Below are positions 1-64,000 of a DNA stretch of 64,000 nucleotides, piece after piece. The first letter of the stretch is position 1. The number at the start of each line of letters is the position of its first letter. Where the stretch lies: contig NZ_CAKMRU010000001.1 of assembly GCF_928368155.1 (NCBI RefSeq), positions 874,001 to 938,000 of the forward strand, written 5' to 3'. The position numbers and the translations under genes are program-made. The notes under the pieces were generated by a model. The model was not told the origin of the DNA. It ran no database searches and was given only the letters and a program-made list of their open reading frames with translations. Origin of the DNA: Anaerococcus ihuae. GTDB taxonomy: Bacteria; Bacillota; Clostridia; Tissierellales; Peptoniphilaceae.

Positions 1-13
1 TTAAAATAAAAAT

Positions 14-44
14 AAAGAATAAGAAGCAGGGCTTCCTATTCTTT
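14..44 (-). terminator. Rho-independent terminator after dnaK
   Basis: Arms AAAGAATA and TATTCTTT extend inward through a G-U pair and GAAGC/GCTTC to a 3-nt loop. On the minus strand a T-rich run follows. It lies just past the dnaK stop, so whatever lies further downstream (often dnaJ) is probably not mainly read from the dnaK transcript. Confidence 0.8.
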
Positions 45-59
45 AAGTTTTATTTATTT

Positions 60-1880
60 TTATTCTTCGTCATCATCTACAACTTCATAATCTGCATCTA
101 CTACATCGTCGTCTGCTTTTCCAGCATTTTGTCCTTCTTGACTTGCTTGAGCATTTTTATACATTGCTTCACTCATTGAGTAGATTTCTTCTTGTAGAGC
201 TTCTGTTTTTGCTTTGATATCTTCTGTATTGTCAGCTTTAATGCTCGCTTCAAGATCTTTGATTTTTTCTTCAATCTTATCTTTTTCGCTTCCTTCAATT
301 TTTGCTTCTTCAAGAGTTTTTCTTGCTTGGTAAACTAATGATTCAGCATTGTTTTTAACTTCAATACTTTCTTTTTTCTTTTTATCATCTTCAGCAAATT
401 TTTCAGCTTCTTTTACTTTTTTATCTATTTCTTCATCAGTTAAGTTTGTTGATGATGTGATAGTAATTTTTTGTTCTTTTCCACTTCCTTGGTCTTTTGC
501 TGATACATTTACAATACCATTTGCATCGATATCAAATGTAACTTCAATTTGTGGAACTCCACGTCTTGCTGCAGGAATTCCTGTAAGTTGAAATCTACCA
601 AGTGTGGTGTTATCTGCTGCCATTTCTCTTTCACCTTGTACAACGTGAATATCTACATCAGTTTGTCCGTCTGCAGCTGTTGTAAAGATTTGAGATTTTT
701 TAGTTGGAATTGTTGTATTTCTTTCGATTAATTTTGTAGCAACTCCACCAAGAGTTTCAATTCCTAATGAAAGTGGTGTTACATCAAGAAGTAATAAATC
801 TTTAACTTCTCCTGTTAAAACTCCACCTTGAATTGCAGCACCAAGTGCAACACATTCGTCTGGGTTTATATCTCTTTGTGGTTCTTTTCCAATTATATTT
901 TTAACTAGATCTTGAACTGCAGGTATTCTTGATGATCCACCTACAAGTAAAACTTTTTCGATATCGCTTGATGATAGTGATGCATCTTTTAGGGCATCTT
1001 CAACTGGTTTTCTTGTTGCTTCAACTAAATCATGTGTCAATTCATCAAATTTTGCTCTTGTAACTGTCAAATCTAAGTGAACTGGTTGTCCATCTACTGC
1101 TGTAATAAATGGTAGATTTACATTTGTTGTTTTTGTTGATGATAATTCTTTTTTAGCTTTTTCTGCTGCATCTTTTAATCTTTGCATAGCTGTAAGATCT
1201 TTTGTTAAATCTACACCAGTTTCTTTTTTAAATTCAGCTGCTAGATATTCAACCAATCTATTATCAAAGTCATCTCCACCTAATTTATTATTTCCTCTTG
1301 TAGATAAAACTTCAAATACTCCATCGCCTACTTCTAGAATTGATACGTCGAATGTACCACCACCAAGGTCATAAACCATAATTTTTGCTTGGTCAGTTTC
1401 TTTATCCATTCCGTATGCAAGGGCTGCAGCTGTTGGTTCGTTTATAATTCTTTTTACATTTAAGCCTGCAATTTTTCCAGCGTCTTTTGTAGCTTGTCTT
1501 TGAGCATCTGTAAAGTAAGCAGGAACTGTTATTACTGCATCTGTTACTGTATCGTTTAAATATCCTTCTGCATCTGATTTTAATTTTTGTAAAATCATTG
1601 CTGAAACTTCTTCTGGTGTATAAGAATTTCCATCAATTTCATTTGTTTTATAATCAGATCCCATTTCTCTTTTTATTGATGAGATTGTTCTATCTGGATT
1701 TGTTATTGCTTGTCTTTTTGCAGTTTCTCCAACAAGTCTTTCTCCATCTTTTGTAAATGCTACAACTGATGGTGTTGTTCTATTACCCTCAGTATTTGGG
1801 ATTATTGTTGAATCCCCACCTTCCATAACGGCAACTGCTGAGTTTGTTGTTCCTAAGTCAATTCCTATAATTTTTGCCAT
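60..1880 (-). CDS. dnaK: Molecular chaperone DnaK (Hsp70)
   Basis: ATP-driven Hsp70 chaperone that works with GrpE and DnaJ on unfolded client proteins in the cytoplasm. The 606-residue protein is full length for the Gram-positive type. The N-terminal nucleotide-binding domain opens with the phosphate-1 motif GIDLGTTNS and contains [12 protein letters not shown] and [11 protein letters not shown]. The substrate-binding domain follows (linker near [16 protein letters not shown]), then a helical lid and an acidic tail ending DDDEE. AGGAGG stands 7 nt before the ATG. It is the last gene of hrcA-grpE-dnaK, 12 nt after grpE, and should be under HrcA/CIRCE control. Confidence 0.98.
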
Positions 1881-1892
1881 ATAAATTTCCTC

Positions 1893-2441
1893 CTATTTTG
1901 CAACTTTAACCATACTTGGTCTTATAACTCTATCATTTAGTTTGTATCCTTTTTGATAGGTTTCTATAATATAATTTGATTTGAAATCTTCGTTTTCTTC
2001 TGTTTGAAAAGCGTGATGGAAGTTTGGATCAAATTCTACTCCATCTGATTCGATTTCTTCCAAGCCTTCTTTTTCCAAAACTTTCCAAAAAGAATCTCTT
2101 ATCATTACGATTCCTTTTACAAAAGAATCTTCTTCATCTTGATCTTTAAGTGCTCTATCAAAATTATCTAAAACTGGTAAAAGTTCTTCGATTAAATTTG
2201 ATGAAGCAAACTTTTTAAAATCAACTCTTGCTTTTTCTTCTCTTTTTTTGAAATTAGTAAAATCTGCCAATAGTCTTTGGTATTTTTCTTTATACTCATT
2301 ATCATCGTCATTTGGCAATTCTTCTTCAACATTACCATCTTCATCAACTATTTCAGCATCAATTTCTTCTAATTCTTCTTCTATATTTTCATTTAAATCT
2401 TCTTCTTTTACATTTTCATCATGCTTTTTTTCATTGTCCAC
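1893..2441 (-). CDS. grpE: Nucleotide exchange factor GrpE
   Basis: Releases ADP from DnaK. The first 50 or so residues are very acidic (runs of E and D), followed by a coiled-coil segment (YKEKYQRLLADFTNFKKREE) and the beta domain ending in the typical NDRVIRPSMVKVAK. Two in-frame GTG starts are possible, at 2450 and 2441. I chose 2441 because TAGGTG lies 6 nt upstream of it, while the earlier GTG has its AAGG only 3 nt away. It sits between hrcA and dnaK in the heat-shock operon. Confidence 0.95.
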   Translation of the reverse strand: MDNEKKHDENVKEEDLNENIEEELEEIDAEIVDEDGNVEEELPNDDDNEYKEKYQRLLADFTNFKKREEKARVDFKKFASSNLIEELLPVLDNFDRALKDQDEEDSFVKGIVMIRDSFWKVLEKEGLEEIESDGVEFDPNFHHAFQTEENEDFKSNYIIETYQKGYKLNDRVIRPSMVKVAK

Positions 2442-2458
2442 CTTAAACACCTACCTTA

Positions 2459-3457
2459 TTATTTGCTAAGTAAATCTGATATTAGCTTGATGTCAGAAAT
2501 AACTTCCTTATAATCAATTCTTGTAAGTCCTATTATTCCAATTTGGCCTACAATGTCTTTGTCATAATTAAAATGTGAAGTTATGATTGTATTATCTTTC
2601 AATTCATTTATCTCATTTTCATCACCAATAGTAATTTGTAATTCATTGTTGGAATTTTCAATCAATTCCCAAATTCTTTCCTTACTATCAAATATCTTAA
2701 TAAACTCTTTAGCCTTAATTGGATCTTCAAATTCTTTGAAATTAAAGATATTGCCTAGTCCCTTTATAATCACTTCTTTAGTCAAATCGCTTAAAGAATC
2801 ATTGTTGATTTTTTTCTCCAAAATATCCAACAAATTCTCATACTTCTTAAAGCCAGAATTTTTGATTTTTTCAAAAATTTTTGAAAGATCTTTTAAACTT
2901 TCTCCCTCAATATTTTGTTTTAAAGTTTTTGAAATTTCAAATAATTTCTCATCATCAATTTCTTCACTTATATAAATTCTATCGCTTATTAAACTTCCGT
3001 TATCATAAACAACAATAAACAAAAGCATATTGGGATCAATTTTTAAAAGTTCTAAATTAATTACCTTAGTAATATTGTTTCTTATGGTATAAGAAACGGC
3101 TGTAAGATTTGTCATTTTTGAAAGAAGTAGTGTTGCAGTCTCCACAATTTTTGAAACATTTCCATATCTTTTATCAAGAATTTTTTCTAAATTTTCATCT
3201 TCCTTTTCATTTAATGAATTTTCTAATAAATTATTTACATAAAGTCTGTAACCTTTATCGGATGGATATCTTCCTCCAGATGTGTGGGCCTTTTCCAAAA
3301 GTCCCATCTTTTCAAGAGTGCTCATCTCATTTCTAATTGTTGCAGACGAAATATCTAGTGAATATTCATTAAGCAATGAATTTGAACCAATAGGCTCTCC
3401 AAGATTAACGTATGAGTTTATAATGGAAAAGAGTATCATCTTCTTTCTCTCGTTCAT
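2459..3457 (-). CDS. hrcA: Heat-inducible transcription repressor HrcA
   Basis: Repressor that binds CIRCE operators and is kept active by GroEL. An N-terminal winged helix-turn-helix (MNERKKMILFSIINSYVNLGEPIGS, quoted in part: SATIRNEMSTLEKMGLL) is followed by the GAF-like HrcA domain and the C-terminal IGIIGLTRIDY, a family hallmark. I start it at the ATG at 3457, which has GAGGTG 6 nt upstream. A GTG further upstream at 3478 would fall inside the CIRCE element and is unlikely. It is the first gene of the operon and therefore autoregulated. Confidence 0.96.
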   Translation of the reverse strand: MNERKKMILFSIINSYVNLGEPIGSNSLLNEYSLDISSATIRNEMSTLEKMGLLEKAHTSGGRYPSDKGYRLYVNNLLENSLNEKEDENLEKILDKRYGNVSKIVETATLLLSKMTNLTAVSYTIRNNITKVINLELLKIDPNMLLFIVVYDNGSLISDRIYISEEIDDEKLFEISKTLKQNIEGESLKDLSKIFEKIKNSGFKKYENLLDILEKKINNDSLSDLTKEVIIKGLGNIFNFKEFEDPIKAKEFIKIFDSKERIWELIENSNNELQITIGDENEINELKDNTIITSHFNYDKDIVGQIGIIGLTRIDYKEVISDIKLISDLLSK

Positions 3458-3471
3458 TATTTTCACCTCAT

Positions 3472-3498
3472 TTAGCACTCCAATTATCTGACTGCTAA
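3472..3498 (-). promoter_or_regulatory. CIRCE operator of the hrcA-grpE-dnaK operon
   Basis: The plus strand reads TTAGCACTC, nine bases, then GACTGCTAA. This is the CIRCE consensus TTAGCACTC-N9-GAGTGCTAA with one mismatch in the second arm. It lies between the promoter and the hrcA ATG, the standard position for HrcA repression of the operon. Confidence 0.95.
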
Positions 3499-3530
3499 TT
3501 ATAATATACTAGGTAAATTTCTTTTTGCAA
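3499..3530 (-). promoter_or_regulatory. Sigma-A type promoter of hrcA operon
   Basis: On the minus strand TTGCAA (3525-3530) precedes overlapping -10 candidates TATATT, TATTAT and TATAAT within 3499-3510; the first two give 16 and 18 bp spacers. It abuts CIRCE on the downstream side and begins just after the hemW stop, so the heat-shock operon has its own promoter independent of hemW. Confidence 0.7.
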
Positions 3531-3531
3531 G

Positions 3532-4656
3532 TTATATTATTTCAATATAAAATTCATTTGATAAATCAAAACCCTTGTGGGTAAATCTTAAATTTTGATC
3601 AATTTCAAAAAATCCTTCTCTATAAAATTTTTCAACTATTTCACTATACTTTTCTAAAAGAGAATGCCCAAAAATATTTTCAAATTCTTTTAAGTTGATT
3701 CCTTCCACTTCTCTTAATTTAAAAATTATATATTCTTTTTCTATTTCATCTTTTGAAATAAATTCCCTAAATTCTATTGGAAATTTTCCTTGATTGATTA
3801 ATTTTTCATATTTAACAAAATTTTTTACATTATTATATCTTACATTTGATAAAAATCCTGACGCTCCAAGGCCAAAGGCAAGATATCCTCCTTCTGACCA
3901 ATATTTTTTATTGTGGTAGGATTCAAAACCTTTTTTTGAAAAGTTAGAAATTTCATACCTATTTAGTCCCAAATCTTTTAAATATTTTTCAATATAGAAA
4001 AAAATATCTCTTTCCAAATCATCATCCATCAAATCAAGCATATTTTTCTTATACAAACTATAAAAATGTGATCCTTTTTCAAGGATTAAAGAATAATAGG
4101 ATAAATGTTCTGGATTTATTTTTTTTATTATCTCCAAATCATTTTTTATAGAATCAAAATTTCCACCCGGCAGATTTAAAATCATATCTAAAGAAAGATT
4201 ATCAAAACCTGCTTTTCTTATATTTTCTATATCTTTTAGGACAATTTCCTTGTTATGGTCTCTGCCAATTTTCTTTAAAACTTCATCATCAAAGGATTGA
4301 ACTCCAAGTGAAATTCTGTTTATCCCCAATTTTTTGTAGGCTTTTAATTTTTCCAAGGTCAAAGAATTTGGGTTTGCCTCGATTGTAAATTCTTTAACCT
4401 TACTTAAATCAAATTTTTTTAGCAAATCTACAATCTCTTCTATATATTTATGGTCAATGTAGGTCGGAGTTCCTCCACCAATATAAATTGAATCGACTTC
4501 TACTTCCATATTTTTTTGATATAAGATTATTTCTTTTTTTAAATTTTCAAAATAAGGATCAATCCAAGATTCTAAATTTGGAAAGGCTGTAAAATCGCAA
4601 TAAAAACATTTTTTCTTACAAAAAGGTATGTGAATATAGATTCCAATTTTTTCCAT
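3532..4656 (-). CDS. hemW: Radical SAM heme chaperone HemW (HemN-like)
   Basis: Radical SAM protein of the HemW branch, associated with heme trafficking rather than coproporphyrinogen oxidation. The N-terminus carries the cluster motif CKKKCFYC (CxxxCxxC) and the glycine-rich GGGTPTY follows. The HNxxYW-type motif is present as YHNKKYW. At 374 residues it matches HemW and is shorter than HemN. AAGGAG precedes the ATG by 6 nt. Its position just upstream of hrcA and downstream of lepA is common in Firmicutes. Annotations as oxygen-independent coproporphyrinogen III oxidase are usually a misnomer for this length. Confidence 0.92.
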   Translation of the reverse strand: MEKIGIYIHIPFCKKKCFYCDFTAFPNLESWIDPYFENLKKEIILYQKNMEVEVDSIYIGGGTPTYIDHKYIEEIVDLLKKFDLSKVKEFTIEANPNSLTLEKLKAYKKLGINRISLGVQSFDDEVLKKIGRDHNKEIVLKDIENIRKAGFDNLSLDMILNLPGGNFDSIKNDLEIIKKINPEHLSYYSLILEKGSHFYSLYKKNMLDLMDDDLERDIFFYIEKYLKDLGLNRYEISNFSKKGFESYHNKKYWSEGGYLAFGLGASGFLSNVRYNNVKNFVKYEKLINQGKFPIEFREFISKDEIEKEYIIFKLREVEGINLKEFENIFGHSLLEKYSEIVEKFYREGFFEIDQNLRFTHKGFDLSNEFYIEII

Positions 4657-4684
4657 ATCTACTCCTTAAATTTTTGCAAATAAA

Positions 4685-4706
4685 AAGTTAGGATTTATCC
4701 TAACTT
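4685..4706 (-). terminator. Distal copy of the lepA terminator hairpin
   Basis: Palindrome AGTTAGGAT/ATCCTAACT followed on the minus strand by TTTTTATTTG. This copy keeps the U-tract. Its near-duplicate lies at 4876-4895, with a 169-bp element between them. Confidence 0.75.
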
Positions 4707-4875
4707 AGACTGTCGACAAACTAAAACTTTTCCCATTTCGACCGAGTGAAACGAGCGGAGAAATCTCATGGGATCTCTCCATGCGTTCGTTTCACTCACT
4801 TAGTCGAGATGGTACATAGATTAATTTTTATTTTAAAATAAAATATTATATACTTTCAAACTTTGTCTACGCTTT
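4707..4875 (-). repeat. Terminator-nested palindromic element, divergent copy C (169 bp)
   Basis: The termini AGACTGTCGACAAA and TTTGTCTACGCTTT match the ends of the 196-bp elements at 24638 and 43376 and form imperfect terminal inverted repeats. The interior differs. It holds a long hairpin whose arms pair CCATTTCGAC with GTCGAGATGG, GAGTGAAACGA with TCGTTTCACTC and GGAGAAATC with GATCTCTCC, followed by about 50 nt of A+T. The element is bracketed by two near-identical terminator hairpins downstream of lepA. I infer a non-autonomous mobile or REP-like repeat; no coding capacity is visible. Confidence 0.7.
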
Positions 4876-4895
4876 AGCTAGGACTTATCCTAACT
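4876..4895 (-). terminator. Proximal hairpin copy after lepA, without U-tract
   Basis: AGCTAGGA/TCCTAACT hairpin right at the lepA stop. It differs from the 4685-4706 hairpin by two plus-strand T-to-C changes. In the minus-strand RNA the one that falls in the stem becomes a G-U pair, so the stem is preserved. It is followed by the element, not by a U-run. Confidence 0.65.
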
Positions 4896-4896
4896 T

Positions 4897-6702
4897 TTAT
4901 TCATCATCATATTTCAATACAGCAAGGAAGGCATCTTGTGGGATTTGTACGCTTCCTAATTGTCTCATTCTCTTCTTTCCTTCTTTTTGTTTTTCTAGAA
5001 GTTTTTTCTTTCTTGATATATCTCCACCGTAACATTTTGCAATTACATCTTTTCTCAATGCTCTTACAGTTTCTCTTGCTATAACTTTTGAGTCGATTGT
5101 AGCTTGAATTGGAATTGCAAATTGTTGTCTTGGAATTTGGTCTTTTAATTTTTCAACAATTGATCTTCCCCTAGCATAGGCAAAATCTTTGTGAACAATT
5201 GTAGATAAAGCATCAACCTTATCTTCATTTATTTTTATATCAAGTTTTATTAAATTACTTTCTTCATAATCTACAACTTCATAATCCAAAGAAGCATATC
5301 CTTTTGATCTTGATTTTAAAGAATCAAAAAAGTTATAAATTACTTCGTTTAAAGGAATTTTATATTTAATTATAACCCTATTTTCATCCATATAGGACAT
5401 ATCAATTAGCTCGCCCCTTCTTGATTGAGCAAGTTCCATCACTGGTCCTATATATTCTTTTGGTGTCATAATTTCAGAAATTGTTATTGGTTCTTTTACA
5501 TAATCTATTTCTGATGGTGGTGGAAAATCGTTAGGATTTTCTAATTTTTGCTCTTCGTGACCCTTTGTTTTTACCCTATAAATTACTGAAGGTGCTGTGG
5601 CAATAATATCCAAATCATATTCTCTTTCAAGTCTTTCAGTAATAATATCCATATGCAAAAGTCCCAAAAATCCACATCTTAATCCAACGCCGAGGGCTTG
5701 AGAATTTTCTTGTTCAAAAACTAAAGATGCATCATTAACTTGAAGTTTTTCCAAAGAATCTTTTAATTTGTTGTATGATTCGCCTTCCGCTGGATAAATT
5801 CCTGAATAAACCATAGGCAAAACTTCCTTGTAACCTGAAAGGGCTTTTTGTGTTGGATTATTTTTTAAGGTTATTGTATCACCAACTCTAGCATTTCTAA
5901 TATCTTTAATGCTTGCTTCAATAAATCCTACATCACCACTTTTTAATTCTTTGGTTTCAATCCTATTTTTCATAGTATAACCAACGCCTGTTACTTCGTA
6001 GGATTTTCCACTTGCCATCATCAAAATTTCATCGCCTGCTTTTACACTTCCTTCAAAAATTCTGACATAGCAAATTACTCCCCTGTAGGAGTCATAATAC
6101 GAATCAAAAATTAAAGCCTTGAGCGGTTTATCATCATGATCTTCTGGAGCTGGAACATTTTCTATAATATCTTCTAAAACATCTTCAATATTTAGACCAG
6201 TTTTTGCTGAAATTAATGGAATATTTTCTGTATCAAGTCCTATTTGATGTTCTATTTCCTCTTTCGTTTCATCAACTCTTGCACTTGGAAGGTCAATTTT
6301 ATTTAGAACTGGCAAAATTTCCAAATCTTGTTCAAGAGCAAGGTAAGTATTTGCTAAAGTTTGAGCTTCAACTCCTTGGGAAGCATCAACAACCAAAATT
6401 GCCCCCTCACAAGCTTTAAGTGATCTTGAAACTTCATAGGTAAAGTCAACATGGCCTGGTGTGTCAATTAAATTTAAATCATAAATCTTTCCATCTTTGG
6501 CCTTATATTTTAACTTTACAGATTTTAACTTTATGGTAATTCCTCTTTCTTGCTCAAGCTCCATGCTATCTAACATTTGATCATTTATTTCTCTTTTAGC
6601 AACAGACTGAGTTTTTTCTATAAGCCTATCTGCAAGAGTAGATTTTCCATGGTCAATGTGAGCAATAATTGAAAAATTTCTTATATTTTCTTTTTTCTTC
6701 AT
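4897..6702 (-). CDS. lepA: Elongation factor 4 (LepA)
   Basis: Ribosome-associated translational GTPase (EF4/back-translocase family). The 601-residue protein is full length. G1 is [10 protein letters not shown]2 lies in [12 protein letters not shown]3 is DTPGHVDF and G4 is NKIDLP. Domains II, III and V are followed by the LepA-specific C-terminal domain with [20 protein letters not shown], which distinguishes it from EF-G and TypA. The start overlaps the lepB stop by one base (TAATG), so the two are probably coupled. The transcript ends in the element-split terminator at 4685-4895. Confidence 0.97.
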
Positions 6703-7250
6703 TATCTATTTTCCTTATCTACAAATCCTATATCATAAATTGGGAAAAATCTTAAAAAAGCGTGTCCAACTATTTTTTCTTCTGAAATCGGTCCAAAATT
6801 TCTAGAATCATTACTTGCATTTGGAAGCCTATTATCTCCCATAACAAAATACTCCCCATCTTTAACTTCCCATGAAGAATTTTCATTTGTCGTTAGAGTT
6901 TCTTCGCTATTTATATAATTTTCCTCATAAATTTCGCCATTAACATATACGTTGCCATTTTTTACTTCAATATTATCTCCAGGCATGCCTACAATTCTTT
7001 TTATATATAAAGTATCTTCTTGGTCAGGAGCTTCTATTATTACAATATCTGCCCTATTGTAGCCTTTAAAATGTTTTGAAACTTTATCAACAAATAACAT
7101 ATCGCCACTATGTAATGTATTTAACATAGAATTTCCTTCAACTTTTGTAGCATCCATTATAAAAATTTTAATAAAAAATGCAATGATTAATGCAAAAAGT
7201 ATAGTCTTTATCCAATCAAGAAATTCCAAATCATTAGTTTTTTCTGTCAT
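6702..7250 (-). CDS. lepB: Signal peptidase I
   Basis: Membrane-bound Ser/Lys protease of family S26 that cleaves Sec signal peptides. A single N-terminal membrane segment (about residues 12-31) precedes the catalytic Ser41 in EGNSM and Lys84 in [11 protein letters not shown]; the box [17 protein letters not shown] follows. At 182 residues it is the short Gram-positive type. GAGAGGTG precedes the ATG. It heads the lepB-lepA pair behind a promoter at 7273-7301. Confidence 0.95.
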
Positions 7251-7272
7251 ATCACACCTCTCTCATTTTATA

Positions 7273-7301
7273 ATTATAAACGAATATTACAAAAGTTCCA
7301 A
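7273..7301 (-). promoter_or_regulatory. Promoter of lepB-lepA
   Basis: On the minus strand TTGGAA (7296-7301), a 17-bp spacer and a perfect TATAAT (7273-7278). The lepB start is 22 nt further on. Confidence 0.75.
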
Positions 7302-7331
7302 ATATTTTAAGATTTATTATTTTATAAAGAT

Positions 7332-7360
7332 TTGTAATAATTATAGTTTTATGGTAAAAT
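7332..7360 (+). promoter_or_regulatory. Promoter of rpsT
   Basis: TTGTAA (7332-7337), 17-bp spacer, TAAAAT (7355-7360), then 31 nt to the rpsT ATG with GGGGGTG as ribosome binding site. Back to back with the lepB promoter. Confidence 0.7.
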
Positions 7361-7391
7361 AAATCAGTCGATATAAATTGGGGGTGAAAAA

Positions 7392-7658
7392 ATGGCAAAC
7401 ATTAAATCAGCTATAAAAAGAATTGATGTAACTAGAAAACAAACTGCTAGAAATAAATCAGCAAAATCTGAAATAAAAACTTACGTTAAAAAATTTGAAG
7501 AAGCTATTGAAAATAATGATAGCGAAAAAGCTAATGAACTTTTCAAAACTGTTGATAAAAAAGTAAAACAAGCAGCAGCTAAAAACATAATTCACAAAAA
7601 TCAAGCTAGTAGAACAACTTCAAGATTAGCTAAAAAATTAAATTCATTAAACGCTTAA
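7392..7658 (+). CDS. rpsT: 30S ribosomal protein S20
   Basis: Small primary-binding protein of the 30S subunit (88 residues). It opens MANIKSAIKRI, is rich in Lys and Ala throughout, and ends in the typical RTTSRLAKKLN segment, all typical of S20. It has its own promoter and a strong GGGGGTG site, and is convergent with holA. The neighbourhood rpsT/holA/comEC is the conserved Firmicutes arrangement. Confidence 0.97.
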   Translation: MANIKSAIKRIDVTRKQTARNKSAKSEIKTYVKKFEEAIENNDSEKANELFKTVDKKVKQAAAKNIIHKNQASRTTSRLAKKLNSLNA

Positions 7659-7663
7659 TTTTT

Positions 7664-7726
7664 AATCGGTTCATTCAAACTTGCGACTTAGGAAAGTCGC
7701 CAAGATTAGAATGAGTCGATTTTTTT
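7664..7726 (+). terminator. Branched terminator after rpsT
   Basis: An outer stem pairs AATCG and TCATTC with GAATGA and CGATT. Inside it a second perfect stem pairs GCGACTT (7683-7689) with AAGTCGC (7694-7700). A run of nine T follows. The nested two-part hairpin is longer than the usual terminator and reaches the end of convergent holA. Confidence 0.7.
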
Positions 7727-8739
7727 TATTTATAAAATTTTTCAATAAAGATAAGCATATTTAAATTCATATCAAAGTCTTGGCTTTTTTGTTTCAAATC
7801 GCATTGATATAAAAAATCTTGCAAATCAAATAATTCATCCAAAGAAAAATTTCCGATAAAACCCTTGTCTTTTCTAAGCTCAAAACTTGAAATTCCAAGA
7901 GATTTTTGTATAAAAGCATCATTATAAGAATCTTTTAATAAAATTTTTATTCCGATTAAATTTCTAATGTGTCTTACTAGCATATAGAAAATTTTAAATA
8001 TTTCATCCATATCCTTTGCCATAAATAAATATGTGTTCATAGCAGTTTTTGTATCCCTTTTTGACAGAGCATCTGTGAGATTAAAAATATTTAAATCTAA
8101 AACTTGGTCTAATTGGTCGTGAACATCTTCCAATAAAACCTCGCTTTTATCGGAATTTGCAATAATTTTATCCACTGTATTTACAACCTCATAAAGGTCG
8201 ATTTGCGAATTTTTATTTAAATATGAAAACCTATCAATAATTTCATTTATATAAGATTTTTTTATTTTTTTATTATTTTTTACAAATCTTTTTCCAATAA
8301 AAGAAACAAGCTCATTATTATTTAGCCTATCGATTTCTACAATATTTCCATTTTTCTTGATTGCCTTGTAAAATTTTCCTTTAAATACACTTTCATCAGA
8401 TATTATTATAAATGTCAAAAAATCTGCTAAATTTTCTATATCTTCAATAATCAAATTACAAATTTCCTCATAATCTTTTATATTATTTTTAGATAAGTCG
8501 ATATTTCTCCAAATCACAACTTTTTTATCTTCCATTATTGGATAGGTATCAATGGCAGTTTTTATGTCCTCAAGGCTTTTTTTGCCCTTAATTTCTATAT
8601 AATTAAAGTCAGGAAAAGAAATTAAATCCTTTGCTTGATCTATAATTGTTTCTTTTAGATATTCTTCTTTTGAATCAATTAGATAAATTCCCTTGCTTTT
8701 TTTTGAAAAAAGTTCAGCCATAAATTCCTTATAATTCAT
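7726..8739 (-). CDS. holA: DNA polymerase III subunit delta
   Basis: Clamp-loader delta subunit that opens the beta sliding clamp. The 337-residue protein has the family layout: a divergent AAA+ N-terminal region beginning NYKEFMAEL (no Walker A is expected), the segment VVIWRNIDLS, a middle region FLTFIIISDE, and the C-terminal collar domain with DIFNLTD-like FNLTDALSKRD and MLVRHIRNLIGIK. Sequence divergence is high, as is usual for delta. Its ATG overlaps the comEC stop (ATGA), so it is co-translated with comEC. Confidence 0.93.
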   Translation of the reverse strand: MNYKEFMAELFSKKSKGIYLIDSKEEYLKETIIDQAKDLISFPDFNYIEIKGKKSLEDIKTAIDTYPIMEDKKVVIWRNIDLSKNNIKDYEEICNLIIEDIENLADFLTFIIISDESVFKGKFYKAIKKNGNIVEIDRLNNNELVSFIGKRFVKNNKKIKKSYINEIIDRFSYLNKNSQIDLYEVVNTVDKIIANSDKSEVLLEDVHDQLDQVLDLNIFNLTDALSKRDTKTAMNTYLFMAKDMDEIFKIFYMLVRHIRNLIGIKILLKDSYNDAFIQKSLGISSFELRKDKGFIGNFSLDELFDLQDFLYQCDLKQKSQDFDMNLNMLIFIEKFYK

Positions 8740-10916
8740 CTAAAAAATCCTCCTTTCACATATTTTTTTACCTTAAATGAATTTTTATAAAATTCTATCT
8801 TACAATATCCATCTTTTTGAGTATTGTATATTTTAACATTTTTCAAATTATCTAAGACTTCTTTTGATGGGTGTCCATAAGTATTTTTTCTTCCAGCTGA
8901 AATTAAAGCAACTTGTGGATTTGTTTTATTTACAAAATCCTTTGAAGTTGAAAATCTTGAACCATGATGGGATACTTTTAAAATATCAATATCTCTTGCT
9001 ACTTTTTGTTCATACTCCATCGGCAAATCACCCATAGTCAAAATTTTAAAATTATTTATCCTAATTAAAAGAGGCATAGAATTAGAATTTTCATCTCCAT
9101 TAAAATTTTCTAAACATTCAACGCTAAAATTTTTTCCCTTATAAATATTTCCCTCTTTCATTTCCAAAAATTTATAATTTTTACCTAAGTTTTTATTATA
9201 CTTATTTGAAATTATTACTCCAAGGTCAAATTCCCTATTTAATTCATCCAAAGCACCCATATGGTCTCGGTCTTCATGCGAAATAAAAGCTGCCTTGATT
9301 TTTTTTACACCTCTTGCTTTTAAATAAGGAAGGGCAATTTTTTCTGCAGATGAATAGTTTTTATAAGAAACTTCTCCACAATCAAATAAATAAAAATCAC
9401 CCTTATCTTCTAAAACAAAAAAATCCCCCTGCCCTACATCTAGCATTTGATAAGAAATAGGCTTATTTTTATCCTTTACTATAGAAAAAATAAGTATAAG
9501 CATTGAAGTTATAAGAAATTTTTTCGATCTTAATTTTTTATTTTTAAATTTTACAAGAATAAATAAAAGTATCAAATAATAAAAGCTAATTAAAATTGAT
9601 TCTTTGGGAAAATCTATACCAAAAATCGTAAAAGCATTTAAAAATCTACTGACATTTAAGATAGATTTTATCAAAAAATCCAAAATAATAAAAAAAATGG
9701 ACAAAAATCCACCAATAAGTGGATAGAGAAAAATTATTGCAAATATTATGTACAAGGCTATTGAAAAAATTGGAACTATTACAAAGTTTGCAAAAAAACT
9801 AAGCAAATTTATATAGCCATAATAATAAATTATATGAAAAGCCAAAGTAATTTGTAAAATTCCTATAAAAATCATATATTTTTTCAAATAAGAATACTTT
9901 TTTCCTCTGATAAGCTTTGGATAAATTACATAAATTGCATAGCCAGCTAAAAATGAAAGAAAAAATCCTGCATTAAAGATTGCAAAAGGATTTATAAATA
10001 AAATAATTAGCATGGCAAGGATTAAATTTTTTTCCATGTCTTTTCCCTTTTTAAATAAAAATGCCAAAAAAGAAAGGCTATAAATAATTAAAACTCTCAA
10101 AACTGAAAAAGGAAAAGATATTAGATAAGCATAAAATAGACAAAAAGCCAAGGATATAGGGTAGGCTAATTTATAAGAAATTTTTGACCTTATTAATAAA
10201 AATAAAATCAAAGTCATAAGAAGGTCAATATGAAGACCTGAAATTGCCAAAATATGAGCTAGACCTAATTTTGAAAGATCATCCCTATTTTCAAATTTTT
10301 CTGAAAGTATAACAGCTTTTACAAAAGAAAAAGATTCCTTGGATAAATTTTTCCCAAAAATTTTATTAATATAAGCCCTAAAATTTCTTTTTATATTCAA
10401 AAAAATAGAAGAAGATTGTCCCAATTTTTTATATGATTTTATATCAAGTTTAGTTTTGATTTTTTTAGAAAGTAAATATTTTCTATAAGAAAATAAAAAG
10501 GGATTGGTATTAGAATTTGGCCAAGAAATATCACAATTTGCCCTTATCCTATCTCCAATTTCAAAATTTTTATCAGAAATAAAAGAAGATTTCTCCTCTA
10601 TATTTTCAATCTTATTTGTAGCTTTCACATAATAGGTATAAGAATCCTTATTTTTTATTTTGTCATGTACAGTTAAATTCAAATCCAAATTTTCGTAACT
10701 ATCAAGCTTATAAGAAGAAAAAGAAAAAAACGCAATAAAAATCCCCAAGGAGAAACCAAAAAATAAAAAAGAAAGGGAAGATTTTTTTAATAACAATAAA
10801 ATTCCACATACAAATAAGCCTATAATCACAAATAAAAAATTATAAGCCTCAAAATATGTAAAAATTCCAATTCCTGAAATTAATGAAATAAGTAAAAAAA
10901 ATAGCTTTTTTCTCAT
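8736..10916 (-). CDS. comEC: ComEC/Rec2 DNA uptake channel
   Basis: Inner-membrane channel and nuclease of the natural-transformation machinery. The 726 residues comprise N-terminal membrane helices with a soluble DUF4131-type insert, then a central competence domain with many hydrophobic segments (from about 190 to 470, beginning near LGLAHILAISGLHIDLL), then a C-terminal metallo-beta-lactamase domain. That domain has LDVGQGDFFVLE, the metal motif SHEDRDHMG and KVSHHGSR. The protein looks intact, so DNA uptake may be functional. No comEA precedes it; GGGAG stands before the ATG. Confidence 0.94.
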   Translation of the reverse strand: MRKKLFFLLISLISGIGIFTYFEAYNFLFVIIGLFVCGILLLLKKSSLSFLFFGFSLGIFIAFFSFSSYKLDSYENLDLNLTVHDKIKNKDSYTYYVKATNKIENIEEKSSFISDKNFEIGDRIRANCDISWPNSNTNPFLFSYRKYLLSKKIKTKLDIKSYKKLGQSSSIFLNIKRNFRAYINKIFGKNLSKESFSFVKAVILSEKFENRDDLSKLGLAHILAISGLHIDLLMTLILFLLIRSKISYKLAYPISLAFCLFYAYLISFPFSVLRVLIIYSLSFLAFLFKKGKDMEKNLILAMLIILFINPFAIFNAGFFLSFLAGYAIYVIYPKLIRGKKYSYLKKYMIFIGILQITLAFHIIYYYGYINLLSFFANFVIVPIFSIALYIIFAIIFLYPLIGGFLSIFFIILDFLIKSILNVSRFLNAFTIFGIDFPKESILISFYYLILLFILVKFKNKKLRSKKFLITSMLILIFSIVKDKNKPISYQMLDVGQGDFFVLEDKGDFYLFDCGEVSYKNYSSAEKIALPYLKARGVKKIKAAFISHEDRDHMGALDELNREFDLGVIISNKYNKNLGKNYKFLEMKEGNIYKGKNFSVECLENFNGDENSNSMPLLIRINNFKILTMGDLPMEYEQKVARDIDILKVSHHGSRFSTSKDFVNKTNPQVALISAGRKNTYGHPSKEVLDNLKNVKIYNTQKDGYCKIEFYKNSFKVKKYVKGGFFR

Positions 10917-10945
10917 AAGATTCTCCCAATATGATTATAACATAT

Positions 10946-10953
10946 GATATAAT
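10946..10953 (+). promoter_or_regulatory. Extended -10 promoter for the AlaX-like gene
   Basis: TGATATAAT (TG-N-TATAAT) lies 18 bp before the ATG at 10971, with GAGGT as ribosome binding site between. No convincing -35 is seen. Confidence 0.5.
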
Positions 10954-10970
10954 GATTTAGAGGTAATTTT

Positions 10971-11717
10971 ATGAAAGATTTGCTATACATTAGTCATCCA
11001 CATATAAATCAAATAAGTGCAAAGATTGTAAAAAGAAAATATGAAGATGAGAATACAAAGATTATTTTGGATAGGAGCATTTTTATGCCGAATTCTTCCT
11101 ATTTATTGGACGAAAATCCAAAAATTTCTGAAAATGATCTTTTGGATGTTGAATTTATAAACGGAAATTTGGTCCATACAATAAAAAATAAACCCCAAAA
11201 ATCTTCTGTAGAGCTTTATATAGACAAGGAAAAAAGAGAAAAAAACTTAAGTTATAACACAGCTTATTACATCTTCAAGTCGCTTTTTTATAGATTTTAT
11301 AATACAGATAAATTAAAGTTAAAAATCAAAAAATCTCATGGACAAATAGAAATTTCTAATTTTTATGAGGACTTTGATTCTGATGGTTTTTTGAAAATTT
11401 TTAATAAAATAATAGATTTGGGATTAAAAATAAATAAGAACAAAGATTTTGTTTGGATAAATGGCTTTGATAAATTTGAAAATTCTGGAGTTTATTTAAA
11501 TAACACTAAATACCTAGAGGGAATTTTTATTTCTTCAGTTGAACAAATTGAAAAAAATCTATTTATTGATTTTATTACAGGTAATGACTATAAAAATTTC
11601 ACAAAAAACAATATAAATCTTATTGAAAATATTAAGAATATATCACTTGAAGAAATTACTTCTTCTGAAAAAATTAGAAAAATAATTTCAATAATTCAAA
11701 AATCTAGACATATTTAA
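10971..11717 (+). CDS. AlaX-like protein lacking metal ligands
   Basis: Not confidently named, but the layout follows the alanyl-tRNA editing (AlaX/tRNA_SAD) fold. IILDRSIFMPNSSY corresponds to the LDRTxFYPxGGGQ strand, LLDVEFINGNLVHTI to the next beta unit, and DKEKREKNLSYNTAYYIF to the helix that normally carries HTAxH. Here that motif is N96-T-A-Y-Y100. The second metal motif (CxGxH) aligns with SGVYLNNT (172-179). All expected zinc ligands are therefore replaced. It is 248 residues, has its own promoter, and lies divergent from comEC and convergent with leuS. It may bind tRNA or aminoacyl-tRNA without hydrolysis; that function is inference. Confidence 0.5.
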   Translation: MKDLLYISHPHINQISAKIVKRKYEDENTKIILDRSIFMPNSSYLLDENPKISENDLLDVEFINGNLVHTIKNKPQKSSVELYIDKEKREKNLSYNTAYYIFKSLFYRFYNTDKLKLKIKKSHGQIEISNFYEDFDSDGFLKIFNKIIDLGLKINKNKDFVWINGFDKFENSGVYLNNTKYLEGIFISSVEQIEKNLFIDFITGNDYKNFTKNNINLIENIKNISLEEITSSEKIRKIISIIQKSRHI

Positions 11718-11756
11718 AAGGCCCTTGCAACAATTTGCAAGAGCCTTATTTTTATT
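11716..11756. terminator. Bidirectional terminator between AlaX-like gene and leuS
   Basis: AAGGC-CTTGCAA pairs with TTGCAAG-GCCTT, with A or T runs on both sides. It serves the plus-strand gene ending at 11717 and leuS ending at 11752. Confidence 0.8.
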
Positions 11757-14160
11757 TTACAAGTAAATTCAATATTTTTCCTGGTACGTATATTACCTTA
11801 AATATATTTTTACCGTCTATATATTTTTGTATATTTTGATCATTTTCTGCACTTGTTACTGCATCTTCTTGATCAGCATCTTTTGAAATTTTTATTGTAG
11901 CCCTAACTTTTCCGTTTACTTGAACAGGAAGTTCTATTGAATCATATTCAAGTTTACTTTTATCATAAGTTGGCCAGCTTGCTTCATTCAATTCACCTTC
12001 AAAACCAATTTCTTCCCACAATTCTTCTGTCAAGTGAGGAGCAACAGGATTTAATAAAATTAAATATGTTTTGAAATCTTTTTTGGTAATTTTCCCAATA
12101 TTTCTCATCTCATTTAATAAGGACATAAGAGCGGCTATAGCTGTGTTATATTTTAAAGATTCATAATCATCAGTTACTTTTTTAATTGTTTGGTTAATTA
12201 AAATTTCGATTTCTTTTGTGTAAGAATCTCCATCCTCAACTAAATCATAAAGATTAAACACTCTTTCCAAATATTTTCTACAACCTTTTACACCCTCATC
12301 TGACCATGGAGCTGTAGACCTAAAATCTCCAATAAACATTTCATAACATCTTAGAGTATCTGCCCCATAATCCCTTACAATATCATCAGGATTTACAACA
12401 TTTCCTCTTGATTTTGACATTTTTTGATGGTCTTCTCCCAAAATCATTCCGTGAGAAGTTCTTTTTAGATATGGTTCTTTTGTAGGAACTTTTCCTATAT
12501 CATACAAAAATTTGTGCCAAAATCTTGAATACAATAAGTGAAGGGTTGTATGTTCCATTCCACCATTGTACCAATCAACTGGTGTGTAATAATCTAAACT
12601 TTCTTTGCTTGCAAAATCTTCATTATTATTTGGATCTGTATATCTTAAATAATACCAAGAAGATCCAGCCCATTGTGGCATGGTGTCAGTTTCTCTTTTT
12701 GCTGGCTTTCCACAAATTGGACATTTTGTATTTATAAATTCATCAATTTTTGAAAGTGGACTTTCTCCATCATCAGTTACTTCATAAGATTCAACATCTG
12801 GTAATTCTATTGGTAAATTTTCTTCCTTTTCTTGAACCCATCCATGTTCTTCACAATAAATCATTGGGATTGGTTCTCCCCAATATCTTTGTCTAGAAAA
12901 TACCCAATCTCTTAATTTATAATTTGTTTTTGCAGAACCAATATTTTTTTCTTCTACAAATTCTATCATTTTCTTTTTAGCATCTTCTACGGATAAACCA
13001 TTTAGAAAATCTGAATTTATCAAAAGTCCCTTGTCAATTGAAGTAGTTGGTAAATCTTCATCTCCTGTATCAATTACAGGAATAATTGGCATATCAAATT
13101 TTTGTGCAAATTCAAAATCTCTCTCGTCGTGTGCAGGAACTGCCATTATAGCCCCAGTTCCATAAGAAATTAAAACATAATCTGAAATCCAAATTGGAAT
13201 TTCTTTTCCATTTACAGGATTTATTGCAGAAATTCCATCAAGCATTACACCAGTTTTTTCCTTTGTAAGCTCACTTCTTTCAAAATCAGATTTTTTCTTG
13301 GCAAAATCTTGATATTCTTTTACATCATCTAAATTTTTAATTTCATCTTTAAATTTTTCAAGCATTGGATGCTCTGGTGCAATTACCATATAAGTTGCAC
13401 CAAAAATTGTATCAGGTCTTGTTGTGTAGACATTTAATTTATAATCTTTATCCTTTAAAGAAAAGTTTATTTCTGCCCCGTGGCTTCTGCCTATCCAATT
13501 TTTTTGTTGAGTTTTGATTTTTTCTTCATAATCAACTTCATCCAAATCATCAATAAGTCTATCAGCATATTCTGTAATTTTTAGCATCCATTGATTTTTA
13601 ACTTTATGAGTAACTTCAGACCCACATCTTTCACATTTTCCATCAACAACTTCCTCATTAGCAAGACCAACCTTACAAGATGGACACCAGTTTACTGGCA
13701 TTTCTTTTTTATAAGCAAGTCCATTTTTATATAATTGAATGAAAATCCATTGAGTCCATTTATAGTAGTTTGGATCTGTAGTATTTACTTCTTTGGACCA
13801 ATCAAATGAAAATCCAATTGATTTCATTTGAGCCTTGAAATTTTTAATATTATCCCTAGTTACAATTGCAGGATGGATATGATTTTTTATAGCATAATTT
13901 TCTGTAGGAAGCCCAAACGCATCCCAGCCCATTGGATAAATTACATTTTCGCCTTGAAGTCTTCTTTTTCTCGCAACAATATCCAAAGCTGTGTATGGTC
14001 TTGGGTGACCAACGTGAAGTCCTTGACCTGATGGGTAAGGAAATTCTACAAGTGGGTAGAATTTTTTCTTATTTTTATCAATTTCTGATTTAAAAGTTTC
14101 ATTTTCATCCCATTTTTCTTGCCATTTTTTTTCAATGGCATTTGGATTATATTCTCTCAT
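11752..14160 (-). CDS. leuS: Leucyl-tRNA synthetase
   Basis: Class I synthetase charging tRNA-Leu (802 residues, bacterial type). The HIGH motif is HVGHP within [16 protein letters not shown], and KMSKS occurs as [12 protein letters not shown]. The CP1 editing domain carries [12 protein letters not shown] and [10 protein letters not shown] zinc-ribbon segment with CxxC pairs (CPSC, CERC and CPIC) is present. The anticodon-binding domain and C-terminal domain are complete. The gene begins 10 nt after asnS with TAAGGAG before the ATG, so it is the last gene of rarA-asnS-leuS. No T-box is visible in front of it. Confidence 0.98.
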
Positions 14161-14169
14161 AATTTCTCC

Positions 14170-15558
14170 TTAGTTTTTTGATGCAAAAGACTTTACTGTT
14201 CTTGGATAAGGGATTACATCACGGATATTTTTCATTCCAGTTAAATACATAACAGCTCTTTCAAATCCAAGACCGTATCCTGAGTGAACAACACTTCCAT
14301 ATTTTCTTAAATCTAGATAATTTTGATAATCTTCAATTTTTAGACCATTATCTTCCATGGATTTTACAAGTTCGTCGTATCTTTCTTCCCTTTGGCTTCC
14401 ACCTATTAATTCACCAACAGCTGGAACCAACATATCAAATGCTGCAACAGTTTTTCCATCTTCATTTCTTCTCATATAAAATGCCTTAATATCTTTTGGA
14501 TAGTCTGTTACAAATACTGGACCATCAACTATTTTTTCAGATAAATATCTTTCATGTTCAGTTTGAAGATCCATTCCCCATTTTACAGGATATTCAAAAT
14601 CTACATCAGCTTCTTGTAATTTTTCAATAGCATCAGTATAAGTAATTCTTGCAAAATTTGCATCTTTAACTTTTGTAAGTCTTTCAATTAAAGTATTATC
14701 AACTCTTTCATTGAAAAATTCAATCTCATCCTTACAATTTTCTAAAACATATTCAATCATATATTTCATCATCTCTTCAGCCACATCCATACAAACATTA
14801 TAGTCTGCAAAGGCAAGTTCAGGTTCAAGCATCCAAAATTCTGCAGCATGTCTTGGTGTGTTTGACTCTTCAGCCCTAAATGTTGGACCGAAAGTATAGA
14901 TATTTGATAAAGCAAGGGCATAATCTTCAGCTTCAAGTTGTCCTGAAACTGTTAAATAAGATTTTTTGCCAAAGAAATCTTTAGAAAAGTCAACTTTTCC
15001 CTTTTCATCAAGATCTGGTTTTTCTAAGTTTTGTGTTGTTACTTGAAACATTTCTCCAGCACCTTCTGTATCAGATGCAGTAATTAGTGGAGCGTTTAGA
15101 TAAATAAATCCTTTTTCTTGGAAAAATTTATGAAGAACAAAAGCAAGTTTTGATCTTAATCTAAATACGGCCCTATAAGTATTTGTTCTAACCCTAAGAT
15201 GAGGAATAGTTCTCATATATTCAAGAGATTGTTTTTGTTTTTGAATTGGAAATTTCTCATCACTGTGACCTAAAACTTCTACAGATTTTGCTTGAAGTTC
15301 ATAAGCTTGTTTTGCATTATTTGTTTTTACTAGAATTCCTTTGATTTTTAATGATGCTGAAAGATGTTCTTTTTGTAAATCTTCAAAATTTTCTAAATCT
15401 TTTCCAACAACAATTTGTAAATTTTTAAAAATTGTTCCATCATTTAGTTCAATAAAACCTACATTTTTTGTAAATCTTGCTTGTCTAATCCAGCCTTCGA
15501 CTGTAATTTCTTGGTCAATGTATTTTTCAACATCTTTTTTAATCTCTAATAATTTCAT
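14170..15558 (-). CDS. asnS: Asparaginyl-tRNA synthetase
   Basis: Class IIb synthetase (462 residues). The N-terminal OB-fold anticodon domain begins near [19 protein letters not shown]. The catalytic domain has motif 2 [18 protein letters not shown], which marks AsnRS rather than AspRS, and motif 3 [15 protein letters not shown] near the C-terminus. The start overlaps the 3' end of rarA by about 20 nt, with GAGAGGAAATAAGG before the ATG. Confidence 0.97.
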
Positions 15559-16870
15559 CCTTATTTCCTCTCTTAATTTTTTCTAAATTTTCATTAAGTA
15601 TTTTTTCATAACCTATATCTTTTGACTTATAAAACTTTTCATTTAAAAATCCATCCGGAAGATAATCTTGATCAACATATCCGTTATAATCGTGTGGGTA
15701 CAAATAGGTATCCTTAACAAGATTTTTACTTTCCTTATAATGAGTATCTTTAAGTTTATTAGGAACTTCAAGATCTCTTTCATTTTTTACAAAATCCATT
15801 GCCTTATTTATAGCAAGATAAGTAGAATTATTTTTCTTTGCCAAAGACAAATAAATACAAGTCTCGGCCAAAATAATCCTAGCTTCTGGCATTCCTACAG
15901 TATTTATTGCAGTAAAAGTATTTGTAGCAAGGCTTAAAGCATAGGGATCTGCAAGAGAAATATCTTCCGATGCAAATATAATCATACTTCTTGCAATAAA
16001 TTTAATATCTTCACCGCTATTTAACATTTTTGCCAAATAATAAACAGCTGCATCAGGATCTGATCCTCTCATGGATTTTATAAAGGCAGATATTGTATCA
16101 TAGTGTCTATCTCCATTTCTATCATAAATAGAAATCTTTTTTTGAATAGAATTTAAGATACTTTTTCGATCAACTTCTATTATACCTTCTTTATCATCTT
16201 GTGAAAATATCGCAATTTCCATTGCATTTAACAAGGCCCTACAATCTCCATTTGAATATTTGACAAGAGTATCTTTTGCATCATCATCTATTTTAATATT
16301 TTTATTTTGCAAAACCCTATCTTTTGTCAAAGCCATATCAATTAGTCTATATAAATCTTTATCTGTATGAGCTTTTAATTCAAAAACATACATTCTAGAT
16401 ATTAAAGCCTTATTTACTTCAAAATACGGATTTTCTGTTGTTGCTCCAATTAAAATAATTGTAGAATCTTCTACAAAAGGCAAAAGATAATCTTGTTGGC
16501 TTTTATTAAACCTATGAATCTCGTCTATAAATAAGATTGTTTTTTTATTTTCAAATTTTAAATTGTCTTTTGCAATTTCAATTTTTTTCTTTAAATCATT
16601 AATTCCACTTGCAACTGCTGAAACTTTTTCGAAAGCCATATTGGTAGAATTTGAAATAATTTTAGCAAGAGTTGTTTTTCCAACTCCTGGAGGTCCATAA
16701 AAAATAGAAGAATAAATCCTATCAGATTTTATCATTCTTCTTATAATTTTACCTTCTCCAAGCAGATGATCTTGGCCTAAAAAATCTTCAATTTTTTCAG
16801 GTCGCATCCTATCCGCTAAGGGAGCAGATTTTTCTAATTGTCTTTGTTTATTTAATTCAAATAGATCCAT
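15539..16870 (-). CDS. rarA: Replication-associated recombination protein A (RarA/MgsA)
   Basis: AAA+ ATPase related to clamp loaders that acts at stalled replication forks. It contains [15 protein letters not shown], Walker [14 protein letters not shown], Walker [17 protein letters not shown] and sensor 1 [14 protein letters not shown]. The C-terminal MgsA tetramerisation domain includes [17 protein letters not shown] and [20 protein letters not shown] prefer the ATG at 16870 (MDLFELNKQ). Longer readings begin at a TTG at 16924 and add 18 residues not typical of the family. No strong ribosome binding site precedes either. Confidence 0.94.
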
Positions 16871-17011
16871 TTTATCCAATCTTTCAAAAAAAGGACTAAT
16901 GCTTATGACAAAATCAAAATACAAAGAAAATTTAAAGTTTTAATAAAATATTAAAGTTTTAATTTTCTGATTTTTTGATTTTATCAATTTTACGCAAAAG
17001 CCCTAAATTCC

Positions 17012-17467
17012 CTAATTTTTTTCTTTTAAATTTTTAATTTCTTTATAAAAACTTTCAACATCTTTAAATTCCCTATAGACTGATGCAAATCTCACATAAG
17101 CTACAGGATCTAATTTTTTTAGATGTTCCATGACAAATTTCCCAATGGTAGTGGATGATACTTCTTTTTTACCAATATGATTTATAGAAACTTCAACTTG
17201 ATCAGCTATTTTTTCAATTTCTTCCATACTTACCGGTCTTTTCTCGCAAGATTTTACTATTCCACTAATAAGTTTTGACCTATCGAAAGATTCTCTGGTG
17301 TTGTCTTTTTTTACAACCATCAATGTTTGATCTTCATACCTTTCGTATGTTGAAAATCTTTTATTACAAGTTTGGCAAAGCCTTCTTCTTCTTATAGCAT
17401 GATTATCTTCTGTTGCTCTAGAATCTATAACTTTTGTATCATTTGAGTCACAATATGGACACTTCAT
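17012..17467 (-). CDS. nrdR: Transcriptional repressor NrdR
   Basis: Repressor of ribonucleotide reductase genes (151 residues). The N-terminal zinc ribbon has CPYC and CQTC with RRRRLCQTC between, and the ATP-cone domain follows (VVKKDNTRESFDRSKLISGI). The start is one nucleotide beyond the ftsZ stop and lacks a clear ribosome binding site, which suggests translational coupling to ftsZ at the end of the division cluster. Confidence 0.96.
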   Translation of the reverse strand: MKCPYCDSNDTKVIDSRATEDNHAIRRRRLCQTCNKRFSTYERYEDQTLMVVKKDNTRESFDRSKLISGIVKSCEKRPVSMEEIEKIADQVEVSINHIGKKEVSSTTIGKFVMEHLKKLDPVAYVRFASVYREFKDVESFYKEIKNLKEKN

Positions 17468-17468
17468 T

Positions 17469-18551
17469 TTATTTTAAGAAGTCTGGAAGATCTATATCGT
17501 CAAATGGATTTGAAGATTTTTGACTTCTTTGTGCTGGTCTTTGACTTGCACCTTGTGAAGGTCTTCTAGTTTCTATTACTTCTCTTCTTTGGTTATCTTG
17601 GTCAAAACCAGTAGCTATTACTGTGATTTTAATATCATCACCTAATGATTCATCGCTTCCTACACCAAATATAATGTTAGCATCTGAATCAATGTGTTCT
17701 CTGATTAATTCTGCTGCTTCATTAGCCTCCATTAGACCAACTTCTGCTGCTGTTACATTTAATAAAACAGCGTTAGCTCCTTCGATTGATGTTTCAAGAA
17801 GTGGAGAGTTTACTGCAGCTTTTGCAGCATCTACAGCTCTATTTTCACCGCTTGCTCTACCAATTCCCATGTGAGCGATTCCTTGATCAGACATAATAGA
17901 TTTAACATCAGCAAAATCAAGGTTAATAACATTTGGTATAGCTATAAGTTCAGAAATACCACTTACAGCATCCATAAGTACTTGGTCAGCCATCTTAAAT
18001 GCATCTACCATTGATGTTCTTTTTTCTACAATTTGTAAAAGTCTATCGTTAGGAATTGTAATTAATGTATCAACGCTTTCTTTTAAAGCTTCTATTCCAC
18101 CTTCTGCAGATGTTTGTCTTTTTCTTCCTTCAAATGTAAAAGGACGAGTTACAACACCTACTGTAAGTATTCCTTGTTCTTTTGCTTTTCTTGCTACAAC
18201 AGGGGCTGCTCCAGTACCAGTTCCACCACCCATTCCGGCAGTGATAAATACCATGTCTGCTCCCTTGAGTGATTCATCAATTTCTGATTCACTTTCTTCA
18301 GCAGCTTTTTCACCAATTTCAGGATTAGCTCCAGCTCCAAGTCCTCTTGTAAGCTTTGCACCAATTTGTAATTTTATGTCAGCATTTGCTTCATTTAAAG
18401 TTTGAAGGTCTGTATTTAGTGCTATAAATTCTACTCCAGAAAGGCCGCCCTCTCTCATCCTACTTATAGCATTATTTCCACCTCCACCAACTCCAATTAC
18501 TTTTATTTTGGCTAAGGCGTTATTTTCTACTTCCATATTAATATTTGCCAT
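17469..18551 (-). CDS. ftsZ: Cell division protein FtsZ
   Basis: Tubulin-like GTPase forming the Z ring. Key elements are [11 protein letters not shown], the tubulin signature [12 protein letters not shown] and the synergy loop [11 protein letters not shown]. After a short Ser/Gln-rich linker it ends [10 protein letters not shown], the conserved C-terminal peptide that binds FtsA and SepF-type anchors. I start at the ATG at 18551 (MANINMEV), next to GGGGGAGG. An upstream ATG at 18569 would add MKRGRK without a ribosome binding site. No ftsA lies beside it, so the Z ring probably uses SepF or a distant ftsA (inference). Confidence 0.97.
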
Positions 18552-18584
18552 CTTCCTCCCCCGTTTCATTAAGAATAATATTTT

Positions 18585-19364
18585 TTAATTATTTTCATCT
18601 TTTTCGTCAAGACTTTTTTCTTCAACTTCAACTACTGGATTCTTACCTTTATCAAAACTTATAGAATAAGCTTTTAATTTCTTATTTTCTATATCTTGTA
18701 AAACTGAATCAAGCAATTTAAGTTTATAATCATAATTTTTTAAATCTCCGAAATTAATCTGAATATCATTTATTATTATACCAATTTCATGATAGTTTTC
18801 CAAGTTAATTTCTTTTATGTCTTTAGCATATTTTAGCTTTTGTAGTGATTCAACAAATTTAATTATATTTTTATCATTACTAAATTTTTTTCCTATTTGT
18901 GGTTTACTTTTTAAACCCTTTATTTTTAATAAAGAATCATTTTCAACTTTTGAAGTTTTATCCAATACTTTTCCTGTATTTGCAATCAAATAATTGTCTT
19001 TTTTATAGCGTGCAAGCATATAAGGATATTCTTCTTTTACTTTGACAGTTATTTTATCAGGCCATTTTTTTTCTATTAAAACACTTTTTATAAGCTCTTC
19101 TTTTTCAAGATTTTCTATGCCTTCTTTTTCGTCATATAAAATTATATTTGTTCCCATAGGGCTATTTAATTTATCTAATATTCTCTCTTTTGTTAAAATC
19201 TTATTTCCCTTTATATAAACCTGAGAAATTTTATAATAATCGTGATTAAATAAATTAAATACTAAAATTAAACCAATAATAAATAATAAAAATATCACAT
19301 AAAAGGGTGTAAAAACTTTCTTTTTTCTTTTTAATTTTTTTCTTTTCCTATTTTTATTTTTCAT
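18585..19364 (-). CDS. divIB: Cell division protein DivIB/FtsQ
   Basis: Bitopic division protein. A very basic cytoplasmic N-terminus (about 16 residues of K and R) precedes one membrane segment (about 20-40, VIFLLFIIGLILVFNLF). A POTRA domain starts at YKISQVYIKGNKILT, and a beta domain is followed by an acidic tail. At 259 residues it fits Gram-positive DivIB. Its start lies inside the end of murG. Recruits and stabilises late division proteins with FtsL. Confidence 0.9.
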   Translation of the reverse strand: MKNKNRKRKKLKRKKKVFTPFYVIFLLFIIGLILVFNLFNHDYYKISQVYIKGNKILTKERILDKLNSPMGTNIILYDEKEGIENLEKEELIKSVLIEKKWPDKITVKVKEEYPYMLARYKKDNYLIANTGKVLDKTSKVENDSLLKIKGLKSKPQIGKKFSNDKNIIKFVESLQKLKYAKDIKEINLENYHEIGIIINDIQINFGDLKNYDYKLKLLDSVLQDIENKKLKAYSISFDKGKNPVVEVEEKSLDEKDENN

Positions 19365-20451
19365 TATCTATTCCCATCAATTTTTTTATAAGATTAAAAA
19401 TATCATCACTAGCATGTGGATTTTGTAAAAGAGATGCTTTTTCTCCCATATCTTTTAATTTTTCTTTATCTTCTACTATATTTAATATGTTATCGTAAAG
19501 AATTTTTCCGTTTAATTCTTTTTCCAAAATCATAGAGCATGCACCTTTATCAAGATATGATCTTGCATTATACTCTTGGTGATTTTCAGTTGTGTAGGCT
19601 TTCGGAATTAAAATTGAGGCTTTTTTTAGATTTGAAATTTCACTTAAACTCATTGCACCTGATGAGGCTATTACTAGATCGCTTACTGCATAAAATAAAT
19701 CTATGTTATCAATATATGAAAATGCCTTTATATATTGATTTTCTTTGGTATTTTTTATAAAATCATCGTAATTCTTTAAGCCTGTTTGGTGTAGAAGATA
19801 AAATTTTCCATCCATAAAATCACTCATTTTACTTACAGCTTCATTTAAAATTTTAGATCCATTTGATCCACCAAAAGAAAATACTACTGGTCTATCTTTT
19901 TTTATGCCAAGTTTTTTTAAATCTTCTTGACTATAGGTTGTATTAAAACTTGTTCTTACTGGATTTCCTGTAATATATACATTGTCTTGATTTTTCAAAT
20001 GTTTTTTAGCCTCTTCAAAAGATATACATACAAGATCAACTTTGTTTGATAAAAACCTTGTTGTAACACCAGGGAAAGAATTTGATTCGTGAATTAAAGT
20101 TTTTACATGTTTTCTACTTGCTTGGTAAAGAATTGGAGCACAAACATATCCACCTGTTCCTATAACAAGGTCAGGTTTAAACTCTTTTATTATTTTTTTT
20201 GCTTCATTAAATCCCTTAAAATTTGTAAAAAGAGATTTAAAGAGTCTTTTAGAAATTTTTCTTGGAAGGCCCATAGCTTCTATTGCTTTAAATTGATAGC
20301 CATATTTTTTAACTATTCTTTTTTCTGGTCCATCATCTAGGCCAACATATAAAATTTCTAAATTTTCTATTTCTTCTTCTAATTTTTGGCACATGGCTAT
20401 GGCGGGATATATGTGTCCACCTGTTCCACCGCCTGATACTATAACTTTCAT
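19354..20451 (-). CDS. murG: Undecaprenyl-PP-MurNAc-pentapeptide GlcNAc transferase MurG
   Basis: GT28-family transferase that converts lipid I to lipid II at the inner membrane face. It has the N-terminal glycine loop SGGGTGGHIYPA, a second loop FSFGGSNGSK and a C-terminal acceptor segment LIPKAYTTENHQEYNA. The 365-residue length is normal. Its ATG overlaps the murD stop (ATGA), so translation is coupled. Confidence 0.97.
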   Translation of the reverse strand: MKVIVSGGGTGGHIYPAIAMCQKLEEEIENLEILYVGLDDGPEKRIVKKYGYQFKAIEAMGLPRKISKRLFKSLFTNFKGFNEAKKIIKEFKPDLVIGTGGYVCAPILYQASRKHVKTLIHESNSFPGVTTRFLSNKVDLVCISFEEAKKHLKNQDNVYITGNPVRTSFNTTYSQEDLKKLGIKKDRPVVFSFGGSNGSKILNEAVSKMSDFMDGKFYLLHQTGLKNYDDFIKNTKENQYIKAFSYIDNIDLFYAVSDLVIASSGAMSLSEISNLKKASILIPKAYTTENHQEYNARSYLDKGACSMILEKELNGKILYDNILNIVEDKEKLKDMGEKASLLQNPHASDDIFNLIKKLMGIDNEK

Positions 20452-21761
20452 ATATTTTCCTTTTCTAAAACTCTATTTTTATAGTCATCTCCTCTTTGCA
20501 TATAATTATCATACATTCCCCAACTTGCACTTGCAGGTGATAATAAAACTGTATCGAAATCTTTCATAATTTCAAAAGATTTATTAACAGCTTCATTCAT
20601 GTCTTCTACCATATAATAATTAATTTTATATTTTTTACAAAGATTTTCTAAAATCCCCTTGGTTTGACCCAATAAAATCATAGCCTTAATCTTTCCTTTA
20701 GAATTTTCAAATAAAGGTGAATAATCAATTTTTTTGTCATAACCACCAGCTATTAAAATAATGTTTTTATCAAAACTATTAACTGCCTTTATGGCACTAT
20801 CCACATTTGTGGCCTTTGAATCATTAAAAAACGAAACATTTTTTATTTTTTTTACAAATTCAAGCCTATGGCTGATTGCCTTAAATGTTTTTGTGTGTTT
20901 GATGATTTCATCTAAATCAAGACCAAACAAATAGAGGCAAAGAATTGCACATGATGCGTTCAATAAATTGTGATCTCCTACAATTTTTAAGTCTTCTCTT
21001 TTTAATAAGAATATTTCTTTTTCATCTTTTAAATAAAGACTATCATTTTTTAAGTAAATTCCTCTTTGAACTTCTTCTTTAATAGAAAATTCATAAATTT
21101 TTCCCTTAAATTTATCTTTATTTTTTCTTAAAATTTCATCATCATGGTTAATAACTAAAAAGTCATTCTCATCTTGGTTTATGGCAAGTTTTAATTTATC
21201 TTCAATATAGTTTTCAAATGAACCGTGCCAGTCAATGTGGTCTGGACTTATATTTAAAATTCCACCTATGTGTGGTTTGAAATATTTGGTGTTATGAAGT
21301 TGAAATGATGAAATTTCTTCAACAAAAACTCCTTCATTATTTTGCATTTGCCAAAGAATTCCTTCTCCAATATTTCCAACACTAATAGCTTTTTTCCCAC
21401 TTTCATTTAAAACATAAGTAATAAGGGAAGTAGTTGTGGTTTTCCCATTTGTTCCTGTAATGGCAATTGTTTTTTTGTCATTAAATATTCTTTGTGATAA
21501 TTCAATATCTGTAATTATTTCGTTATTTTTTTCTAGAATTTTAATTATTTCATCATCTGGTCTTATGCCAGGGGATTTAACTACAAAATCATATTTGTCT
21601 TCAATTTTTACATCAGAAATAGGGCTATAATTATAGCCCTCTAATCTTTCGTCATTAATTTTATTTTTATCAAAAGTATAGACTTTAAAACCTAATTTAT
21701 CCAAAGTCTTAACTGTTGATATTCCTGTAATTCCTAATCCATATACTAAAACTTTTTTCAT
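20448..21761 (-). CDS. murD: UDP-MurNAc-L-alanine:D-glutamate ligase MurD
   Basis: ATP-dependent Mur ligase adding D-Glu in peptidoglycan precursor synthesis. It contains the P-loop ITGTNGKTTTTSL, the segment NISPDHIDWHGS and HRLEFVKKIKNVSFFNDSKATN. The N-terminal domain starts VLVYGLGITGIST. The 437 residues cover all three domains. It overlaps mraY by four bases and murG by four bases. It is the only Mur ligase in this cluster. Confidence 0.96.
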   Translation of the reverse strand: MKKVLVYGLGITGISTVKTLDKLGFKVYTFDKNKINDERLEGYNYSPISDVKIEDKYDFVVKSPGIRPDDEIIKILEKNNEIITDIELSQRIFNDKKTIAITGTNGKTTTTSLITYVLNESGKKAISVGNIGEGILWQMQNNEGVFVEEISSFQLHNTKYFKPHIGGILNISPDHIDWHGSFENYIEDKLKLAINQDENDFLVINHDDEILRKNKDKFKGKIYEFSIKEEVQRGIYLKNDSLYLKDEKEIFLLKREDLKIVGDHNLLNASCAILCLYLFGLDLDEIIKHTKTFKAISHRLEFVKKIKNVSFFNDSKATNVDSAIKAVNSFDKNIILIAGGYDKKIDYSPLFENSKGKIKAMILLGQTKGILENLCKKYKINYYMVEDMNEAVNKSFEIMKDFDTVLLSPASASWGMYDNYMQRGDDYKNRVLEKENI

Positions 21762-22708
21762 AATACTGCCAGTAAAGTAATCAAAGATAAAATCACTGAT
21801 ACTATTGTGAAACCAGTAACTATTTTTGGTTCTTTGTATCCTTTCAATTCAAAATGATGGTGGATTGGAGTCATTAAAAATATTCTCTTTTTATTTCTAA
21901 ATTTATATGATGCCACTTGAATTATTACACTTAATGATTCGGCAACATAAACTCCTCCAAGAATAATCAAAAATATAGGCATCCCCATATTTATTGCAAG
22001 TCCAACTACAGCTCCACCAATTGCCATTGAACCTGTATCTCCCATAAATACACTTGCAGGGTTTGAATTATAAAATAAAAATCCTAAAACTCCTCCAAGC
22101 ATAATGCTTGCAAATAGTTTATCTTCAATATTTTGGCTTAAAATTATTAAAGTCAAAAATACTGGAATAGATACTTGAGTTGAAAGCCCATCAAGACCGT
22201 CAGTCAAGTTTACCGCATTTGAAGTTCCTATCATAATAAACATCATTATTGGAATTCCTAAAATCGAAACATTTAACCTAGTATCTGTGAAAGGAATCCA
22301 TAATTTTGTAATTGTTTCATTTTGGAAAATAAAACATAAAACTGCAATTACAAAAGATATTACAAGTTGAAGTATTATCTTTTGTTTTGCAGTAAGGCCT
22401 AAAGATCTTTTTAAAACTAATTTTCTAAAATCATCAATAAAACCAATTGCTCCAAATCCAAATGTTGATAATAACAATATAAAAGTTTTCATAGAAAAAG
22501 GAACAAATATCAATGTCAAAACAAGTGCCGATATTAAAAATATAATACCACCCATGGTTGGTGTACCTGCCTTTTCATAATGACTTTTTGGTCCTTCTTG
22601 TCTAATATTTTGTCCGATATGACTTGATCTTAAAATAGGAATTATAATTCTTCCCAAAATCAAAGTCAGTACCAAACTTATTAAAATAATTAAAATTGTA
22701 TTTTTCAT
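21758..22708 (-). CDS. mraY: Phospho-MurNAc-pentapeptide-transferase MraY
   Basis: Integral membrane enzyme making lipid I. It has about ten hydrophobic segments and the signatures KAGTPTMGG, the Asp-rich GFIDDFRK, NLTDGLDGLS and GDTGSMAIGG, and ends with the MTPIHHHFELKG box. AGGTAGGAG precedes the ATG. It lies 5 nt after ftsL. Confidence 0.97.
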   Translation of the reverse strand: MKNTILIILISLVLTLILGRIIIPILRSSHIGQNIRQEGPKSHYEKAGTPTMGGIIFLISALVLTLIFVPFSMKTFILLLSTFGFGAIGFIDDFRKLVLKRSLGLTAKQKIILQLVISFVIAVLCFIFQNETITKLWIPFTDTRLNVSILGIPIMMFIMIGTSNAVNLTDGLDGLSTQVSIPVFLTLIILSQNIEDKLFASIMLGGVLGFLFYNSNPASVFMGDTGSMAIGGAVVGLAINMGMPIFLIILGGVYVAESLSVIIQVASYKFRNKKRIFLMTPIHHHFELKGYKEPKIVTGFTIVSVILSLITLLAVL

Positions 22709-22713
22709 TTCTC

Positions 22714-23112
22714 CTACCTATCAATATTAAGATATACAACATTATCCTTATTTTCATAAATCATGCCAAGATTTTCCATCGCATATCTTTGAATTTCTTT
22801 CAAATTAACAGAATCTTCAAGGTCCTTATTTAACCTATCCCTAGTTAATTGATAAGATGTATATTGACTTTGTAATTTATTATACTCGTTTCTTCTATTA
22901 TTCAATTTTATATAATTATGTATAGTAACAAAAGCCATAAATATAAAAGATAAAAATAATAAAGCTAAGACCCTAACCTTAAACTTCCTATCTTTTTTTT
23001 GAAGTTTATTACACCTAAACTTGATATCATAAGAAGTTTGATTATGCAAACTTAGCTTTAATCTTTTATTTAAATTTTTATTAACTTTTCTTTTTTTCAA
23101 AGCGCTTGCCAT
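22714..23112 (-). CDS. ftsL: FtsL-like division protein
   Basis: Small bitopic protein: a Lys-rich cytoplasmic N-terminus of about 48 residues, a membrane segment (VLALLFLSFIFMAFVTI), then a coiled-coil extracytoplasmic region (LNNRRNEYNKLQSQY) ending near RYAMENLGMIY, the FtsL/DivIC pattern. The ATG at 23112 is backed by GAGAGG 6 nt upstream and lies 1 nt past the rsmH stop. A reading from 23145 would overlap rsmH. Assignment rests on topology and position; sequence conservation in this family is low. Confidence 0.75.
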   Translation of the reverse strand: MASALKKRKVNKNLNKRLKLSLHNQTSYDIKFRCNKLQKKDRKFKVRVLALLFLSFIFMAFVTIHNYIKLNNRRNEYNKLQSQYTSYQLTRDRLNKDLEDSVNLKEIQRYAMENLGMIYENKDNVVYLNIDR

Positions 23113-23113
23113 A

Positions 23114-24034
23114 TCAAATCCTCTCACAAACTCTAAGCTTAGCACTATGTGACCTACTATTTACTTTAAGTTCTTCTTTTTTTGGCAAAATAGGTTTTTT
23201 GCTAATTACTTTTACCTTTTTTTCATGCTTGCAAACGCAAACAGGAAAATCAGGCGGACAAATACATTTTTTACTCATCTCTTTAAATTTATTTTTAACA
23301 ATCCTGTCTTCCAAAGAATGAAAGGTTATCACACACAATCTCCCATTTTTGTTAAGACGATCTACAATTTTTTCTAAAGTATTTTCCAAAACTTCAAGTT
23401 CTCTATTAACTTCGATTCTCAAAGCTTGGAATACTCTTTTTTCAGGATGAGCTTCGTTAGTATTTACAGATTTCATAACAATATTTCGGAGTTGTAAAGT
23501 TGTATTAATTTCGTGCATTTTTCTGTAATCTACTATTGCCTTTGCAATTGTTTTGGAATATCTTTCCTCGCCGTATTTTGAGAAAATTTCCCAAAGCTCA
23601 TCCAAAGAGTAATCATTGACAATTTGTTTTGCTGTTAACTCATTATCTTCGTTCATCCTCATATCCAAGGGACCGTCTTTCATATAAGAAAAACCTCTGT
23701 CACCATTATCAATTTGGTAAGAACTTACGCCAATATCCATCAAAGCGCCATCTATCCTATTAAAACCAGCTTCATCAAGAACATTTTCAATATTTTCAAA
23801 ATTCTCATTAAAATATAAGACATTAGAAAAGTCTTTCAAATTTTCTCTAGCTTCTTTGATAGCATCCTTATCTTGATCTAAGCCAATTAAAAGACCCTTT
23901 GGTGATAATTTTTTTAAAATTTCTTTAGAATGGCCTCCCTTACCTAAAGTTAGGTCAGCATATATTCCATCTTCTTTAATATTTAAGTTTTCTATTGTTT
24001 CATTTAATAAAACTGATTTGTGAGAAAATTTCAT
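23114..24034 (-). CDS. rsmH: 16S rRNA m4C1402 methyltransferase RsmH (MraW)
   Basis: SAM-dependent methyltransferase acting on 16S rRNA C1402. It begins FSHKSVLLNETIENL, has the SAM loop DLTLGKGGHSKEIL, LMDIGVSSYQID and FHSLEDRIVK, and carries a cysteine cluster (CICPPDFPVCVC) near the C-terminus. The 306 residues are full length. It is the second gene of the division cluster, one base after mraZ. Confidence 0.97.
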   Translation of the reverse strand: MKFSHKSVLLNETIENLNIKEDGIYADLTLGKGGHSKEILKKLSPKGLLIGLDQDKDAIKEARENLKDFSNVLYFNENFENIENVLDEAGFNRIDGALMDIGVSSYQIDNGDRGFSYMKDGPLDMRMNEDNELTAKQIVNDYSLDELWEIFSKYGEERYSKTIAKAIVDYRKMHEINTTLQLRNIVMKSVNTNEAHPEKRVFQALRIEVNRELEVLENTLEKIVDRLNKNGRLCVITFHSLEDRIVKNKFKEMSKKCICPPDFPVCVCKHEKKVKVISKKPILPKKEELKVNSRSHSAKLRVCERI

Positions 24035-24035
24035 T

Positions 24036-24449
24036 TTACTGATCCATAATTTCTGATAAGTTCACTTCAACATCACCAATATAATCGTTCCAATTATCCA
24101 AATCCCAGATTTCTATGTTTGAATTATTACCGATTATAATAGCCTCTTTATCTAAATTAGCATAGTCGCGTAATTGCTTATTTAATAAAACTCGCCCTTG
24201 TTTATCCAAATAAGCCTTGATAGTGGAAGAAAAAAACAATCTTTTCATCGCCCTATTGTTTTTGTTTTGGTAGGATAATTCTTCGTACTTTTTGGCACGT
24301 TTTTCAAATTCTTCAATAGTGTATAAAACTAATGAACGTTCTGGGCCCTTGGTTACATAAAATTCATTTCCAAGATCATCTCTAAATTCACTTGGCATCA
24401 TTATTCTATTTTTAGAATCTAATTTATGAATGAATTCTCCTAGAAACAT
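24036..24449 (-). CDS. mraZ: Transcriptional regulator MraZ
   Basis: SpoVT/AbrB-fold DNA-binding protein that regulates the division cluster it heads. It has the two half-motifs of the family: DSKNRIMMPSEFR in the first repeat and LDKQGRVLLNKQLRDYA in the second. The ATG at 24449 (MFLGEFIHKLD) follows AAGGTGGG. A reading from 24476 would start inside the operator repeats. The GTGG boxes at 24452-24476 overlap the translation initiation region, so binding there should autoregulate the operon. Confidence 0.96.
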   Translation of the reverse strand: MFLGEFIHKLDSKNRIMMPSEFRDDLGNEFYVTKGPERSLVLYTIEEFEKRAKKYEELSYQNKNNRAMKRLFFSSTIKAYLDKQGRVLLNKQLRDYANLDKEAIIIGNNSNIEIWDLDNWNDYIGDVEVNLSEIMDQ

Positions 24450-24451
24450 GA

Positions 24452-24476
24452 CCCACCTTCTACCACTTATTTCCAC
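24452..24476 (-). promoter_or_regulatory. Putative MraZ operator: three GTGGN boxes at 10-bp spacing
   Basis: On the minus strand GTGGA, GTGGT and GTGGG occur with exact 10-bp periodicity (plus-strand TCCAC 24472-24476, ACCAC 24462-24466, CCCAC 24452-24456). Known MraZ sites are short G-rich direct repeats with 5-nt spacers next to mraZ. The last box also serves as part of the ribosome binding site. Confidence 0.75.
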
Positions 24477-24485
24477 TTCACATAT

Positions 24486-24514
24486 ATTCTATACCAAAAT
24501 CTCTAAATTGTAAA
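24486..24514 (-). promoter_or_regulatory. Promoter of the mraZ division cluster
   Basis: Minus strand TTTACA (24509-24514), 17-bp spacer, TAGAAT (24486-24491), directly upstream of the three GTGG boxes. From 24515 to about 24619 I see only A/T tracts, with no gene. Confidence 0.65.
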
Positions 24515-24619
24515 GGATTAAAAAATTTATTTTTTTGAAATTTTTTTAATTTTTTTCAAAATATTCATATTTTTTTAAAAAAGTGGTATGAATTCCCAAA
24601 ATAAAAAATTTAAAGAAAA

Positions 24620-24637
24620 AAACAGCCTAGGCCGTTT
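24620..24637 (-). terminator. Distal copy of the lgt terminator hairpin
   Basis: In the minus-strand RNA AAACGGC pairs with GCUGUUU (one G-U), followed by a run of T and then TTTCTTT. This copy carries the U-tract. The partner hairpin is at 24834-24851. Confidence 0.75.
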
Positions 24638-24833
24638 CAGACTGTTGACAAAGTATACAAATCCTCATGCTAAGAATATCATACGAAAAAATTGATTTGA
24701 TTTCAAATTTTAAAATTCGTCAAAAAACGCACTGTTTGAGCGTTAGCGAGTTTGCGTTTTTAGAATTTTGGAATTTAGAAATCAACAATTTTTGAAGTCA
24801 GATATTCGTGCTTGAGGGTTTGTCTACGTTCTG
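24638..24833 (-). repeat. Terminator-nested palindromic element, copy A (196 bp)
   Basis: Nearly identical to 43376-43571 and exactly the same length. The whole unit is a long imperfect palindrome: CCTCATGCTAAGAATATC pairs with GATATTCGTGCTTGAGG, GATTTCAAATTTTAAAATTC with GAATTTTGGAATTTAGAAATC-type bases, and AAAAACGCA with TGCGTTTTT around a loop of about 20 nt. The ends CAGACTGTTGACAAA and TTTGTCTACGTTCTG are imperfect inverted repeats. It lies between two copies of the lgt terminator hairpin. It has no ORF; MITE- or REP-like by inference. Confidence 0.85.
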
Positions 24834-24851
24834 AAACAGCCGAAGCTGTTT
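24834..24851 (-). terminator. Proximal lgt terminator hairpin without U-tract
   Basis: In the minus-strand RNA AAACAGC-UUCG-GCUGUUU, a 7-bp stem with a stable UUCG loop, overlapping the lgt stop codon. It runs directly into the repeat element instead of a U-tract. Confidence 0.7.
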
Positions 24852-25611
24852 AATTTTTTCCATATGGTTTTAAGTTTATATTTTTATATTTTACAAACAA
24901 ATAAATTCCAACAAGTAAATAAATTACACTTGTAAGCTGAGCCATTCTTATTTGTCCTATCATTAATGAATCTGTTCTAAGTCCTTCTACAAAAAACCTC
25001 AATATTCCATAGGTCATAAAATAAATTCCTGTTTGGATTCCTTTTTTAGGATTTTTTTTCCTATAATTTATTAAAAATAAAAATATCAAAAAATCTCCAA
25101 TTGATTCATATAAAAATGTAGGATGAACTTTTACTCCATCGACTATTATTGCCCAAGGTAAATTTGTTGGCGTGCCATGAGCTTCTCCATTTACAAAATT
25201 ACCCCATCTTCCTATAGCTTGCCCAAAGGCTAAAGATGGTGCCATTACATCTAAAATATCTATCAATGGAATTTCTTTTTTCTTGGCGTAAAAATATAGG
25301 CCAATAATTGCAAATAAAATTCCACCATGGATAGCAAGTCCGCCTGCTCGGAAATTTAAAATTTGAATAGGATCATTTTTGTACATATCCCATTCAAAAA
25401 TTACATACCAAGCTCTTGCTCCTATTATTGCAAGTGGCAAAATTACAAAAAGCATATCGTAAATAAAATCTTCGTCAAATCCTCTTTTTACAAATTCTTT
25501 TTGAGCAAATTTCGCTCCAATTAATACTCCTGTAATTATTAAAATGGCATACCAATAAATATCTATTCCAAATAAGGAGAAAGCCACCCTATCTATATCA
25601 AAATTTAACAT
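24850..25611 (-). CDS. lgt: Prolipoprotein diacylglyceryl transferase Lgt
   Basis: Membrane enzyme that attaches diacylglycerol to the lipobox cysteine of prolipoproteins. It has about seven hydrophobic segments and contains the HGG motif (GGLAIHGGILFA) and the signature GRWGNFVNGEAHG. The 253 residues are complete. It starts one base beyond the yebC stop. The TlpA-like lipoprotein at 54.1 kb is a probable client. The stop codon lies inside the proximal terminator hairpin. Confidence 0.96.
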   Translation of the reverse strand: MLNFDIDRVAFSLFGIDIYWYAILIITGVLIGAKFAQKEFVKRGFDEDFIYDMLFVILPLAIIGARAWYVIFEWDMYKNDPIQILNFRAGGLAIHGGILFAIIGLYFYAKKKEIPLIDILDVMAPSLAFGQAIGRWGNFVNGEAHGTPTNLPWAIIVDGVKVHPTFLYESIGDFLIFLFLINYRKKNPKKGIQTGIYFMTYGILRFFVEGLRTDSLMIGQIRMAQLTSVIYLLVGIYLFVKYKNINLKPYGKN

Positions 25612-25612
25612 A

Positions 25613-26350
25613 TTATTCTTCTATATTATCCGGAACATTCCAATTTGTATAAACTTCTTGAACGTCATCGTTATCTTCAAGGGCATCAATCAATTTCATT
25701 ATTTGTTTGTTATTTGATTCTTGAGCATCAATCAAATTGTCTGCTATATATGAAATATCTGCCTTGGCAAGTTTATAATTTTCTTCTTTTATTCCGTCAA
25801 GAACTGTTTGGAAATCTTCAACGCTTGTGATTATTTGATATACGTCATCTTCATCTGAAACATCTTCTGCTCCAAGATCTATTACATTTAACATCAATTC
25901 ATCAAAATCAATTCCATCTTTTTCGATTTCAATTAAGCCTTTTCTGTTAAACATAAACATAACTGAACCATCTGTACCAAGATTTCCACCGTTTTTGTCA
26001 AAAATATGTCTAATATCTGGAGCAGTCCTATTTTTATTGTCTGTAAGACAATCTACAATTACAGCAACTCCGTCTTTTGCATATCCTTCGTAAATTATTC
26101 TTTCAAAATTTGCTCCACTTGTGTCGCCGCTTGCTTTTTTAATTGCTCTTTCGATATTATCATTTGGCATATTTTCTGCTTTTGCCTTGTCGATTGCCGC
26201 TTTTAAAGCTGGATTATATTCTGGATTATCTCCACCTTCTCTTACTGCAACTGAAATATTTCTACCAAGTTTTGTAAAAATTTTTCCACGTCTTGCGTCT
26301 TCACTACCTTTTTTATTTTTAATTTTGCTCCACTTATTATGTCCTGACAT
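25613..26350 (-). CDS. yebC: YebC/PmpR family protein
   Basis: TACO1/YebC-family protein (245 residues), known either as DNA-binding regulators or as translation factors easing ribosome stalling on proline-rich stretches. It starts MSGHNKWSKIKNKKGSEDARRG and contains YEGYAKDGVAVIVDCLTDNKNRT, both family hallmarks. TTAGGAGG gives a strong ribosome binding site. It lies between yigZ and lgt on the same strand. Confidence 0.95.
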   Translation of the reverse strand: MSGHNKWSKIKNKKGSEDARRGKIFTKLGRNISVAVREGGDNPEYNPALKAAIDKAKAENMPNDNIERAIKKASGDTSGANFERIIYEGYAKDGVAVIVDCLTDNKNRTAPDIRHIFDKNGGNLGTDGSVMFMFNRKGLIEIEKDGIDFDELMLNVIDLGAEDVSDEDDVYQIITSVEDFQTVLDGIKEENYKLAKADISYIADNLIDAQESNNKQIMKLIDALEDNDDVQEVYTNWNVPDNIEE

Positions 26351-26364
26351 ATTTCCTCCTAATT

Positions 26365-27012
26365 TTAATCTTCATATAACATTATTTCATCAAGTTTTTC
26401 TATTTTTATGTTTGATGAAGTCATATCAATAAGTTTTTTCTTGAAATTTTTAAATTCATCTTTTCTAATATATAAATTTATCCTAACATTTTCAAGAAAG
26501 TTCTTTTCTATAATAATATAATTTTCTTCATTTAGAAAGTTTTCTATTATTCCAAGTAAATTATAATCAAAAGTTATTTTACTCTCTATAAAAATTTTTC
26601 TATAAGTAATTTTTCCATCTAAACAATCAGAAACGCCTTTCGTGTATGCTCTTACAAGACCACCCTTACCAAGTTTTTTCCCTCCAAAATATCTTGTAAC
26701 TACAGCTACAAGATTAAAAAGTCCTTCTTTTTCTAAAACTGAAAGCATGGGAAGACCCGCTGAGCCTTGGGGTTCCCCGTCATCAGAATATCTTTTTATT
26801 TCTGGCTTTTCGTTTATTATATAAGCATGGCAATTGTGATTAGCATCTTTGTATTTTTCTTTAATTTTTTCAATAAATGAAAGAGCCTCAGCTTCTGATT
26901 CAACATATTTAATATTTGTGATAAAAACCGATTTTTCTATTTCGAATTCGTCTTTAATTTCACCTTCTATAGTTTTATAATTTTCACTAATTTTTCTCGA
27001 TATATCTCTCAT
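26365..27012 (-). CDS. yigZ: YigZ/IMPACT family protein
   Basis: IMPACT-family protein of unclear biochemical role, linked to translation in some organisms. The N-terminal UPF0029 domain contains HNCHAYII, DDGEPQGSAG and VVTRYFGGKKLGKGGLVRAY, followed by a small C-terminal domain. I take the ATG at 27012, which overlaps the 3' end of hflX. A TTG at 27042 would add ten residues. The ribosome binding site is weak, fitting coupling to hflX. Confidence 0.9.
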   Translation of the reverse strand: MRDISRKISENYKTIEGEIKDEFEIEKSVFITNIKYVESEAEALSFIEKIKEKYKDANHNCHAYIINEKPEIKRYSDDGEPQGSAGLPMLSVLEKEGLFNLVAVVTRYFGGKKLGKGGLVRAYTKGVSDCLDGKITYRKIFIESKITFDYNLLGIIENFLNEENYIIIEKNFLENVRINLYIRKDEFKNFKKKLIDMTSSNIKIEKLDEIMLYED

Positions 27013-28222
27013 ATTTATTGTAATCTTTCTTTGAAATATCAAATTCTAAAATCGAAGAATTTTCATCATAATCTTTTTTGTCTATATCGTAATTTGTCAT
27101 TATATAATCTAAAATTTTACCATTATTATAGGGAATTTTCATTGAAACTTTTATATAATCATCTTTTATAACCTCAACAATTTTCTCCTTTAGTTTTTCT
27201 ATATCCTCATCGTTTTTTGCTGATATATAAATTTTTTCTTCCCTTTTTTTGTAGCCCAAAAGTAGGGTCTCATTTTCTATTTTATCTATTTTATTAAAAA
27301 CATAAAGAATTTTTTTATCACCAATATCAATATCATCCAAGGCTTTGTCAATTGTATTTAATTGGGTTTCAATGTCATATGATGAATCAATCACAACTAA
27401 GAGCATATCTGAAAATTTTATTTCTTCAAGAGTTGTAAGAAAAGAATCGTTTAATTCTTTTGATAAATTATCAATAAATCCGACTGTATCAGTCAAGGTA
27501 ACCTTGGTATTTGAAAAATCTAGCCTTCTTGTTGATGTATCCAATGTTGCAAACAATAAATCATCAGAATAAACATATTTTTCCTTACCAAATATTTTTA
27601 GCATATTATTTAAAATAGTAGATTTTCCAGCATTGGTGTAGCCCAAAAGTGAAATATTTAAAATTTTCTCCCTTGATTTTCTATTTACACTTTTAGTTTT
27701 TTCTAAATCTTTTAGCTTATCTTCAAGACTTCTTATATCACGAACTATAGCTCTTTTATCTGTTTCAAGCATGGTTTCACCCGGTCCCCTTGTACCAATT
27801 CCACCAGATTGACGAGAAAGATAGGCAAACCATTTGTTTATTCTTGGCAATTGATATTTTAATTGTGCAAGCTTTATTTTTAATTTTGCCTCTTTTGTGT
27901 TTGCTCTTTGGGCGAAAATATCTAAAATTAAAGTTGTCCAATCAACTACATGAAGTTTCATTCTCTCTTCAAGGTTTCTAAGTTGTGATGCAGAAAGCTC
28001 CACATCAAAAACTACAGTTTTTACATCTAATTTTTTTGCTATATCTTCAATTTCAGAAACTTTTCCCGAGCCAATATAATAAGCTGGATTTACTTTTGTA
28101 ATAACCTGGCTAATTTTTGCAACAGATTTTCCACCAGCTGTATTAATTAAAGATTCAAGTTCAAATTCTTTATTTGGATTTTCATTTTTTTCAAAAACAT
28201 TTACTTGTATAACTTCTTGCAT
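26987..28222 (-). CDS. hflX: Ribosome-associated GTPase HflX
   Basis: GTPase that binds the 50S subunit and splits stalled or stressed ribosomes. The N-terminal HflX domain contains YYIGSGKVSEI and QLRNLEERM, then the glycine-rich SRQSGGIGTRGPGET. The G domain has LLGYTNAGKST, DTVGFIDNLS and VFNKIDKI. The 411-residue length is normal. AAAGGAAG precedes the ATG. It heads hflX-yigZ-yebC-lgt and diverges from the PBP gene. Confidence 0.95.
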   Translation of the reverse strand: MQEVIQVNVFEKNENPNKEFELESLINTAGGKSVAKISQVITKVNPAYYIGSGKVSEIEDIAKKLDVKTVVFDVELSASQLRNLEERMKLHVVDWTTLILDIFAQRANTKEAKLKIKLAQLKYQLPRINKWFAYLSRQSGGIGTRGPGETMLETDKRAIVRDIRSLEDKLKDLEKTKSVNRKSREKILNISLLGYTNAGKSTILNNMLKIFGKEKYVYSDDLLFATLDTSTRRLDFSNTKVTLTDTVGFIDNLSKELNDSFLTTLEEIKFSDMLLVVIDSSYDIETQLNTIDKALDDIDIGDKKILYVFNKIDKIENETLLLGYKKREEKIYISAKNDEDIEKLKEKIVEVIKDDYIKVSMKIPYNNGKILDYIMTNYDIDKKDYDENSSILEFDISKKDYNKYERYIEKN

Positions 28223-28404
28223 AAACTTCCTTTCTATAATAGATTATACAATTATTTGCTTTAAATAAAAGATTTGTAAAATAATAAGCAATAATTAATT
28301 TGAATTGATAGATTAAATTTATAAAAAATGATAAAATAAGAATAAGATTTAATTTATGATTAATTTTAAATAAAAAAATAAAGACTTTAGGCAAGGAGGT
28401 CAAA

Positions 28405-31281
28405 ATGAATAAAAAAATTTCCTCTATAGTTTTAAAAGTTTTACTTATAGCCTTATTTGCCTTTGGCATTTTGGCAACTGTATTTGCAGGATTAGTTGGC
28501 GGAGGAATTTTCGAGGTTATGAAAAAATCTCCAAAAGTTAGTCCAGAAAATATAAAATACGAAATGAGTGAAAATTCGACTATAGTTGATAAAGATGGAA
28601 ATGAAATTGATTCAATAAAAACAAATGAAAATAGAGATATAGTTGAAATCGACAAGGTTCCTGATAATTTAAAAAATGCATTTGTAGCAGTTGAAGACAG
28701 AAGATTTTATAAGCATGGAGGTATTGATCCAATATCAATACTTGGATCTGCTTTTGAAAATTTAAAAAGTGGGTCAATTGTTAGAGGAGGATCTACCCTA
28801 ACTCAACAGCTTGCAAGAAATACTTATCTTTCAAACGATCAAACTTATGAAAGAAAAATAAAAGAAATTTTTATAGCCCTAGAAATCGAAAAATCTTTAA
28901 GCAAGGATGAAATACTCGAAGCTTATATGAACAGGGTTTTTCTAGGTCAAAATGTCTATGGTGTTCAAGCTGCAGCCCAAACATATTTTTCAAAAGATGT
29001 AAGTAAATTAACTCTTGCAGAATGTGCAGCCATAGCTGGAATTGTACAATCTCCTACAGAATTTGCCCTATTTAAAACCGTCCCAACTTCAGAGGTAACT
29101 AACCAAAAAGTTTTTGGCGAGTTTTCTATTGATGGTCAAAAATACTCAGCAGTTTATAATGAAAAACCATTTGAAAGGCAAAAAGATGTACTTTTAAAAA
29201 TGAAAGAAGAAAATTACATTTCTGATAAAGAATATAAAGAAGCTTTAAGTGAAAATGTAGCAAAACATATTAAGCCACCAAAAGATAAAAAACCATTAAT
29301 GGAATCATATTTTAATACACTTTTAGAAAAACAAGTTGTAGAAAAGCTTGAAGATATTTATGATATTAGCGAAAAACAAGCTTATAATAAGCTTTATTAT
29401 GGTGGTTTAAAAATAACATCAACAATAGATACAAAAATCCAAGACCAAGTTGAGGAAATTTATGATAATTTTTCAGAATATATTATGGGAAACACTCAAG
29501 GTTGGTATAACGCCCCTCTTCTTGATTTAAGATATGATAATTATTCAAATATTATTAATGAACAAGGCCAAGTTTTATATTTTGCAAAATCAAATTTATT
29601 AAATGATAATAATGATTTGACTTTAAGAAATGACGAAGCGTATTTTGATGAAAATAATAATTTTATCATAAATTCAAGTAAATTAAGTCTTGATCAAACA
29701 AATATTATTTTGAAAAACTTCTATACTTTGGACGATCAAAATTCAAATCTTAGAACTCATAAAACTGGTTTTATACAACTTAGCTCAAACGACAATGTAA
29801 AAAAAGCAAATGATGGTTCAATAATCATTACTGAATCTTATCTAAAAAAACATAAGGACTTTGTAATTGCAAATGAATCTGGATCATACTCATTGAATAA
29901 ATCTTACTATGATATTGATCTTGAAGGAGTAATTCAACCTCAATCAGCAACTGTTGTAATGGATCATAAAAATGGTGAAATAAAAGCAGTTGTTGGTGGT
30001 CGTAATCAACAAGGTTTAAAAATTTTAAACAGAGCAATTGACCAGCCAAGACAACCTGCATCAACTATGAAACCTCTCGCAACCTACACTCCTGCTATCG
30101 ACAAAGGATATAGTTTAGCAACAGGAATTGACGATGTTCCATTTATGAGAAAAGAAAACGGTGAAATTTGGCCAGAAAATGTTTATAAGTCTTACAAAGG
30201 AATGGTTTCATTAAGAGATTCAATTGTATTTTCTGTTAATACTAATGCCGTACGTACTTTAAAAGATGTAGGTATAGATAAATCAAAAAAATATTTGGAA
30301 AAATTTGGTTTTATTAAAGAAGATGGTAATGATAATTTTGTTACAAAAGAGGAAAACCCAAAAAATAACGATGAAAATCTTGCAGCCATGGGGCTTGGAG
30401 CTATGACAAATGGAATGACTTTAGTTGATATGACCGCAGCCTATGCAGCCTTAGCTAATGGCGGTGAATATCTTGAACCTCTATCATTTTCAAAAATTGA
30501 AGATAATAAGGGAAAAGTTATTTTTGATGAAAAGGATAAAAAGAAAAATAAGGTAACCAGTCCTCAAACAGCTTATCAAATCACATCAGCATTAAAATCA
30601 ACAGCAGATTATTATAAAACAATAAGTCCAATAGGAATTGATTATGGAACAAAAACTGGTTCAAGCGAAAATAATATTGACTTTTGGTCAATAGGTTATA
30701 GTCCTTACTATACTGTTGGAGTTTGGATGGGTTCTGATGATCAAAATATTTATCAAAATGATTATTCAACAACAAGAGCTGAAGTTATTTGGAAAAATAT
30801 AAATAATCAAATTTTAGATGGATATGAACAAGCTAAGTTTGAAGAGCCTGATGGAATAATTCATGCAAAAGTTGATACAATAAGCGGAAAGCTTCCAACT
30901 CAAGCGTCTTATTCAGACCCAAGAAATACAGTAAAAGATGAAATATTTACAAAAGATAATCTACCAAAAAAAGAAGATGATATGCACGTTTGGATAACTG
31001 TAGATTCTAGAAATAATCTGCTTGCTTCAAGCAAAACTCCAAAGCGTTTCCAAGCTGTTAGAGCCTTCGTTGATAGGAAAAATTCTTATGATCCAAATAA
31101 GTGGGATGGAATTGTTCCTGAAGATTGGAAGTATGGTATTCCTTACAAATATTCAGATTTAGGTGAAGAAAAACCAAAATCTGATAAAAAATCTGGAAAA
31201 GACCAGGATAAAAAAGATAAAAACAATACAAATAATCAAAATAACCTAGGAAATAATCTAGGAAATCAAAATAATAGATGA
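28405..31281 (+). CDS. ponA: Class A penicillin-binding protein (PBP1A type)
   Basis: Bifunctional peptidoglycan synthase. A short cytoplasmic tail and one membrane segment (about 10-32) precede the GT51 glycosyltransferase domain with catalytic Glu97 in VEDRRFYKHGGID and TQQLARNTY. The transpeptidase domain follows with S553-T-M-K, S610-V-N and K750-T-G. The 958 residues include a long inserted region between the domains (about 345-500) and a low-complexity Asn/Lys/Gln-rich tail. AAGGAGGT precedes the ATG. It is the only PBP here, as the division cluster lacks ftsI. Confidence 0.95.
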   Translation: MNKKISSIVLKVLLIALFAFGILATVFAGLVGGGIFEVMKKSPKVSPENIKYEMSENSTIVDKDGNEIDSIKTNENRDIVEIDKVPDNLKNAFVAVEDRRFYKHGGIDPISILGSAFENLKSGSIVRGGSTLTQQLARNTYLSNDQTYERKIKEIFIALEIEKSLSKDEILEAYMNRVFLGQNVYGVQAAAQTYFSKDVSKLTLAECAAIAGIVQSPTEFALFKTVPTSEVTNQKVFGEFSIDGQKYSAVYNEKPFERQKDVLLKMKEENYISDKEYKEALSENVAKHIKPPKDKKPLMESYFNTLLEKQVVEKLEDIYDISEKQAYNKLYYGGLKITSTIDTKIQDQVEEIYDNFSEYIMGNTQGWYNAPLLDLRYDNYSNIINEQGQVLYFAKSNLLNDNNDLTLRNDEAYFDENNNFIINSSKLSLDQTNIILKNFYTLDDQNSNLRTHKTGFIQLSSNDNVKKANDGSIIITESYLKKHKDFVIANESGSYSLNKSYYDIDLEGVIQPQSATVVMDHKNGEIKAVVGGRNQQGLKILNRAIDQPRQPASTMKPLATYTPAIDKGYSLATGIDDVPFMRKENGEIWPENVYKSYKGMVSLRDSIVFSVNTNAVRTLKDVGIDKSKKYLEKFGFIKEDGNDNFVTKEENPKNNDENLAAMGLGAMTNGMTLVDMTAAYAALANGGEYLEPLSFSKIEDNKGKVIFDEKDKKKNKVTSPQTAYQITSALKSTADYYKTISPIGIDYGTKTGSSENNIDFWSIGYSPYYTVGVWMGSDDQNIYQNDYSTTRAEVIWKNINNQILDGYEQAKFEEPDGIIHAKVDTISGKLPTQASYSDPRNTVKDEIFTKDNLPKKEDDMHVWITVDSRNNLLASSKTPKRFQAVRAFVDRKNSYDPNKWDGIVPEDWKYGIPYKYSDLGEEKPKSDKKSGKDQDKKDKNNTNNQNNLGNNLGNQNNR

Positions 31282-31300
31282 ATTATTAAATTAAGTACTA

Positions 31301-31326
31301 AAAAAAGAGCCTAGGCTCTTTTTTTT
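31301..31326. terminator. Bidirectional terminator
   Basis: AAAAAGAGCCTAGGCTCTTTTT, a perfect palindrome with A and T runs on either side, between the convergent PBP and kinase genes. Confidence 0.85.
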
Positions 31327-31831
31327 ATGCTATTGATTGTAAAAATAAATCTTTTTTATTATCGTTGTCTATTATCACAATCTTTTTTTCAAGTTTCAAC
31401 TTATTTAATTTTTCTAAAATTTTATTTCTTTCTTTCTTATTAAAATTTAAAAGCCAAGTTATATAATCTTTGTTTAACTTTTCTGTTCTATCAAGGCTAG
31501 GATCATCTTCATTGTTTTTTTCAGTTAAGGATCTTTTTACCGATCTTTTTAAATTTGTTACTGGTGGAAAATCTAAAAAAATAATTGTATCGCTGGCTTC
31601 TAATCTTAAGTCCAAAGTATCTGGATAATAACCATCAAAAATAAACGAATCATTTTTTTCTATTATATCTTTTTGAATAGATAAAAATTCTTCATCACTT
31701 ATATGCTCATTATCGTTTATCCACCAAATTTTATTTAAGTAAAAAACTTCTATGTCAAGCTTGTCTCCAAGTTCTTTGGCAAGAGTTGATTTTCCGGAAC
31801 CTCCGGATCCAATTATAGTTATTTTTTCCAT
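31325..31831 (-). CDS. Adenylate kinase-like P-loop protein (FlaR/topology-modulation type)
   Basis: Small P-loop kinase-like protein (168 residues). The Walker A motif IIGSGGSGKSTLAKEL is at the N-terminus, with a DxxYW-like region (VFYLNKIWW) and FDGYYPDTLDLRLEASDTIIFLDFP in the centre. This is the pattern of small proteins often annotated as DNA topology modulation protein or adenylate kinase-like; their substrates are largely unproven. GGAGGAATT precedes the ATG. It follows thyA on the same strand, 50 nt apart, so a nucleotide-related role is possible but unsupported. Confidence 0.75.
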   Translation of the reverse strand: MEKITIIGSGGSGKSTLAKELGDKLDIEVFYLNKIWWINDNEHISDEEFLSIQKDIIEKNDSFIFDGYYPDTLDLRLEASDTIIFLDFPPVTNLKRSVKRSLTEKNNEDDPSLDRTEKLNKDYITWLLNFNKKERNKILEKLNKLKLEKKIVIIDNDNKKDLFLQSIA

Positions 31832-31881
31832 AATTCCTCCATACCGATTGACTATACTTAAAATTTATTACATTTCAACAC

Positions 31882-32748
31882 CTAAAGTGCTATGTCAATA
31901 TCATACTTTGTTTGGTCTGGATAATAATCTAATAATTTAAAATCATCAATTGTAAAATCTTTGAACTCTTTAATTTCTGGATTAATTTCAAGTCTTGGTT
32001 TGCTTTTTTCATCTACTTTTATTTCCATAATTTTTTCAATACTTGGTATATGTTTTTTATATATGTGATAATTTTGTATAAAATGAACAAAATCCCCTGC
32101 CTTGTATCCTGTTACTTGAGCAATCATTCTTAATAAAACATAATATTGAAATGCATTTATTCCACCAGGAGCTGCAGCTGCCAAAAAATCTCCACTTCTT
32201 TGAACCAAAGTAAGATTTAAATATTCTCCACTTACAGTCCACATCGTTAAAAATGCACATGGAATTAAAGTCATATCTGCCATATCATCAACATCAATAA
32301 GATTCATTATTAGCCTTCTGTTTAAAGGATTATTTTTTATTTGATCGATAAGTCTATCAATTTGATTTGTAAGCTTTCCAGTTTCTGGGGATTTAAATTT
32401 TTTATTTATTTGATATCCGTAAGCTGTCCCCAAATTTCCGTCTTCATTTTTCCATGAATCCCAATAATTAACCTTATATTTTTCTTTTAATAAATTTACG
32501 TCATTGGACCTATCTTGATAAATCCACAAAATTTCTTTAATCGCCGATTTCCAAGCAATTTTTCTCAAACTAATTAGAGGTACTTCTCCTTTCTCATAGC
32601 TAACAACTTGTTGGGGCAAAAATTTTGTATAAGCACTTTGCCCATCTTCCCAAACTGGTCTTACCTCTTTGTTTAATTTTTCTTCATCGTATCCTTTTTC
32701 CAATATTTCTTTTGCAATTTCTATATATTTTTTATCTACATTATTCAT
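31882..32748 (-). CDS. thyA: Thymidylate synthase ThyA
   Basis: Methylates dUMP to dTMP with methylene-tetrahydrofolate. It resembles the subtype with VPLISLRKIAWKSAIKEILWI and NDVNLLKEKYKVNYWDSW. The catalytic Cys164 sits in LIPCAF. The phosphate-binding segment starts QRSGD, but the usual LGxPFN is replaced by a longer AAAAPGGIN, which puts the conserved Asn198 three residues further on. The C-terminal region DFTIDDFKLLDYYP is typical. It is 288 residues; the last bases of the gene are close to the kinase start. I judge it functional. Confidence 0.93.
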   Translation of the reverse strand: MNNVDKKYIEIAKEILEKGYDEEKLNKEVRPVWEDGQSAYTKFLPQQVVSYEKGEVPLISLRKIAWKSAIKEILWIYQDRSNDVNLLKEKYKVNYWDSWKNEDGNLGTAYGYQINKKFKSPETGKLTNQIDRLIDQIKNNPLNRRLIMNLIDVDDMADMTLIPCAFLTMWTVSGEYLNLTLVQRSGDFLAAAAPGGINAFQYYVLLRMIAQVTGYKAGDFVHFIQNYHIYKKHIPSIEKIMEIKVDEKSKPRLEINPEIKEFKDFTIDDFKLLDYYPDQTKYDIDIAL

Positions 32749-32771
32749 GAATTCATTATATCATGAAAAAT

Positions 32772-32802
32772 TCAAAAGAAAAAAGGCTGGTCAAGCCAGC
32801 CT
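32772..32802 (-). terminator. Terminator after the GlsB-like gene
   Basis: AGGCTGG-loop-CCAGCCT hairpin followed on the minus strand by a T-rich run. Separates the GlsB-like gene from thyA. Confidence 0.8.
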
Positions 32803-32813
32803 AAAATTTTTAC

Positions 32814-33059
32814 CTATTTATTTTTCTTTGTAATTAAATTATAAACATAAATTAAAATTACTGATCCCAAGATTCCTGAAATTAAACTTCCAATAAATCC
32901 TGATACATTGATATTTACTATGCCAAGTACCCAAGAACCTATAGCTCCTCCAATAATTCCTACAACTATATTTGCTATAGCTCCCATTTGAGCATCTGTT
33001 TTCATAATCATACTTGCGATCCAACCGCAAAGTGCACCTATTATAATTGAACTAATCAT
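32814..33059 (-). CDS. GlsB/YeaQ/YmgE family membrane protein
   Basis: Small membrane protein (81 residues) of the so-called transglycosylase-associated family, whose real function is unknown; relatives respond to stress. It starts [19 protein letters not shown] and contains [16 protein letters not shown], giving three hydrophobic segments with Gly-rich faces, and ends with a Lys-rich tail. The ATG at 33059 has AAGGAG before it. A longer reading to 33134 adds a charged stretch without a ribosome binding site and is unlikely. Confidence 0.88.
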
Positions 33060-33175
33060 ATTTCTCTCCTTAAATTTAAAATTTGTATCTTCATTTACTT
33101 TATTATAATACCCATTAAATCTGATTTTCATCATTTTTTTATTTTTACATAATATAAACTAAATAATAAGATATA

Positions 33176-33204
33176 TTAAGCTTAAATAATTAATAAGGTA
33201 TAAT
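33176..33204 (+). promoter_or_regulatory. Possible promoter of the first two-component operon
   Basis: Perfect TATAAT (33199-33204) with a weak TTAAGC 17 bp upstream. The response regulator ATG is at 33223. Confidence 0.45.
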
Positions 33205-33222
33205 AAATTTGAGGTGAAATCA

Positions 33223-33936
33223 ATGAATGATATAAATATATTAATTGTAGAAGATGAAGAAGGTATTTCAAAAATTATAAAATCTTATCTTGAAAAAGAA
33301 GGTTATAATGTTTTTCAAGCCTTTGATGGAAAAGAGGGTTTAAATTATTTTGAAAATGAAGAAATCGACTTAATTTTACTTGATCTTATGATTCCAGAAA
33401 TTTCTGGCGAAGATCTTATCAAAGAAATTAGAAATAAATCTAACGTCCCTGTAATTATGGTTACTGCAAAAGTTAATGAAGAAGATATAATTAACGGTTT
33501 AAAACTTGGTGCTGATGATTACATGACAAAGCCTTTTTCTCCAAAGGAATTAGTTCAAAGAATAAAAACTGTATTGAGAAGAATTGAAAAATATAATATT
33601 CCAAGAGCAGATATTATAAAGACAACTGACGGCAGACTAGAAATGGATCTTGAATACAATAGATTTTTTAAAGATGGTAAAGAAATTTCTCTTACAAAAA
33701 ATGAATTTCAAATCGTTAAAACTTTATTTTCAAATCCAAACAAAATTTTTACCAGAGAAGAAATTATTGAGATTACTTTTGGTTTTGATTATGATGCCTA
33801 TGACAGAGCAATTGATACCCATATTAAAAATATTAGACAAAAAATAGAAGACAATCCAAAAAAACCATCTTATATTAAAACAATTTATGGTATGGGATAT
33901 AAATCTGGTGGTGTCGATGACGTCTCTACGAAATAA
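33223..33936 (+). CDS. OmpR/PhoB family response regulator
   Basis: Receiver domain with the acidic pair in VEDEEG, phosphoacceptor Asp54 in LILLDLM, and the conserved Lys in DYMTKPF. A winged-helix DNA-binding domain ends IKTIYGMGYK. It is 237 residues from the ATG at 33223, which has GAGGTG 7 nt upstream; a GTG at 33214 lies within the ribosome binding site. The gene overlaps the following histidine kinase. The signal and regulon are not evident. Confidence 0.93.
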   Translation: MNDINILIVEDEEGISKIIKSYLEKEGYNVFQAFDGKEGLNYFENEEIDLILLDLMIPEISGEDLIKEIRNKSNVPVIMVTAKVNEEDIINGLKLGADDYMTKPFSPKELVQRIKTVLRRIEKYNIPRADIIKTTDGRLEMDLEYNRFFKDGKEISLTKNEFQIVKTLFSNPNKIFTREEIIEITFGFDYDAYDRAIDTHIKNIRQKIEDNPKKPSYIKTIYGMGYKSGGVDDVSTK

Positions 33937-35233
33937 AATTGTTAGAAATTTTGTCGCCGGTATTTTTGCCTGCATTTTGGTATTTTCAATTGCAATTTCT
34001 TACTTATTAAGTATTTACACTAAAAATTTTATTGCAAGCACTGAAGATAATATGCCCATACAAATTAAAAAACAATTTGAAAATATTTTCGAAGACAATG
34101 ATTTGTACACTATGAAAGAAAGACTTGGTAAATTTTCTAAGTCCTTAAATATAGATATAGAAATTTTAAATAAAGACAAGGAAACTGTAATGAGTTTTAA
34201 GGGCAGAGATGATGATGAAACTGCCCTTACCACTACAAAAAGTTATGATATTATTAATCCTAACTTAAATGAATATAGGGGGCAGTTGATTATTACATAT
34301 GATACTGGAGAAATGGCTGCAAATGAACTTTTAAATAATTTTAGAAATTCAATTATTATAGCCATTATCATGTCTTTATCTATTGGGATTATAATAGCCT
34401 TAATTCTTTCGACAAATATAACAAATCCAATAAAACAAATATCCGATGCAACTTTGAAAATAAAAGATGAAGATTATGACATCAAATTAGAAGAAAGTAA
34501 AATCATAGAACTTGAAAATTTGCAAAACAATATAAGGTATCTTTCAAGAAATTTGAAAAATCAAAAATATGTAAGAAAGCAATATGCTCAAGATATATCT
34601 CACGAGCTTAGAACTCCTATTACTAATCTTCAACTTTATATAGAAGCTATTAAAGATGGGGTTATTGAAGTTGATGATCAAACCTTATCTTCCCTTCTCG
34701 AGGAAATTCACAGGCTCGAAGGTCTTGTTGTAAATTTAAATAAATCTTTTAATGATAATTCCGAATATTTTAAAATTAACAAAAAAGAATTTGACCTATC
34801 CCAACATATAAAATTAATTCTTGAAACTATAAAACCAAGGCTTAATAAACTAGATATTTCCTTGATTGAAGAAATTAAAGATGGGATAATAATTAATTCT
34901 GACAAGGATAAAATAAGCCAAGTTGTTCAAAATTTAATTTCAAATGCAATAAAGGCAATAAAAAATGATGGCTTAATAAGGGTAAGTTTACACGAAGATA
35001 AAAATAATATTTATATAGATGTAAAAGATAATGGGGTTGGAATTTCTGACGAGAAAAAAGAGATTATTTTCGAAAGATTTTATAGGATTGATGATGCCAG
35101 AAATACAAAAATAAACGGCCACGGTCTTGGACTTTCAATTAGCAAAAATTTTGTGGAAAGTCTTGGTGGCAAAATAAAATTAAAATCAAAACCTGGTAAG
35201 GGATCAACTTTTTCTGTGATTTTCCCTAAATGA
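33917..35233 (+). CDS. Sensor histidine kinase
   Basis: HAMP-type membrane kinase (438 residues). The first membrane helix (about 12-30) is followed by an extracytoplasmic sensor region of roughly 100 residues, a second helix (about 140-165), HAMP, and a HisKA dimerisation domain with phospho-acceptor His in DISHELRTPITNL. The HATPase_c domain has NLISNAIKAI, VKDNGVGIS and HGLGLSISKNF. I start at the ATG at 33917 (MTSLRNKIV), which overlaps the end of the response regulator; GGTGG lies just upstream. Confidence 0.92.
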   Translation: MTSLRNKIVRNFVAGIFACILVFSIAISYLLSIYTKNFIASTEDNMPIQIKKQFENIFEDNDLYTMKERLGKFSKSLNIDIEILNKDKETVMSFKGRDDDETALTTTKSYDIINPNLNEYRGQLIITYDTGEMAANELLNNFRNSIIIAIIMSLSIGIIIALILSTNITNPIKQISDATLKIKDEDYDIKLEESKIIELENLQNNIRYLSRNLKNQKYVRKQYAQDISHELRTPITNLQLYIEAIKDGVIEVDDQTLSSLLEEIHRLEGLVVNLNKSFNDNSEYFKINKKEFDLSQHIKLILETIKPRLNKLDISLIEEIKDGIIINSDKDKISQVVQNLISNAIKAIKNDGLIRVSLHEDKNNIYIDVKDNGVGISDEKKEIIFERFYRIDDARNTKINGHGLGLSISKNFVESLGGKIKLKSKPGKGSTFSVIFPK

Positions 35234-35263
35234 TTATGTATGTATTTAAGATTTATTTGTATA

Positions 35264-35291
35264 TTTACATAATTATTTGATATATTATAAT
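35264..35291 (+). promoter_or_regulatory. Promoter of the S41-like gene
   Basis: TTTACA (35264-35269), 16-bp spacer, TATAAT (35286-35291); the start codon follows at 35303. The gene is therefore at least partly independent of the two-component operon. Confidence 0.65.
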
Positions 35292-35302
35292 ACAGGTGAA
35301 TT

Positions 35303-36697
35303 ATGAAAAGAAAAAGAGACAAAAACAAAAAAAATCAATCCGCATCAAGAAATAAAAGAGAAAAAGTCAGAAAAAAAGATATAAAAATAAGATCTCAAAA
35401 TCCAAATATTAGAAAAAGATCAAAAAAAAGAATGAAGGCCTTAAAAAGAAAATATATGAAAAGAAGAGCAGGCCTTGTTTTAGCCCTTATTTTTATAATT
35501 TTTTTATCTGCAAAAACTCTTATAAGAAAAATTAATAAGTATGACAAGTACACTTATCCAAAATTTAGACAAGAAGTTATGGATTCTATCACCAAGGAAA
35601 TCTATGTTGGAAACACTGAAGATAGGTCGCTTACAAGTGCAGAAAAAATTTCTGATTTCAATAAACTTTCTTATTATATTTCAAGAAATTACGCTCTTGA
35701 TAAGGAAAATGAAAAAAATTATAAAATATTAATTGATCAAACTGAAACTTTCAAAAAAAAGGTTAAAAAATCTAAATCTGACCAAGAATTTTTTGACATT
35801 GTTTCATCATATCTTTCAATTTTGGATGATAACAGAACACATCTTCTTGATGTAAAAACTTATAATAGTATTTTCCCTTACTATAAGGAACACAAGAACT
35901 CTCCAAGAGGAAAAATTTTAGGAGATGCTCAAGTTGTAAATAGGTACAAAAGATTATTTGAAAGAAAAGACAAACTTTTAGGCCTTGATATTAAAGAAAA
36001 TAATAAAATTTTAGAATTAAATATACCCAACTTTAATTCAAATAATATAAAAGAAGACAAGGAAAAAATAAGGCAAGTCTTAAAAAATAATCAAAATATT
36101 TCTTATATTTTTATAAATTTAAGTCAAAATGAATCAATTGATGATAAGTATGCAAATGAAATTCTTCCTTTATTAATTTATAAGGACTATAATTTTGAAA
36201 AAGTTGTTTTTTATAGGGGAAATCTCTTAAAACAAAGTCTTTCTTATATGAAAAATAACAAGGACAAAACCACAACCTCTTCTTCATTTATAGAAAATCA
36301 AGCTATAAAATTTCCTGAAGATACAAAAGAAATTAATAAAGAAAATTATATGTATTATGATCAGATAAAAACTGAAATAAAAAAAGATCAAAATATGCCT
36401 AACAAAAAAATATATGTCCTCACAAATGACAATACAAAAAACGAAGCCATTAGATTTGCAAATATTTTGAAAAATACATCTGATGCCACTGTAATAAAAA
36501 ATAGTTTCGAAGGTGATAACACAAGAAATGATATAATTTATTATTTAAGATCTGATATAATTAAACTTGATCATTCAGGACTTTTGATTTCAATAAATTC
36601 TTCAAAATCTTTGAATGAAGATGATAAATATTTAAAATACGATCAAATTATAAATGCAAAAGACCCTTACAAAAAAGTTTTATCAATGATTAAATAA
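35303..36697 (+). CDS. Membrane-anchored S41-peptidase-like protein without catalytic Ser
   Basis: 464 residues, not firmly identified. The first 56 are extremely basic (mostly Lys and Arg), then one membrane helix (about 57-72), then an exported region. That region resembles tail-specific (S41) proteases: DIVSSYLSILDDNRTHLLD (166-183) matches the helical lid, ISYIFINLSQNES the core strand, and IYVLTNDNTKNEAIRFANIL (370-389) the motif where the nucleophile normally lies in a SSAE-like turn. Here the positions are Lys/Asn, so the nucleophile appears lost. No PDZ domain is seen. It follows a two-component system, 70 nt behind the kinase. Role unknown. Confidence 0.55.
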   Translation: MKRKRDKNKKNQSASRNKREKVRKKDIKIRSQNPNIRKRSKKRMKALKRKYMKRRAGLVLALIFIIFLSAKTLIRKINKYDKYTYPKFRQEVMDSITKEIYVGNTEDRSLTSAEKISDFNKLSYYISRNYALDKENEKNYKILIDQTETFKKKVKKSKSDQEFFDIVSSYLSILDDNRTHLLDVKTYNSIFPYYKEHKNSPRGKILGDAQVVNRYKRLFERKDKLLGLDIKENNKILELNIPNFNSNNIKEDKEKIRQVLKNNQNISYIFINLSQNESIDDKYANEILPLLIYKDYNFEKVVFYRGNLLKQSLSYMKNNKDKTTTSSSFIENQAIKFPEDTKEINKENYMYYDQIKTEIKKDQNMPNKKIYVLTNDNTKNEAIRFANILKNTSDATVIKNSFEGDNTRNDIIYYLRSDIIKLDHSGLLISINSSKSLNEDDKYLKYDQIINAKDPYKKVLSMIK

Positions 36698-36706
36698 TAT
36701 TTACAA

Positions 36707-36742
36707 GAAAAAATCCTAAAGGAAATCTCCTCTAGGATTTTT
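36707..36742. terminator. Bidirectional terminator
   Basis: ATCCTA-AGGA pairs with TCCT-TAGGAT, with A and T runs on the outsides, between convergent genes. Confidence 0.8.
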
Positions 36743-36750
36743 AATTTGTC

Positions 36751-37821
36751 TTAAATATTATTTACGTAATTTTCACCCATTTTTGCTGTATAAACTTCAA
36801 TTGCAAGTCCAACTATTAGGAATAAAAATACTAAAACAGCTCCTGCTGAAGCTTTATTTGATGCGGATTCTGCCCCATCTTTTGCCTTTTGAACATTTTT
36901 ATCTAAATCTTTTTTAGCCTCATTTAGACCATCTTTTGCATTTTCAATTTGTTTGCTAGCTTCTTTTGAAGCCTTGTCCATTCCATCATAAATATTATTT
37001 ACAGCTTCTTCGCTTTCTTTTGCAGAAAGGCTAGAATTTTTGTAAACTTCTTCTTGAATTGTTTCTTTATCAACTGAATCGGTGATTGTCTTTGCTTTCT
37101 TTTCTAAAGATTTTGATAAATCATCAAGAATCTTATCAGAATTTTCTGGATTTGTTACAAGCTCTTTTCCAGCATTTGCAATTTCATCTTTTGATTCGTC
37201 TAGTTGAGATTTTAAATATCCTGGTTGAAGTTCTTTAACATCTGTTTCTTTCAAAGCATCTTCAATATTTTTTTCCAATTCTTTTGTATCAACATCAGAA
37301 ATAGAATCTCCAACACTTGAAAGAACATTTCCTGCTCCGTCAGCAGCTGTACTTGCAACACTACCTGCAATATCTCCACTTGTACTTGCTACAGTTTTAG
37401 CAACATTTCCTGCAATACCAAGAGCTGATGAAATCATGCTTGTTACTAAACCAAACAATAACATTATTGATAAAGCCCAACTCATAAATCCATGTAATAA
37501 AGATTGTCCCTTTGAGAATGCTCCAGAAATAAATCCAGAAATTGCAAATGAAATTATTAAAATAATAATTGTAGCAATTCCCATACCAATTCCCATAGAT
37601 TGGAAAGGATTTTGGTTGTTTGGTGAAAAGATTCCAAGACCCAAAGCTCCTACAAGTAAACTTAGTACAGTAAATACAGATGCAAAAGAAATCGCACCAG
37701 CAATTATTGCTCCCCAAGAAATACTATTATCTTTAGAATAATCATCCTTGTACCTAGTTCTTCTGTTTTCTCTACGATCAGATGACCTAGTTTTTTTATT
37801 TTCTTTTAAATTTTCAGTCAT
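36751..37821 (-). CDS. Membrane protein with long helical segment, function unknown
   Basis: Not recognised. 356 residues: a polar, Arg/Lys-rich N-terminus (1-32), three hydrophobic segments (about 34-64, 77-100 and 112-138), a region of about 180 residues rich in Ala, Ser, Asp, Glu and Lys with heptad-like amphipathic helix character (VASTSGDIAGSVASTAADGA, then KEASKQIENAKDGLNEAKKD), and a last membrane helix (about 326-346). The helical block resembles apolipoprotein- or LEA-like repeats. GGAGGAATT gives a good ribosome binding site. It stands alone between two terminators, so it is monocistronic. Could be an envelope-spanning or stress protein; inference only. Confidence 0.7.
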   Translation of the reverse strand: MTENLKENKKTRSSDRRENRRTRYKDDYSKDNSISWGAIIAGAISFASVFTVLSLLVGALGLGIFSPNNQNPFQSMGIGMGIATIIILIISFAISGFISGAFSKGQSLLHGFMSWALSIMLLFGLVTSMISSALGIAGNVAKTVASTSGDIAGSVASTAADGAGNVLSSVGDSISDVDTKELEKNIEDALKETDVKELQPGYLKSQLDESKDEIANAGKELVTNPENSDKILDDLSKSLEKKAKTITDSVDKETIQEEVYKNSSLSAKESEEAVNNIYDGMDKASKEASKQIENAKDGLNEAKKDLDKNVQKAKDGAESASNKASAGAVLVFLFLIVGLAIEVYTAKMGENYVNNI

Positions 37822-38008
37822 AATTCCTCCTTTATAATTTTATAAATCATAACTTATTACTTCAACATTATACTAGAAAAATTTTAATAATCAATTTCAT
37901 CACCCTATGATTTTAAATTTTTTAAATATCCAAATAAATTTTTTTCGAAAAAATCGACTAATAATCAAATATTTTAAAATCATTTTTTTAAATATTTAAA
38001 ATCTTATT

Positions 38009-38935
38009 TTATTTTTTGTACTTATATCGACTTTGAGCCTCTTCGATTTCTCTAATCATATCTCTGCCCTTTAACATTTTTTTGATATTTTTTACATCCA
38101 AAATCAAAACATCTGCTGCAATAAGCTCATTTTTAGATTCTTCTTTTAAAAATGAAGTATTAATTACAAGGACAGGTCTTACCCTTTCATCTTTTAGATT
38201 TTTAAAATTATGAGCAAGCTCTCTTGCAAAACCCTTGTCTATATCCCTTTGAGATCTATAATCTCTAATTTCAATTGCGTATCTTCTTTCTTTCTTCTTT
38301 GCATACAAATCAAATTTATTGCTTCTTTCAAAACCTTCCTGGTAGGGTTCAACCCGATATTTGGTATTTTTTAATGCTTTTGAAATCAACTTTTGATTAG
38401 TCAAATCTTCATTTAACATTCTTAAAGCTTTCAGAAGATTTTTAGGCTTTATTTTAAAAATTCCAGTGGTCTTTGTTTGATCTTTTCCTATGATTTTTTC
38501 ATCAAAACCAACCATTAAATCATCTACAATATTAAAACAACCATGAGCAATAGCATTTCTAATATGCCTTAAAAGAGATTCAGTTTTTGTTTCCCCATCA
38601 GATTGAGTCAAAATTAATTTTTGAGAATTTGTGCAAATACTTTTTTTGTACTCACTTGCCAAATTTTCATCAATTTCTTCTGTAAAAAGACAGTCCTCAT
38701 CTCTTAAATCCATATAATTCATTATTTCAACAAATGTATAATAATCATATTCCATATTTGAAATCAATTCATTCGATTTCGATTGAATTGACGAAATATC
38801 AGGGACATACCACAACAAGTAGGCAATAGCCTCCCACATATCCCTTGACATTTTAATAGGGATTTCCTTATGTATTAATGAATATTCTTTGGGATTTTTG
38901 CATTTATCTTTTTCAAATTTTTCTGTTAATTCCAT
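38009..38935 (-). CDS. HEPN-like protein with C-terminal nuclease-fold region
   Basis: 308 residues, orphan gene. The N-terminal half is helical and carries HIRNAIAHG, giving the HEPN RNase motif Rx4H (R126, H131), as in Abi-type and toxin HEPN proteins. The C-terminal part (about 203-290) looks like an Mrr/PD-(D/E)xK fold: FDLYAKKKERRYAIEIRDY gives D209 and E222-x-R224, with Arg in place of the usual Lys, and RPVLVINTSFLKEESKNELI and DVLILDVKNIKKML match the following strands and helices. No membrane segment and no partner gene are seen. It sits in AT-rich flanks. A role in phage defence is plausible but not shown. Confidence 0.6.
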   Translation of the reverse strand: MELTEKFEKDKCKNPKEYSLIHKEIPIKMSRDMWEAIAYLLWYVPDISSIQSKSNELISNMEYDYYTFVEIMNYMDLRDEDCLFTEEIDENLASEYKKSICTNSQKLILTQSDGETKTESLLRHIRNAIAHGCFNIVDDLMVGFDEKIIGKDQTKTTGIFKIKPKNLLKALRMLNEDLTNQKLISKALKNTKYRVEPYQEGFERSNKFDLYAKKKERRYAIEIRDYRSQRDIDKGFARELAHNFKNLKDERVRPVLVINTSFLKEESKNELIAADVLILDVKNIKKMLKGRDMIREIEEAQSRYKYKK

Positions 38936-39091
38936 ATATACTTCCTTTATTATTTTTCATTATAAATTTACCCATAAAATAAATTTTCAATTCATCAAAT
39001 TAAATAAAATGAAAAATATTTGTTTATTTTTTTTATTTATGGTTATCCTTATAAAGACGTAAATGAAAATAAAATTTAAAAGGAGTAAAAA

Positions 39092-39682
39092 ATGAAACTT
39101 GCAATTATATATTATTCACAAACTGGCCACAATTTTCAAATGGCAAAATGGGCCAAAGAAGAAGCTGAAAAAAACGGAGCTGAAGTTAGGCTTTTAAAAG
39201 TTAAAGAATATTTAGATGAAAAAGGAGCTGAAGAAAATCCAGGATGGAAAAAATATTTAGAAGATTCTAAAGAAATAAAAGAAGCTACATCTGATGATTT
39301 AGTTTGGGCTGATGCAATAATTTTCTCATCCCCAACAAGATTTGGAAATATTTCCTTCCAATTAAAGGCATTTTTAGATGCGCAAGGAGGAGTTTGGGCG
39401 AAAGGTTTATTAACAAATAAAGTGATTTCTGCAATGACTTCCGCCCAAAATAATAACGGTGGACAAGAAGGAACAATAAAAGCAATTTATACAAGCGCCG
39501 CTCACTGGGGAGGAATTATTGTTCCAGTTGGCTACACTGATGATTCAGTTTATGCTCAAGGTGGAAATCCTTACGGAGCAAGTGGAACTACAACAAACGA
39601 AGGATTTTCAAATGAAATTGAGAAAGCTGTAAAAGCACAAGCAAAAAGTGTTGTAGAAATCACAAAAAAACTTGTAGATTAA
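39092..39682 (+). CDS. WrbA-type flavodoxin / NAD(P)H:quinone oxidoreductase
   Basis: Flavodoxin-fold protein (196 residues). The FMN phosphate loop YYSQTGHNFQMAKWA is at the N-terminus, SPTRFGNISFQLKAFLD is the WrbA-family isoalloxazine loop, and SAQNNNGGQEGTIKAIYT and GYTDDSVYAQGGNPYGAS follow. WrbA proteins reduce quinones by two electrons. AAGGAGT precedes the ATG. Likely single-gene transcript, sharing a terminator with the convergent small protein at 39718. Confidence 0.88.
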   Translation: MKLAIIYYSQTGHNFQMAKWAKEEAEKNGAEVRLLKVKEYLDEKGAEENPGWKKYLEDSKEIKEATSDDLVWADAIIFSSPTRFGNISFQLKAFLDAQGGVWAKGLLTNKVISAMTSAQNNNGGQEGTIKAIYTSAAHWGGIIVPVGYTDDSVYAQGGNPYGASGTTTNEGFSNEIEKAVKAQAKSVVEITKKLVD

Positions 39683-39689
39683 CAGATAT

Positions 39690-39717
39690 AAAAAAATGAC
39701 CCGCAAAGGTCATTTTT
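39690..39717. terminator. Bidirectional terminator
   Basis: AAAATGACC-loop-GGTCATTTT with T/A runs on both sides, between wrbA-like gene and the LDCC small gene. Confidence 0.8.
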
Positions 39718-39846
39718 CTATTTATATTCTTTTTTGTTCATTGAACAACAATCTAATTTTTCATTTCCAAAAGATTTTTTATTTTCTTTTGCTAGATTTT
39801 TCAAGAATTTTTCCCATCTATTTTTTATTGCTTCAAAAATTTTCAT
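39718..39846 (-). CDS. 42-residue LDCC-motif protein
   Basis: Short gene read directly from the sequence. ATG at 39844-39846, with GAGGAGGT 5 nt upstream (a near-perfect ribosome binding site), and TAG at 39718-39720. The protein begins MKIFEAIKNRWEKFLKN, has a basic helical N-terminal part, then SFGNEKLDCCSMNKKEYK. The KLDCC motif near the C-terminus marks a family of tiny putative metal-binding proteins in Firmicutes. Function unknown. A terminator lies directly after the stop, and the gene is followed on its upstream side by the macrodomain gene on the same strand. Confidence 0.8.
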   Translation of the reverse strand: MKIFEAIKNRWEKFLKNLAKENKKSFGNEKLDCCSMNKKEYK

Positions 39847-39927
39847 ATTTTACCTCCTCGGGTAATAATTTGTAAATTTTCTACAATAATATTTATACCG
39901 GAAAAAATTATTTCTTTCAAATTTTAC

Positions 39928-40419
39928 TTATCCCATAATTAAAGACAGGATATCTTTTCCAAAAGTAGAAAGATAAACTTCCATTTCATTATCATTTAAA
40001 AATTTTTCGATTGTTCTTTTTGCTATAAAAAATGCATCTTTTTCTGGAAATCCATAAATTCCAGCAGAAATCAAAGGAAAGGCTATTGATTTTATTTCAT
40101 TTTTCTTGGCAAGTTTTAAAGAATTTCTATAAGCATCTGATAAAATTTTTTCACAGGCTTCTTTGTACATTTTATTATAAATTGGCCCTACTGCATGGAT
40201 TATATGTTTTTGGTAAAGATCAAATCCATCTGTAATTACAGCCTCACCAGGTTTTATTGGGGATAATTTTTGACAAGCTTTTTTTAGATTTTCTCTTCCC
40301 GCTTTTTCAAAGATTTGCCCACATATTCCCCCGCCTTCTATCAAATCAACATTCGCTGCATTTACAACAGCATCAACTTTTAATTTTAAAATATCCATAT
40401 CAACTACTTGTAATGTCAT
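39928..40419 (-). CDS. Macrodomain protein (O-acetyl-ADP-ribose deacetylase type)
   Basis: Single macrodomain of 163 residues. It has VVNAANVDLIEGGG near the N-terminus, HIIHAVGP, and SIAFPLISAGIYGFPEKDA, the ADP-ribose binding loops. The catalytic-loop region reads GGGICGQIFEKAG, where many relatives have GGGGVDGAIHRAAG. Relatives hydrolyse O-acetyl-ADP-ribose or remove ADP-ribose from proteins and nucleic acids. AAGGAG precedes the ATG. It lies upstream of the LDCC gene, 80 nt apart. Confidence 0.9.
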   Translation of the reverse strand: MTLQVVDMDILKLKVDAVVNAANVDLIEGGGICGQIFEKAGRENLKKACQKLSPIKPGEAVITDGFDLYQKHIIHAVGPIYNKMYKEACEKILSDAYRNSLKLAKKNEIKSIAFPLISAGIYGFPEKDAFFIAKRTIEKFLNDNEMEVYLSTFGKDILSLIMG

Positions 40420-40514
40420 AATAACTCCTTATTAATATTATAACTTGAAAATTTAAAATTTCATAATATACTATTCTTGTAGGAATACTTTAAAATTAAA
40501 ATTAATAAAATTGA

Positions 40515-40542
40515 TTTACAAATTCGAATTTTAAAGTATAAT
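40515..40542 (+). promoter_or_regulatory. Promoter of the DUF1232 gene
   Basis: TTTACA (40515-40520), 16-bp spacer, TATAAT (40537-40542). Start codon at 40597. Confidence 0.65.
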
Positions 40543-40596
40543 TAAACCAGAAATTAAAATAATTAATTTTTTAAAAAAAGAAAGTAAGGGATAAGA

Positions 40597-40869
40597 ATGA
40601 AAAATAAATTTTCAAAAATCACAAATTTTATACCAGTATATTTTAGGGCTATGAAAGATAAAAATACTCCAAAACTTGCAAAAATTTTGGGACTTGGAGC
40701 TATTTTATATGCAATAATGCCAGCTGATTTAATAAATGATATGATCCCATTTTTGGGAATTTTGGATGATGCAATCGTCCTTCCATTTTTAATTTATATA
40801 ACAAGCAAGATGATTCCAGATTATGTAATGGAAAAGGAAAAAATTGAATATATAGAAGAAAATAAATAA
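40597..40869 (+). CDS. DUF1232 (YkvA-like) small membrane protein
   Basis: 90 residues. The core YAIMPADLINDMIPFLGILDDAIVLPFLIY is DUF1232 (shown here in full only as positions 38-67; key residues are the two Asp of ADL and LDD). Flanking helices are basic and acidic. Function unknown in all relatives; probably membrane-associated. Ribosome binding site TAAGGG 7 nt upstream. Monocistronic, with its own promoter and a terminator. Confidence 0.85.
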   Translation: MKNKFSKITNFIPVYFRAMKDKNTPKLAKILGLGAILYAIMPADLINDMIPFLGILDDAIVLPFLIYITSKMIPDYVMEKEKIEYIEENK

Positions 40870-40893
40870 AAAGACCTCGCCGGGTCTTTTTTA
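40867..40893. terminator. Bidirectional terminator
   Basis: AAAAGACC-TCGCCG-GGTCTTTT between the DUF1232 gene and the convergent ABC permease gene. Confidence 0.8.
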
Positions 40894-42522
40894 TTGTTTT
40901 ATTTTAAAGGTTTTTGGGGAGAATTTATATATTAAAAAACTAGCAAGTCCTACAAATCCTATCATAAAAATTGAAATTATTAACATAAATTTAATCTCTC
41001 CAATTTTTGTTGCCAAAGCCGGAAGTCCGAATATAAATATATAATACAAAAACATATTCATTAAAACTAAAACTACAGATTTTTGTTTTCCTTCTTTATC
41101 AAAGGGTTGGATTATATAATATTGAAACAAGGGCAAAATTGTAAAAAACATAGCATTTAATACTATATAAAAAATTGGTAATGATAAATTTAAATCAGTT
41201 TTGGTCAAAAATTTTGTTGCAAAACCAATATAAATTATAAACATAGCTCCCATAGGAATTGACATAAGTTTAAAAATCGAATTAAATCTAAGCCAAAACA
41301 TTTTCAATAGGTTCTTATCTTCCCTATAAAAATTGTAATACAAAAGCGAAGAGTCACAGTTTTTATAAAATGCCATTAGTATTAAATCTTGTTTAAATAA
41401 TATATATGAAATTATTGGAATTATAAATATTAAAATTTTATAAACTTCTTTCGCCTTAATTGTAAGGCTTGATAAAAGAAAAAATCCACAAATTCCTAAA
41501 ATAAGAAAAATTCCACTTTTTATTAAAGTTGGTTTTAAAAGATGTCTTTTGTGCCTTTTAAAAAACAAATTATTCAAATAGACAAAGCCTTCTCCCTTAA
41601 CTTTTTCATTTTTATTTACATCTTTATTTTCAATTTTTACAACATTATTTTGCATATCTTTTGAATTTTCTACTGCTAGTTTATATACATTTATTGTTTT
41701 TTCAATTATTTTGTCATAGCTTTTGAAATTTTTAAAATATTTCACAACAAATGGAAATAAAATTAAATTTATAAAGAAAAATCCAAGACTTAAAACTTTA
41801 AAATCAAGTTTTATTATTAAAGCCAATAAACTAATCGCCAAATCCAAAATTAAAATCAAAATGATTTGAAAAAATGGTCTATCTTCAAAAAATGGTTTTT
41901 CTCTTTTTTCATATATTTTTGTCCAAAATCCTGTAATATTTATATTATAAAAATAAATACCAAGACTAAATAAAAATGTGTAAAGAGGATTTATATCTGC
42001 AAAAATTTTTCCAAAAATCACAAATCCCAAAGTTCTTCCTATAAAAATCAAAAATGGTTCTAAATACAAAAATATATGTGCTAAATCATTTGGATAAAAA
42101 TTAAAATTTTTACTTAAATCAGAAAATGCATTCCCATTATCTGTTAATAATGATGATGTTATCATATTTGTAATATAAAAAATAAAAGGTGTACAAGTTA
42201 GAAGAACTGCACCTGGACTTAAATCAAAATCACTCCTAAAAAACAAGGGATATTTATCAGAAATTTCAAATAATAATTTTAAAAGGGTCCTTGAAATAAA
42301 AATCGCAAAGCCAAAAGTTAAAATTGATTTTATCATTTGCCAAATTATTGAAAAAATAGGAATGAATGTATTAAAAATTTCTTTTAAATCATAAAAATAA
42401 TACTTGTCGCCCATGTGTCTTCCAATTATTGGAATTTTTCTTATACCATAAACCATTCCATTAAAAACTTTGGTAATCTTTATTCTTTCAATTAATAGAA
42501 ATTTTGAAAAATACCTAGTCAT
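40891..42522 (-). CDS. ABC transporter membrane protein (ABC-2 like)
   Basis: 543 residues from the ATG at 42522 (MTRYFSKFLLIERI), preceded by GGGTGAT. It has about ten to twelve hydrophobic segments separated by Lys-rich loops and one larger cytoplasmic loop around residues 270-315. There is no recognisable enzymatic motif. It overlaps the ATPase gene by eight bases, so the two form one transporter. Similar large permease partners move lipids, drugs or peptides; the substrate cannot be told from sequence. Confidence 0.8.
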   Translation of the reverse strand: MTRYFSKFLLIERIKITKVFNGMVYGIRKIPIIGRHMGDKYYFYDLKEIFNTFIPIFSIIWQMIKSILTFGFAIFISRTLLKLLFEISDKYPLFFRSDFDLSPGAVLLTCTPFIFYITNMITSSLLTDNGNAFSDLSKNFNFYPNDLAHIFLYLEPFLIFIGRTLGFVIFGKIFADINPLYTFLFSLGIYFYNINITGFWTKIYEKREKPFFEDRPFFQIILILILDLAISLLALIIKLDFKVLSLGFFFINLILFPFVVKYFKNFKSYDKIIEKTINVYKLAVENSKDMQNNVVKIENKDVNKNEKVKGEGFVYLNNLFFKRHKRHLLKPTLIKSGIFLILGICGFFLLSSLTIKAKEVYKILIFIIPIISYILFKQDLILMAFYKNCDSSLLYYNFYREDKNLLKMFWLRFNSIFKLMSIPMGAMFIIYIGFATKFLTKTDLNLSLPIFYIVLNAMFFTILPLFQYYIIQPFDKEGKQKSVVLVLMNMFLYYIFIFGLPALATKIGEIKFMLIISIFMIGFVGLASFLIYKFSPKTFKIKQ

Positions 42523-43270
42523 CTTTATCACCCAAATTTTCATCTTCTAAATTTATCTCAATATTTTCAATATTTTTGCTTGTCAAAAGCTTTATAATTT
42601 TATCTTCAAAATCCTTATCTTCTGAAACCCTCTTATCAACTTTTTGTAAATTTTTATCGTGTAGAAGGACAATATCATCACAAATATCTTTTGCAAGTTG
42701 CAAGATATGGGTTGAAAAAATTATTATATGATCCTTGTGAATATCTCTGATTATTTTTTTCATTTCAAGTTGAACAACTACATCAAGACTTGTAAGCGGC
42801 TCATCCATCAAAATCACCTTTGGTCTTAAAATCAAAAACATAAGCATTTGAAGTTTATTTTTCATTCCTGTTGAATAATCTTGGATAAGCCTATCAACAT
42901 CTTCCAAATCAAAATCTACAAGAGAAAAATATTCTTCTATCGATTTTTCATTTTTAATATTTTCCTTATTAGCCTCTACAAAAAATTTAATAAATTCTCG
43001 TCCTGTAAGAAATTTAGGAAGGTCAGGCTCTGCAACCATAAAAAATACATCCCTAAAATCAAGCTCTCTCTTGCCATTTTCATCAATAAGATAAATATTT
43101 CCAGAATCTTTTTTAATTTGCTCACTAATCAAAGAAAAAAGAGTAGTTTTTCCTGCACCATTTCTTCCCAAAAGAGCATAAACAACCCCCTGGTCAAAAG
43201 TGTAATCTATATTTTTTAAAACTTCTTTTTTGCCAAATTTTTTGGAAAGATTTTTTATTTCAAGTTTCAT
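42515..43270 (-). CDS. ABC transporter ATP-binding protein
   Basis: 251 residues with a complete ATPase: Walker A LLGRNGAGKTTL, Q-loop region FFMVAEPDLP, signature DYSTGMKNKL (STGMK rather than LSGGQ, common in ABC-2 exporters), Walker B VILMDEPLTSLD, and the switch His in STHILQLA. AAAGGAGC precedes the ATG. First gene of the two-gene transporter operon. Confidence 0.92.
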   Translation of the reverse strand: MKLEIKNLSKKFGKKEVLKNIDYTFDQGVVYALLGRNGAGKTTLFSLISEQIKKDSGNIYLIDENGKRELDFRDVFFMVAEPDLPKFLTGREFIKFFVEANKENIKNEKSIEEYFSLVDFDLEDVDRLIQDYSTGMKNKLQMLMFLILRPKVILMDEPLTSLDVVVQLEMKKIIRDIHKDHIIIFSTHILQLAKDICDDIVLLHDKNLQKVDKRVSEDKDFEDKIIKLLTSKNIENIEINLEDENLGDKDD

Positions 43271-43354
43271 AAAAGCTCCTTTAAAAAATTTATATTTTTT
43301 TATTAATAATATTATTTATTTCATCATTAATCTTTTCAATTATAACAAAAAAAT

Positions 43355-43375
43355 AAGCAAGTCCAAAACTTGCTT
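43355..43375 (-). terminator. Distal copy of the pcp terminator hairpin
   Basis: AAGCAAGT-CCAAA-ACTTGCTT. On the minus strand it is followed by ATTTTTTTG. The right-hand copy at 43572-43591 is an exact duplicate of its core. The stretch 43287-43354 upstream of the ABC gene is A/T-rich with nothing else seen. Confidence 0.75.
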
Positions 43376-43571
43376 CAGACTGTTGATAAAGTATACAAAT
43401 CCTCATGCTAAGAATATCATACGGAAAAATTGATTTGATTTCAAATTTTAAAATTCGTCAAAAAACGCACTGTTTGAGCGTTAGCGAGTTTGCGTTTTTA
43501 GAATTTTGGAATTTAGAAATCAACAATTTTTGAAGTCCGATATTCGTGCTTGAGGGTTTGTATACGCTCTG
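43376..43571 (-). repeat. Terminator-nested palindromic element, copy B (196 bp)
   Basis: Same length as copy A at 24638-24833, with only a handful of single-base differences that I can see (for example GTTGATAAAG versus GTTGACAAAG, ATACGG versus ATACGA, TATACGCTCTG versus TCTACGTTCTG). Same orientation relative to its upstream gene (pcp). Bracketed by duplicated pcp terminator hairpins. No ORF. Confidence 0.85.
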
Positions 43572-43591
43572 AGCAAGTCCAAAACTTGCTT
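43572..43591 (-). terminator. Proximal pcp terminator hairpin without U-tract
   Basis: AGCAAGT-CCAAA-ACTTGCT, identical in the core to the hairpin at 43355-43375. In the pcp transcript it comes first and leads into the repeat element. Confidence 0.7.
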
Positions 43592-43601
43592 ATTTTAAAA
43601 A

Positions 43602-44243
43602 TTATGAAATTTTTCCACCAGAAATTTTCAAATCTTCTCCATCATAGTTTATTATAGTTTTTATGGCAATATTTATTGCTTTTAAAGAATTTTCCAAATC
43701 CATTGAAGGTGTATTTGTTTTGTTTATAACTTGTTCTGGCAAATATGGAATATGAATAAATCCCGCTCTTATATTTTTATATTTTTTTGCCAAATACAAG
43801 GCTTCATACATCAAATGATTGCAAACAAAAGTTCCTGCTGAGTTTGAAATTTCTGCTGGAATCTTTTCTTTTTCTATCTCTTCAACTATTTTTTTTATTG
43901 GTAAATTTGAAAAATAAGCATTTTCTCCGTCAATTCTTATTTTTTCATCAATCGGCTTTTTACCATCGTTATCAGAAATTCTTGCATCATCAATATTAAT
44001 AGCAATTCTTTCAACAGAAATCGCACTTCTTCCACCAGCTTGACCAATACACAAAATTACATCTGGCCTTATTTTTTTGATATTTTCTTCTAAAATTTCT
44101 CCAGATTTTTCAAATTTTGTAGGTATTTCTACTTTGAAAATTTGATTTTTCTCAATTTTTTCTTCAACTTTTTTTACAAGTACTATTGATGGATTTATCT
44201 TATCATCTCCAAAAGGATCAAATCCTGTAAGCAAAATTTTCAT
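43602..44243 (-). CDS. pcp: Pyroglutamyl-peptidase I
   Basis: Cysteine peptidase of family C15 that removes N-terminal pyroglutamate. It begins KILLTGFDPFGDDKINPS; the Glu region is RISDNDG-proximal, the catalytic Cys sits in SAGTFVCNHLMYEAL, and the catalytic His in GFIHIPYLPEQ. The 213 residues are standard. It overlaps the 3' end of the M20 gene by 26 nt. A role in peptide use fits an amino-acid-fermenting anaerobe (inference). Confidence 0.95.
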   Translation of the reverse strand: MKILLTGFDPFGDDKINPSIVLVKKVEEKIEKNQIFKVEIPTKFEKSGEILEENIKKIRPDVILCIGQAGGRSAISVERIAINIDDARISDNDGKKPIDEKIRIDGENAYFSNLPIKKIVEEIEKEKIPAEISNSAGTFVCNHLMYEALYLAKKYKNIRAGFIHIPYLPEQVINKTNTPSMDLENSLKAINIAIKTIINYDGEDLKISGGKIS

Positions 44244-45525
44244 TTTTCATCCTTTCATAATCAAAATCTTCAATTTTATCAATATATTTTACAAAATCAA
44301 CCAATAGATTGACCCCTCTTAGCATATCTTTCTCATTTATATCAAAATTTTCGCTGTGATGGCTATCTTTTAAATTTGATCCCAAAATAAAATGAACAGT
44401 TTTGCCACCAGCTTTTCTTACTTCATTTAATAAATAAGCAATATCTTCTGAGCCTTTCAAATTTGCATCAACAAGTTTATAGGATTTTTCTTTATAATAC
44501 TCTCTTAATTTTTTTATAAAATTTTCATCATAAGGCATTAGAGAAGGCGCTTGACCCCTTATTTCAATTTCATAGGAACAATCATAAGAAATTGCAGACC
44601 CTTTTATAATTCTATTTACTCCATTATACAAATAGGAAATTATTTGATCATTTTCTCCCCTAATTTCCATTTCTATTTTTGCCTTGTTTGCAATAATATT
44701 TCTTCCGCTTCCTGCATTTAATTTTCCTACATTAATTCTAGCTTCTCCCATGGAATGTTGGGCAAGACTATTAAAATTTAAAACTGCACTTGATGCAGCA
44801 AGAAGAGCATTGTGTCCTTTTTCAGGACTTGCCCCAGCATGTGTTGCCTTGCCCTTAAAAATAATATCTATTTTTTTTGTTGCAAGAAAGCCGTGACTTC
44901 CAACTCCAATTTGGCCACTTTTTACATCCATGCCAATATGAATTCCTGCCATATAGTCAAATTTATCAATAATAGGATTATTCATCAAAGAATAAGCTCC
45001 CCTTACTCCTTCTTCTGCTGGTTGAAAAATAAAAATTATTTTCCCTCTTAGTTTTTCTTTCATATTTGCAAGAATTTTTGCAAGCTCAATTCCAATTGAC
45101 ATATGAGCATCGTGGCCACAAGCGTGCATGGCAAAGGAATTTTTTGACGAAAATTTCAAAATATTTGGAAGATGGCCGGCTGAATCTGTTTCTTCTAATT
45201 CATTTGCATCAATATCAAATCTAAATCCAATATTTGGTCCCGGTTTTTTTGTATCCAAAACTGCAATTAGACCAGTATAAGAATCTAAAATTTCATCCTT
45301 TTTTTCTAAATCAGATATTTCAATAGAATTTCTATAAGAATCTATCTTCTCTTTTTCTGGAAGGCCCATTCTTTTATTAAAATAAATTTCTTTTCCATAA
45401 AAAAGTTTTAGGTCATACGGTTTTAATTCTTCAATTATTTTTGCCGTTGTCAAAAATTCCATCCATGCAGGTTCTGCGTATTTGTGAAAATGTCTTCTTA
45501 ATCTAACGAGATCTTCTTCAATCAT
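44218..45525 (-). CDS. M20 family amidohydrolase (AbgA-like)
   Basis: Zinc-dependent M20D-type amidohydrolase, 435 residues. It has LVRLRRHFHKYAEPAWME at the start, the metal motif HACGHDAHMSIG, FQPAEEGVRGA, and HIGMD. The dimerisation domain follows (GKATHAGASPEKGHNAL), then LKGSEDIAYLL and the final metal His in DSHHSENFDI. Layout and the long N-terminal part are closest to AbgA, which cleaves p-aminobenzoyl-glutamate with AbgB; no abgB is beside it, so the substrate is open. AAGAAGGA precedes the ATG. Overlaps pcp. Confidence 0.88.
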   Translation of the reverse strand: MIEEDLVRLRRHFHKYAEPAWMEFLTTAKIIEELKPYDLKLFYGKEIYFNKRMGLPEKEKIDSYRNSIEISDLEKKDEILDSYTGLIAVLDTKKPGPNIGFRFDIDANELEETDSAGHLPNILKFSSKNSFAMHACGHDAHMSIGIELAKILANMKEKLRGKIIFIFQPAEEGVRGAYSLMNNPIIDKFDYMAGIHIGMDVKSGQIGVGSHGFLATKKIDIIFKGKATHAGASPEKGHNALLAASSAVLNFNSLAQHSMGEARINVGKLNAGSGRNIIANKAKIEMEIRGENDQIISYLYNGVNRIIKGSAISYDCSYEIEIRGQAPSLMPYDENFIKKLREYYKEKSYKLVDANLKGSEDIAYLLNEVRKAGGKTVHFILGSNLKDSHHSENFDINEKDMLRGVNLLVDFVKYIDKIEDFDYERMKNENFAYRI

Positions 45526-45545
45526 TATAAATCCTTCTTTTCATT

Positions 45546-45573
45546 AAAAAAATGAGCCTAGACTCATTTTTTA
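45546..45573 (-). terminator. Terminator after the alpha/beta hydrolase
   Basis: AAAAAATGAG-CCTAGA-CTCATTTTTT. The hydrolase stop codon lies within the hairpin. It probably serves both directions of A/T runs, but only the minus-strand gene ends here. Confidence 0.75.
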
Positions 45574-46571
45574 AAAAACATATCTATATCTTCAAAAACT
45601 TCCATCCTGTTGTCTTCATTTAAAACTTCATGTTTCATGTGATCATAAGTTTTAAAATATAGATTTTTGTATCCAATGGATGATAAAATTTTCTTTGTAT
45701 TCATTAACCCCTTATCTCCACCAGTAACATCATCATCAACTCCATTTAAGGAAGCTATTTGTAAATCTTTATTTTTAACTTTGTATTTATTATTTTTATT
45801 TAAATTATTTACAAGAGTAAACAAACAAACATTACTTCTTGCCAAAAATCCACTTAAACGCATTGGATCACTTTCTTTCATCCTAACATTTTCCTCATTA
45901 TAGGAAATCCAAGAAGGATCCTTGGAAGATATTCCAGAAAGGGCATCAAGAATATGTGATCTTCTTTTCTCACCAAAATAAAATGTAATAATATTTCCCA
46001 AAAAAATTCCAAAACTTGCTATTGGTATATAGGCAACAGTTCCCGTTAAAACTAATTTATCAATAGTATAATCGTATTTTTGTAAATAATTTCTACAAAT
46101 TAAAGATCCCATAGAATGACCCAGCATATAGACTTTTTTGTCCTTGTAATACATTCTTATGTATTTATTTATAACAAATTGGTCATCAACAAGCTCATCT
46201 TTATCTTTAATAAAACCAGAAGGATGATTTTCAGAAATAGATTTTCCGTGTCCCCTATTATCAGAAATTACAACAGAGTAGCCTCTTTCATTTAAAAATT
46301 TTACAAAATGCAAATAATTAAGTGAATGTTCAAGCATACCATGAACAATTTGAACAACAGCTTTTGAATTTTCAACATCAAAACGGTTAGCATAAATATC
46401 AAAACCATCTGAATTTGTCAAAATTACCTTACACCTATTATCATTAATCATGCTTTCTTCTTTTATAAAAAATCTTGACCCATTTTTTAAATCAAGATAA
46501 GTTTTTTTCCTATACAAATAATAAATTTGAGGAATAAAAATCAAAAACAAAATTAAAATAAAATATTTCAT
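45564..46571 (-). CDS. Membrane-anchored alpha/beta hydrolase (monoacylglycerol-lipase-like)
   Basis: 335 residues. The N-terminal membrane segment (2-18) may be an uncleaved anchor. The hydrolase domain has VVQIVHGMLEHSLNY, SDNRGHGKS, the nucleophile elbow MLGHSMGSLIC and a late His in YDHMKHEVLNED. This is the Hydrolase_4/PldB pattern of lysophospholipases and monoacylglycerol lipases. AAGGGGC precedes the ATG. It directly follows the cold-shock gene, probably in one transcript. Confidence 0.87.
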   Translation of the reverse strand: MKYFILILFLIFIPQIYYLYRKKTYLDLKNGSRFFIKEESMINDNRCKVILTNSDGFDIYANRFDVENSKAVVQIVHGMLEHSLNYLHFVKFLNERGYSVVISDNRGHGKSISENHPSGFIKDKDELVDDQFVINKYIRMYYKDKKVYMLGHSMGSLICRNYLQKYDYTIDKLVLTGTVAYIPIASFGIFLGNIITFYFGEKRRSHILDALSGISSKDPSWISYNEENVRMKESDPMRLSGFLARSNVCLFTLVNNLNKNNKYKVKNKDLQIASLNGVDDDVTGGDKGLMNTKKILSSIGYKNLYFKTYDHMKHEVLNEDNRMEVFEDIDMFFKK

Positions 46572-46572
46572 T

Positions 46573-46773
46573 TTAGCCCCTTTTTTTTACATTAAATGCA
46601 GTATCTCCCCTGCCCAAATCTTTTATATCAAATTCTACACTTGCACCATTTTCAATTGTTTTATAATTCTTATCAGAAATTATTTCAGAATAATGGAAAA
46701 AATAGTCGCCACTTTCTGATTCTATAAAACCATAACCTTTTTTCTCATCAAAAAATTTAACTTTCCCTTCCAT
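46573..46773 (-). CDS. Cold-shock domain protein
   Basis: 66 residues: MEGKVKFFDEKKGYGFIES contains RNP1 (KGYGFI), and DYFFHYSEI is RNP2. Single-stranded nucleic acid binding protein, often an RNA chaperone. AAAGGAG precedes the ATG. It is more divergent than typical CspA (YFFHYS in place of VFVHFS). Located between the methyltransferase and hydrolase genes with 1-2 nt gaps, so in the valS transcript. Confidence 0.92.
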   Translation of the reverse strand: MEGKVKFFDEKKGYGFIESESGDYFFHYSEIISDKNYKTIENGASVEFDIKDLGRGDTAFNVKKRG

Positions 46774-46775
46774 TT

Positions 46776-47504
46776 TTACTCCTTTTTAGCCTTAAATAAA
46801 ATCCTCAAAGTATTATCCTTAAGCTTACCCATATCGTCTTCATCAAAAATTTCAATATCAGAAAAATTATTTTCTTTCAAAATTTTTTCCATAAAGTCTA
46901 CAGAATAAATTCTTTCAAGTTGATTTTCAATAATTCTGTTATAAGTTCCGTCCTCATTTTCAACAAAAAAGTTTAGTTCCATATCGATAATATCATCTGT
47001 TCTAATATTATCCCAGGTATAAAAAATATCTTCACACTCATAAATATAAGATTTAGAACCAAAAACTTCTTTCATTTTATATTCTGAATTTATATCAAAA
47101 ATCAAAAGTCCGCCTTTTTTCAAATTTTTATAAGAATTTTCCATAAGTTTTTTCAAATCATTTTCATTCAATATATAATTTATGGAATCAAGCAAAATTA
47201 CAATTAAATCATAGGAACTTTTATTTTGAAAATCTACCATATCATAATTATACAAGGACACATTTTCTTTTTGATACTTATTTGAAAAAACTTCAAGCAT
47301 GCATTTAGATAAATCCAAAGCGTCAATTTTTTCATAAAAATCAAAAAAATGATTGGTTAGCATGCCCGAACCGCATGCTAACTCCAACATTTTTTCTCTT
47401 TTTAACTTATTTTTAATGACTAAAGATTTAATATTTTGTGCATATTTTTCATAATTTAGGTCAAAAGATAATTTATCATAAATATAAGCAAAATCTTTAT
47501 ACAT
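46776..47504 (-). CDS. Class I SAM-dependent methyltransferase
   Basis: 242 residues: motif I MLELACGSGMLTNHF, post-I LDLSKCML, motif II DLIVILLDSINYIL and GGLLIFDINSEYKMKEVFG. The Methyltransf_25-like fold is clear; the substrate is not. Its start overlaps the valS stop by one base (TAATG), and no individual ribosome binding site is needed. The C-terminal beta region fits small-molecule methyltransferases. Confidence 0.85.
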   Translation of the reverse strand: MYKDFAYIYDKLSFDLNYEKYAQNIKSLVIKNKLKREKMLELACGSGMLTNHFFDFYEKIDALDLSKCMLEVFSNKYQKENVSLYNYDMVDFQNKSSYDLIVILLDSINYILNENDLKKLMENSYKNLKKGGLLIFDINSEYKMKEVFGSKSYIYECEDIFYTWDNIRTDDIIDMELNFFVENEDGTYNRIIENQLERIYSVDFMEKILKENNFSDIEIFDEDDMGKLKDNTLRILFKAKKE

Positions 47505-50131
47505 TATTTATCTTCTATTTCTTTGTAAGATTCTTTTGTTTTAATTAAAAGATCTTTATATTTTTCTAGTTTTTCACGTTCTTCATTAACAACAGCTTCT
47601 GGTGCCTTTGAAACAAAACCTTGATTGTTAAGCTTACCTTCTGCTCTTTTAATTTCAGACTCAAGTTTTTTGATTTCATCTTTTAACCTTTTTCTTTCCT
47701 TGTCATAATCAATTAAATTTTCTAAAGGAATATAAATTTTAAAATCATTAAAAATCAAACTTACTGCATCTTCAACTTCTTTGTCCTCATCAATTATTGA
47801 AATTTCTCCAGATTTTGAAAGATTTACAAATTGACCTTTTAAAATTTCTAGGAAATTTCTTGTATTTTCATCAGAAGAGTAAATTATTAAATCTTGTCTT
47901 GTTTTTGATCCAAGATTTAAAGTTTGTCTTTGATTTCTGATAGCTTTTATAGCTTCAATTGCTCCATCAACAACCCTTGCCTCACTGTCAAAATTAAAAT
48001 CTTCCCTAACTTGTGGCCAAGATTCAACTATAAGCATATCTTTTTTGTTTGGTAATTGCTTATAAATTTCTTCAGTTATAAAAGGCATAAAAGGATGTAA
48101 GAGTGAAATCATATCTTTTAAAACATAAAGTAGAACTTTTTTAACTGTAGATTTTTTATTTTCATCATCAGAATTTAATCTTTCCTTGGCAAATTCAATA
48201 TACCAATCGCAAAATTCTTCCCAAATAAAATCTTCAATCCTGCTTGCAGCAAGACCAATTTCATACTTGTCTAAATTTTTAGAAACTTCTTCTACTACAT
48301 TGTTTAATCTTTTTAAAATCCACTTATCTTCAAGACTTAAATCTAAATTTTTAAATTCAAGATCATCAGATTCGTCAATATTCATCAAGACAAATCTTGT
48401 TGCATTCCACAATTTATTGGCAAAATTTCTGCTTGCTACAATTCTTTTTTCATCATAGCGCATATCATTTCCAGGAGAATTTCCTGTAATAATTGTAAAT
48501 CTAAGAGCATCTGCTCCGTATTTATTTACAACATCAATTGGGTCAACTCCATTTCCAAGAGATTTACTCATTTTTCTTCCTTGAGGATCTCTAATTAATC
48601 CTGTGAAAAGTACATGGTCAAAAGGTGTTTTATTTGTGTTATAAATTGAAGAAAATACCATTCTTATAACCCAGAAAAATATAATATCGTAACCTGTTAC
48701 AAGAATATCTGTTGGGAAGAAATATTTATAATCTTCAGTTTCTTCTGGCCAACCCAAGGTTGCAAAAGGCCAAAGAGCTGATGAAAACCAAGTGTCAAGA
48801 GTATCTTCTTCTTGAGTAACTTTTTTTCCATCTAAATAACCATTTTCATCTGGATCTTCTTCTGAAACAATAATTTCTCCATCTTCAGTGTAGAAAACCG
48901 GAAGTCTGTGACCCCACCATAACTGTCTAGAAATACACCAATCTCTAATATTTTCTAGCCAATTCATGTAAGTTTTTCCTAAAGAATCTGGGATTAGATT
49001 TAAATCTCCATTTTTATAAACTTCGATTGCATCTTTTGCCAAATCTTCCATTTTTACAAACCATTGTTTTGAAATTAATGGTTCAATTACAACATTTGTT
49101 CTTTCACTGTATCCAACAGCATGTTCAATTGTTTCAGTTTTTACCAAAAGATTTTCTTTTTCCAAATCTTCAATAATTAGTTTTCTAGCATCATACCTAT
49201 CAAGTCCAGAATATTTTCCATATCCTTCTTTAATTTTTGCACCTTCATCAATAACTATGCATTGACCAAGTTTATGTCTTTTTCCAACTTCAAAATCGTT
49301 AGGATCATGAGAAGGAGTGATTTTTACACAACCTGTACCAAATTCCATGTCAACATAGGAATCTTCAATCAAAGGAATTTTACGTCCAACAAGTGGCAAA
49401 ATTAAATTTTTCCCAATTTTTCCTTTAAACCTTTCGTCTTCTGGATTAACAGCAACTGCCAAATCCCCAAGCATAGTTTCAGGTCTTGTTGTAGCAATGG
49501 TTATGAAATCATCGCTATCTTCAAAGAAATATTTTATATACCACAAATGTCCTTCTTGGTCTTTGTGATAAACTTCTGCGTCTGATAGGGCGGTTTTTGC
49601 CTCAGGATCCCAATTTACAATCCTATTTCCCCTGTAAATCAAGCCGTCATCATACATTTTTTTGAAAACTTTTCTTACAGCTATTGTAAGATTCTTATCC
49701 ATAGTAAAAGAATCACGGTCCCAATCACAAGAAACTCCAACTGTTCTTAATTGTCTTTTGATTGTTCCACCATATTCTTCTGTCCAATCCCAACATTCTT
49801 CCAAAAATTTATCACGACCTAAATCATCTTTTGATTTTCCCTCATTTTTAATTTTTTCTACAACTTTTGCTTCAGTAGAAATTGAAGCGTGATCTGTTCC
49901 TGGAATCCAACAAGCTTCATAGCCTTGCATTCTTTTATATCTAATAATAATATCTTGGATTGTATTATTTAGGGCGTGGCCTAAGTGCAATTTTCCTGTA
50001 ATATTTGGTGGTGGCATAACTATTGTAAATGGTTTTTTATTTTCATTTACTCTAGCTTTAAAATATCCACCATCTTCCCATCTTTTATAAATTTCTTTTT
50101 CAAATTTTTGTGGTTCGTATTTTGTTTGCAT
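47504..50131 (-). CDS. valS: Valyl-tRNA synthetase
   Basis: Class I synthetase, 875 residues. The HIGH motif is PNITGKLHLGHALNN, and KMSKS occurs as GRKMSKSLGNGVDP. The CP1 editing domain contains TTRPETMLGDLAVAVNP. The anticodon-binding domain and C-terminal coiled-coil arm (ERKRLKDEIKKLESEIKRAE) are present. GGAGAATTT precedes the ATG. Its leader carries a T-box, so transcription should rise when tRNA-Val is uncharged. Followed by the overlapping methyltransferase. Confidence 0.98.
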   Translation of the reverse strand: MQTKYEPQKFEKEIYKRWEDGGYFKARVNENKKPFTIVMPPPNITGKLHLGHALNNTIQDIIIRYKRMQGYEACWIPGTDHASISTEAKVVEKIKNEGKSKDDLGRDKFLEECWDWTEEYGGTIKRQLRTVGVSCDWDRDSFTMDKNLTIAVRKVFKKMYDDGLIYRGNRIVNWDPEAKTALSDAEVYHKDQEGHLWYIKYFFEDSDDFITIATTRPETMLGDLAVAVNPEDERFKGKIGKNLILPLVGRKIPLIEDSYVDMEFGTGCVKITPSHDPNDFEVGKRHKLGQCIVIDEGAKIKEGYGKYSGLDRYDARKLIIEDLEKENLLVKTETIEHAVGYSERTNVVIEPLISKQWFVKMEDLAKDAIEVYKNGDLNLIPDSLGKTYMNWLENIRDWCISRQLWWGHRLPVFYTEDGEIIVSEEDPDENGYLDGKKVTQEEDTLDTWFSSALWPFATLGWPEETEDYKYFFPTDILVTGYDIIFFWVIRMVFSSIYNTNKTPFDHVLFTGLIRDPQGRKMSKSLGNGVDPIDVVNKYGADALRFTIITGNSPGNDMRYDEKRIVASRNFANKLWNATRFVLMNIDESDDLEFKNLDLSLEDKWILKRLNNVVEEVSKNLDKYEIGLAASRIEDFIWEEFCDWYIEFAKERLNSDDENKKSTVKKVLLYVLKDMISLLHPFMPFITEEIYKQLPNKKDMLIVESWPQVREDFNFDSEARVVDGAIEAIKAIRNQRQTLNLGSKTRQDLIIYSSDENTRNFLEILKGQFVNLSKSGEISIIDEDKEVEDAVSLIFNDFKIYIPLENLIDYDKERKRLKDEIKKLESEIKRAEGKLNNQGFVSKAPEAVVNEEREKLEKYKDLLIKTKESYKEIEDK

Positions 50132-50159
50132 AAATTCTCCTTATTTTCAAAATAAAAAT

Positions 50160-50386
50160 TAAAAATAAATAATAAAAAAAGTAACACAATTCTCAAGGAC
50201 GAGATTATCGCGTTACCACCTATCTTCCTTTTTTATAAAAAGGCTCTTATTTGCATACATGCATGCTACATTAAACTATTTCAAAACAACCTTCATAGAT
50301 TCAATTTAAAGACTTTCACCATACGTCTTCTCTCTAAAAAATTTCCCCTACTACTCCTTTTTGTCAAAGTTTTATATTCGTTTCTT
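50160..50386 (-). promoter_or_regulatory. T-box leader of valS
   Basis: On the minus strand the T-box sequence GGTGGTAACGCG (plus-strand 50209-50220) lies 80 nt upstream of valS. It is followed by CTCGTCCTTGAG, then by a T-rich run (GTTACTTTTTTTATT), the terminator. Upstream are an AGAGAGAAG stretch and GGTG typical of Stem I. Uncharged tRNA should pair with the T-box and favour the antiterminator. I could not assign the specifier codon with confidence; the downstream gene predicts valine. Confidence 0.88.
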
Positions 50387-50392
50387 TTTCTT

Positions 50393-50420
50393 ATTATATT
50401 TTAAAAAAATTTTTTGTCAA
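50393..50420 (-). promoter_or_regulatory. Promoter of valS leader
   Basis: Minus strand TTGACA (50415-50420), 16-bp spacer, TATAAT (50393-50398): consensus hexamers. Transcription should start near 50386, just ahead of the T-box Stem I. Confidence 0.8.
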
Positions 50421-50511
50421 TTTAGTCAAAAATTAAAGCAAAAAATAAAAATTTTATTTTTTTAAAAATTAATAATTATTAGTTTCTTTGGTTGAAAAAT
50501 GTTTTCAGGTC

Positions 50512-50539
50512 TTGGATTTTTATTTAAAAATGCTATAAT
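50512..50539 (+). promoter_or_regulatory. Promoter of the PPDK regulator-ppdK operon
   Basis: TTGGAT (50512-50517), 16-bp spacer, TATAAT (50534-50539), then 33 nt to the ATG with AGAGGTGG. From 50421 to 50511 I see only A/T-rich sequence. Confidence 0.65.
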
Positions 50540-50572
50540 ATTAATAGAATCTTATATTAAAGAGGTGGTAGA

Positions 50573-51394
50573 ATGAAGCTAAGTGTAAACATTATCTCTG
50601 ACACAAGTGGCTATGCTACAGAAAAAATTGTGAAGGTGTCACTTAGTCAATTTGATGTTGAAACAATTACAAATATATATCCAGATGTAAGAGATATACA
50701 ATCTCTAAATGATATTTTAAATTTTATAATTGAAACTGGCGATAATGTTATAATCTATCACTCATTCCAAGATTCAAGGATGAACGTTTATATCAATGAC
50801 TTTTGTGAGCTAAATAATATTACTTATGTTGATATAACCGGCTATTCCATAAGGACGATTTCTAAAAAACTTGATTTAGAACCAAAATATGCTTTTTCTG
50901 ATGAGTCCCTTTATGAAACTGACCGATTTAAAACATTAAATTCTTTAGATTTTGCCATAAAATATGATGATGGCAAAGATTTTAGATCACTAAAAGCCTG
51001 TGATATAGCAATTATTGGTGTATCTCGTTCTTCTAAAACTCCCTTATCAATTTATATGGCAAGCAAGGGATATAAAGTTTGTAATATTCCCATACTTTTA
51101 AATACTAGCCTACCAGATGAACTTTTTGAAATCGATAAGAATAAAATATTTGGCCTAACTATCGATAAAAATATTCTAAAATCTTTTAGGGATGAAAGGC
51201 TAAAAAGTCTAAATTTATTTGGTAAAAGTCAATATTCAGATTTGAGAAATATCCAAAAAGAATTAGACTATGCAAAAGAGATAATGGATGATTTGGATTG
51301 TGTAATAATTGATGTTACAAACAGATCTATAGAAGAAACGGCTGATATTATAATCAATCATATTAACAGTAGGAAAGGGGAAAAAAATGACTGA
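50573..51394 (+). CDS. ppsR: PPDK regulatory protein (bifunctional kinase/pyrophosphorylase, DUF299)
   Basis: DUF299 proteins inactivate PPDK (or PEP synthase) by ADP-dependent threonine phosphorylation and reactivate it by phosphorolysis. Here 273 residues with the P-loop IIGVSRSSKTPLSIYMA and SDTSGYATEKIV at the N-terminus. KVCNIPILL and the C-terminal DVTNRSIEETADIII are also typical. AGAGGTGG precedes the ATG. It overlaps ppdK by eight bases, which fixes its partner as PPDK. Confidence 0.94.
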   Translation: MKLSVNIISDTSGYATEKIVKVSLSQFDVETITNIYPDVRDIQSLNDILNFIIETGDNVIIYHSFQDSRMNVYINDFCELNNITYVDITGYSIRTISKKLDLEPKYAFSDESLYETDRFKTLNSLDFAIKYDDGKDFRSLKACDIAIIGVSRSSKTPLSIYMASKGYKVCNIPILLNTSLPDELFEIDKNKIFGLTIDKNILKSFRDERLKSLNLFGKSQYSDLRNIQKELDYAKEIMDDLDCVIIDVTNRSIEETADIIINHINSRKGEKND

Positions 51395-54017
51395 AAAATA
51401 TGTTTACAATTTTAACGAAGGAGACAAAGACATGCGCTCTTTGCTCGGTGGTAAGGGCGCAAATTTAGCAGAAATGACAAATATGGGAATTAATGTTCCA
51501 TATGGTTTCACAGTTACAACTGAAGCTTGTGCAAGATTTTATGAAGAAAATCAAAAAATCTGGGAAGATCTTAATGAAGAAATTTCAAAGCACATCAAAG
51601 ACCTTGAAAATCACAACGAAAAAACTTTTGGCTCAACTGAGGATCCTCTCCTTGTATCAGTAAGAAGTGGTGCTCCAATTTCTATGCCAGGTATGATGGA
51701 TACAATCCTTAATCTCGGTTTAAATGATGATGCTGTTATAGGTCTTGCAAAAAAAACAAACAACGAAAGATTTGCTTACGATTCATACAGAAGATTTATT
51801 CAAATGTTTGCTGATGTAGCAATGGGAATTAATAAAAATAATTTTGAAAGAGTTCTTAGTGCTAAAAAAGACGAAAAAGGTGTAAGTGAAGATACAGAAC
51901 TTACAGCTGAAGATTTGAAAGATGTAGTAGAAAAATATAAAAAGGTTTATAAAGATATTGAGGGCGAAGATTTCCCACAAGAACCAAGAGAACAATTAAA
52001 TAAAGCTATAACTGCAGTTTTTGCATCATGGAATAACGAACGTGCAATTTTATATAGAAGAATAAATGATATTGATGATTCTATGGGAACTGCTGTAAAT
52101 GTTCAATCAATGGTATTTGGAAACATGGGAGATACTTCTGGAACTGGTGTTGCCTTTTCAAGAAACCCAGCTACTGGTGAAAATAAATTATTTGGTGAAT
52201 ATTTAATGAATGCCCAAGGTGAAGACGTTGTTGCAGGAGTTAGAACACCAAAAGAAATTCAAACATTAAAAGATTCTTTACCAGAAGTTTTTGATCAATT
52301 CCATGATACTGCAGAAAAGCTTGAACAACATTACAAAGACATGCAAGATATGGAATTTACTATTCAAGAAGGTAAATTATTCCTACTTCAAACAAGAAAT
52401 GGTAAAAGAACTGCTAAAGCAGCTGTAAAAGTTGCTGTTGATATGGTTCATGAAGGATTACTTACAGAAAAAGAAGCAATTTTAAGAATTGATCCAAAAG
52501 ATCTTGATGGTCTTCTCCACCCAACTCTTTCTCAAAAATCTATAAAAGAAAATAAGGCTATTGCCAAAGGTCTTGCTGCAAGTCCAGGAGCTGCTGTTGG
52601 TTACATTGCCTTTACTGCAAAAGAAGCTAAAAAAAGAGCTGCTAAAGGTGTTGATGTAATCCTTGTTCGTGAAGAAACTTCTCCAGAAGATCTTGAAGGA
52701 ATGGTTTCAGCAAGTGGTATTCTTACAGCCAGAGGTGGTATGACAAGCCATGCTGCAGTAGTTGCAAGAGGAATGGGAAAATGTTGTGTATCTGGAGCTC
52801 ATGATATTTATGTTGACGAAGATGAAAGATTTGTAAGAATCGATGGAAAGAAATATTCTGATCAAGATGTTCTATCAATAGATGGTTCAACTGGAAATAT
52901 TTATGCTGGAGCACTTGAAACTGAAAGTCCAAAACTTGAAGGAAACTTCGGCGAATTTATGAGCTGGGTTGACAAATATCGTGACATGAAAGTTAGAACA
53001 AATGCTGATACTCCTCACGATGCTGAACAAGCACTTCAATTTGGAGCTGAAGGAATTGGTTTGTGTAGAACTGAACATATGTTCTTTAAATCTGATAGGA
53101 TTTTCCAAGTAAGAAAAATGATTTTAGCTCACAATGCTGAAACTAGAAAAGAAGCCCTTGACAAAATCCTTCCAATGCAAGAAGATGATTTTTATCAAAT
53201 TTATTCTATAATGGGTGAAAGACCTGTTACAGTTAGACTTCTTGATCCACCTCTTCACGAATTTTTACCAAGAGGACAAGAAGAAATTAGAACTCTTGCT
53301 GAAGATTTAAATATGGAAATTGCTGAAGTTAAAAAGAGAATCCTAGATCTTGAAGAAGTAAACCCAATGCTTGGATTCAGAGGATTAAGACTTGGAGTTA
53401 GATATCCAGAAATTTCAAAAATGCAAGCTCGTGCAATAATTCAAGCTGCTATTCATTGTAATGAAGATGGAATAAAAGTTGTTCCAGAAATAATGATTCC
53501 ACTTTCATCTGACGTAAAAGAACTTGCTTATGTTAAATCACAAGTAAGAGAAGAAATCGAAAAAGTTTTCGAAGAAAAAGGCAAAAAAATTGAATACTTA
53601 TTAGGAACAATGATTGAAATTCCTAGAGCTGCAATAACTGCTGATGAAATCGGTGAAATCACTGACTTCTTCTCATTCGGAACAAACGACTTAACACAAA
53701 TGACCTTTGGTCTTTCAAGGGATGATGCCGGTAAATTCTTAGATCTTTATTTAGACAAAGATATTTTTGCCAAAGATCCATTCCAAGTTTTAGATCAAAA
53801 AGGTGTTGGTTTCTTGGTTGAAACTGCTGTAGAACGTGGTAAAAAAGCAAATCCAAACCTACACTTAGGAATCTGTGGAGAACACGGTGGAGAACCTACA
53901 ACTGTAAAATATTTATATAATGTAGGTCTTGATTATGTATCATGCTCTCCTTTTAGAGTTCCAATAGCTAAACTTGCTGCAGCTCAAGAAGCTATAGAAA
54001 ATCCTAGAAACAAATAA
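51387..54017 (+). CDS. ppdK: Pyruvate, phosphate dikinase
   Basis: Interconverts PEP, AMP and PPi with pyruvate, ATP and Pi; in anaerobes often used glycolytically. The 876 residues cover the ATP-grasp nucleotide domain (start YNFNEGDKDMRSLLGGKGANLAEMT, key DMRSLLGGKGANL), the swivelling phosphohistidine domain with H455 in GGMTSHAAVVARGMG and the preceding regulatory Thr, and the TIM-barrel pyruvate/PEP domain with C830 in GICGEHGGEP. The length and His455 match clostridial PPDK. It is translationally coupled to its regulator. A strong terminator follows. Confidence 0.98.
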   Translation: MTEKYVYNFNEGDKDMRSLLGGKGANLAEMTNMGINVPYGFTVTTEACARFYEENQKIWEDLNEEISKHIKDLENHNEKTFGSTEDPLLVSVRSGAPISMPGMMDTILNLGLNDDAVIGLAKKTNNERFAYDSYRRFIQMFADVAMGINKNNFERVLSAKKDEKGVSEDTELTAEDLKDVVEKYKKVYKDIEGEDFPQEPREQLNKAITAVFASWNNERAILYRRINDIDDSMGTAVNVQSMVFGNMGDTSGTGVAFSRNPATGENKLFGEYLMNAQGEDVVAGVRTPKEIQTLKDSLPEVFDQFHDTAEKLEQHYKDMQDMEFTIQEGKLFLLQTRNGKRTAKAAVKVAVDMVHEGLLTEKEAILRIDPKDLDGLLHPTLSQKSIKENKAIAKGLAASPGAAVGYIAFTAKEAKKRAAKGVDVILVREETSPEDLEGMVSASGILTARGGMTSHAAVVARGMGKCCVSGAHDIYVDEDERFVRIDGKKYSDQDVLSIDGSTGNIYAGALETESPKLEGNFGEFMSWVDKYRDMKVRTNADTPHDAEQALQFGAEGIGLCRTEHMFFKSDRIFQVRKMILAHNAETRKEALDKILPMQEDDFYQIYSIMGERPVTVRLLDPPLHEFLPRGQEEIRTLAEDLNMEIAEVKKRILDLEEVNPMLGFRGLRLGVRYPEISKMQARAIIQAAIHCNEDGIKVVPEIMIPLSSDVKELAYVKSQVREEIEKVFEEKGKKIEYLLGTMIEIPRAAITADEIGEITDFFSFGTNDLTQMTFGLSRDDAGKFLDLYLDKDIFAKDPFQVLDQKGVGFLVETAVERGKKANPNLHLGICGEHGGEPTTVKYLYNVGLDYVSCSPFRVPIAKLAAAQEAIENPRNK

Positions 54018-54027
54018 TTTTAGACAC

Positions 54028-54062
54028 AAAAATACCAGAGCTTAAAAACTCTGGTATTTTTA
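54028..54062. terminator. Terminator after ppdK
   Basis: ATACCAGAG (54032-54040) pairs with CTCTGGTAT (54049-54057), followed by TTTTTATTTT; A-run on the other side, so it may also serve the convergent tlpA-like gene. Confidence 0.85.
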
Positions 54063-54098
54063 TTTTCAAGAAGGATAAATTAAATCTAAGTTTAGATC

Positions 54099-55046
54099 TT
54101 ATATTTCGTCTTTTATAATTTTTTCCATCATATCTTTTACTTTGTTGTAAGTTTCTTTTTTATCTATTGCTCCAACAATTGGGTCGCCTACAATATTTCC
54201 TTCGCTATCTACTAGGATTGATGTTGGATAGGACATAATTGTTTCGGTATATTTTTCAAGTTCACTGTCTTTGTCTATACTTATATTTGTATATTTTGCT
54301 CCTTGTTTTTTTAGGATTTTTTTAGCTTCTTTTATTGTATCTTCATCCCCTACTTTTGCTTCTGAGTTTATTCCTATAACTTGTCCACCCATTTTTTCTA
54401 CTTCTTCATTTAATTGTTGTAATTTTGGAATTTCTCCTACGCATGGTGCGCATCCATTAAACCAGAAATTTACAAGGGTTAATTTTTTATCTTTGAAAAT
54501 ATCTTTTGTTACTTCTTTTCCGTCAAAATCTTTTGATTTAAATTCTGGGAAAGCTTTTAGTTCTTTGGTTGAGGCTTCTTCCTTTTTATTGTAACCATTG
54601 TTAAATTGGTCATCTATTCCCTTTTTTTGGTTTATAACTTTTTCGATTTTTCCAATCTCTTCTACATCTTTTTTAAGCAAATCATAGTCTTCTTTTGAAA
54701 GTTCATCTTTTGATTTTTCTACCAAATCTAGTAGGTATTTATCATAAGATACACTTGCTTCTCCTGCTAATTGGCTCTTGTCAGCTTTTGAAAATGCAAC
54801 TTGCCATTGTTTGTCGTGGCTTTCAATTATTTTATTTTGTTTTTCCATCAACTGATCAACTGACTCGTCTGTTGATGATGGATTTTCATTGCTTGTTTTA
54901 TTTGATTCTTTTTTATCTGTAATATTGCTTTCTACACTTGCCTTATTACTAGACATTTCATTTTTATTTTCTTTTTTTGAGCAAGCTGTAAAACTTAATG
55001 CCAAAGCTAAAGCTAAGGCTGATACTTTAATTTTATTATATTTCAT
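54099..55046 (-). CDS. TlpA/ResA-like thioredoxin lipoprotein
   Basis: Exported thiol-disulfide protein (315 residues). A signal peptide ends in a lipobox-like FTAC with Cys22, so it is probably anchored by Lgt. Next comes a Ser/Asn/Lys-rich linker, then a helical region (about 60-150), and then a thioredoxin domain with FWFNGCAPCVGEIP (C199, C202), the TlpA pattern. The gene follows the polyferredoxin membrane gene by 10 nt. It could receive electrons from that protein; that link is inference from gene order. Confidence 0.9.
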   Translation of the reverse strand: MKYNKIKVSALALALALSFTACSKKENKNEMSSNKASVESNITDKKESNKTSNENPSSTDESVDQLMEKQNKIIESHDKQWQVAFSKADKSQLAGEASVSYDKYLLDLVEKSKDELSKEDYDLLKKDVEEIGKIEKVINQKKGIDDQFNNGYNKKEEASTKELKAFPEFKSKDFDGKEVTKDIFKDKKLTLVNFWFNGCAPCVGEIPKLQQLNEEVEKMGGQVIGINSEAKVGDEDTIKEAKKILKKQGAKYTNISIDKDSELEKYTETIMSYPTSILVDSEGNIVGDPIVGAIDKKETYNKVKDMMEKIIKDEI

Positions 55047-55056
55047 TTTTTTCTCC

Positions 55057-55962
55057 TTAATTAATTTCTTTTTTTATTTTTTCTTTTTCTACTTCTTTTT
55101 TATCAAATCCAAATTGATATTTTAAAGCACAAGTTGGACATGATTTTATACACATTCCACACCTTATACATTCTGTATGATTTTGGTCTTTTCTAACATC
55201 TACATCCATTTTGCATGCTTTTTCACATTTTTTACAAGATATGCACTTATTATTGTCGAAATTTATTTTAAATAGGGAAATCTTATTAAATAGCGCATAA
55301 AATGCTCCCAAAGGACAAATCCACTTACAAAATGGCCTAAAAAATATTATTGATAGGATTAGGCTTATTATCAAAATTGTAAGTTTTAAATTAAATAATG
55401 AACCTAGGCTCGCCCTTATTGATGAATCTACCAAAGAAAGTGGAATAGCTCCTTCCAAAACTCCAGCTGGACAAATATACTTGCAAAAATATGGATTGCC
55501 CATGCCCAAGTCATTTACTAAAAGAACTGGCAAAATTATAACTGTAAGTACAAGTATCAAATATTTTATGTAGCGTAAGGGCTTTAATTTTTTTGTTGAT
55601 AATTTTTTTGATGGGATTTTGTGCAAAATTTCTTGTATAAAACCAAAAGGACACAAAAATCCACAAACAAGTCTTCCAACCATGACTCCAACGAAAATCA
55701 AAAATCCACTCACATAATAGGAAAATTTGAACTTTGATGAGCCGGCTACTGCTTGATAGGCTCCTATTGGACATGCTCCAGAAGCTGCTGGACATGAATA
55801 ACAATTTAGACCCGGCACACAAATCTTTTTAAAATCTCCTCTGTATATTACCCCTTTAAAAAAATTAGGTATGTGGATATTTGTCAAAAAACTTGCTAAT
55901 AATTGAATAAACCGCCTATATTTTGCCAAAAAATTTAATTTTATTTTATCCAATTCCAACAC
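55057..55962 (-). CDS. 4Fe-4S membrane protein (NapH/CcoG-like)
   Basis: 301 residues with about five membrane helices and many cysteine motifs: CVPGLNCYSCPAASGACP, CGFLCPFG, CKYICPAG and CKWICPLG in membrane-proximal loops, and two C-terminal ferredoxin-type clusters (CISCKKCEKAC and CIRCGMCIKSCP). This is the NapH/polyferredoxin architecture for moving electrons across the membrane. The first codon is uncertain: GTG at 55962, or TTG at 55959 or 55953; GGAG lies 1 to 10 nt upstream. The start overlaps the small CXXC gene. A basic tail ends the protein. Confidence 0.88.
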   Translation of the reverse strand: MLELDKIKLNFLAKYRRFIQLLASFLTNIHIPNFFKGVIYRGDFKKICVPGLNCYSCPAASGACPIGAYQAVAGSSKFKFSYYVSGFLIFVGVMVGRLVCGFLCPFGFIQEILHKIPSKKLSTKKLKPLRYIKYLILVLTVIILPVLLVNDLGMGNPYFCKYICPAGVLEGAIPLSLVDSSIRASLGSLFNLKLTILIISLILSIIFFRPFCKWICPLGAFYALFNKISLFKINFDNNKCISCKKCEKACKMDVDVRKDQNHTECIRCGMCIKSCPTCALKYQFGFDKKEVEKEKIKKEIN

Positions 55963-56101
55963 ACTCCAGACATAATTTTATGGCCTTACTCAAAACCGTA
56001 TCCACTTCTCCACGAAAGGCACCATAAATAACGAAAACTAGAGCTAAAGCTAAAAAACCTATTTGCATACTTTTCTTTTTTCTTATTTCTATAACAATCA
56101 C
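55946..56101 (-). CDS. 51-residue membrane CXXC protein (CD1871A-type)
   Basis: Short gene read by eye. From a GTG at 56101 (or ATG at 56068, giving 40 residues) to TAA at 55946-55948. The product has a basic start, one membrane helix (QIGFLALALVFVIYGAFRG), then EVDTVLSKAIKLCLECVGIG. The terminal CLECVGIG is the mark of tiny CXXC membrane proteins named after C. difficile CD1871A. Its 3' end overlaps the polyferredoxin gene. AAAGAGGTG includes the GTG itself, so the exact start is unclear. Probable redox partner of its neighbours; function unknown. Confidence 0.75.
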   Translation of the reverse strand: MIVIEIRKKKSMQIGFLALALVFVIYGAFRGEVDTVLSKAIKLCLECVGIG

Positions 56102-56142
56102 CTCTTTACAAATTAATAATAACATAGGCCCTATAAATTTTC

Positions 56143-56187
56143 TGTTAAGATTTTCTTAACATCTATTTTATTTTGATTTGATATAAT
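56143..56187 (+). promoter_or_regulatory. Direct-repeat operator and promoter of the second two-component operon
   Basis: TTAAGA-N5-TTAACA at 56145-56161 has the 11-bp period used by OmpR/PhoB-type regulators. The same bases form a palindrome TGTTAAGA-TTT-TCTTAACA (56143-56161). TTAACA could also be a -35 to TATAAT (56182-56187), although the 20-bp spacer is long and suggests activator help. It lies between the redox operon and the regulator gene, so it may control both. Confidence 0.6.
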
Positions 56188-56205
56188 ACTTATAGAGGAG
56201 ACAAA

Positions 56206-56880
56206 ATGAAAATTTTAATTGTAGAAGATGAAAAAATATTAAATGACACCATAAGTAAATCTTTAAAAAAGGCAGGATATGAAGTCGAGTCAGCTTTTGA
56301 TGGCTTTGATGCTATGGAGATGATAGAAATTGAATCCTATGACCTCATAGTTTTAGATTTAAATCTTCCAAACATGGATGGGATGGAAATTTTGAAAAAT
56401 TTAAGAAAAGAAGATGTGGAAACAAAGGTTTTAATTCTTTCTGCAAGAAGCCAAATCCAAGATAAGGTTGAAGGTCTTGATGCAGGAGCTAATGATTTTT
56501 TGCAAAAGCCCTTTCATTTGGATGAATTAAAGGCGAGAGTTAGGTCTTTAACCAGAAGAAATTTTATACAAAATCAAACAAATCTTACTTTTGATAGGAT
56601 AAAGTTTGATAGCAAAAAAAGACTTACCTTTGTCGATGAAAAAGAATTAAAACTAACAAGAAAAGAATCTGGAATTTTAGAATACTTACTTTTAAACCAA
56701 GGCCGTCCTGTAAGTCAAGAAGAGTTAATTGACCATGTTTGGGATTCTAGCGTTGATTTGTTGAGTAATTCCATAAGAGTTCACATTTCAGCCCTTAGGA
56801 AAAAATTAAAAAGTGAGCTTGGATATGATCCAATTGAAAATAGGATTGGTGTCGGCTATCTTTTGAGGAAAATAAAATGA
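56206..56880 (+). CDS. OmpR/PhoB family response regulator
   Basis: 224 residues: receiver domain with VEDEK, phosphoacceptor Asp51 in LIVLDLNLP and the Lys in FLQKPFHLDELK, then a winged-helix domain with NSIRVHISALRKKLK and the end GVGYLLRK. AGAGGAG precedes the ATG. It overlaps the kinase gene by four bases (ATGA). It lies divergent from the redox operon, with an OmpR-type repeat in the shared intergenic region. Confidence 0.94.
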   Translation: MKILIVEDEKILNDTISKSLKKAGYEVESAFDGFDAMEMIEIESYDLIVLDLNLPNMDGMEILKNLRKEDVETKVLILSARSQIQDKVEGLDAGANDFLQKPFHLDELKARVRSLTRRNFIQNQTNLTFDRIKFDSKKRLTFVDEKELKLTRKESGILEYLLLNQGRPVSQEELIDHVWDSSVDLLSNSIRVHISALRKKLKSELGYDPIENRIGVGYLLRKIK

Positions 56881-58001
56881 AAAAAATGTCATTAAGGCTT
56901 AGAATTGCCATTTTAACAAGTATTTTGATTGCACTTACTAGTTTGACCATGAATTTTTTTATGAATAAAACCGCTTATTTTTATATAGATTCTCTAGGTG
57001 GTTATGTTGATAATATAGAAAATAAAAAAGATTTATATATAAATATTGATGAAGATAAAATAGATGAATTTCAAAATACTTTTTCAGACCAAGTTACAAG
57101 TTCCAAGAACAACTTTTCCAAAAAAGCCTGGCTTATTACAAGTTTAGTTACTATTTTTGGAGGATTTATCTCATACTTTTTAAGTGGGAAATTTTTGGAA
57201 CCCTTGGATAAATTTTCCAGACAAATTGAGCAAATTCAGCTTAAAAATATTACAGACTACGAAGTTAAAGAAAATCCAATAAAAGAATTTCAAAAACTAA
57301 CCACATCCTTTAATCAAATGCTTGAAAGATTAAATGAATCATATAAAAACGAAAGAGAATTTACAGCAAGAGCCGCCCACGAGTTAAGGACTCCCCTTAC
57401 CATAATTAATTCACAAATAGATTTATTCGAAGAAAAAAATATGGAGGAAAAAGAAGTAAATGACCTAATGGCGATGATAAAAACCGAATCAGATAGGCTA
57501 TCAAAACTTGTAACAAGTCTTTTAGATTTAAGCGAATTAAGGTCAGTTTCAAGAAATGAAAAAATCGAGCTTTCATCTTTAATTGAAGAGGCCATTCAAG
57601 ATTTATCCTTTCTATCCGATAAAAAAGACATAAATATAGAAAATAAGTGTCAGGAAATTTATATAGAAGGAAGCGATATTTTAATTTATAGGGCCTTTTA
57701 TAATTTAATTGAAAATGCCATAAAATACAACACAAAGCACGGTTATATAAAAATATATTCAAAAATAAAATATAATTTTGCAGAAATATTTGTTGAAGAT
57801 AGTGGAATTGGTATAGATTCAAAAGAAAAAGAGAATATTTTCAAGGCTTTTTACAGAATAAAAGGAAACGAAGAAAAAGGATCAGGCCTTGGCCTATCCC
57901 TTGTAAAAGAAACAATAAAAATTCACGGAGGAGAAATACAAGTTTTAAACAAAGAAAAGGGCAGCTTAATAAAAGTAAGCTTGCCAATTTCAAACTTATA
58001 A
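56877..58001 (+). CDS. Sensor histidine kinase
   Basis: 374 residues. Membrane helices at about 8-28 and 78-98 enclose a short extracytoplasmic region of about 50 residues. HAMP-like sequence is followed by HisKA with RAAHELRTPLTIINSQ, then HATPase_c with NLIENAIKYN, VEDSGIGID and GSGLGLSLVKE. The short sensor region suggests sensing at the membrane. Translationally coupled to the regulator. Confidence 0.93.
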   Translation: MKKMSLRLRIAILTSILIALTSLTMNFFMNKTAYFYIDSLGGYVDNIENKKDLYINIDEDKIDEFQNTFSDQVTSSKNNFSKKAWLITSLVTIFGGFISYFLSGKFLEPLDKFSRQIEQIQLKNITDYEVKENPIKEFQKLTTSFNQMLERLNESYKNEREFTARAAHELRTPLTIINSQIDLFEEKNMEEKEVNDLMAMIKTESDRLSKLVTSLLDLSELRSVSRNEKIELSSLIEEAIQDLSFLSDKKDINIENKCQEIYIEGSDILIYRAFYNLIENAIKYNTKHGYIKIYSKIKYNFAEIFVEDSGIGIDSKEKENIFKAFYRIKGNEEKGSGLGLSLVKETIKIHGGEIQVLNKEKGSLIKVSLPISNL

Positions 58002-58019
58002 AAATTTAATTTTAAAGAC

Positions 58020-58049
58020 AAAAAACTAGGCACAGGGCCTAGTTTTTTT
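58020..58049. terminator. Bidirectional terminator
   Basis: AAAACTAGGC pairs with GCCTAGTTTT, with A and T runs on the outsides, between the kinase and symporter genes. Confidence 0.85.
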
Positions 58050-58051
58050 AA

Positions 58052-59302
58052 TTAGATTTCTTCAGCATTTATAATTTCATCATTGAAACCATCTTTGTAG
58101 TCATCATTTTTAACTATATGTTTATTAAATATTTTATCAATACCAACTGAGATTGCTGTATCTCCTGATATATTTGCTGCGGTTCCAAATGAATCTTGTG
58201 TTAGATAAAGTGTAATCAATAATGATGCAAGTTCACCTTCTGAAGGAATTCCTACAACTGGTAAAAATGGTAGGGCACTCATAACAGCTCCACCTGGTGC
58301 TCCTGGTGCAGCAACCATAGCTATTCCTAAAATTGCCATGTATCTTAACATTAATAAATAAGAATGATCCATTCCATACATTGTTAAAATTGTAAATGTA
58401 CAAGCTGTGATTGTTATCATTGATCCTGGCATGTGAACTGTAGCTCCAAGAGGAATAACAAAATCTCTTATTCCCTTGCTAACACTGTTTTGTTTAGCAC
58501 ATTCTAAGTTTACAGGAATTGTAGCAACTGAAGATTGAGTTCCAACTGCTGTTAAATATCCTTTGATTTGGTTTTTAATTAAAACAAGTGGATTTTTCTT
58601 TGTGTAAAGACCATTTATTATAAATAAAGCAGATATATATAATAAGTGAAGGGCAATTACACATAGGAATATTTTCCAGAATATTGATAAAACTGCAAAA
58701 ACAGATCCTGTGAAGGCCATTTTTGAGAAATTACCAAAAATAAAAAATGGTAATAATGGAACAATTGCTGTTGATAAAACTTTTGTAATTATATCATTAA
58801 ATTCACCAATTAGTCCATAAGAATATTCACCCTTACCATGTTTTCTTAACCAAGAAATTGAAATTCCCATCATAAAGGCAAAAATAATTGCTGATGTAAC
58901 ATCAAAAAATGGTGTGATAGGCACTTCAAAAAATGGATTAACTTCAATTTCACTTGAAGCTTGAATTTTAGCAACTTGATCTTGACTTATAAAAGCTGGG
59001 AAAATATTAGAACTCATTAAATAAGATAGTGAACCACCAACTATAGTTGATGTATAAGCAATAAGAACAGTTACAGCAAGTAACCTTCCAGCTCCTTCTC
59101 CAAGGTCAGCTATTCCTTTAGTAACAAAAGCGATTATCATAAGTGGGATAACAAAGTTTAAAAATGCACCGAAAATTGATGAGAATGTAACTGCAATTCT
59201 TACAAACCATTCAGGCAAATATAAACCTGCTAAAGTACCTAAGGCAATCGCTATCAATAATTTAGGTATTAAACCAAGTTTTTTCTTTTCAGATTTACTC
59301 AT
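58052..59302 (-). CDS. Dicarboxylate/amino acid:cation symporter (DAACS family)
   Basis: 416 residues with eight or more membrane helices and two hairpin-like regions. SSVATIPVNLECAKQNSVSK corresponds to the Ser-rich HP1 region, IPLGATVHMPGSM to the motif before HP2, and GAPGGAVMSALPFL to HP2, then TQDSFGTAANISGD in the last helix where substrate-binding residues lie. The substrate (glutamate, aspartate, serine or a dicarboxylate) cannot be decided. GGAGTG lies about 12 nt before the ATG, rather far. It ends with an acidic tail and stands alone between terminators. Confidence 0.9.
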   Translation of the reverse strand: MSKSEKKKLGLIPKLLIAIALGTLAGLYLPEWFVRIAVTFSSIFGAFLNFVIPLMIIAFVTKGIADLGEGAGRLLAVTVLIAYTSTIVGGSLSYLMSSNIFPAFISQDQVAKIQASSEIEVNPFFEVPITPFFDVTSAIIFAFMMGISISWLRKHGKGEYSYGLIGEFNDIITKVLSTAIVPLLPFFIFGNFSKMAFTGSVFAVLSIFWKIFLCVIALHLLYISALFIINGLYTKKNPLVLIKNQIKGYLTAVGTQSSVATIPVNLECAKQNSVSKGIRDFVIPLGATVHMPGSMITITACTFTILTMYGMDHSYLLMLRYMAILGIAMVAAPGAPGGAVMSALPFLPVVGIPSEGELASLLITLYLTQDSFGTAANISGDTAISVGIDKIFNKHIVKNDDYKDGFNDEIINAEEI

Positions 59303-59391
59303 ATAAATTTAAACACTCCTTTTTTAGCTATATTTTTATGTACAATATATAGCTCGTTTCATGACTACCTTTTCATTATAAAACAAAAAAT

Positions 59392-59422
59392 AAAAAAGTG
59401 CAAATAAATTTGCACTTTTTTT
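59392..59422 (-). terminator. Terminator after trpS
   Basis: AAAGTGCAAA pairs with TTTGCACTTT with T/A runs outside. Lies between the trpS stop and the symporter gene on the same strand. Confidence 0.8.
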
Positions 59423-59435
59423 AACAAATTCCTAT

Positions 59436-60533
59436 TTAATTTTCATATTCATGGTCATATTTTCTTTGAAGTTCTAAAATTAATTTTTTATCATCAAAGT
59501 AATTTATTCCCATAGCTTCTTTTACTTGTTTCAATTTCATTTTTCCATAATCACTTGCTTCTTTTGAACCATTTTCCATAATTTCAAATAATTTAGAAAT
59601 ATCTTTAGCGTAATATGCTCTTCTTTCTCTAATTGGTTCTAGAAAATCTTCCAAAACTTTATTTAAGAATTTTTTGATTTTTACATCACCAAGTCCGCCT
59701 CTTCTGTAGTGGTCTTTTAATTCATCCAAGTTTTTATATTCTGGCAAGAATTTTTCAAAATGGTAATCTTCACAAAAGGCATCAAGATAGGTAAAAACAG
59801 TATTTCCTTCAATTTTACCAGGATCAGATATCTTTATATGTCCTGGATCAGTAAACATAGCCATAACTTTCTTCTTTACTTCTTTTTTTGAATCTGATAG
59901 GTAAATACAATTATTCAAGGACTTACTCATTTTGGCATTTCCATCGATTCCAGGAAGTCTCCTACATACTTTATTTTCTGGTATTACAGCCTTAGGCTCT
60001 CTAAAAATTTCCTTATAAGTGCTATTAAATGATCTTACCAATTCTCTTGCTTGCTCAAGCATTGGCTCTTGGTCTTCCCCAACTGGTACAATATTTGAAT
60101 CAAATAAAATTATATCTGAAGTTTGGCTAACAGGATAAATTAAAAATCCTGTTGGAAGGCTTGTTTCAAAATTTTTAGATTTTATTTCACTTTTTACTGT
60201 AGGATTTCTTTCAAGTCTTGACAAAGTTACTAAGTTTAACAAATAAAAAGTTAATTCTGTAAGCTCTTTTACATAAGATTGAACAAAAAATGTTACTTTA
60301 TTTGGATCAAGTCCAACTGATAGGTAATCAAGCATAACTTCTGTAATATTTTCTCTAATTTTTTTTGGATTATCAAAATTATCTGTGAGAGCTTGAGCAT
60401 CGGCAATCATTACATACATTTTGTCATAATTGCCCTCATTTTGAATTTTAACCCTATTTCTCAAAGATCCAACATAATGACCCAAGTGGAGTTTTCCTGT
60501 TGGTCTATCACCAGTTAATATTATATCTTTCAT
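59436..60533 (-). CDS. trpS: Tryptophanyl-tRNA synthetase
   Basis: Class I synthetase, 365 residues. It has GDRPTGKLHLGHYVGSL with the HIGH motif as HLGH, the Trp-binding region, and KMSKS in GNAKMSKSLNNCIYL. GGAG stands before the ATG. The inserted segment around residues 210-260 is slightly longer than in E. coli-type enzymes. It lies downstream of prfB but separated by a terminator; no T-box is visible in the 36-nt gap. Confidence 0.96.
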   Translation of the reverse strand: MKDIILTGDRPTGKLHLGHYVGSLRNRVKIQNEGNYDKMYVMIADAQALTDNFDNPKKIRENITEVMLDYLSVGLDPNKVTFFVQSYVKELTELTFYLLNLVTLSRLERNPTVKSEIKSKNFETSLPTGFLIYPVSQTSDIILFDSNIVPVGEDQEPMLEQARELVRSFNSTYKEIFREPKAVIPENKVCRRLPGIDGNAKMSKSLNNCIYLSDSKKEVKKKVMAMFTDPGHIKISDPGKIEGNTVFTYLDAFCEDYHFEKFLPEYKNLDELKDHYRRGGLGDVKIKKFLNKVLEDFLEPIRERRAYYAKDISKLFEIMENGSKEASDYGKMKLKQVKEAMGINYFDDKKLILELQRKYDHEYEN

Positions 60534-60556
60534 TTTTTCTCCTTGTTTTAATAAAA

Positions 60557-60587
60557 AATAAGGGAAAGATTATTCCTTTCCCTTATT
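60557..60587 (-). terminator. Terminator after prfB
   Basis: A 12-bp stem, AATAAGGGAAAG with CTTTCCCTTATT; the prfB stop codon lies in the loop region. T-run follows on the minus strand. Confidence 0.85.
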
Positions 60588-61679
60588 AGCTAAATATTCA
60601 TCTATAAATCCGTCAATATCTCCATCCATTACACTTTCTACATTTCCAACTTCAAAATTTGTTCTATGATCTTTAACCAAAGTGTATGGGTGGAATACAT
60701 AAGATCTTATTTGACTTCCCCAAGCTATTTGGGTGTAATTTCCTTGAATATCTTCAATTTTCTCCCTATGTTCTTCTTCTTTTATTTGGGTAAGTTTTGC
60801 CAAAAGAAGCTTCATTGCAGTTTCTTTATTTTGAGTTTGACTTCTTTCAGCCTGACTTGATGCTATAACTCCTGTAGGGATATGAGTAATTCTAACAGCA
60901 GAATCCGTTTTATTTACGTGTTGACCACCAGCTCCACTAGACCTATAAGTGTCAATTCTTAAATCTTTTGGATCAATTTCAACACTCATATCGTCATTTA
61001 ACTCTGGGAAAATATCAACTGAAGCAAAAGAAGTATGGCGCCTTTTTGATGAATCAAAAGGAGAAATTCTAACAAGTCTGTGAACTCCCTTCTCTCCTTT
61101 TAAATATCCATAAGCAAAAGGACCCTTGACATGGATTGTGGCCGATTTTATACCACCAGCTTCCTCATTATTTAAATCTGTAATATCAAATTTAAAATTA
61201 CGTCTTTCAAAAAATCTGGTATACATTCTCATAAGCATCTCTGCCCAATCAGTTGCTTCAAGTCCACCAGCTCCTGCGTGTATTACAAGATAAGCATTAT
61301 TTTTATCGTACTCTCCATCAAGTTCAGTTTTTATTTTAAAAGATCCAATTTCTTTTTTTAAAGATTTTAAAATTTCTTCTATTTCATTCAAACTTTCAAG
61401 ATCTTCATTGCTTTCTTCAATTATATCCAAAAGATCAGACTGATCTTTTAAATCTTCTTCAAATTCACTAAAAGTTTTAAAATTTTCTTTTTTATCGGAA
61501 AGCTCTGCCATGATTTCTTGGGCTTTTTGGCTATCATCCCAGAAATCTTCTCGTAAAGTTTGTTTTTCGATTTTTTTAATTTCTTCACTTAGCTTTTTAG
61601 GGTCAAGATGGGATCCAATCATCTCTAGATTTTTATCAAGTTCTTTAATGATTTCTCTTAACTCGTAAATTTCTGCCAT
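60570..61679 (-). CDS. prfB: Peptide chain release factor 2
   Basis: RF2 terminates translation at UGA and UAA. The 369 residues have the SPF stop-recognition tripeptide in [13 protein letters not shown] and the GGQ in [14 protein letters not shown]. The N-terminal helical domain starts at the ATG at 61679, preceded by AAGGG, and reads straight through the place where many prfB genes have an in-frame TGA and a programmed +1 frameshift (here GSHLDPKKL). So no frameshift is needed. It starts immediately after the secA stop. Confidence 0.96.
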
Positions 61680-64000
61680 CTAATTACCCTTGATATTTCC
61701 CTTTTTGGCTTCTCTTTTTAATCTTCTTCTTTCAGCTCTGTTTGTAGCTTCTTCTGGACTATCTGGATTTTCAAATCTTTCTTCTCCAGGTTTTAGAACT
61801 TGTTTTCTTTCAATATTTTGTCTAATTTCAACGCCCATCATAAGTCTTACAGTTTCTTCTTGGATAGCATTTGTCATCTCTTCGTACATATCAAATCCAG
61901 TATTTGTATAAGCTCTTACAGGATCATCATTTCCCATAGCTCTTACACCAATTTCTTTTCTCATTTGATCCATTGAATCGATATGTTCCATCCATTTTGT
62001 ATCAATTACTCTTAATAAAACTACTCTTTCAACTTCTCTCATATTTTCTTCACCAAATTGTTTTTCTTTTTCTTCATATTTATTTAAGGTTGTTTGGTAA
62101 ATATAATCTATGAGTTTTTCTTGTGTGTAATCATTTATATTTTCAAATCTTAATAATTCAACTGGAATTGCAATTGATTTTAAATGATTTAGTAGGGCTA
62201 CCATTTCCCAATTTTCAGGTTTAATTTGTGGATTTGTAAATGAATAAACTGCTTGGGAGATTGAATCTTTAATCATTCCAAGAATTGAATCTCTCATATT
62301 TTCTCCGTAAAGAACTTGCTTTCTTTCATTGTAGATAATAGTTCTTTGTTTATTCATAACATCATCGTATTGAAGAACTCTTTTTCTTGTTGCAAAGTTA
62401 TTTGCTTCTACTCTTGTTTGAGCTTTTTCAATTGATCTTGTAACCATCTTAGAAACTATTGGTTCATCTTCTGGATAATTGTAGTTTTCTACAAATTTTG
62501 AAATTTGTTCTCCAACATTTAGTCTAATCAAATCATCTTTTAATGAAATGAAAAATCTTGACCTACCTGGATCTCCTTGTCTTCCTGAACGTCCTCTCAA
62601 TTGGTTGTCGATTCTTCGAGATTCGTGTCTTTCTGAACCAATTATATAAAGTCCGCCAACTGCTCTAACTTTTTCAGCTTCTTCATCAATGCCAGGTTTT
62701 ACTAGAGATTTATAATGTTTATATTTTTTTCTAGCTTCTAAAATTTCTTGATTATCTGTTTCTTGGAAAGAGTCAACTTGTTCAAGTAATTCTTCTGAAA
62801 TTCCTTCTCTTTTTAATCTTTGTTTTGCCATATGATCGGCATTTCCACCAAGCATAATATCAGTACCACGACCTGCCATGTTTGTTGCTATTGTTACTGA
62901 TCCAAATCTACCAGCTTGAGCAACTATATCCGCTTCTCTTTCGTGGTTTTTAGCATTTAAAACAACGTGTTTAATTTTTTCTTTTTTAAGAGCACTTGAT
63001 AATTTTTCAGAATTTTCAATTGAAATTGTACCTACAAGGATAGGTTGACCTGTCGCATGAACTTTTTTAATTTCTTCAATTATTGCATTATATTTTCCGT
63101 TTTCATTTATATAAACATGGTCAACATCATCAACTCTTTGGATTGGTCTATTTGTAGGAATTTCTACAACGTCAAGATTATATATTTCTGAAAACTCTTC
63201 TTCTTCAGTTTTTGCAGTACCAGTCATTCCTGATAATTTATCATACATCCTAAAGTAATTTTGGAAGGTAATTGTTGCAAGAGTTTTTGATTCTGATTGA
63301 ACCTCAACTCCTTCTTTTGCTTCAATTGCTTGGTGAAGACCATCTGAATATCTTCTTCCTTGCATGATACGGCCTGTAAATTCATCTACAATCATTACCT
63401 CGCCATTATTTACAACATAGTCAATATCTCTTGTCATTGTTGTATTTGCTTTAAGAGCGTTGTTAATATAATGAGCAAGTTCTAGATGTTCTGGATCTGA
63501 TAAGTTTTCAATTCCAAAGAATTTTTCAGCTTTTGCTGTACCTTGTTCTGTAAGGTTTGATGATTTTCTTTTTTCATCAACCAAAAAATCTACTTTTTCT
63601 ACAACAAATTCTCTATCAAAAGGATCTTGGTCTAAATCTTCATTTGGATCTAAAATTCTTCCTTCAAGACCTTTAATAAATTCATCAGCTTTTACATAAG
63701 TATCTGTAGATTCGTCGCCTTCTCCAGAAATAATAAGTGGAGTTCTAGCCTCATCTATTAAAATTGAATCGACCTCATCGACTATGGCATAATGAAGACC
63801 TCTTTGAACCATGTTGTCTTTATAAATAACCATGTTATCTCTTAGGTAATCAAAACCAAATTGGTTGTTAGTTCCATAAGTTATATCACAATTGTAATTT
63901 TTTTGTCTTTCAGAATTTGTAAGTCCATAAATAATACAACCTACAGTAAGACCTAAAAATGAATAAACTTTTCCCATCCACTCTTGGTCACGCTTTGCTA
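61680..64000 (-). CDS. secA: Preprotein translocase ATPase SecA (partial, start outside window)
   Basis: Motor ATPase of Sec export. The reading frame continues past the internal Met at 63977 to the right edge (AKRDQEWM precedes GKVYSFLGLTVG), so the first 130 or so residues, including Walker A, are missing. Visible are YGTNNQFGFDYLRDNM, DEVDSILIDEARTPLIISG, MTGTAKTEEEEF, ATNMAGRGTDIMLGG and GSERHESRRIDNQLRGRSGRQGDPG. The C-terminus ends NIKGN after a Lys/Arg-rich stretch and lacks the CxCxxxxxxxxCH zinc motif. Confidence 0.97.
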   Translation of the reverse strand, partial: AKRDQEWMGKVYSFLGLTVGCIIYGLTNSERQKNYNCDITYGTNNQFGFDYLRDNMVIYKDNMVQRGLHYAIVDEVDSILIDEARTPLIISGEGDESTDTYVKADEFIKGLEGRILDPNEDLDQDPFDREFVVEKVDFLVDEKRKSSNLTEQGTAKAEKFFGIENLSDPEHLELAHYINNALKANTTMTRDIDYVVNNGEVMIVDEFTGRIMQGRRYSDGLHQAIEAKEGVEVQSESKTLATITFQNYFRMYDKLSGMTGTAKTEEEEFSEIYNLDVVEIPTNRPIQRVDDVDHVYINENGKYNAIIEEIKKVHATGQPILVGTISIENSEKLSSALKKEKIKHVVLNAKNHEREADIVAQAGRFGSVTIATNMAGRGTDIMLGGNADHMAKQRLKREGISEELLEQVDSFQETDNQEILEARKKYKHYKSLVKPGIDEEAEKVRAVGGLYIIGSERHESRRIDNQLRGRSGRQGDPGRSRFFISLKDDLIRLNVGEQISKFVENYNYPEDEPIVSKMVTRSIEKAQTRVEANNFATRKRVLQYDDVMNKQRTIIYNERKQVLYGENMRDSILGMIKDSISQAVYSFTNPQIKPENWEMVALLNHLKSIAIPVELLRFENINDYTQEKLIDYIYQTTLNKYEEKEKQFGEENMREVERVVLLRVIDTKWMEHIDSMDQMRKEIGVRAMGNDDPVRAYTNTGFDMYEEMTNAIQEETVRLMMGVEIRQNIERKQVLKPGEERFENPDSPEEATNRAERRRLKREAKKGNIKGN

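What the first reader, a model, noticed from the sequence alone, without database searches (positions are those of the whole stretch)
24638..24833. 196-bp palindromic element inserted inside the duplicated lgt terminator
The element lies between two versions of the same hairpin (24620-24637 and 24834-24851). In the lgt transcript the order is stop codon, hairpin, element, second hairpin, U-run. Only the outer hairpin has the U-tract. The duplicate hairpins differ at a few bases, yet both still fold in the RNA (one with a UUCG loop, one with a G-U pair), which suggests RNA-level maintenance. The element itself pairs along most of its length. I know of no described family with this nested-terminator arrangement. 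It could be a MITE that targets terminators with an unusually long target duplication, or a transcript-end regulatory module.
Basis: partly seen in the sequence, partly recalled or inferred. Interest (0 to 1): 0.75.

Follow-up and report, generated by a model that had tools for sequence, protein, structure and literature searches.

The report
Terminator-inserting mini-transposon that duplicates hairpins
The palindrome after the lgt gene is a small passenger transposon that inserts into the hairpins ending bacterial genes and copies the whole hairpin to both of its sides, so a hairpin with its U-run still lies at the outer edge; the transposase family is known, but this outcome differs from its best-studied member.

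Summary
In detail: a 196-bp palindromic element (24638-24833) lies between two copies of one terminator hairpin, and only the mraZ-side copy keeps the lgt U-run. It is one of a family in Anaerococcus with shared tips (CAGACTGTTGACAAA / CAGAGCGTAGACAAA). Of 84 elements counted, 64 have their own flanks duplicated at score 10 or more (the window's scores 9), against 9 of 6972 swapped pairs. Empty sites in congeners, two at each of the three window copies, carry one hairpin plus T-run.

The likely mobiliser is an IS1182-family IS with the same tips. Five near-identical 1.6-kb copies in a congener each sit between duplicated terminator hairpins. Of 58 related loci, mostly from other Firmicutes, 45 show 17-41-bp hairpin duplications, 44 of them centred on the dyad axis. 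The element is best read as an IS1182-family MITE whose target is chosen by structure.

Known kin: IS1272 (same family) targets such hairpins but deletes them; IS1630 (IS30 family) duplicates inverted repeats. 'RNA-level maintenance' found no support: stems and loops diverge equally. New variant of a known kind.

The parts
24638..24833 (+). Type-A non-autonomous element (MITE), CAG...CTG, 196 bp, palindromic
   Evidence: other near-full-length copies in the genome at 83-98% identity
24638..24655 (+). Left tip CAGACTGTTGACAAAGTA, 17/18 identical to the left tip of the IS1182-family IS in L147
24816..24833 (-). Right tip (inward CAGAACGTAGACAAACCC), 16/18 identical to the IS right tip CAGAGCGTCGACAAACCC
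   Evidence: counted by eye; the script's slice was one base off at this end
24620..24637 (.). Hairpin copy distal to lgt, followed in the lgt transcript by the U-run: presumed regenerated terminator
24834..24851 (.). Hairpin copy proximal to lgt, overlapping the stop codon, no U-run behind it
24612..24619 (-). U-run of the lgt terminator (A-rich on + strand)
24850..25611 (-). lgt, host gene whose terminator was the target
43376..43571 (+). Second type-A copy in the window, 196 bp, between exact 20-bp hairpin copies (43356-43375 and 43572-43591)
4706..4876 (+). Type-B element (171 bp) after lepA, between hairpin copies 4687-4705 and 4877-4895 (17/19 identical)

Best explanation
The element is a MITE mobilised in trans by an IS1182-family transposase. 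The transposase binds its ~16-bp tips and selects as target a palindrome that can form a hairpin or cruciform, in practice intrinsic terminators, with almost no sequence consensus. It joins the element at the outer (5') feet of the palindrome on the two strands, symmetrically about the dyad axis. Gap repair then copies the whole hairpin to both sides, giving a target duplication of variable length (15-26 bp in MITEs, 17-41 bp in ISs) that partly follows the length of the palindrome. The A-run and T-run stay next to a hairpin on the outer sides, so a hairpin plus U-run should remain downstream for transcripts from either side, and the insertion should be nearly harmless. SHOWN by sequence: shared tips, hairpin duplication, dyad centring, single hairpins at the empty sites read, IS1182-family transposase with the same ends and target behaviour. 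INFERRED: mobilisation in trans, cruciform recognition, attack at the 5' feet, preserved termination.
For: Own flanks duplicated (score 10 or more) in 64 of 84 elements vs 9 of 6972 swapped pairs. 67 duplications of score 9 or more, the window's among them: 15-26 bp, copies 93% identical within a locus, 32% between loci; stem of 6 or more bp in 53 left and 57 right copies (61 in at least one) of 67 vs 112 of 3350 random stretches; T-run after the right copy 56/67 vs 18% baseline, A-run before the left copy 57/67 (no baseline computed for A). Five ~99.5% identical IS copies in G028, each between duplicated terminator hairpins; transposase NF033551 435 bits, cut-off 270, Pfam DUF772 and DDE domains. 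45 of 58 related loci show 17-41-bp duplications, 43 perfect, each with a stem of at least 6 bp; swapped pairs 0 of 2970. Duplication centred on the dyad within 0.5 nt in 44 of 45 ISs and 51 of 59 MITEs with a clear palindrome. Single-hairpin empty sites: lgt in G013 and G003, pcp in G007 and G003, lepA in G030 and G023.
Against: 20 of 84 elements lack an ungapped duplication of score 10 or more, and 10 of 55 tip-bearing related loci lack one of score 12 or more; some differ by indels, mis-set tips or a masked flank, some are unexplained. 8 of 67 MITE duplications have no 6-bp palindrome centred inside, and their length correlates only weakly with palindrome span (r 0.18; ISs 0.59). The only near-full-length transposase copy found in the window's genome (94% complete) has lost its right end, so trans-mobilisation there is inferred. 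The cores of types A and B share no clear homology with the IS beyond the tips. The counted elements include orthologous insertions (for example L231/L250) and are not all independent; 11 of the 58 related loci come from one Clostridium carboxidivorans genome. No experiment was possible.
Confidence: 0.88

Rival explanations
1. An RNA regulatory module at the end of the lgt transcript: two hairpins around a long stem kept for control of 3' ends or RNA stability.
For: Very stable fold in both senses; insertion present at the same place and orientation in four species; both hairpins still pair in those four species, with the two stem changes seen being G-U-compatible in the lgt sense (read by eye).
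Against: Stems and loops of duplicated hairpins diverge equally (7.7% vs 7.9%, p = 0.90) with one double change in 64 loci (the test pools loci and does not separate the outer hairpin). Copies sit at many loci with different hairpins; empty sites occur in close congeners.
Confidence: 0.06
2. An IS30-family element of the IS1630 type moved the MITE.
For: IS1630 of Mycoplasma fermentans has 16-26-bp duplications at four of seven complete copies (PMC3317919 passages) and is described in a title as duplicating inverted repeats. Two congeners (G004, G006) have a tip-like 16-mer, 3 substitutions off, near IS30 fragments (not followed up).
Against: No IS30 transposase match in the window genome. In the 30 IS30 loci fetched from congeners no tip with 2 or fewer substitutions was found; the ends of five G018 copies differ and show no hairpin duplication by eye. 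An IS1182 with matching tips exists.
Confidence: 0.02
3. An IS110-family element found inside three of these elements is the mobiliser.
For: L088 shows an IS110 transposase between the tips and hairpins.
Against: The IS110 is nested at one internal site of a type-B element in L088, L089 and L106; type-B elements without it exist with the same tips.
Confidence: 0.01
4. Tandem terminator hairpins existed first and the element merely inserted between them.
For: Tandem terminators occur in bacteria (recalled, no call).
Against: Six empty sites at three loci hold one hairpin; the duplication is perfect in 43 of 45 ISs.
Confidence: 0.02

Closest known systems
IS1272 / TnSha1 (IS1182 family, Staphylococcus)
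   Same: Placed in the IS1182 family by PMC4923244; targets inverted repeats and terminator hairpins without sequence consensus (PMC4923244: abstract part and passages; PMC5678879: abstract, outline and passages).
   Different: IS1272 deletes or replaces the hairpin and gives no target duplication; here the whole hairpin is duplicated. PMC5678879 draws this outcome as a theoretical pathway 'b' of its model.
IS1630 (IS30 family, Mycoplasma fermentans)
   Same: [quoted passage not shown] four of seven complete copies have duplications of 16, 23, 25 and 26 bp (PMC3317919 passages). The 1999 paper itself is not held.
   Different: Different transposase family; no IS30 transposase match in the window genome.
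IS1182-family MITEs of Methanosarcina acetivorans (ISMac2-related, 160 and 169 bp)
   Same: Short non-autonomous partners of an IS1182-family IS (PMC3852290 passages).
   Different: Listed with 26/4 and 25/0, which I take as inverted-repeat/direct-repeat sizes; no hairpin targeting is mentioned in the passages seen.
QMITE2 / IS1111 of Coxiella (nested IS in a MITE)
   Same: An IS1111 element recognising a palindrome inside a MITE (PMC10969869 passage), like the IS110 nested here in L088, L089 and L106.
   Different: Concerns only the nested passenger, not the element's own mobility.

Membership tests
IS1182 family (autonomous partner) | Transposase above the curated IS1182 profile cut-off | tested here: met
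   NF033551 435.3 bits vs cut-off 270
IS1182 family (autonomous partner) | Terminal inverted repeats matching the MITE | tested here: met
   Left tip 17/18, right tip 16/18 counted, left/right asymmetry kept
IS1182 family, IS1272 type | Target is an inverted repeat without sequence consensus | tested here: met
   the only positional signal is a leading A and trailing T
IS1182 family, IS1272 type | Target hairpin deleted, no target duplication | tested here: not met
   Flanks duplicated in 64 of 84 MITEs and 45 of 58 related IS loci
MITE | Short, multicopy, no transposase, tips shared with an autonomous IS | tested here: met
   196 bp is too short for a transposase
MITE | Mobilised in trans by that IS | not testable with these tools
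   Needs a transposition assay
IS30 family, IS1630 type | IS30 transposase with matching ends | tested here: not met
   No IS30 match in own genome; no tip with 2 or fewer substitutions in the congeners' IS30 loci fetched; G018 ends differ
IS110 family | IS110 is the outer element | tested here: not met
   Nested inside a type-B MITE in L088, L089, L106
Known structured RNA (Rfam) | Match at gathering score | tested here: not met
   One sub-threshold match only in 24300-25000, 22.8 bits vs gathering 41

The most novel reading that the evidence does not exclude
A broad Firmicutes clade of IS1182-family elements and their MITEs uses a structure-guided, dyad-centred insertion in which the target duplication is the whole terminator hairpin, whatever its length or sequence. 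This is the outcome that the IS1272 model drew only as a possible pathway, and it makes terminators a safe harbour regenerated on both sides. Transposition may require extruded cruciforms, and at least one terminator (lepA) has been hit more than once in different species.
Probability: 0.65. Interest if true: 0.68.

Novelty: new variant of a known kind. Interest (0 to 1): 0.56.

Why it matters
Most transposons make a short target duplication of fixed length (established knowledge, recalled). Here it is variable and centred on the symmetry axis of the target, which points to recognition of DNA shape rather than sequence. It gives a ready test of cruciform-directed transposition, and it contrasts with IS1272 in the same family, where the same kind of target is lost. 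It also accounts for nested-terminator arrangements in Anaerococcus and shows how intergenic palindromes could accumulate at gene ends with little expected cost to termination.

Tried and rejected
IS30 family: searched in own genome and 31 genus genomes; no close tip match in the loci fetched, ends of five G018 copies differ; two tip-like 16-mers 3 substitutions off (G004, G006) were not followed up. IS110 as partner: held, then rejected because it is nested. An element in L104 that looks IS3/IS150-like by eye is likewise nested. Contig ends in G013 were checked as possible collapsed ISs and carry type-B halves. RNA-level maintenance tested and not supported. Rfam gave nothing at gathering score.

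Papers: the 1999 IS1630 paper is not held. Eight papers were opened, all by abstract, outline or term passages only; most papers listed were not opened. None of the eight describes whole-hairpin duplication by an IS1182-family element as an observation; PMC5678879 draws it as a model pathway. The Siguier reviews and ISfinder could not be read, and both IS1272 papers say that Siguier reported palindromic targets for some IS1182 members.

Dropped rows: one search counted only elements of 120-420 bp with both tips at 3 or fewer mismatches: 29 from 42 own-genome loci and 55 from 80 fetched stretches (L227-L306), so 25 of the 80 stretches gave no counted element (the six of the other genus, L300-L305, among them), and elements with nested ISs were excluded by length. 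A few counted tips look mis-set by eye (L108, L111, L112), and L229 has a masked flank. One search used 71 rows of score 4 or more, 64 with a stem. In some searches, 58 of the 80 loci kept were examined; I left out 22, mostly loci near contig ends or with partial matches.

Full report
OBSERVATION. Fold energies support both hairpins and the long palindrome.

A FAMILY, NOT A SINGLETON. The own genome gave 27 BLAST matches, some of them halves or reverse matches of one copy, and printing their flanks showed a different hairpin on both sides of each well-preserved copy. A search with the 16-base left tip found further elements with other interiors but the same ends. I name these type A (194-201 bp), type B (161-172 bp, or 253-258 bp with an extra block) and type C (about 320 bp, type A with a roughly 130-bp insert); the names are mine. 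In a search of relatives 27 of 61 genomes had a match, in several of them only to the central core. With a degenerate tip pattern, eight congeners gave 114 sites against 1 for the pattern read backwards.

QUANTIFYING THE DUPLICATION. From 42 own-genome loci and 80 fetched stretches, 84 elements with both tips were counted (29 and 55). The flanks of the same element match with score 10 or more in 64 of 84; flanks swapped between elements do so in 9 of 6972. The window's own element scores 9, because its copies differ at 3 of 18 bases. Not all 84 are independent: L231 and L250, for instance, share hairpin and tips in two species. For the 67 with score 9 or more the duplication is 15-26 bp; copies agree 93% within a locus and 32% between loci. 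A stem of at least 6 bp is present in 53 left and 57 right copies of 67 (61 in at least one), against 112 of 3350 random stretches of the window. The strongest positional signals at the ends are a leading A and a trailing T. T-runs follow the right copy in 56 of 67 (baseline 18%) and A-runs precede the left copy in 57 of 67 (no baseline computed), as in bidirectional terminators. Two loci (L230, L252) have the second hairpin copy inverted relative to the first (by eye).

EMPTY SITES. At lgt (found in 30 of 31 genus genomes), the element is present at the same place and orientation in G000, G007 (interior masked), G001 (shortened) and G030, while G013 and G003 have one hairpin with a T-run; lgt itself matches in two pieces in those two genomes. 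More distant congeners have diverged intergenic sequence and were not scored. At pcp (window copy 43376-43571), G007 is empty with the same hairpin once, and G003 is empty with another hairpin, the one imperfectly duplicated in G008. At lepA (window copy 4706-4876), G030 and G023 are empty with one hairpin (seven genomes printed for each gene). The lepA terminator carries type B in G000 but type A or C in G007, G003, G001 and G013, so it was hit at least twice; for pcp, type A in G000 and type C in G001 and G013 leave this open.

THE MOBILE PARTNER. IS30 was tested first, because IS1630 was recalled as a hairpin duplicator; no match in the own genome, and no close tips in the congeners' IS30 loci fetched. 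An IS110 transposase inside L088 looked promising, but it is a passenger inserted at one internal site of a type-B element in L088, L089 and L106 (a fourth locus, L155, did not match the junction strings). Searching degenerate tips in eight congeners gave five identical unpaired tips in G028. They mark five ISs of about 1.6 kb, 99.4-100% identical, each between two copies of a different terminator hairpin (one of the five has a stop inside the frame). The protein is IS1182 family (NF033551 435 bits, cut-off 270; Pfam DUF772, DDE_Tnp_1_6, DDE_Tnp_1). Left and right tips match the window element at 17/18 and 16/18 (by eye) and keep the left/right difference. Matches to the transposase occur in 18 of 31 genus genomes, many weak or broken. 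The own genome has one copy with a 91% identical open frame and a hairpin on both sides, but its right end is missing.

BEYOND THE GENUS. A scan of the species-genome collection found 160 relatives and kept 80, in Peptoniphilus, Clostridium, Cohnella, Paenibacillus, Oceanobacillus, Bacillus, several uncultured lineages and others. Of 58 examined (three from Anaerococcus, 11 from one Clostridium carboxidivorans genome), 55 had both tips and 45 a duplication of 17-41 bp, 43 of them perfect and each with a stem of 6 or more pairs; swapped pairs 0 of 2970; 38 of 45 have a T-run after the right copy. Two of the ten misses (L336, L365) show long perfect hairpin repeats in the looser scan, with shifted boundaries. 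The duplication is centred on the palindrome's axis within 0.5 nt in 44 of 45 ISs and in 51 of 59 MITEs with a clear palindrome (8 of 67 had none); its length correlates with palindrome span in ISs (r 0.59) and weakly in MITEs (r 0.18).

MECHANISM. [quoted passage not shown] PMC5678879 draws this as pathway b of its IS1272 model, while its data for IS1272 fit loss of the hairpin. Cruciform recognition, trans-mobilisation and preserved termination are inferred here, not shown.

RNA-LEVEL MAINTENANCE. If the duplicated hairpins were kept for pairing, stems should change less than loops. They do not: 72 of 936 stem sites and 23 of 291 loop sites differ (p = 0.90), with one double change. This test pools copies and does not separate the outer hairpin for each transcript. 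At lgt itself all eight hairpins of the four occupied species still pair, with two G-U changes (by eye), too few to weigh.

LITERATURE. Passages seen: PMC5678879 (IS1272 replaces inverted repeats, no duplication), PMC4923244 (TnSha1/IS1272 deletes hairpins, several confirmed as terminators; cites Siguier 2015 for palindromic targets in some IS1182 members), PMC3317919 (IS1630), PMC3852290 (IS1182 MITEs in an archaeon), PMC10969869 (MITE review; IS1111 in QMITE2), and PMC3281130, PMC10309648, PMC8868234 (nothing on this point in the passages). Ten searches led to no paper that I opened reporting whole-hairpin duplication by an IS1182-family element; subscription reviews and ISfinder could not be consulted, so priority is uncertain.

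VERDICT. A real and well-supported MITE and IS family with an uncommon, structure-set target duplication: a new variant of a known kind.

Noticed in passing
L088 (element 1003-2766), L089, L106 (own genome): An IS110-family IS sits at the identical internal site (GATCTCT / TCTCC) of three type-B elements: an IS that appears to target the MITE itself.
   Followed up: partly
L104 (G000:C1:358200-362100): An element that looks IS3/IS150-like by eye (no profile search), with its reading frame in pieces, lies inside another type-B element.
   Followed up: no
L036, L038, L040, L042, L051-L053: The type-A core motif GCAAACTCGC..GCTCAAACAGTGC recurs without the CAGACTG tips next to it in other congeners and in other families of the order, with changed flanking stems; cause unknown.
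   Followed up: no
L230 and L252: The two hairpin copies are inverted relative to each other, as if the palindrome had flipped after insertion.
   Followed up: no
L171 / L341 (A. octavius): IS1182 copy with two different hairpins on its two sides, possibly a recombinant between copies.
   Followed up: no
L107 964-2467 (G000:C2): The only near-full-length IS1182 transposase frame found in the window genome lacks its right end, so it could act only in trans.
   Followed up: yes
L206 (G018, after lgt): The printed stretch after lgt contains the start of a frame that resembles an IS110-type transposase by eye.
   Followed up: no
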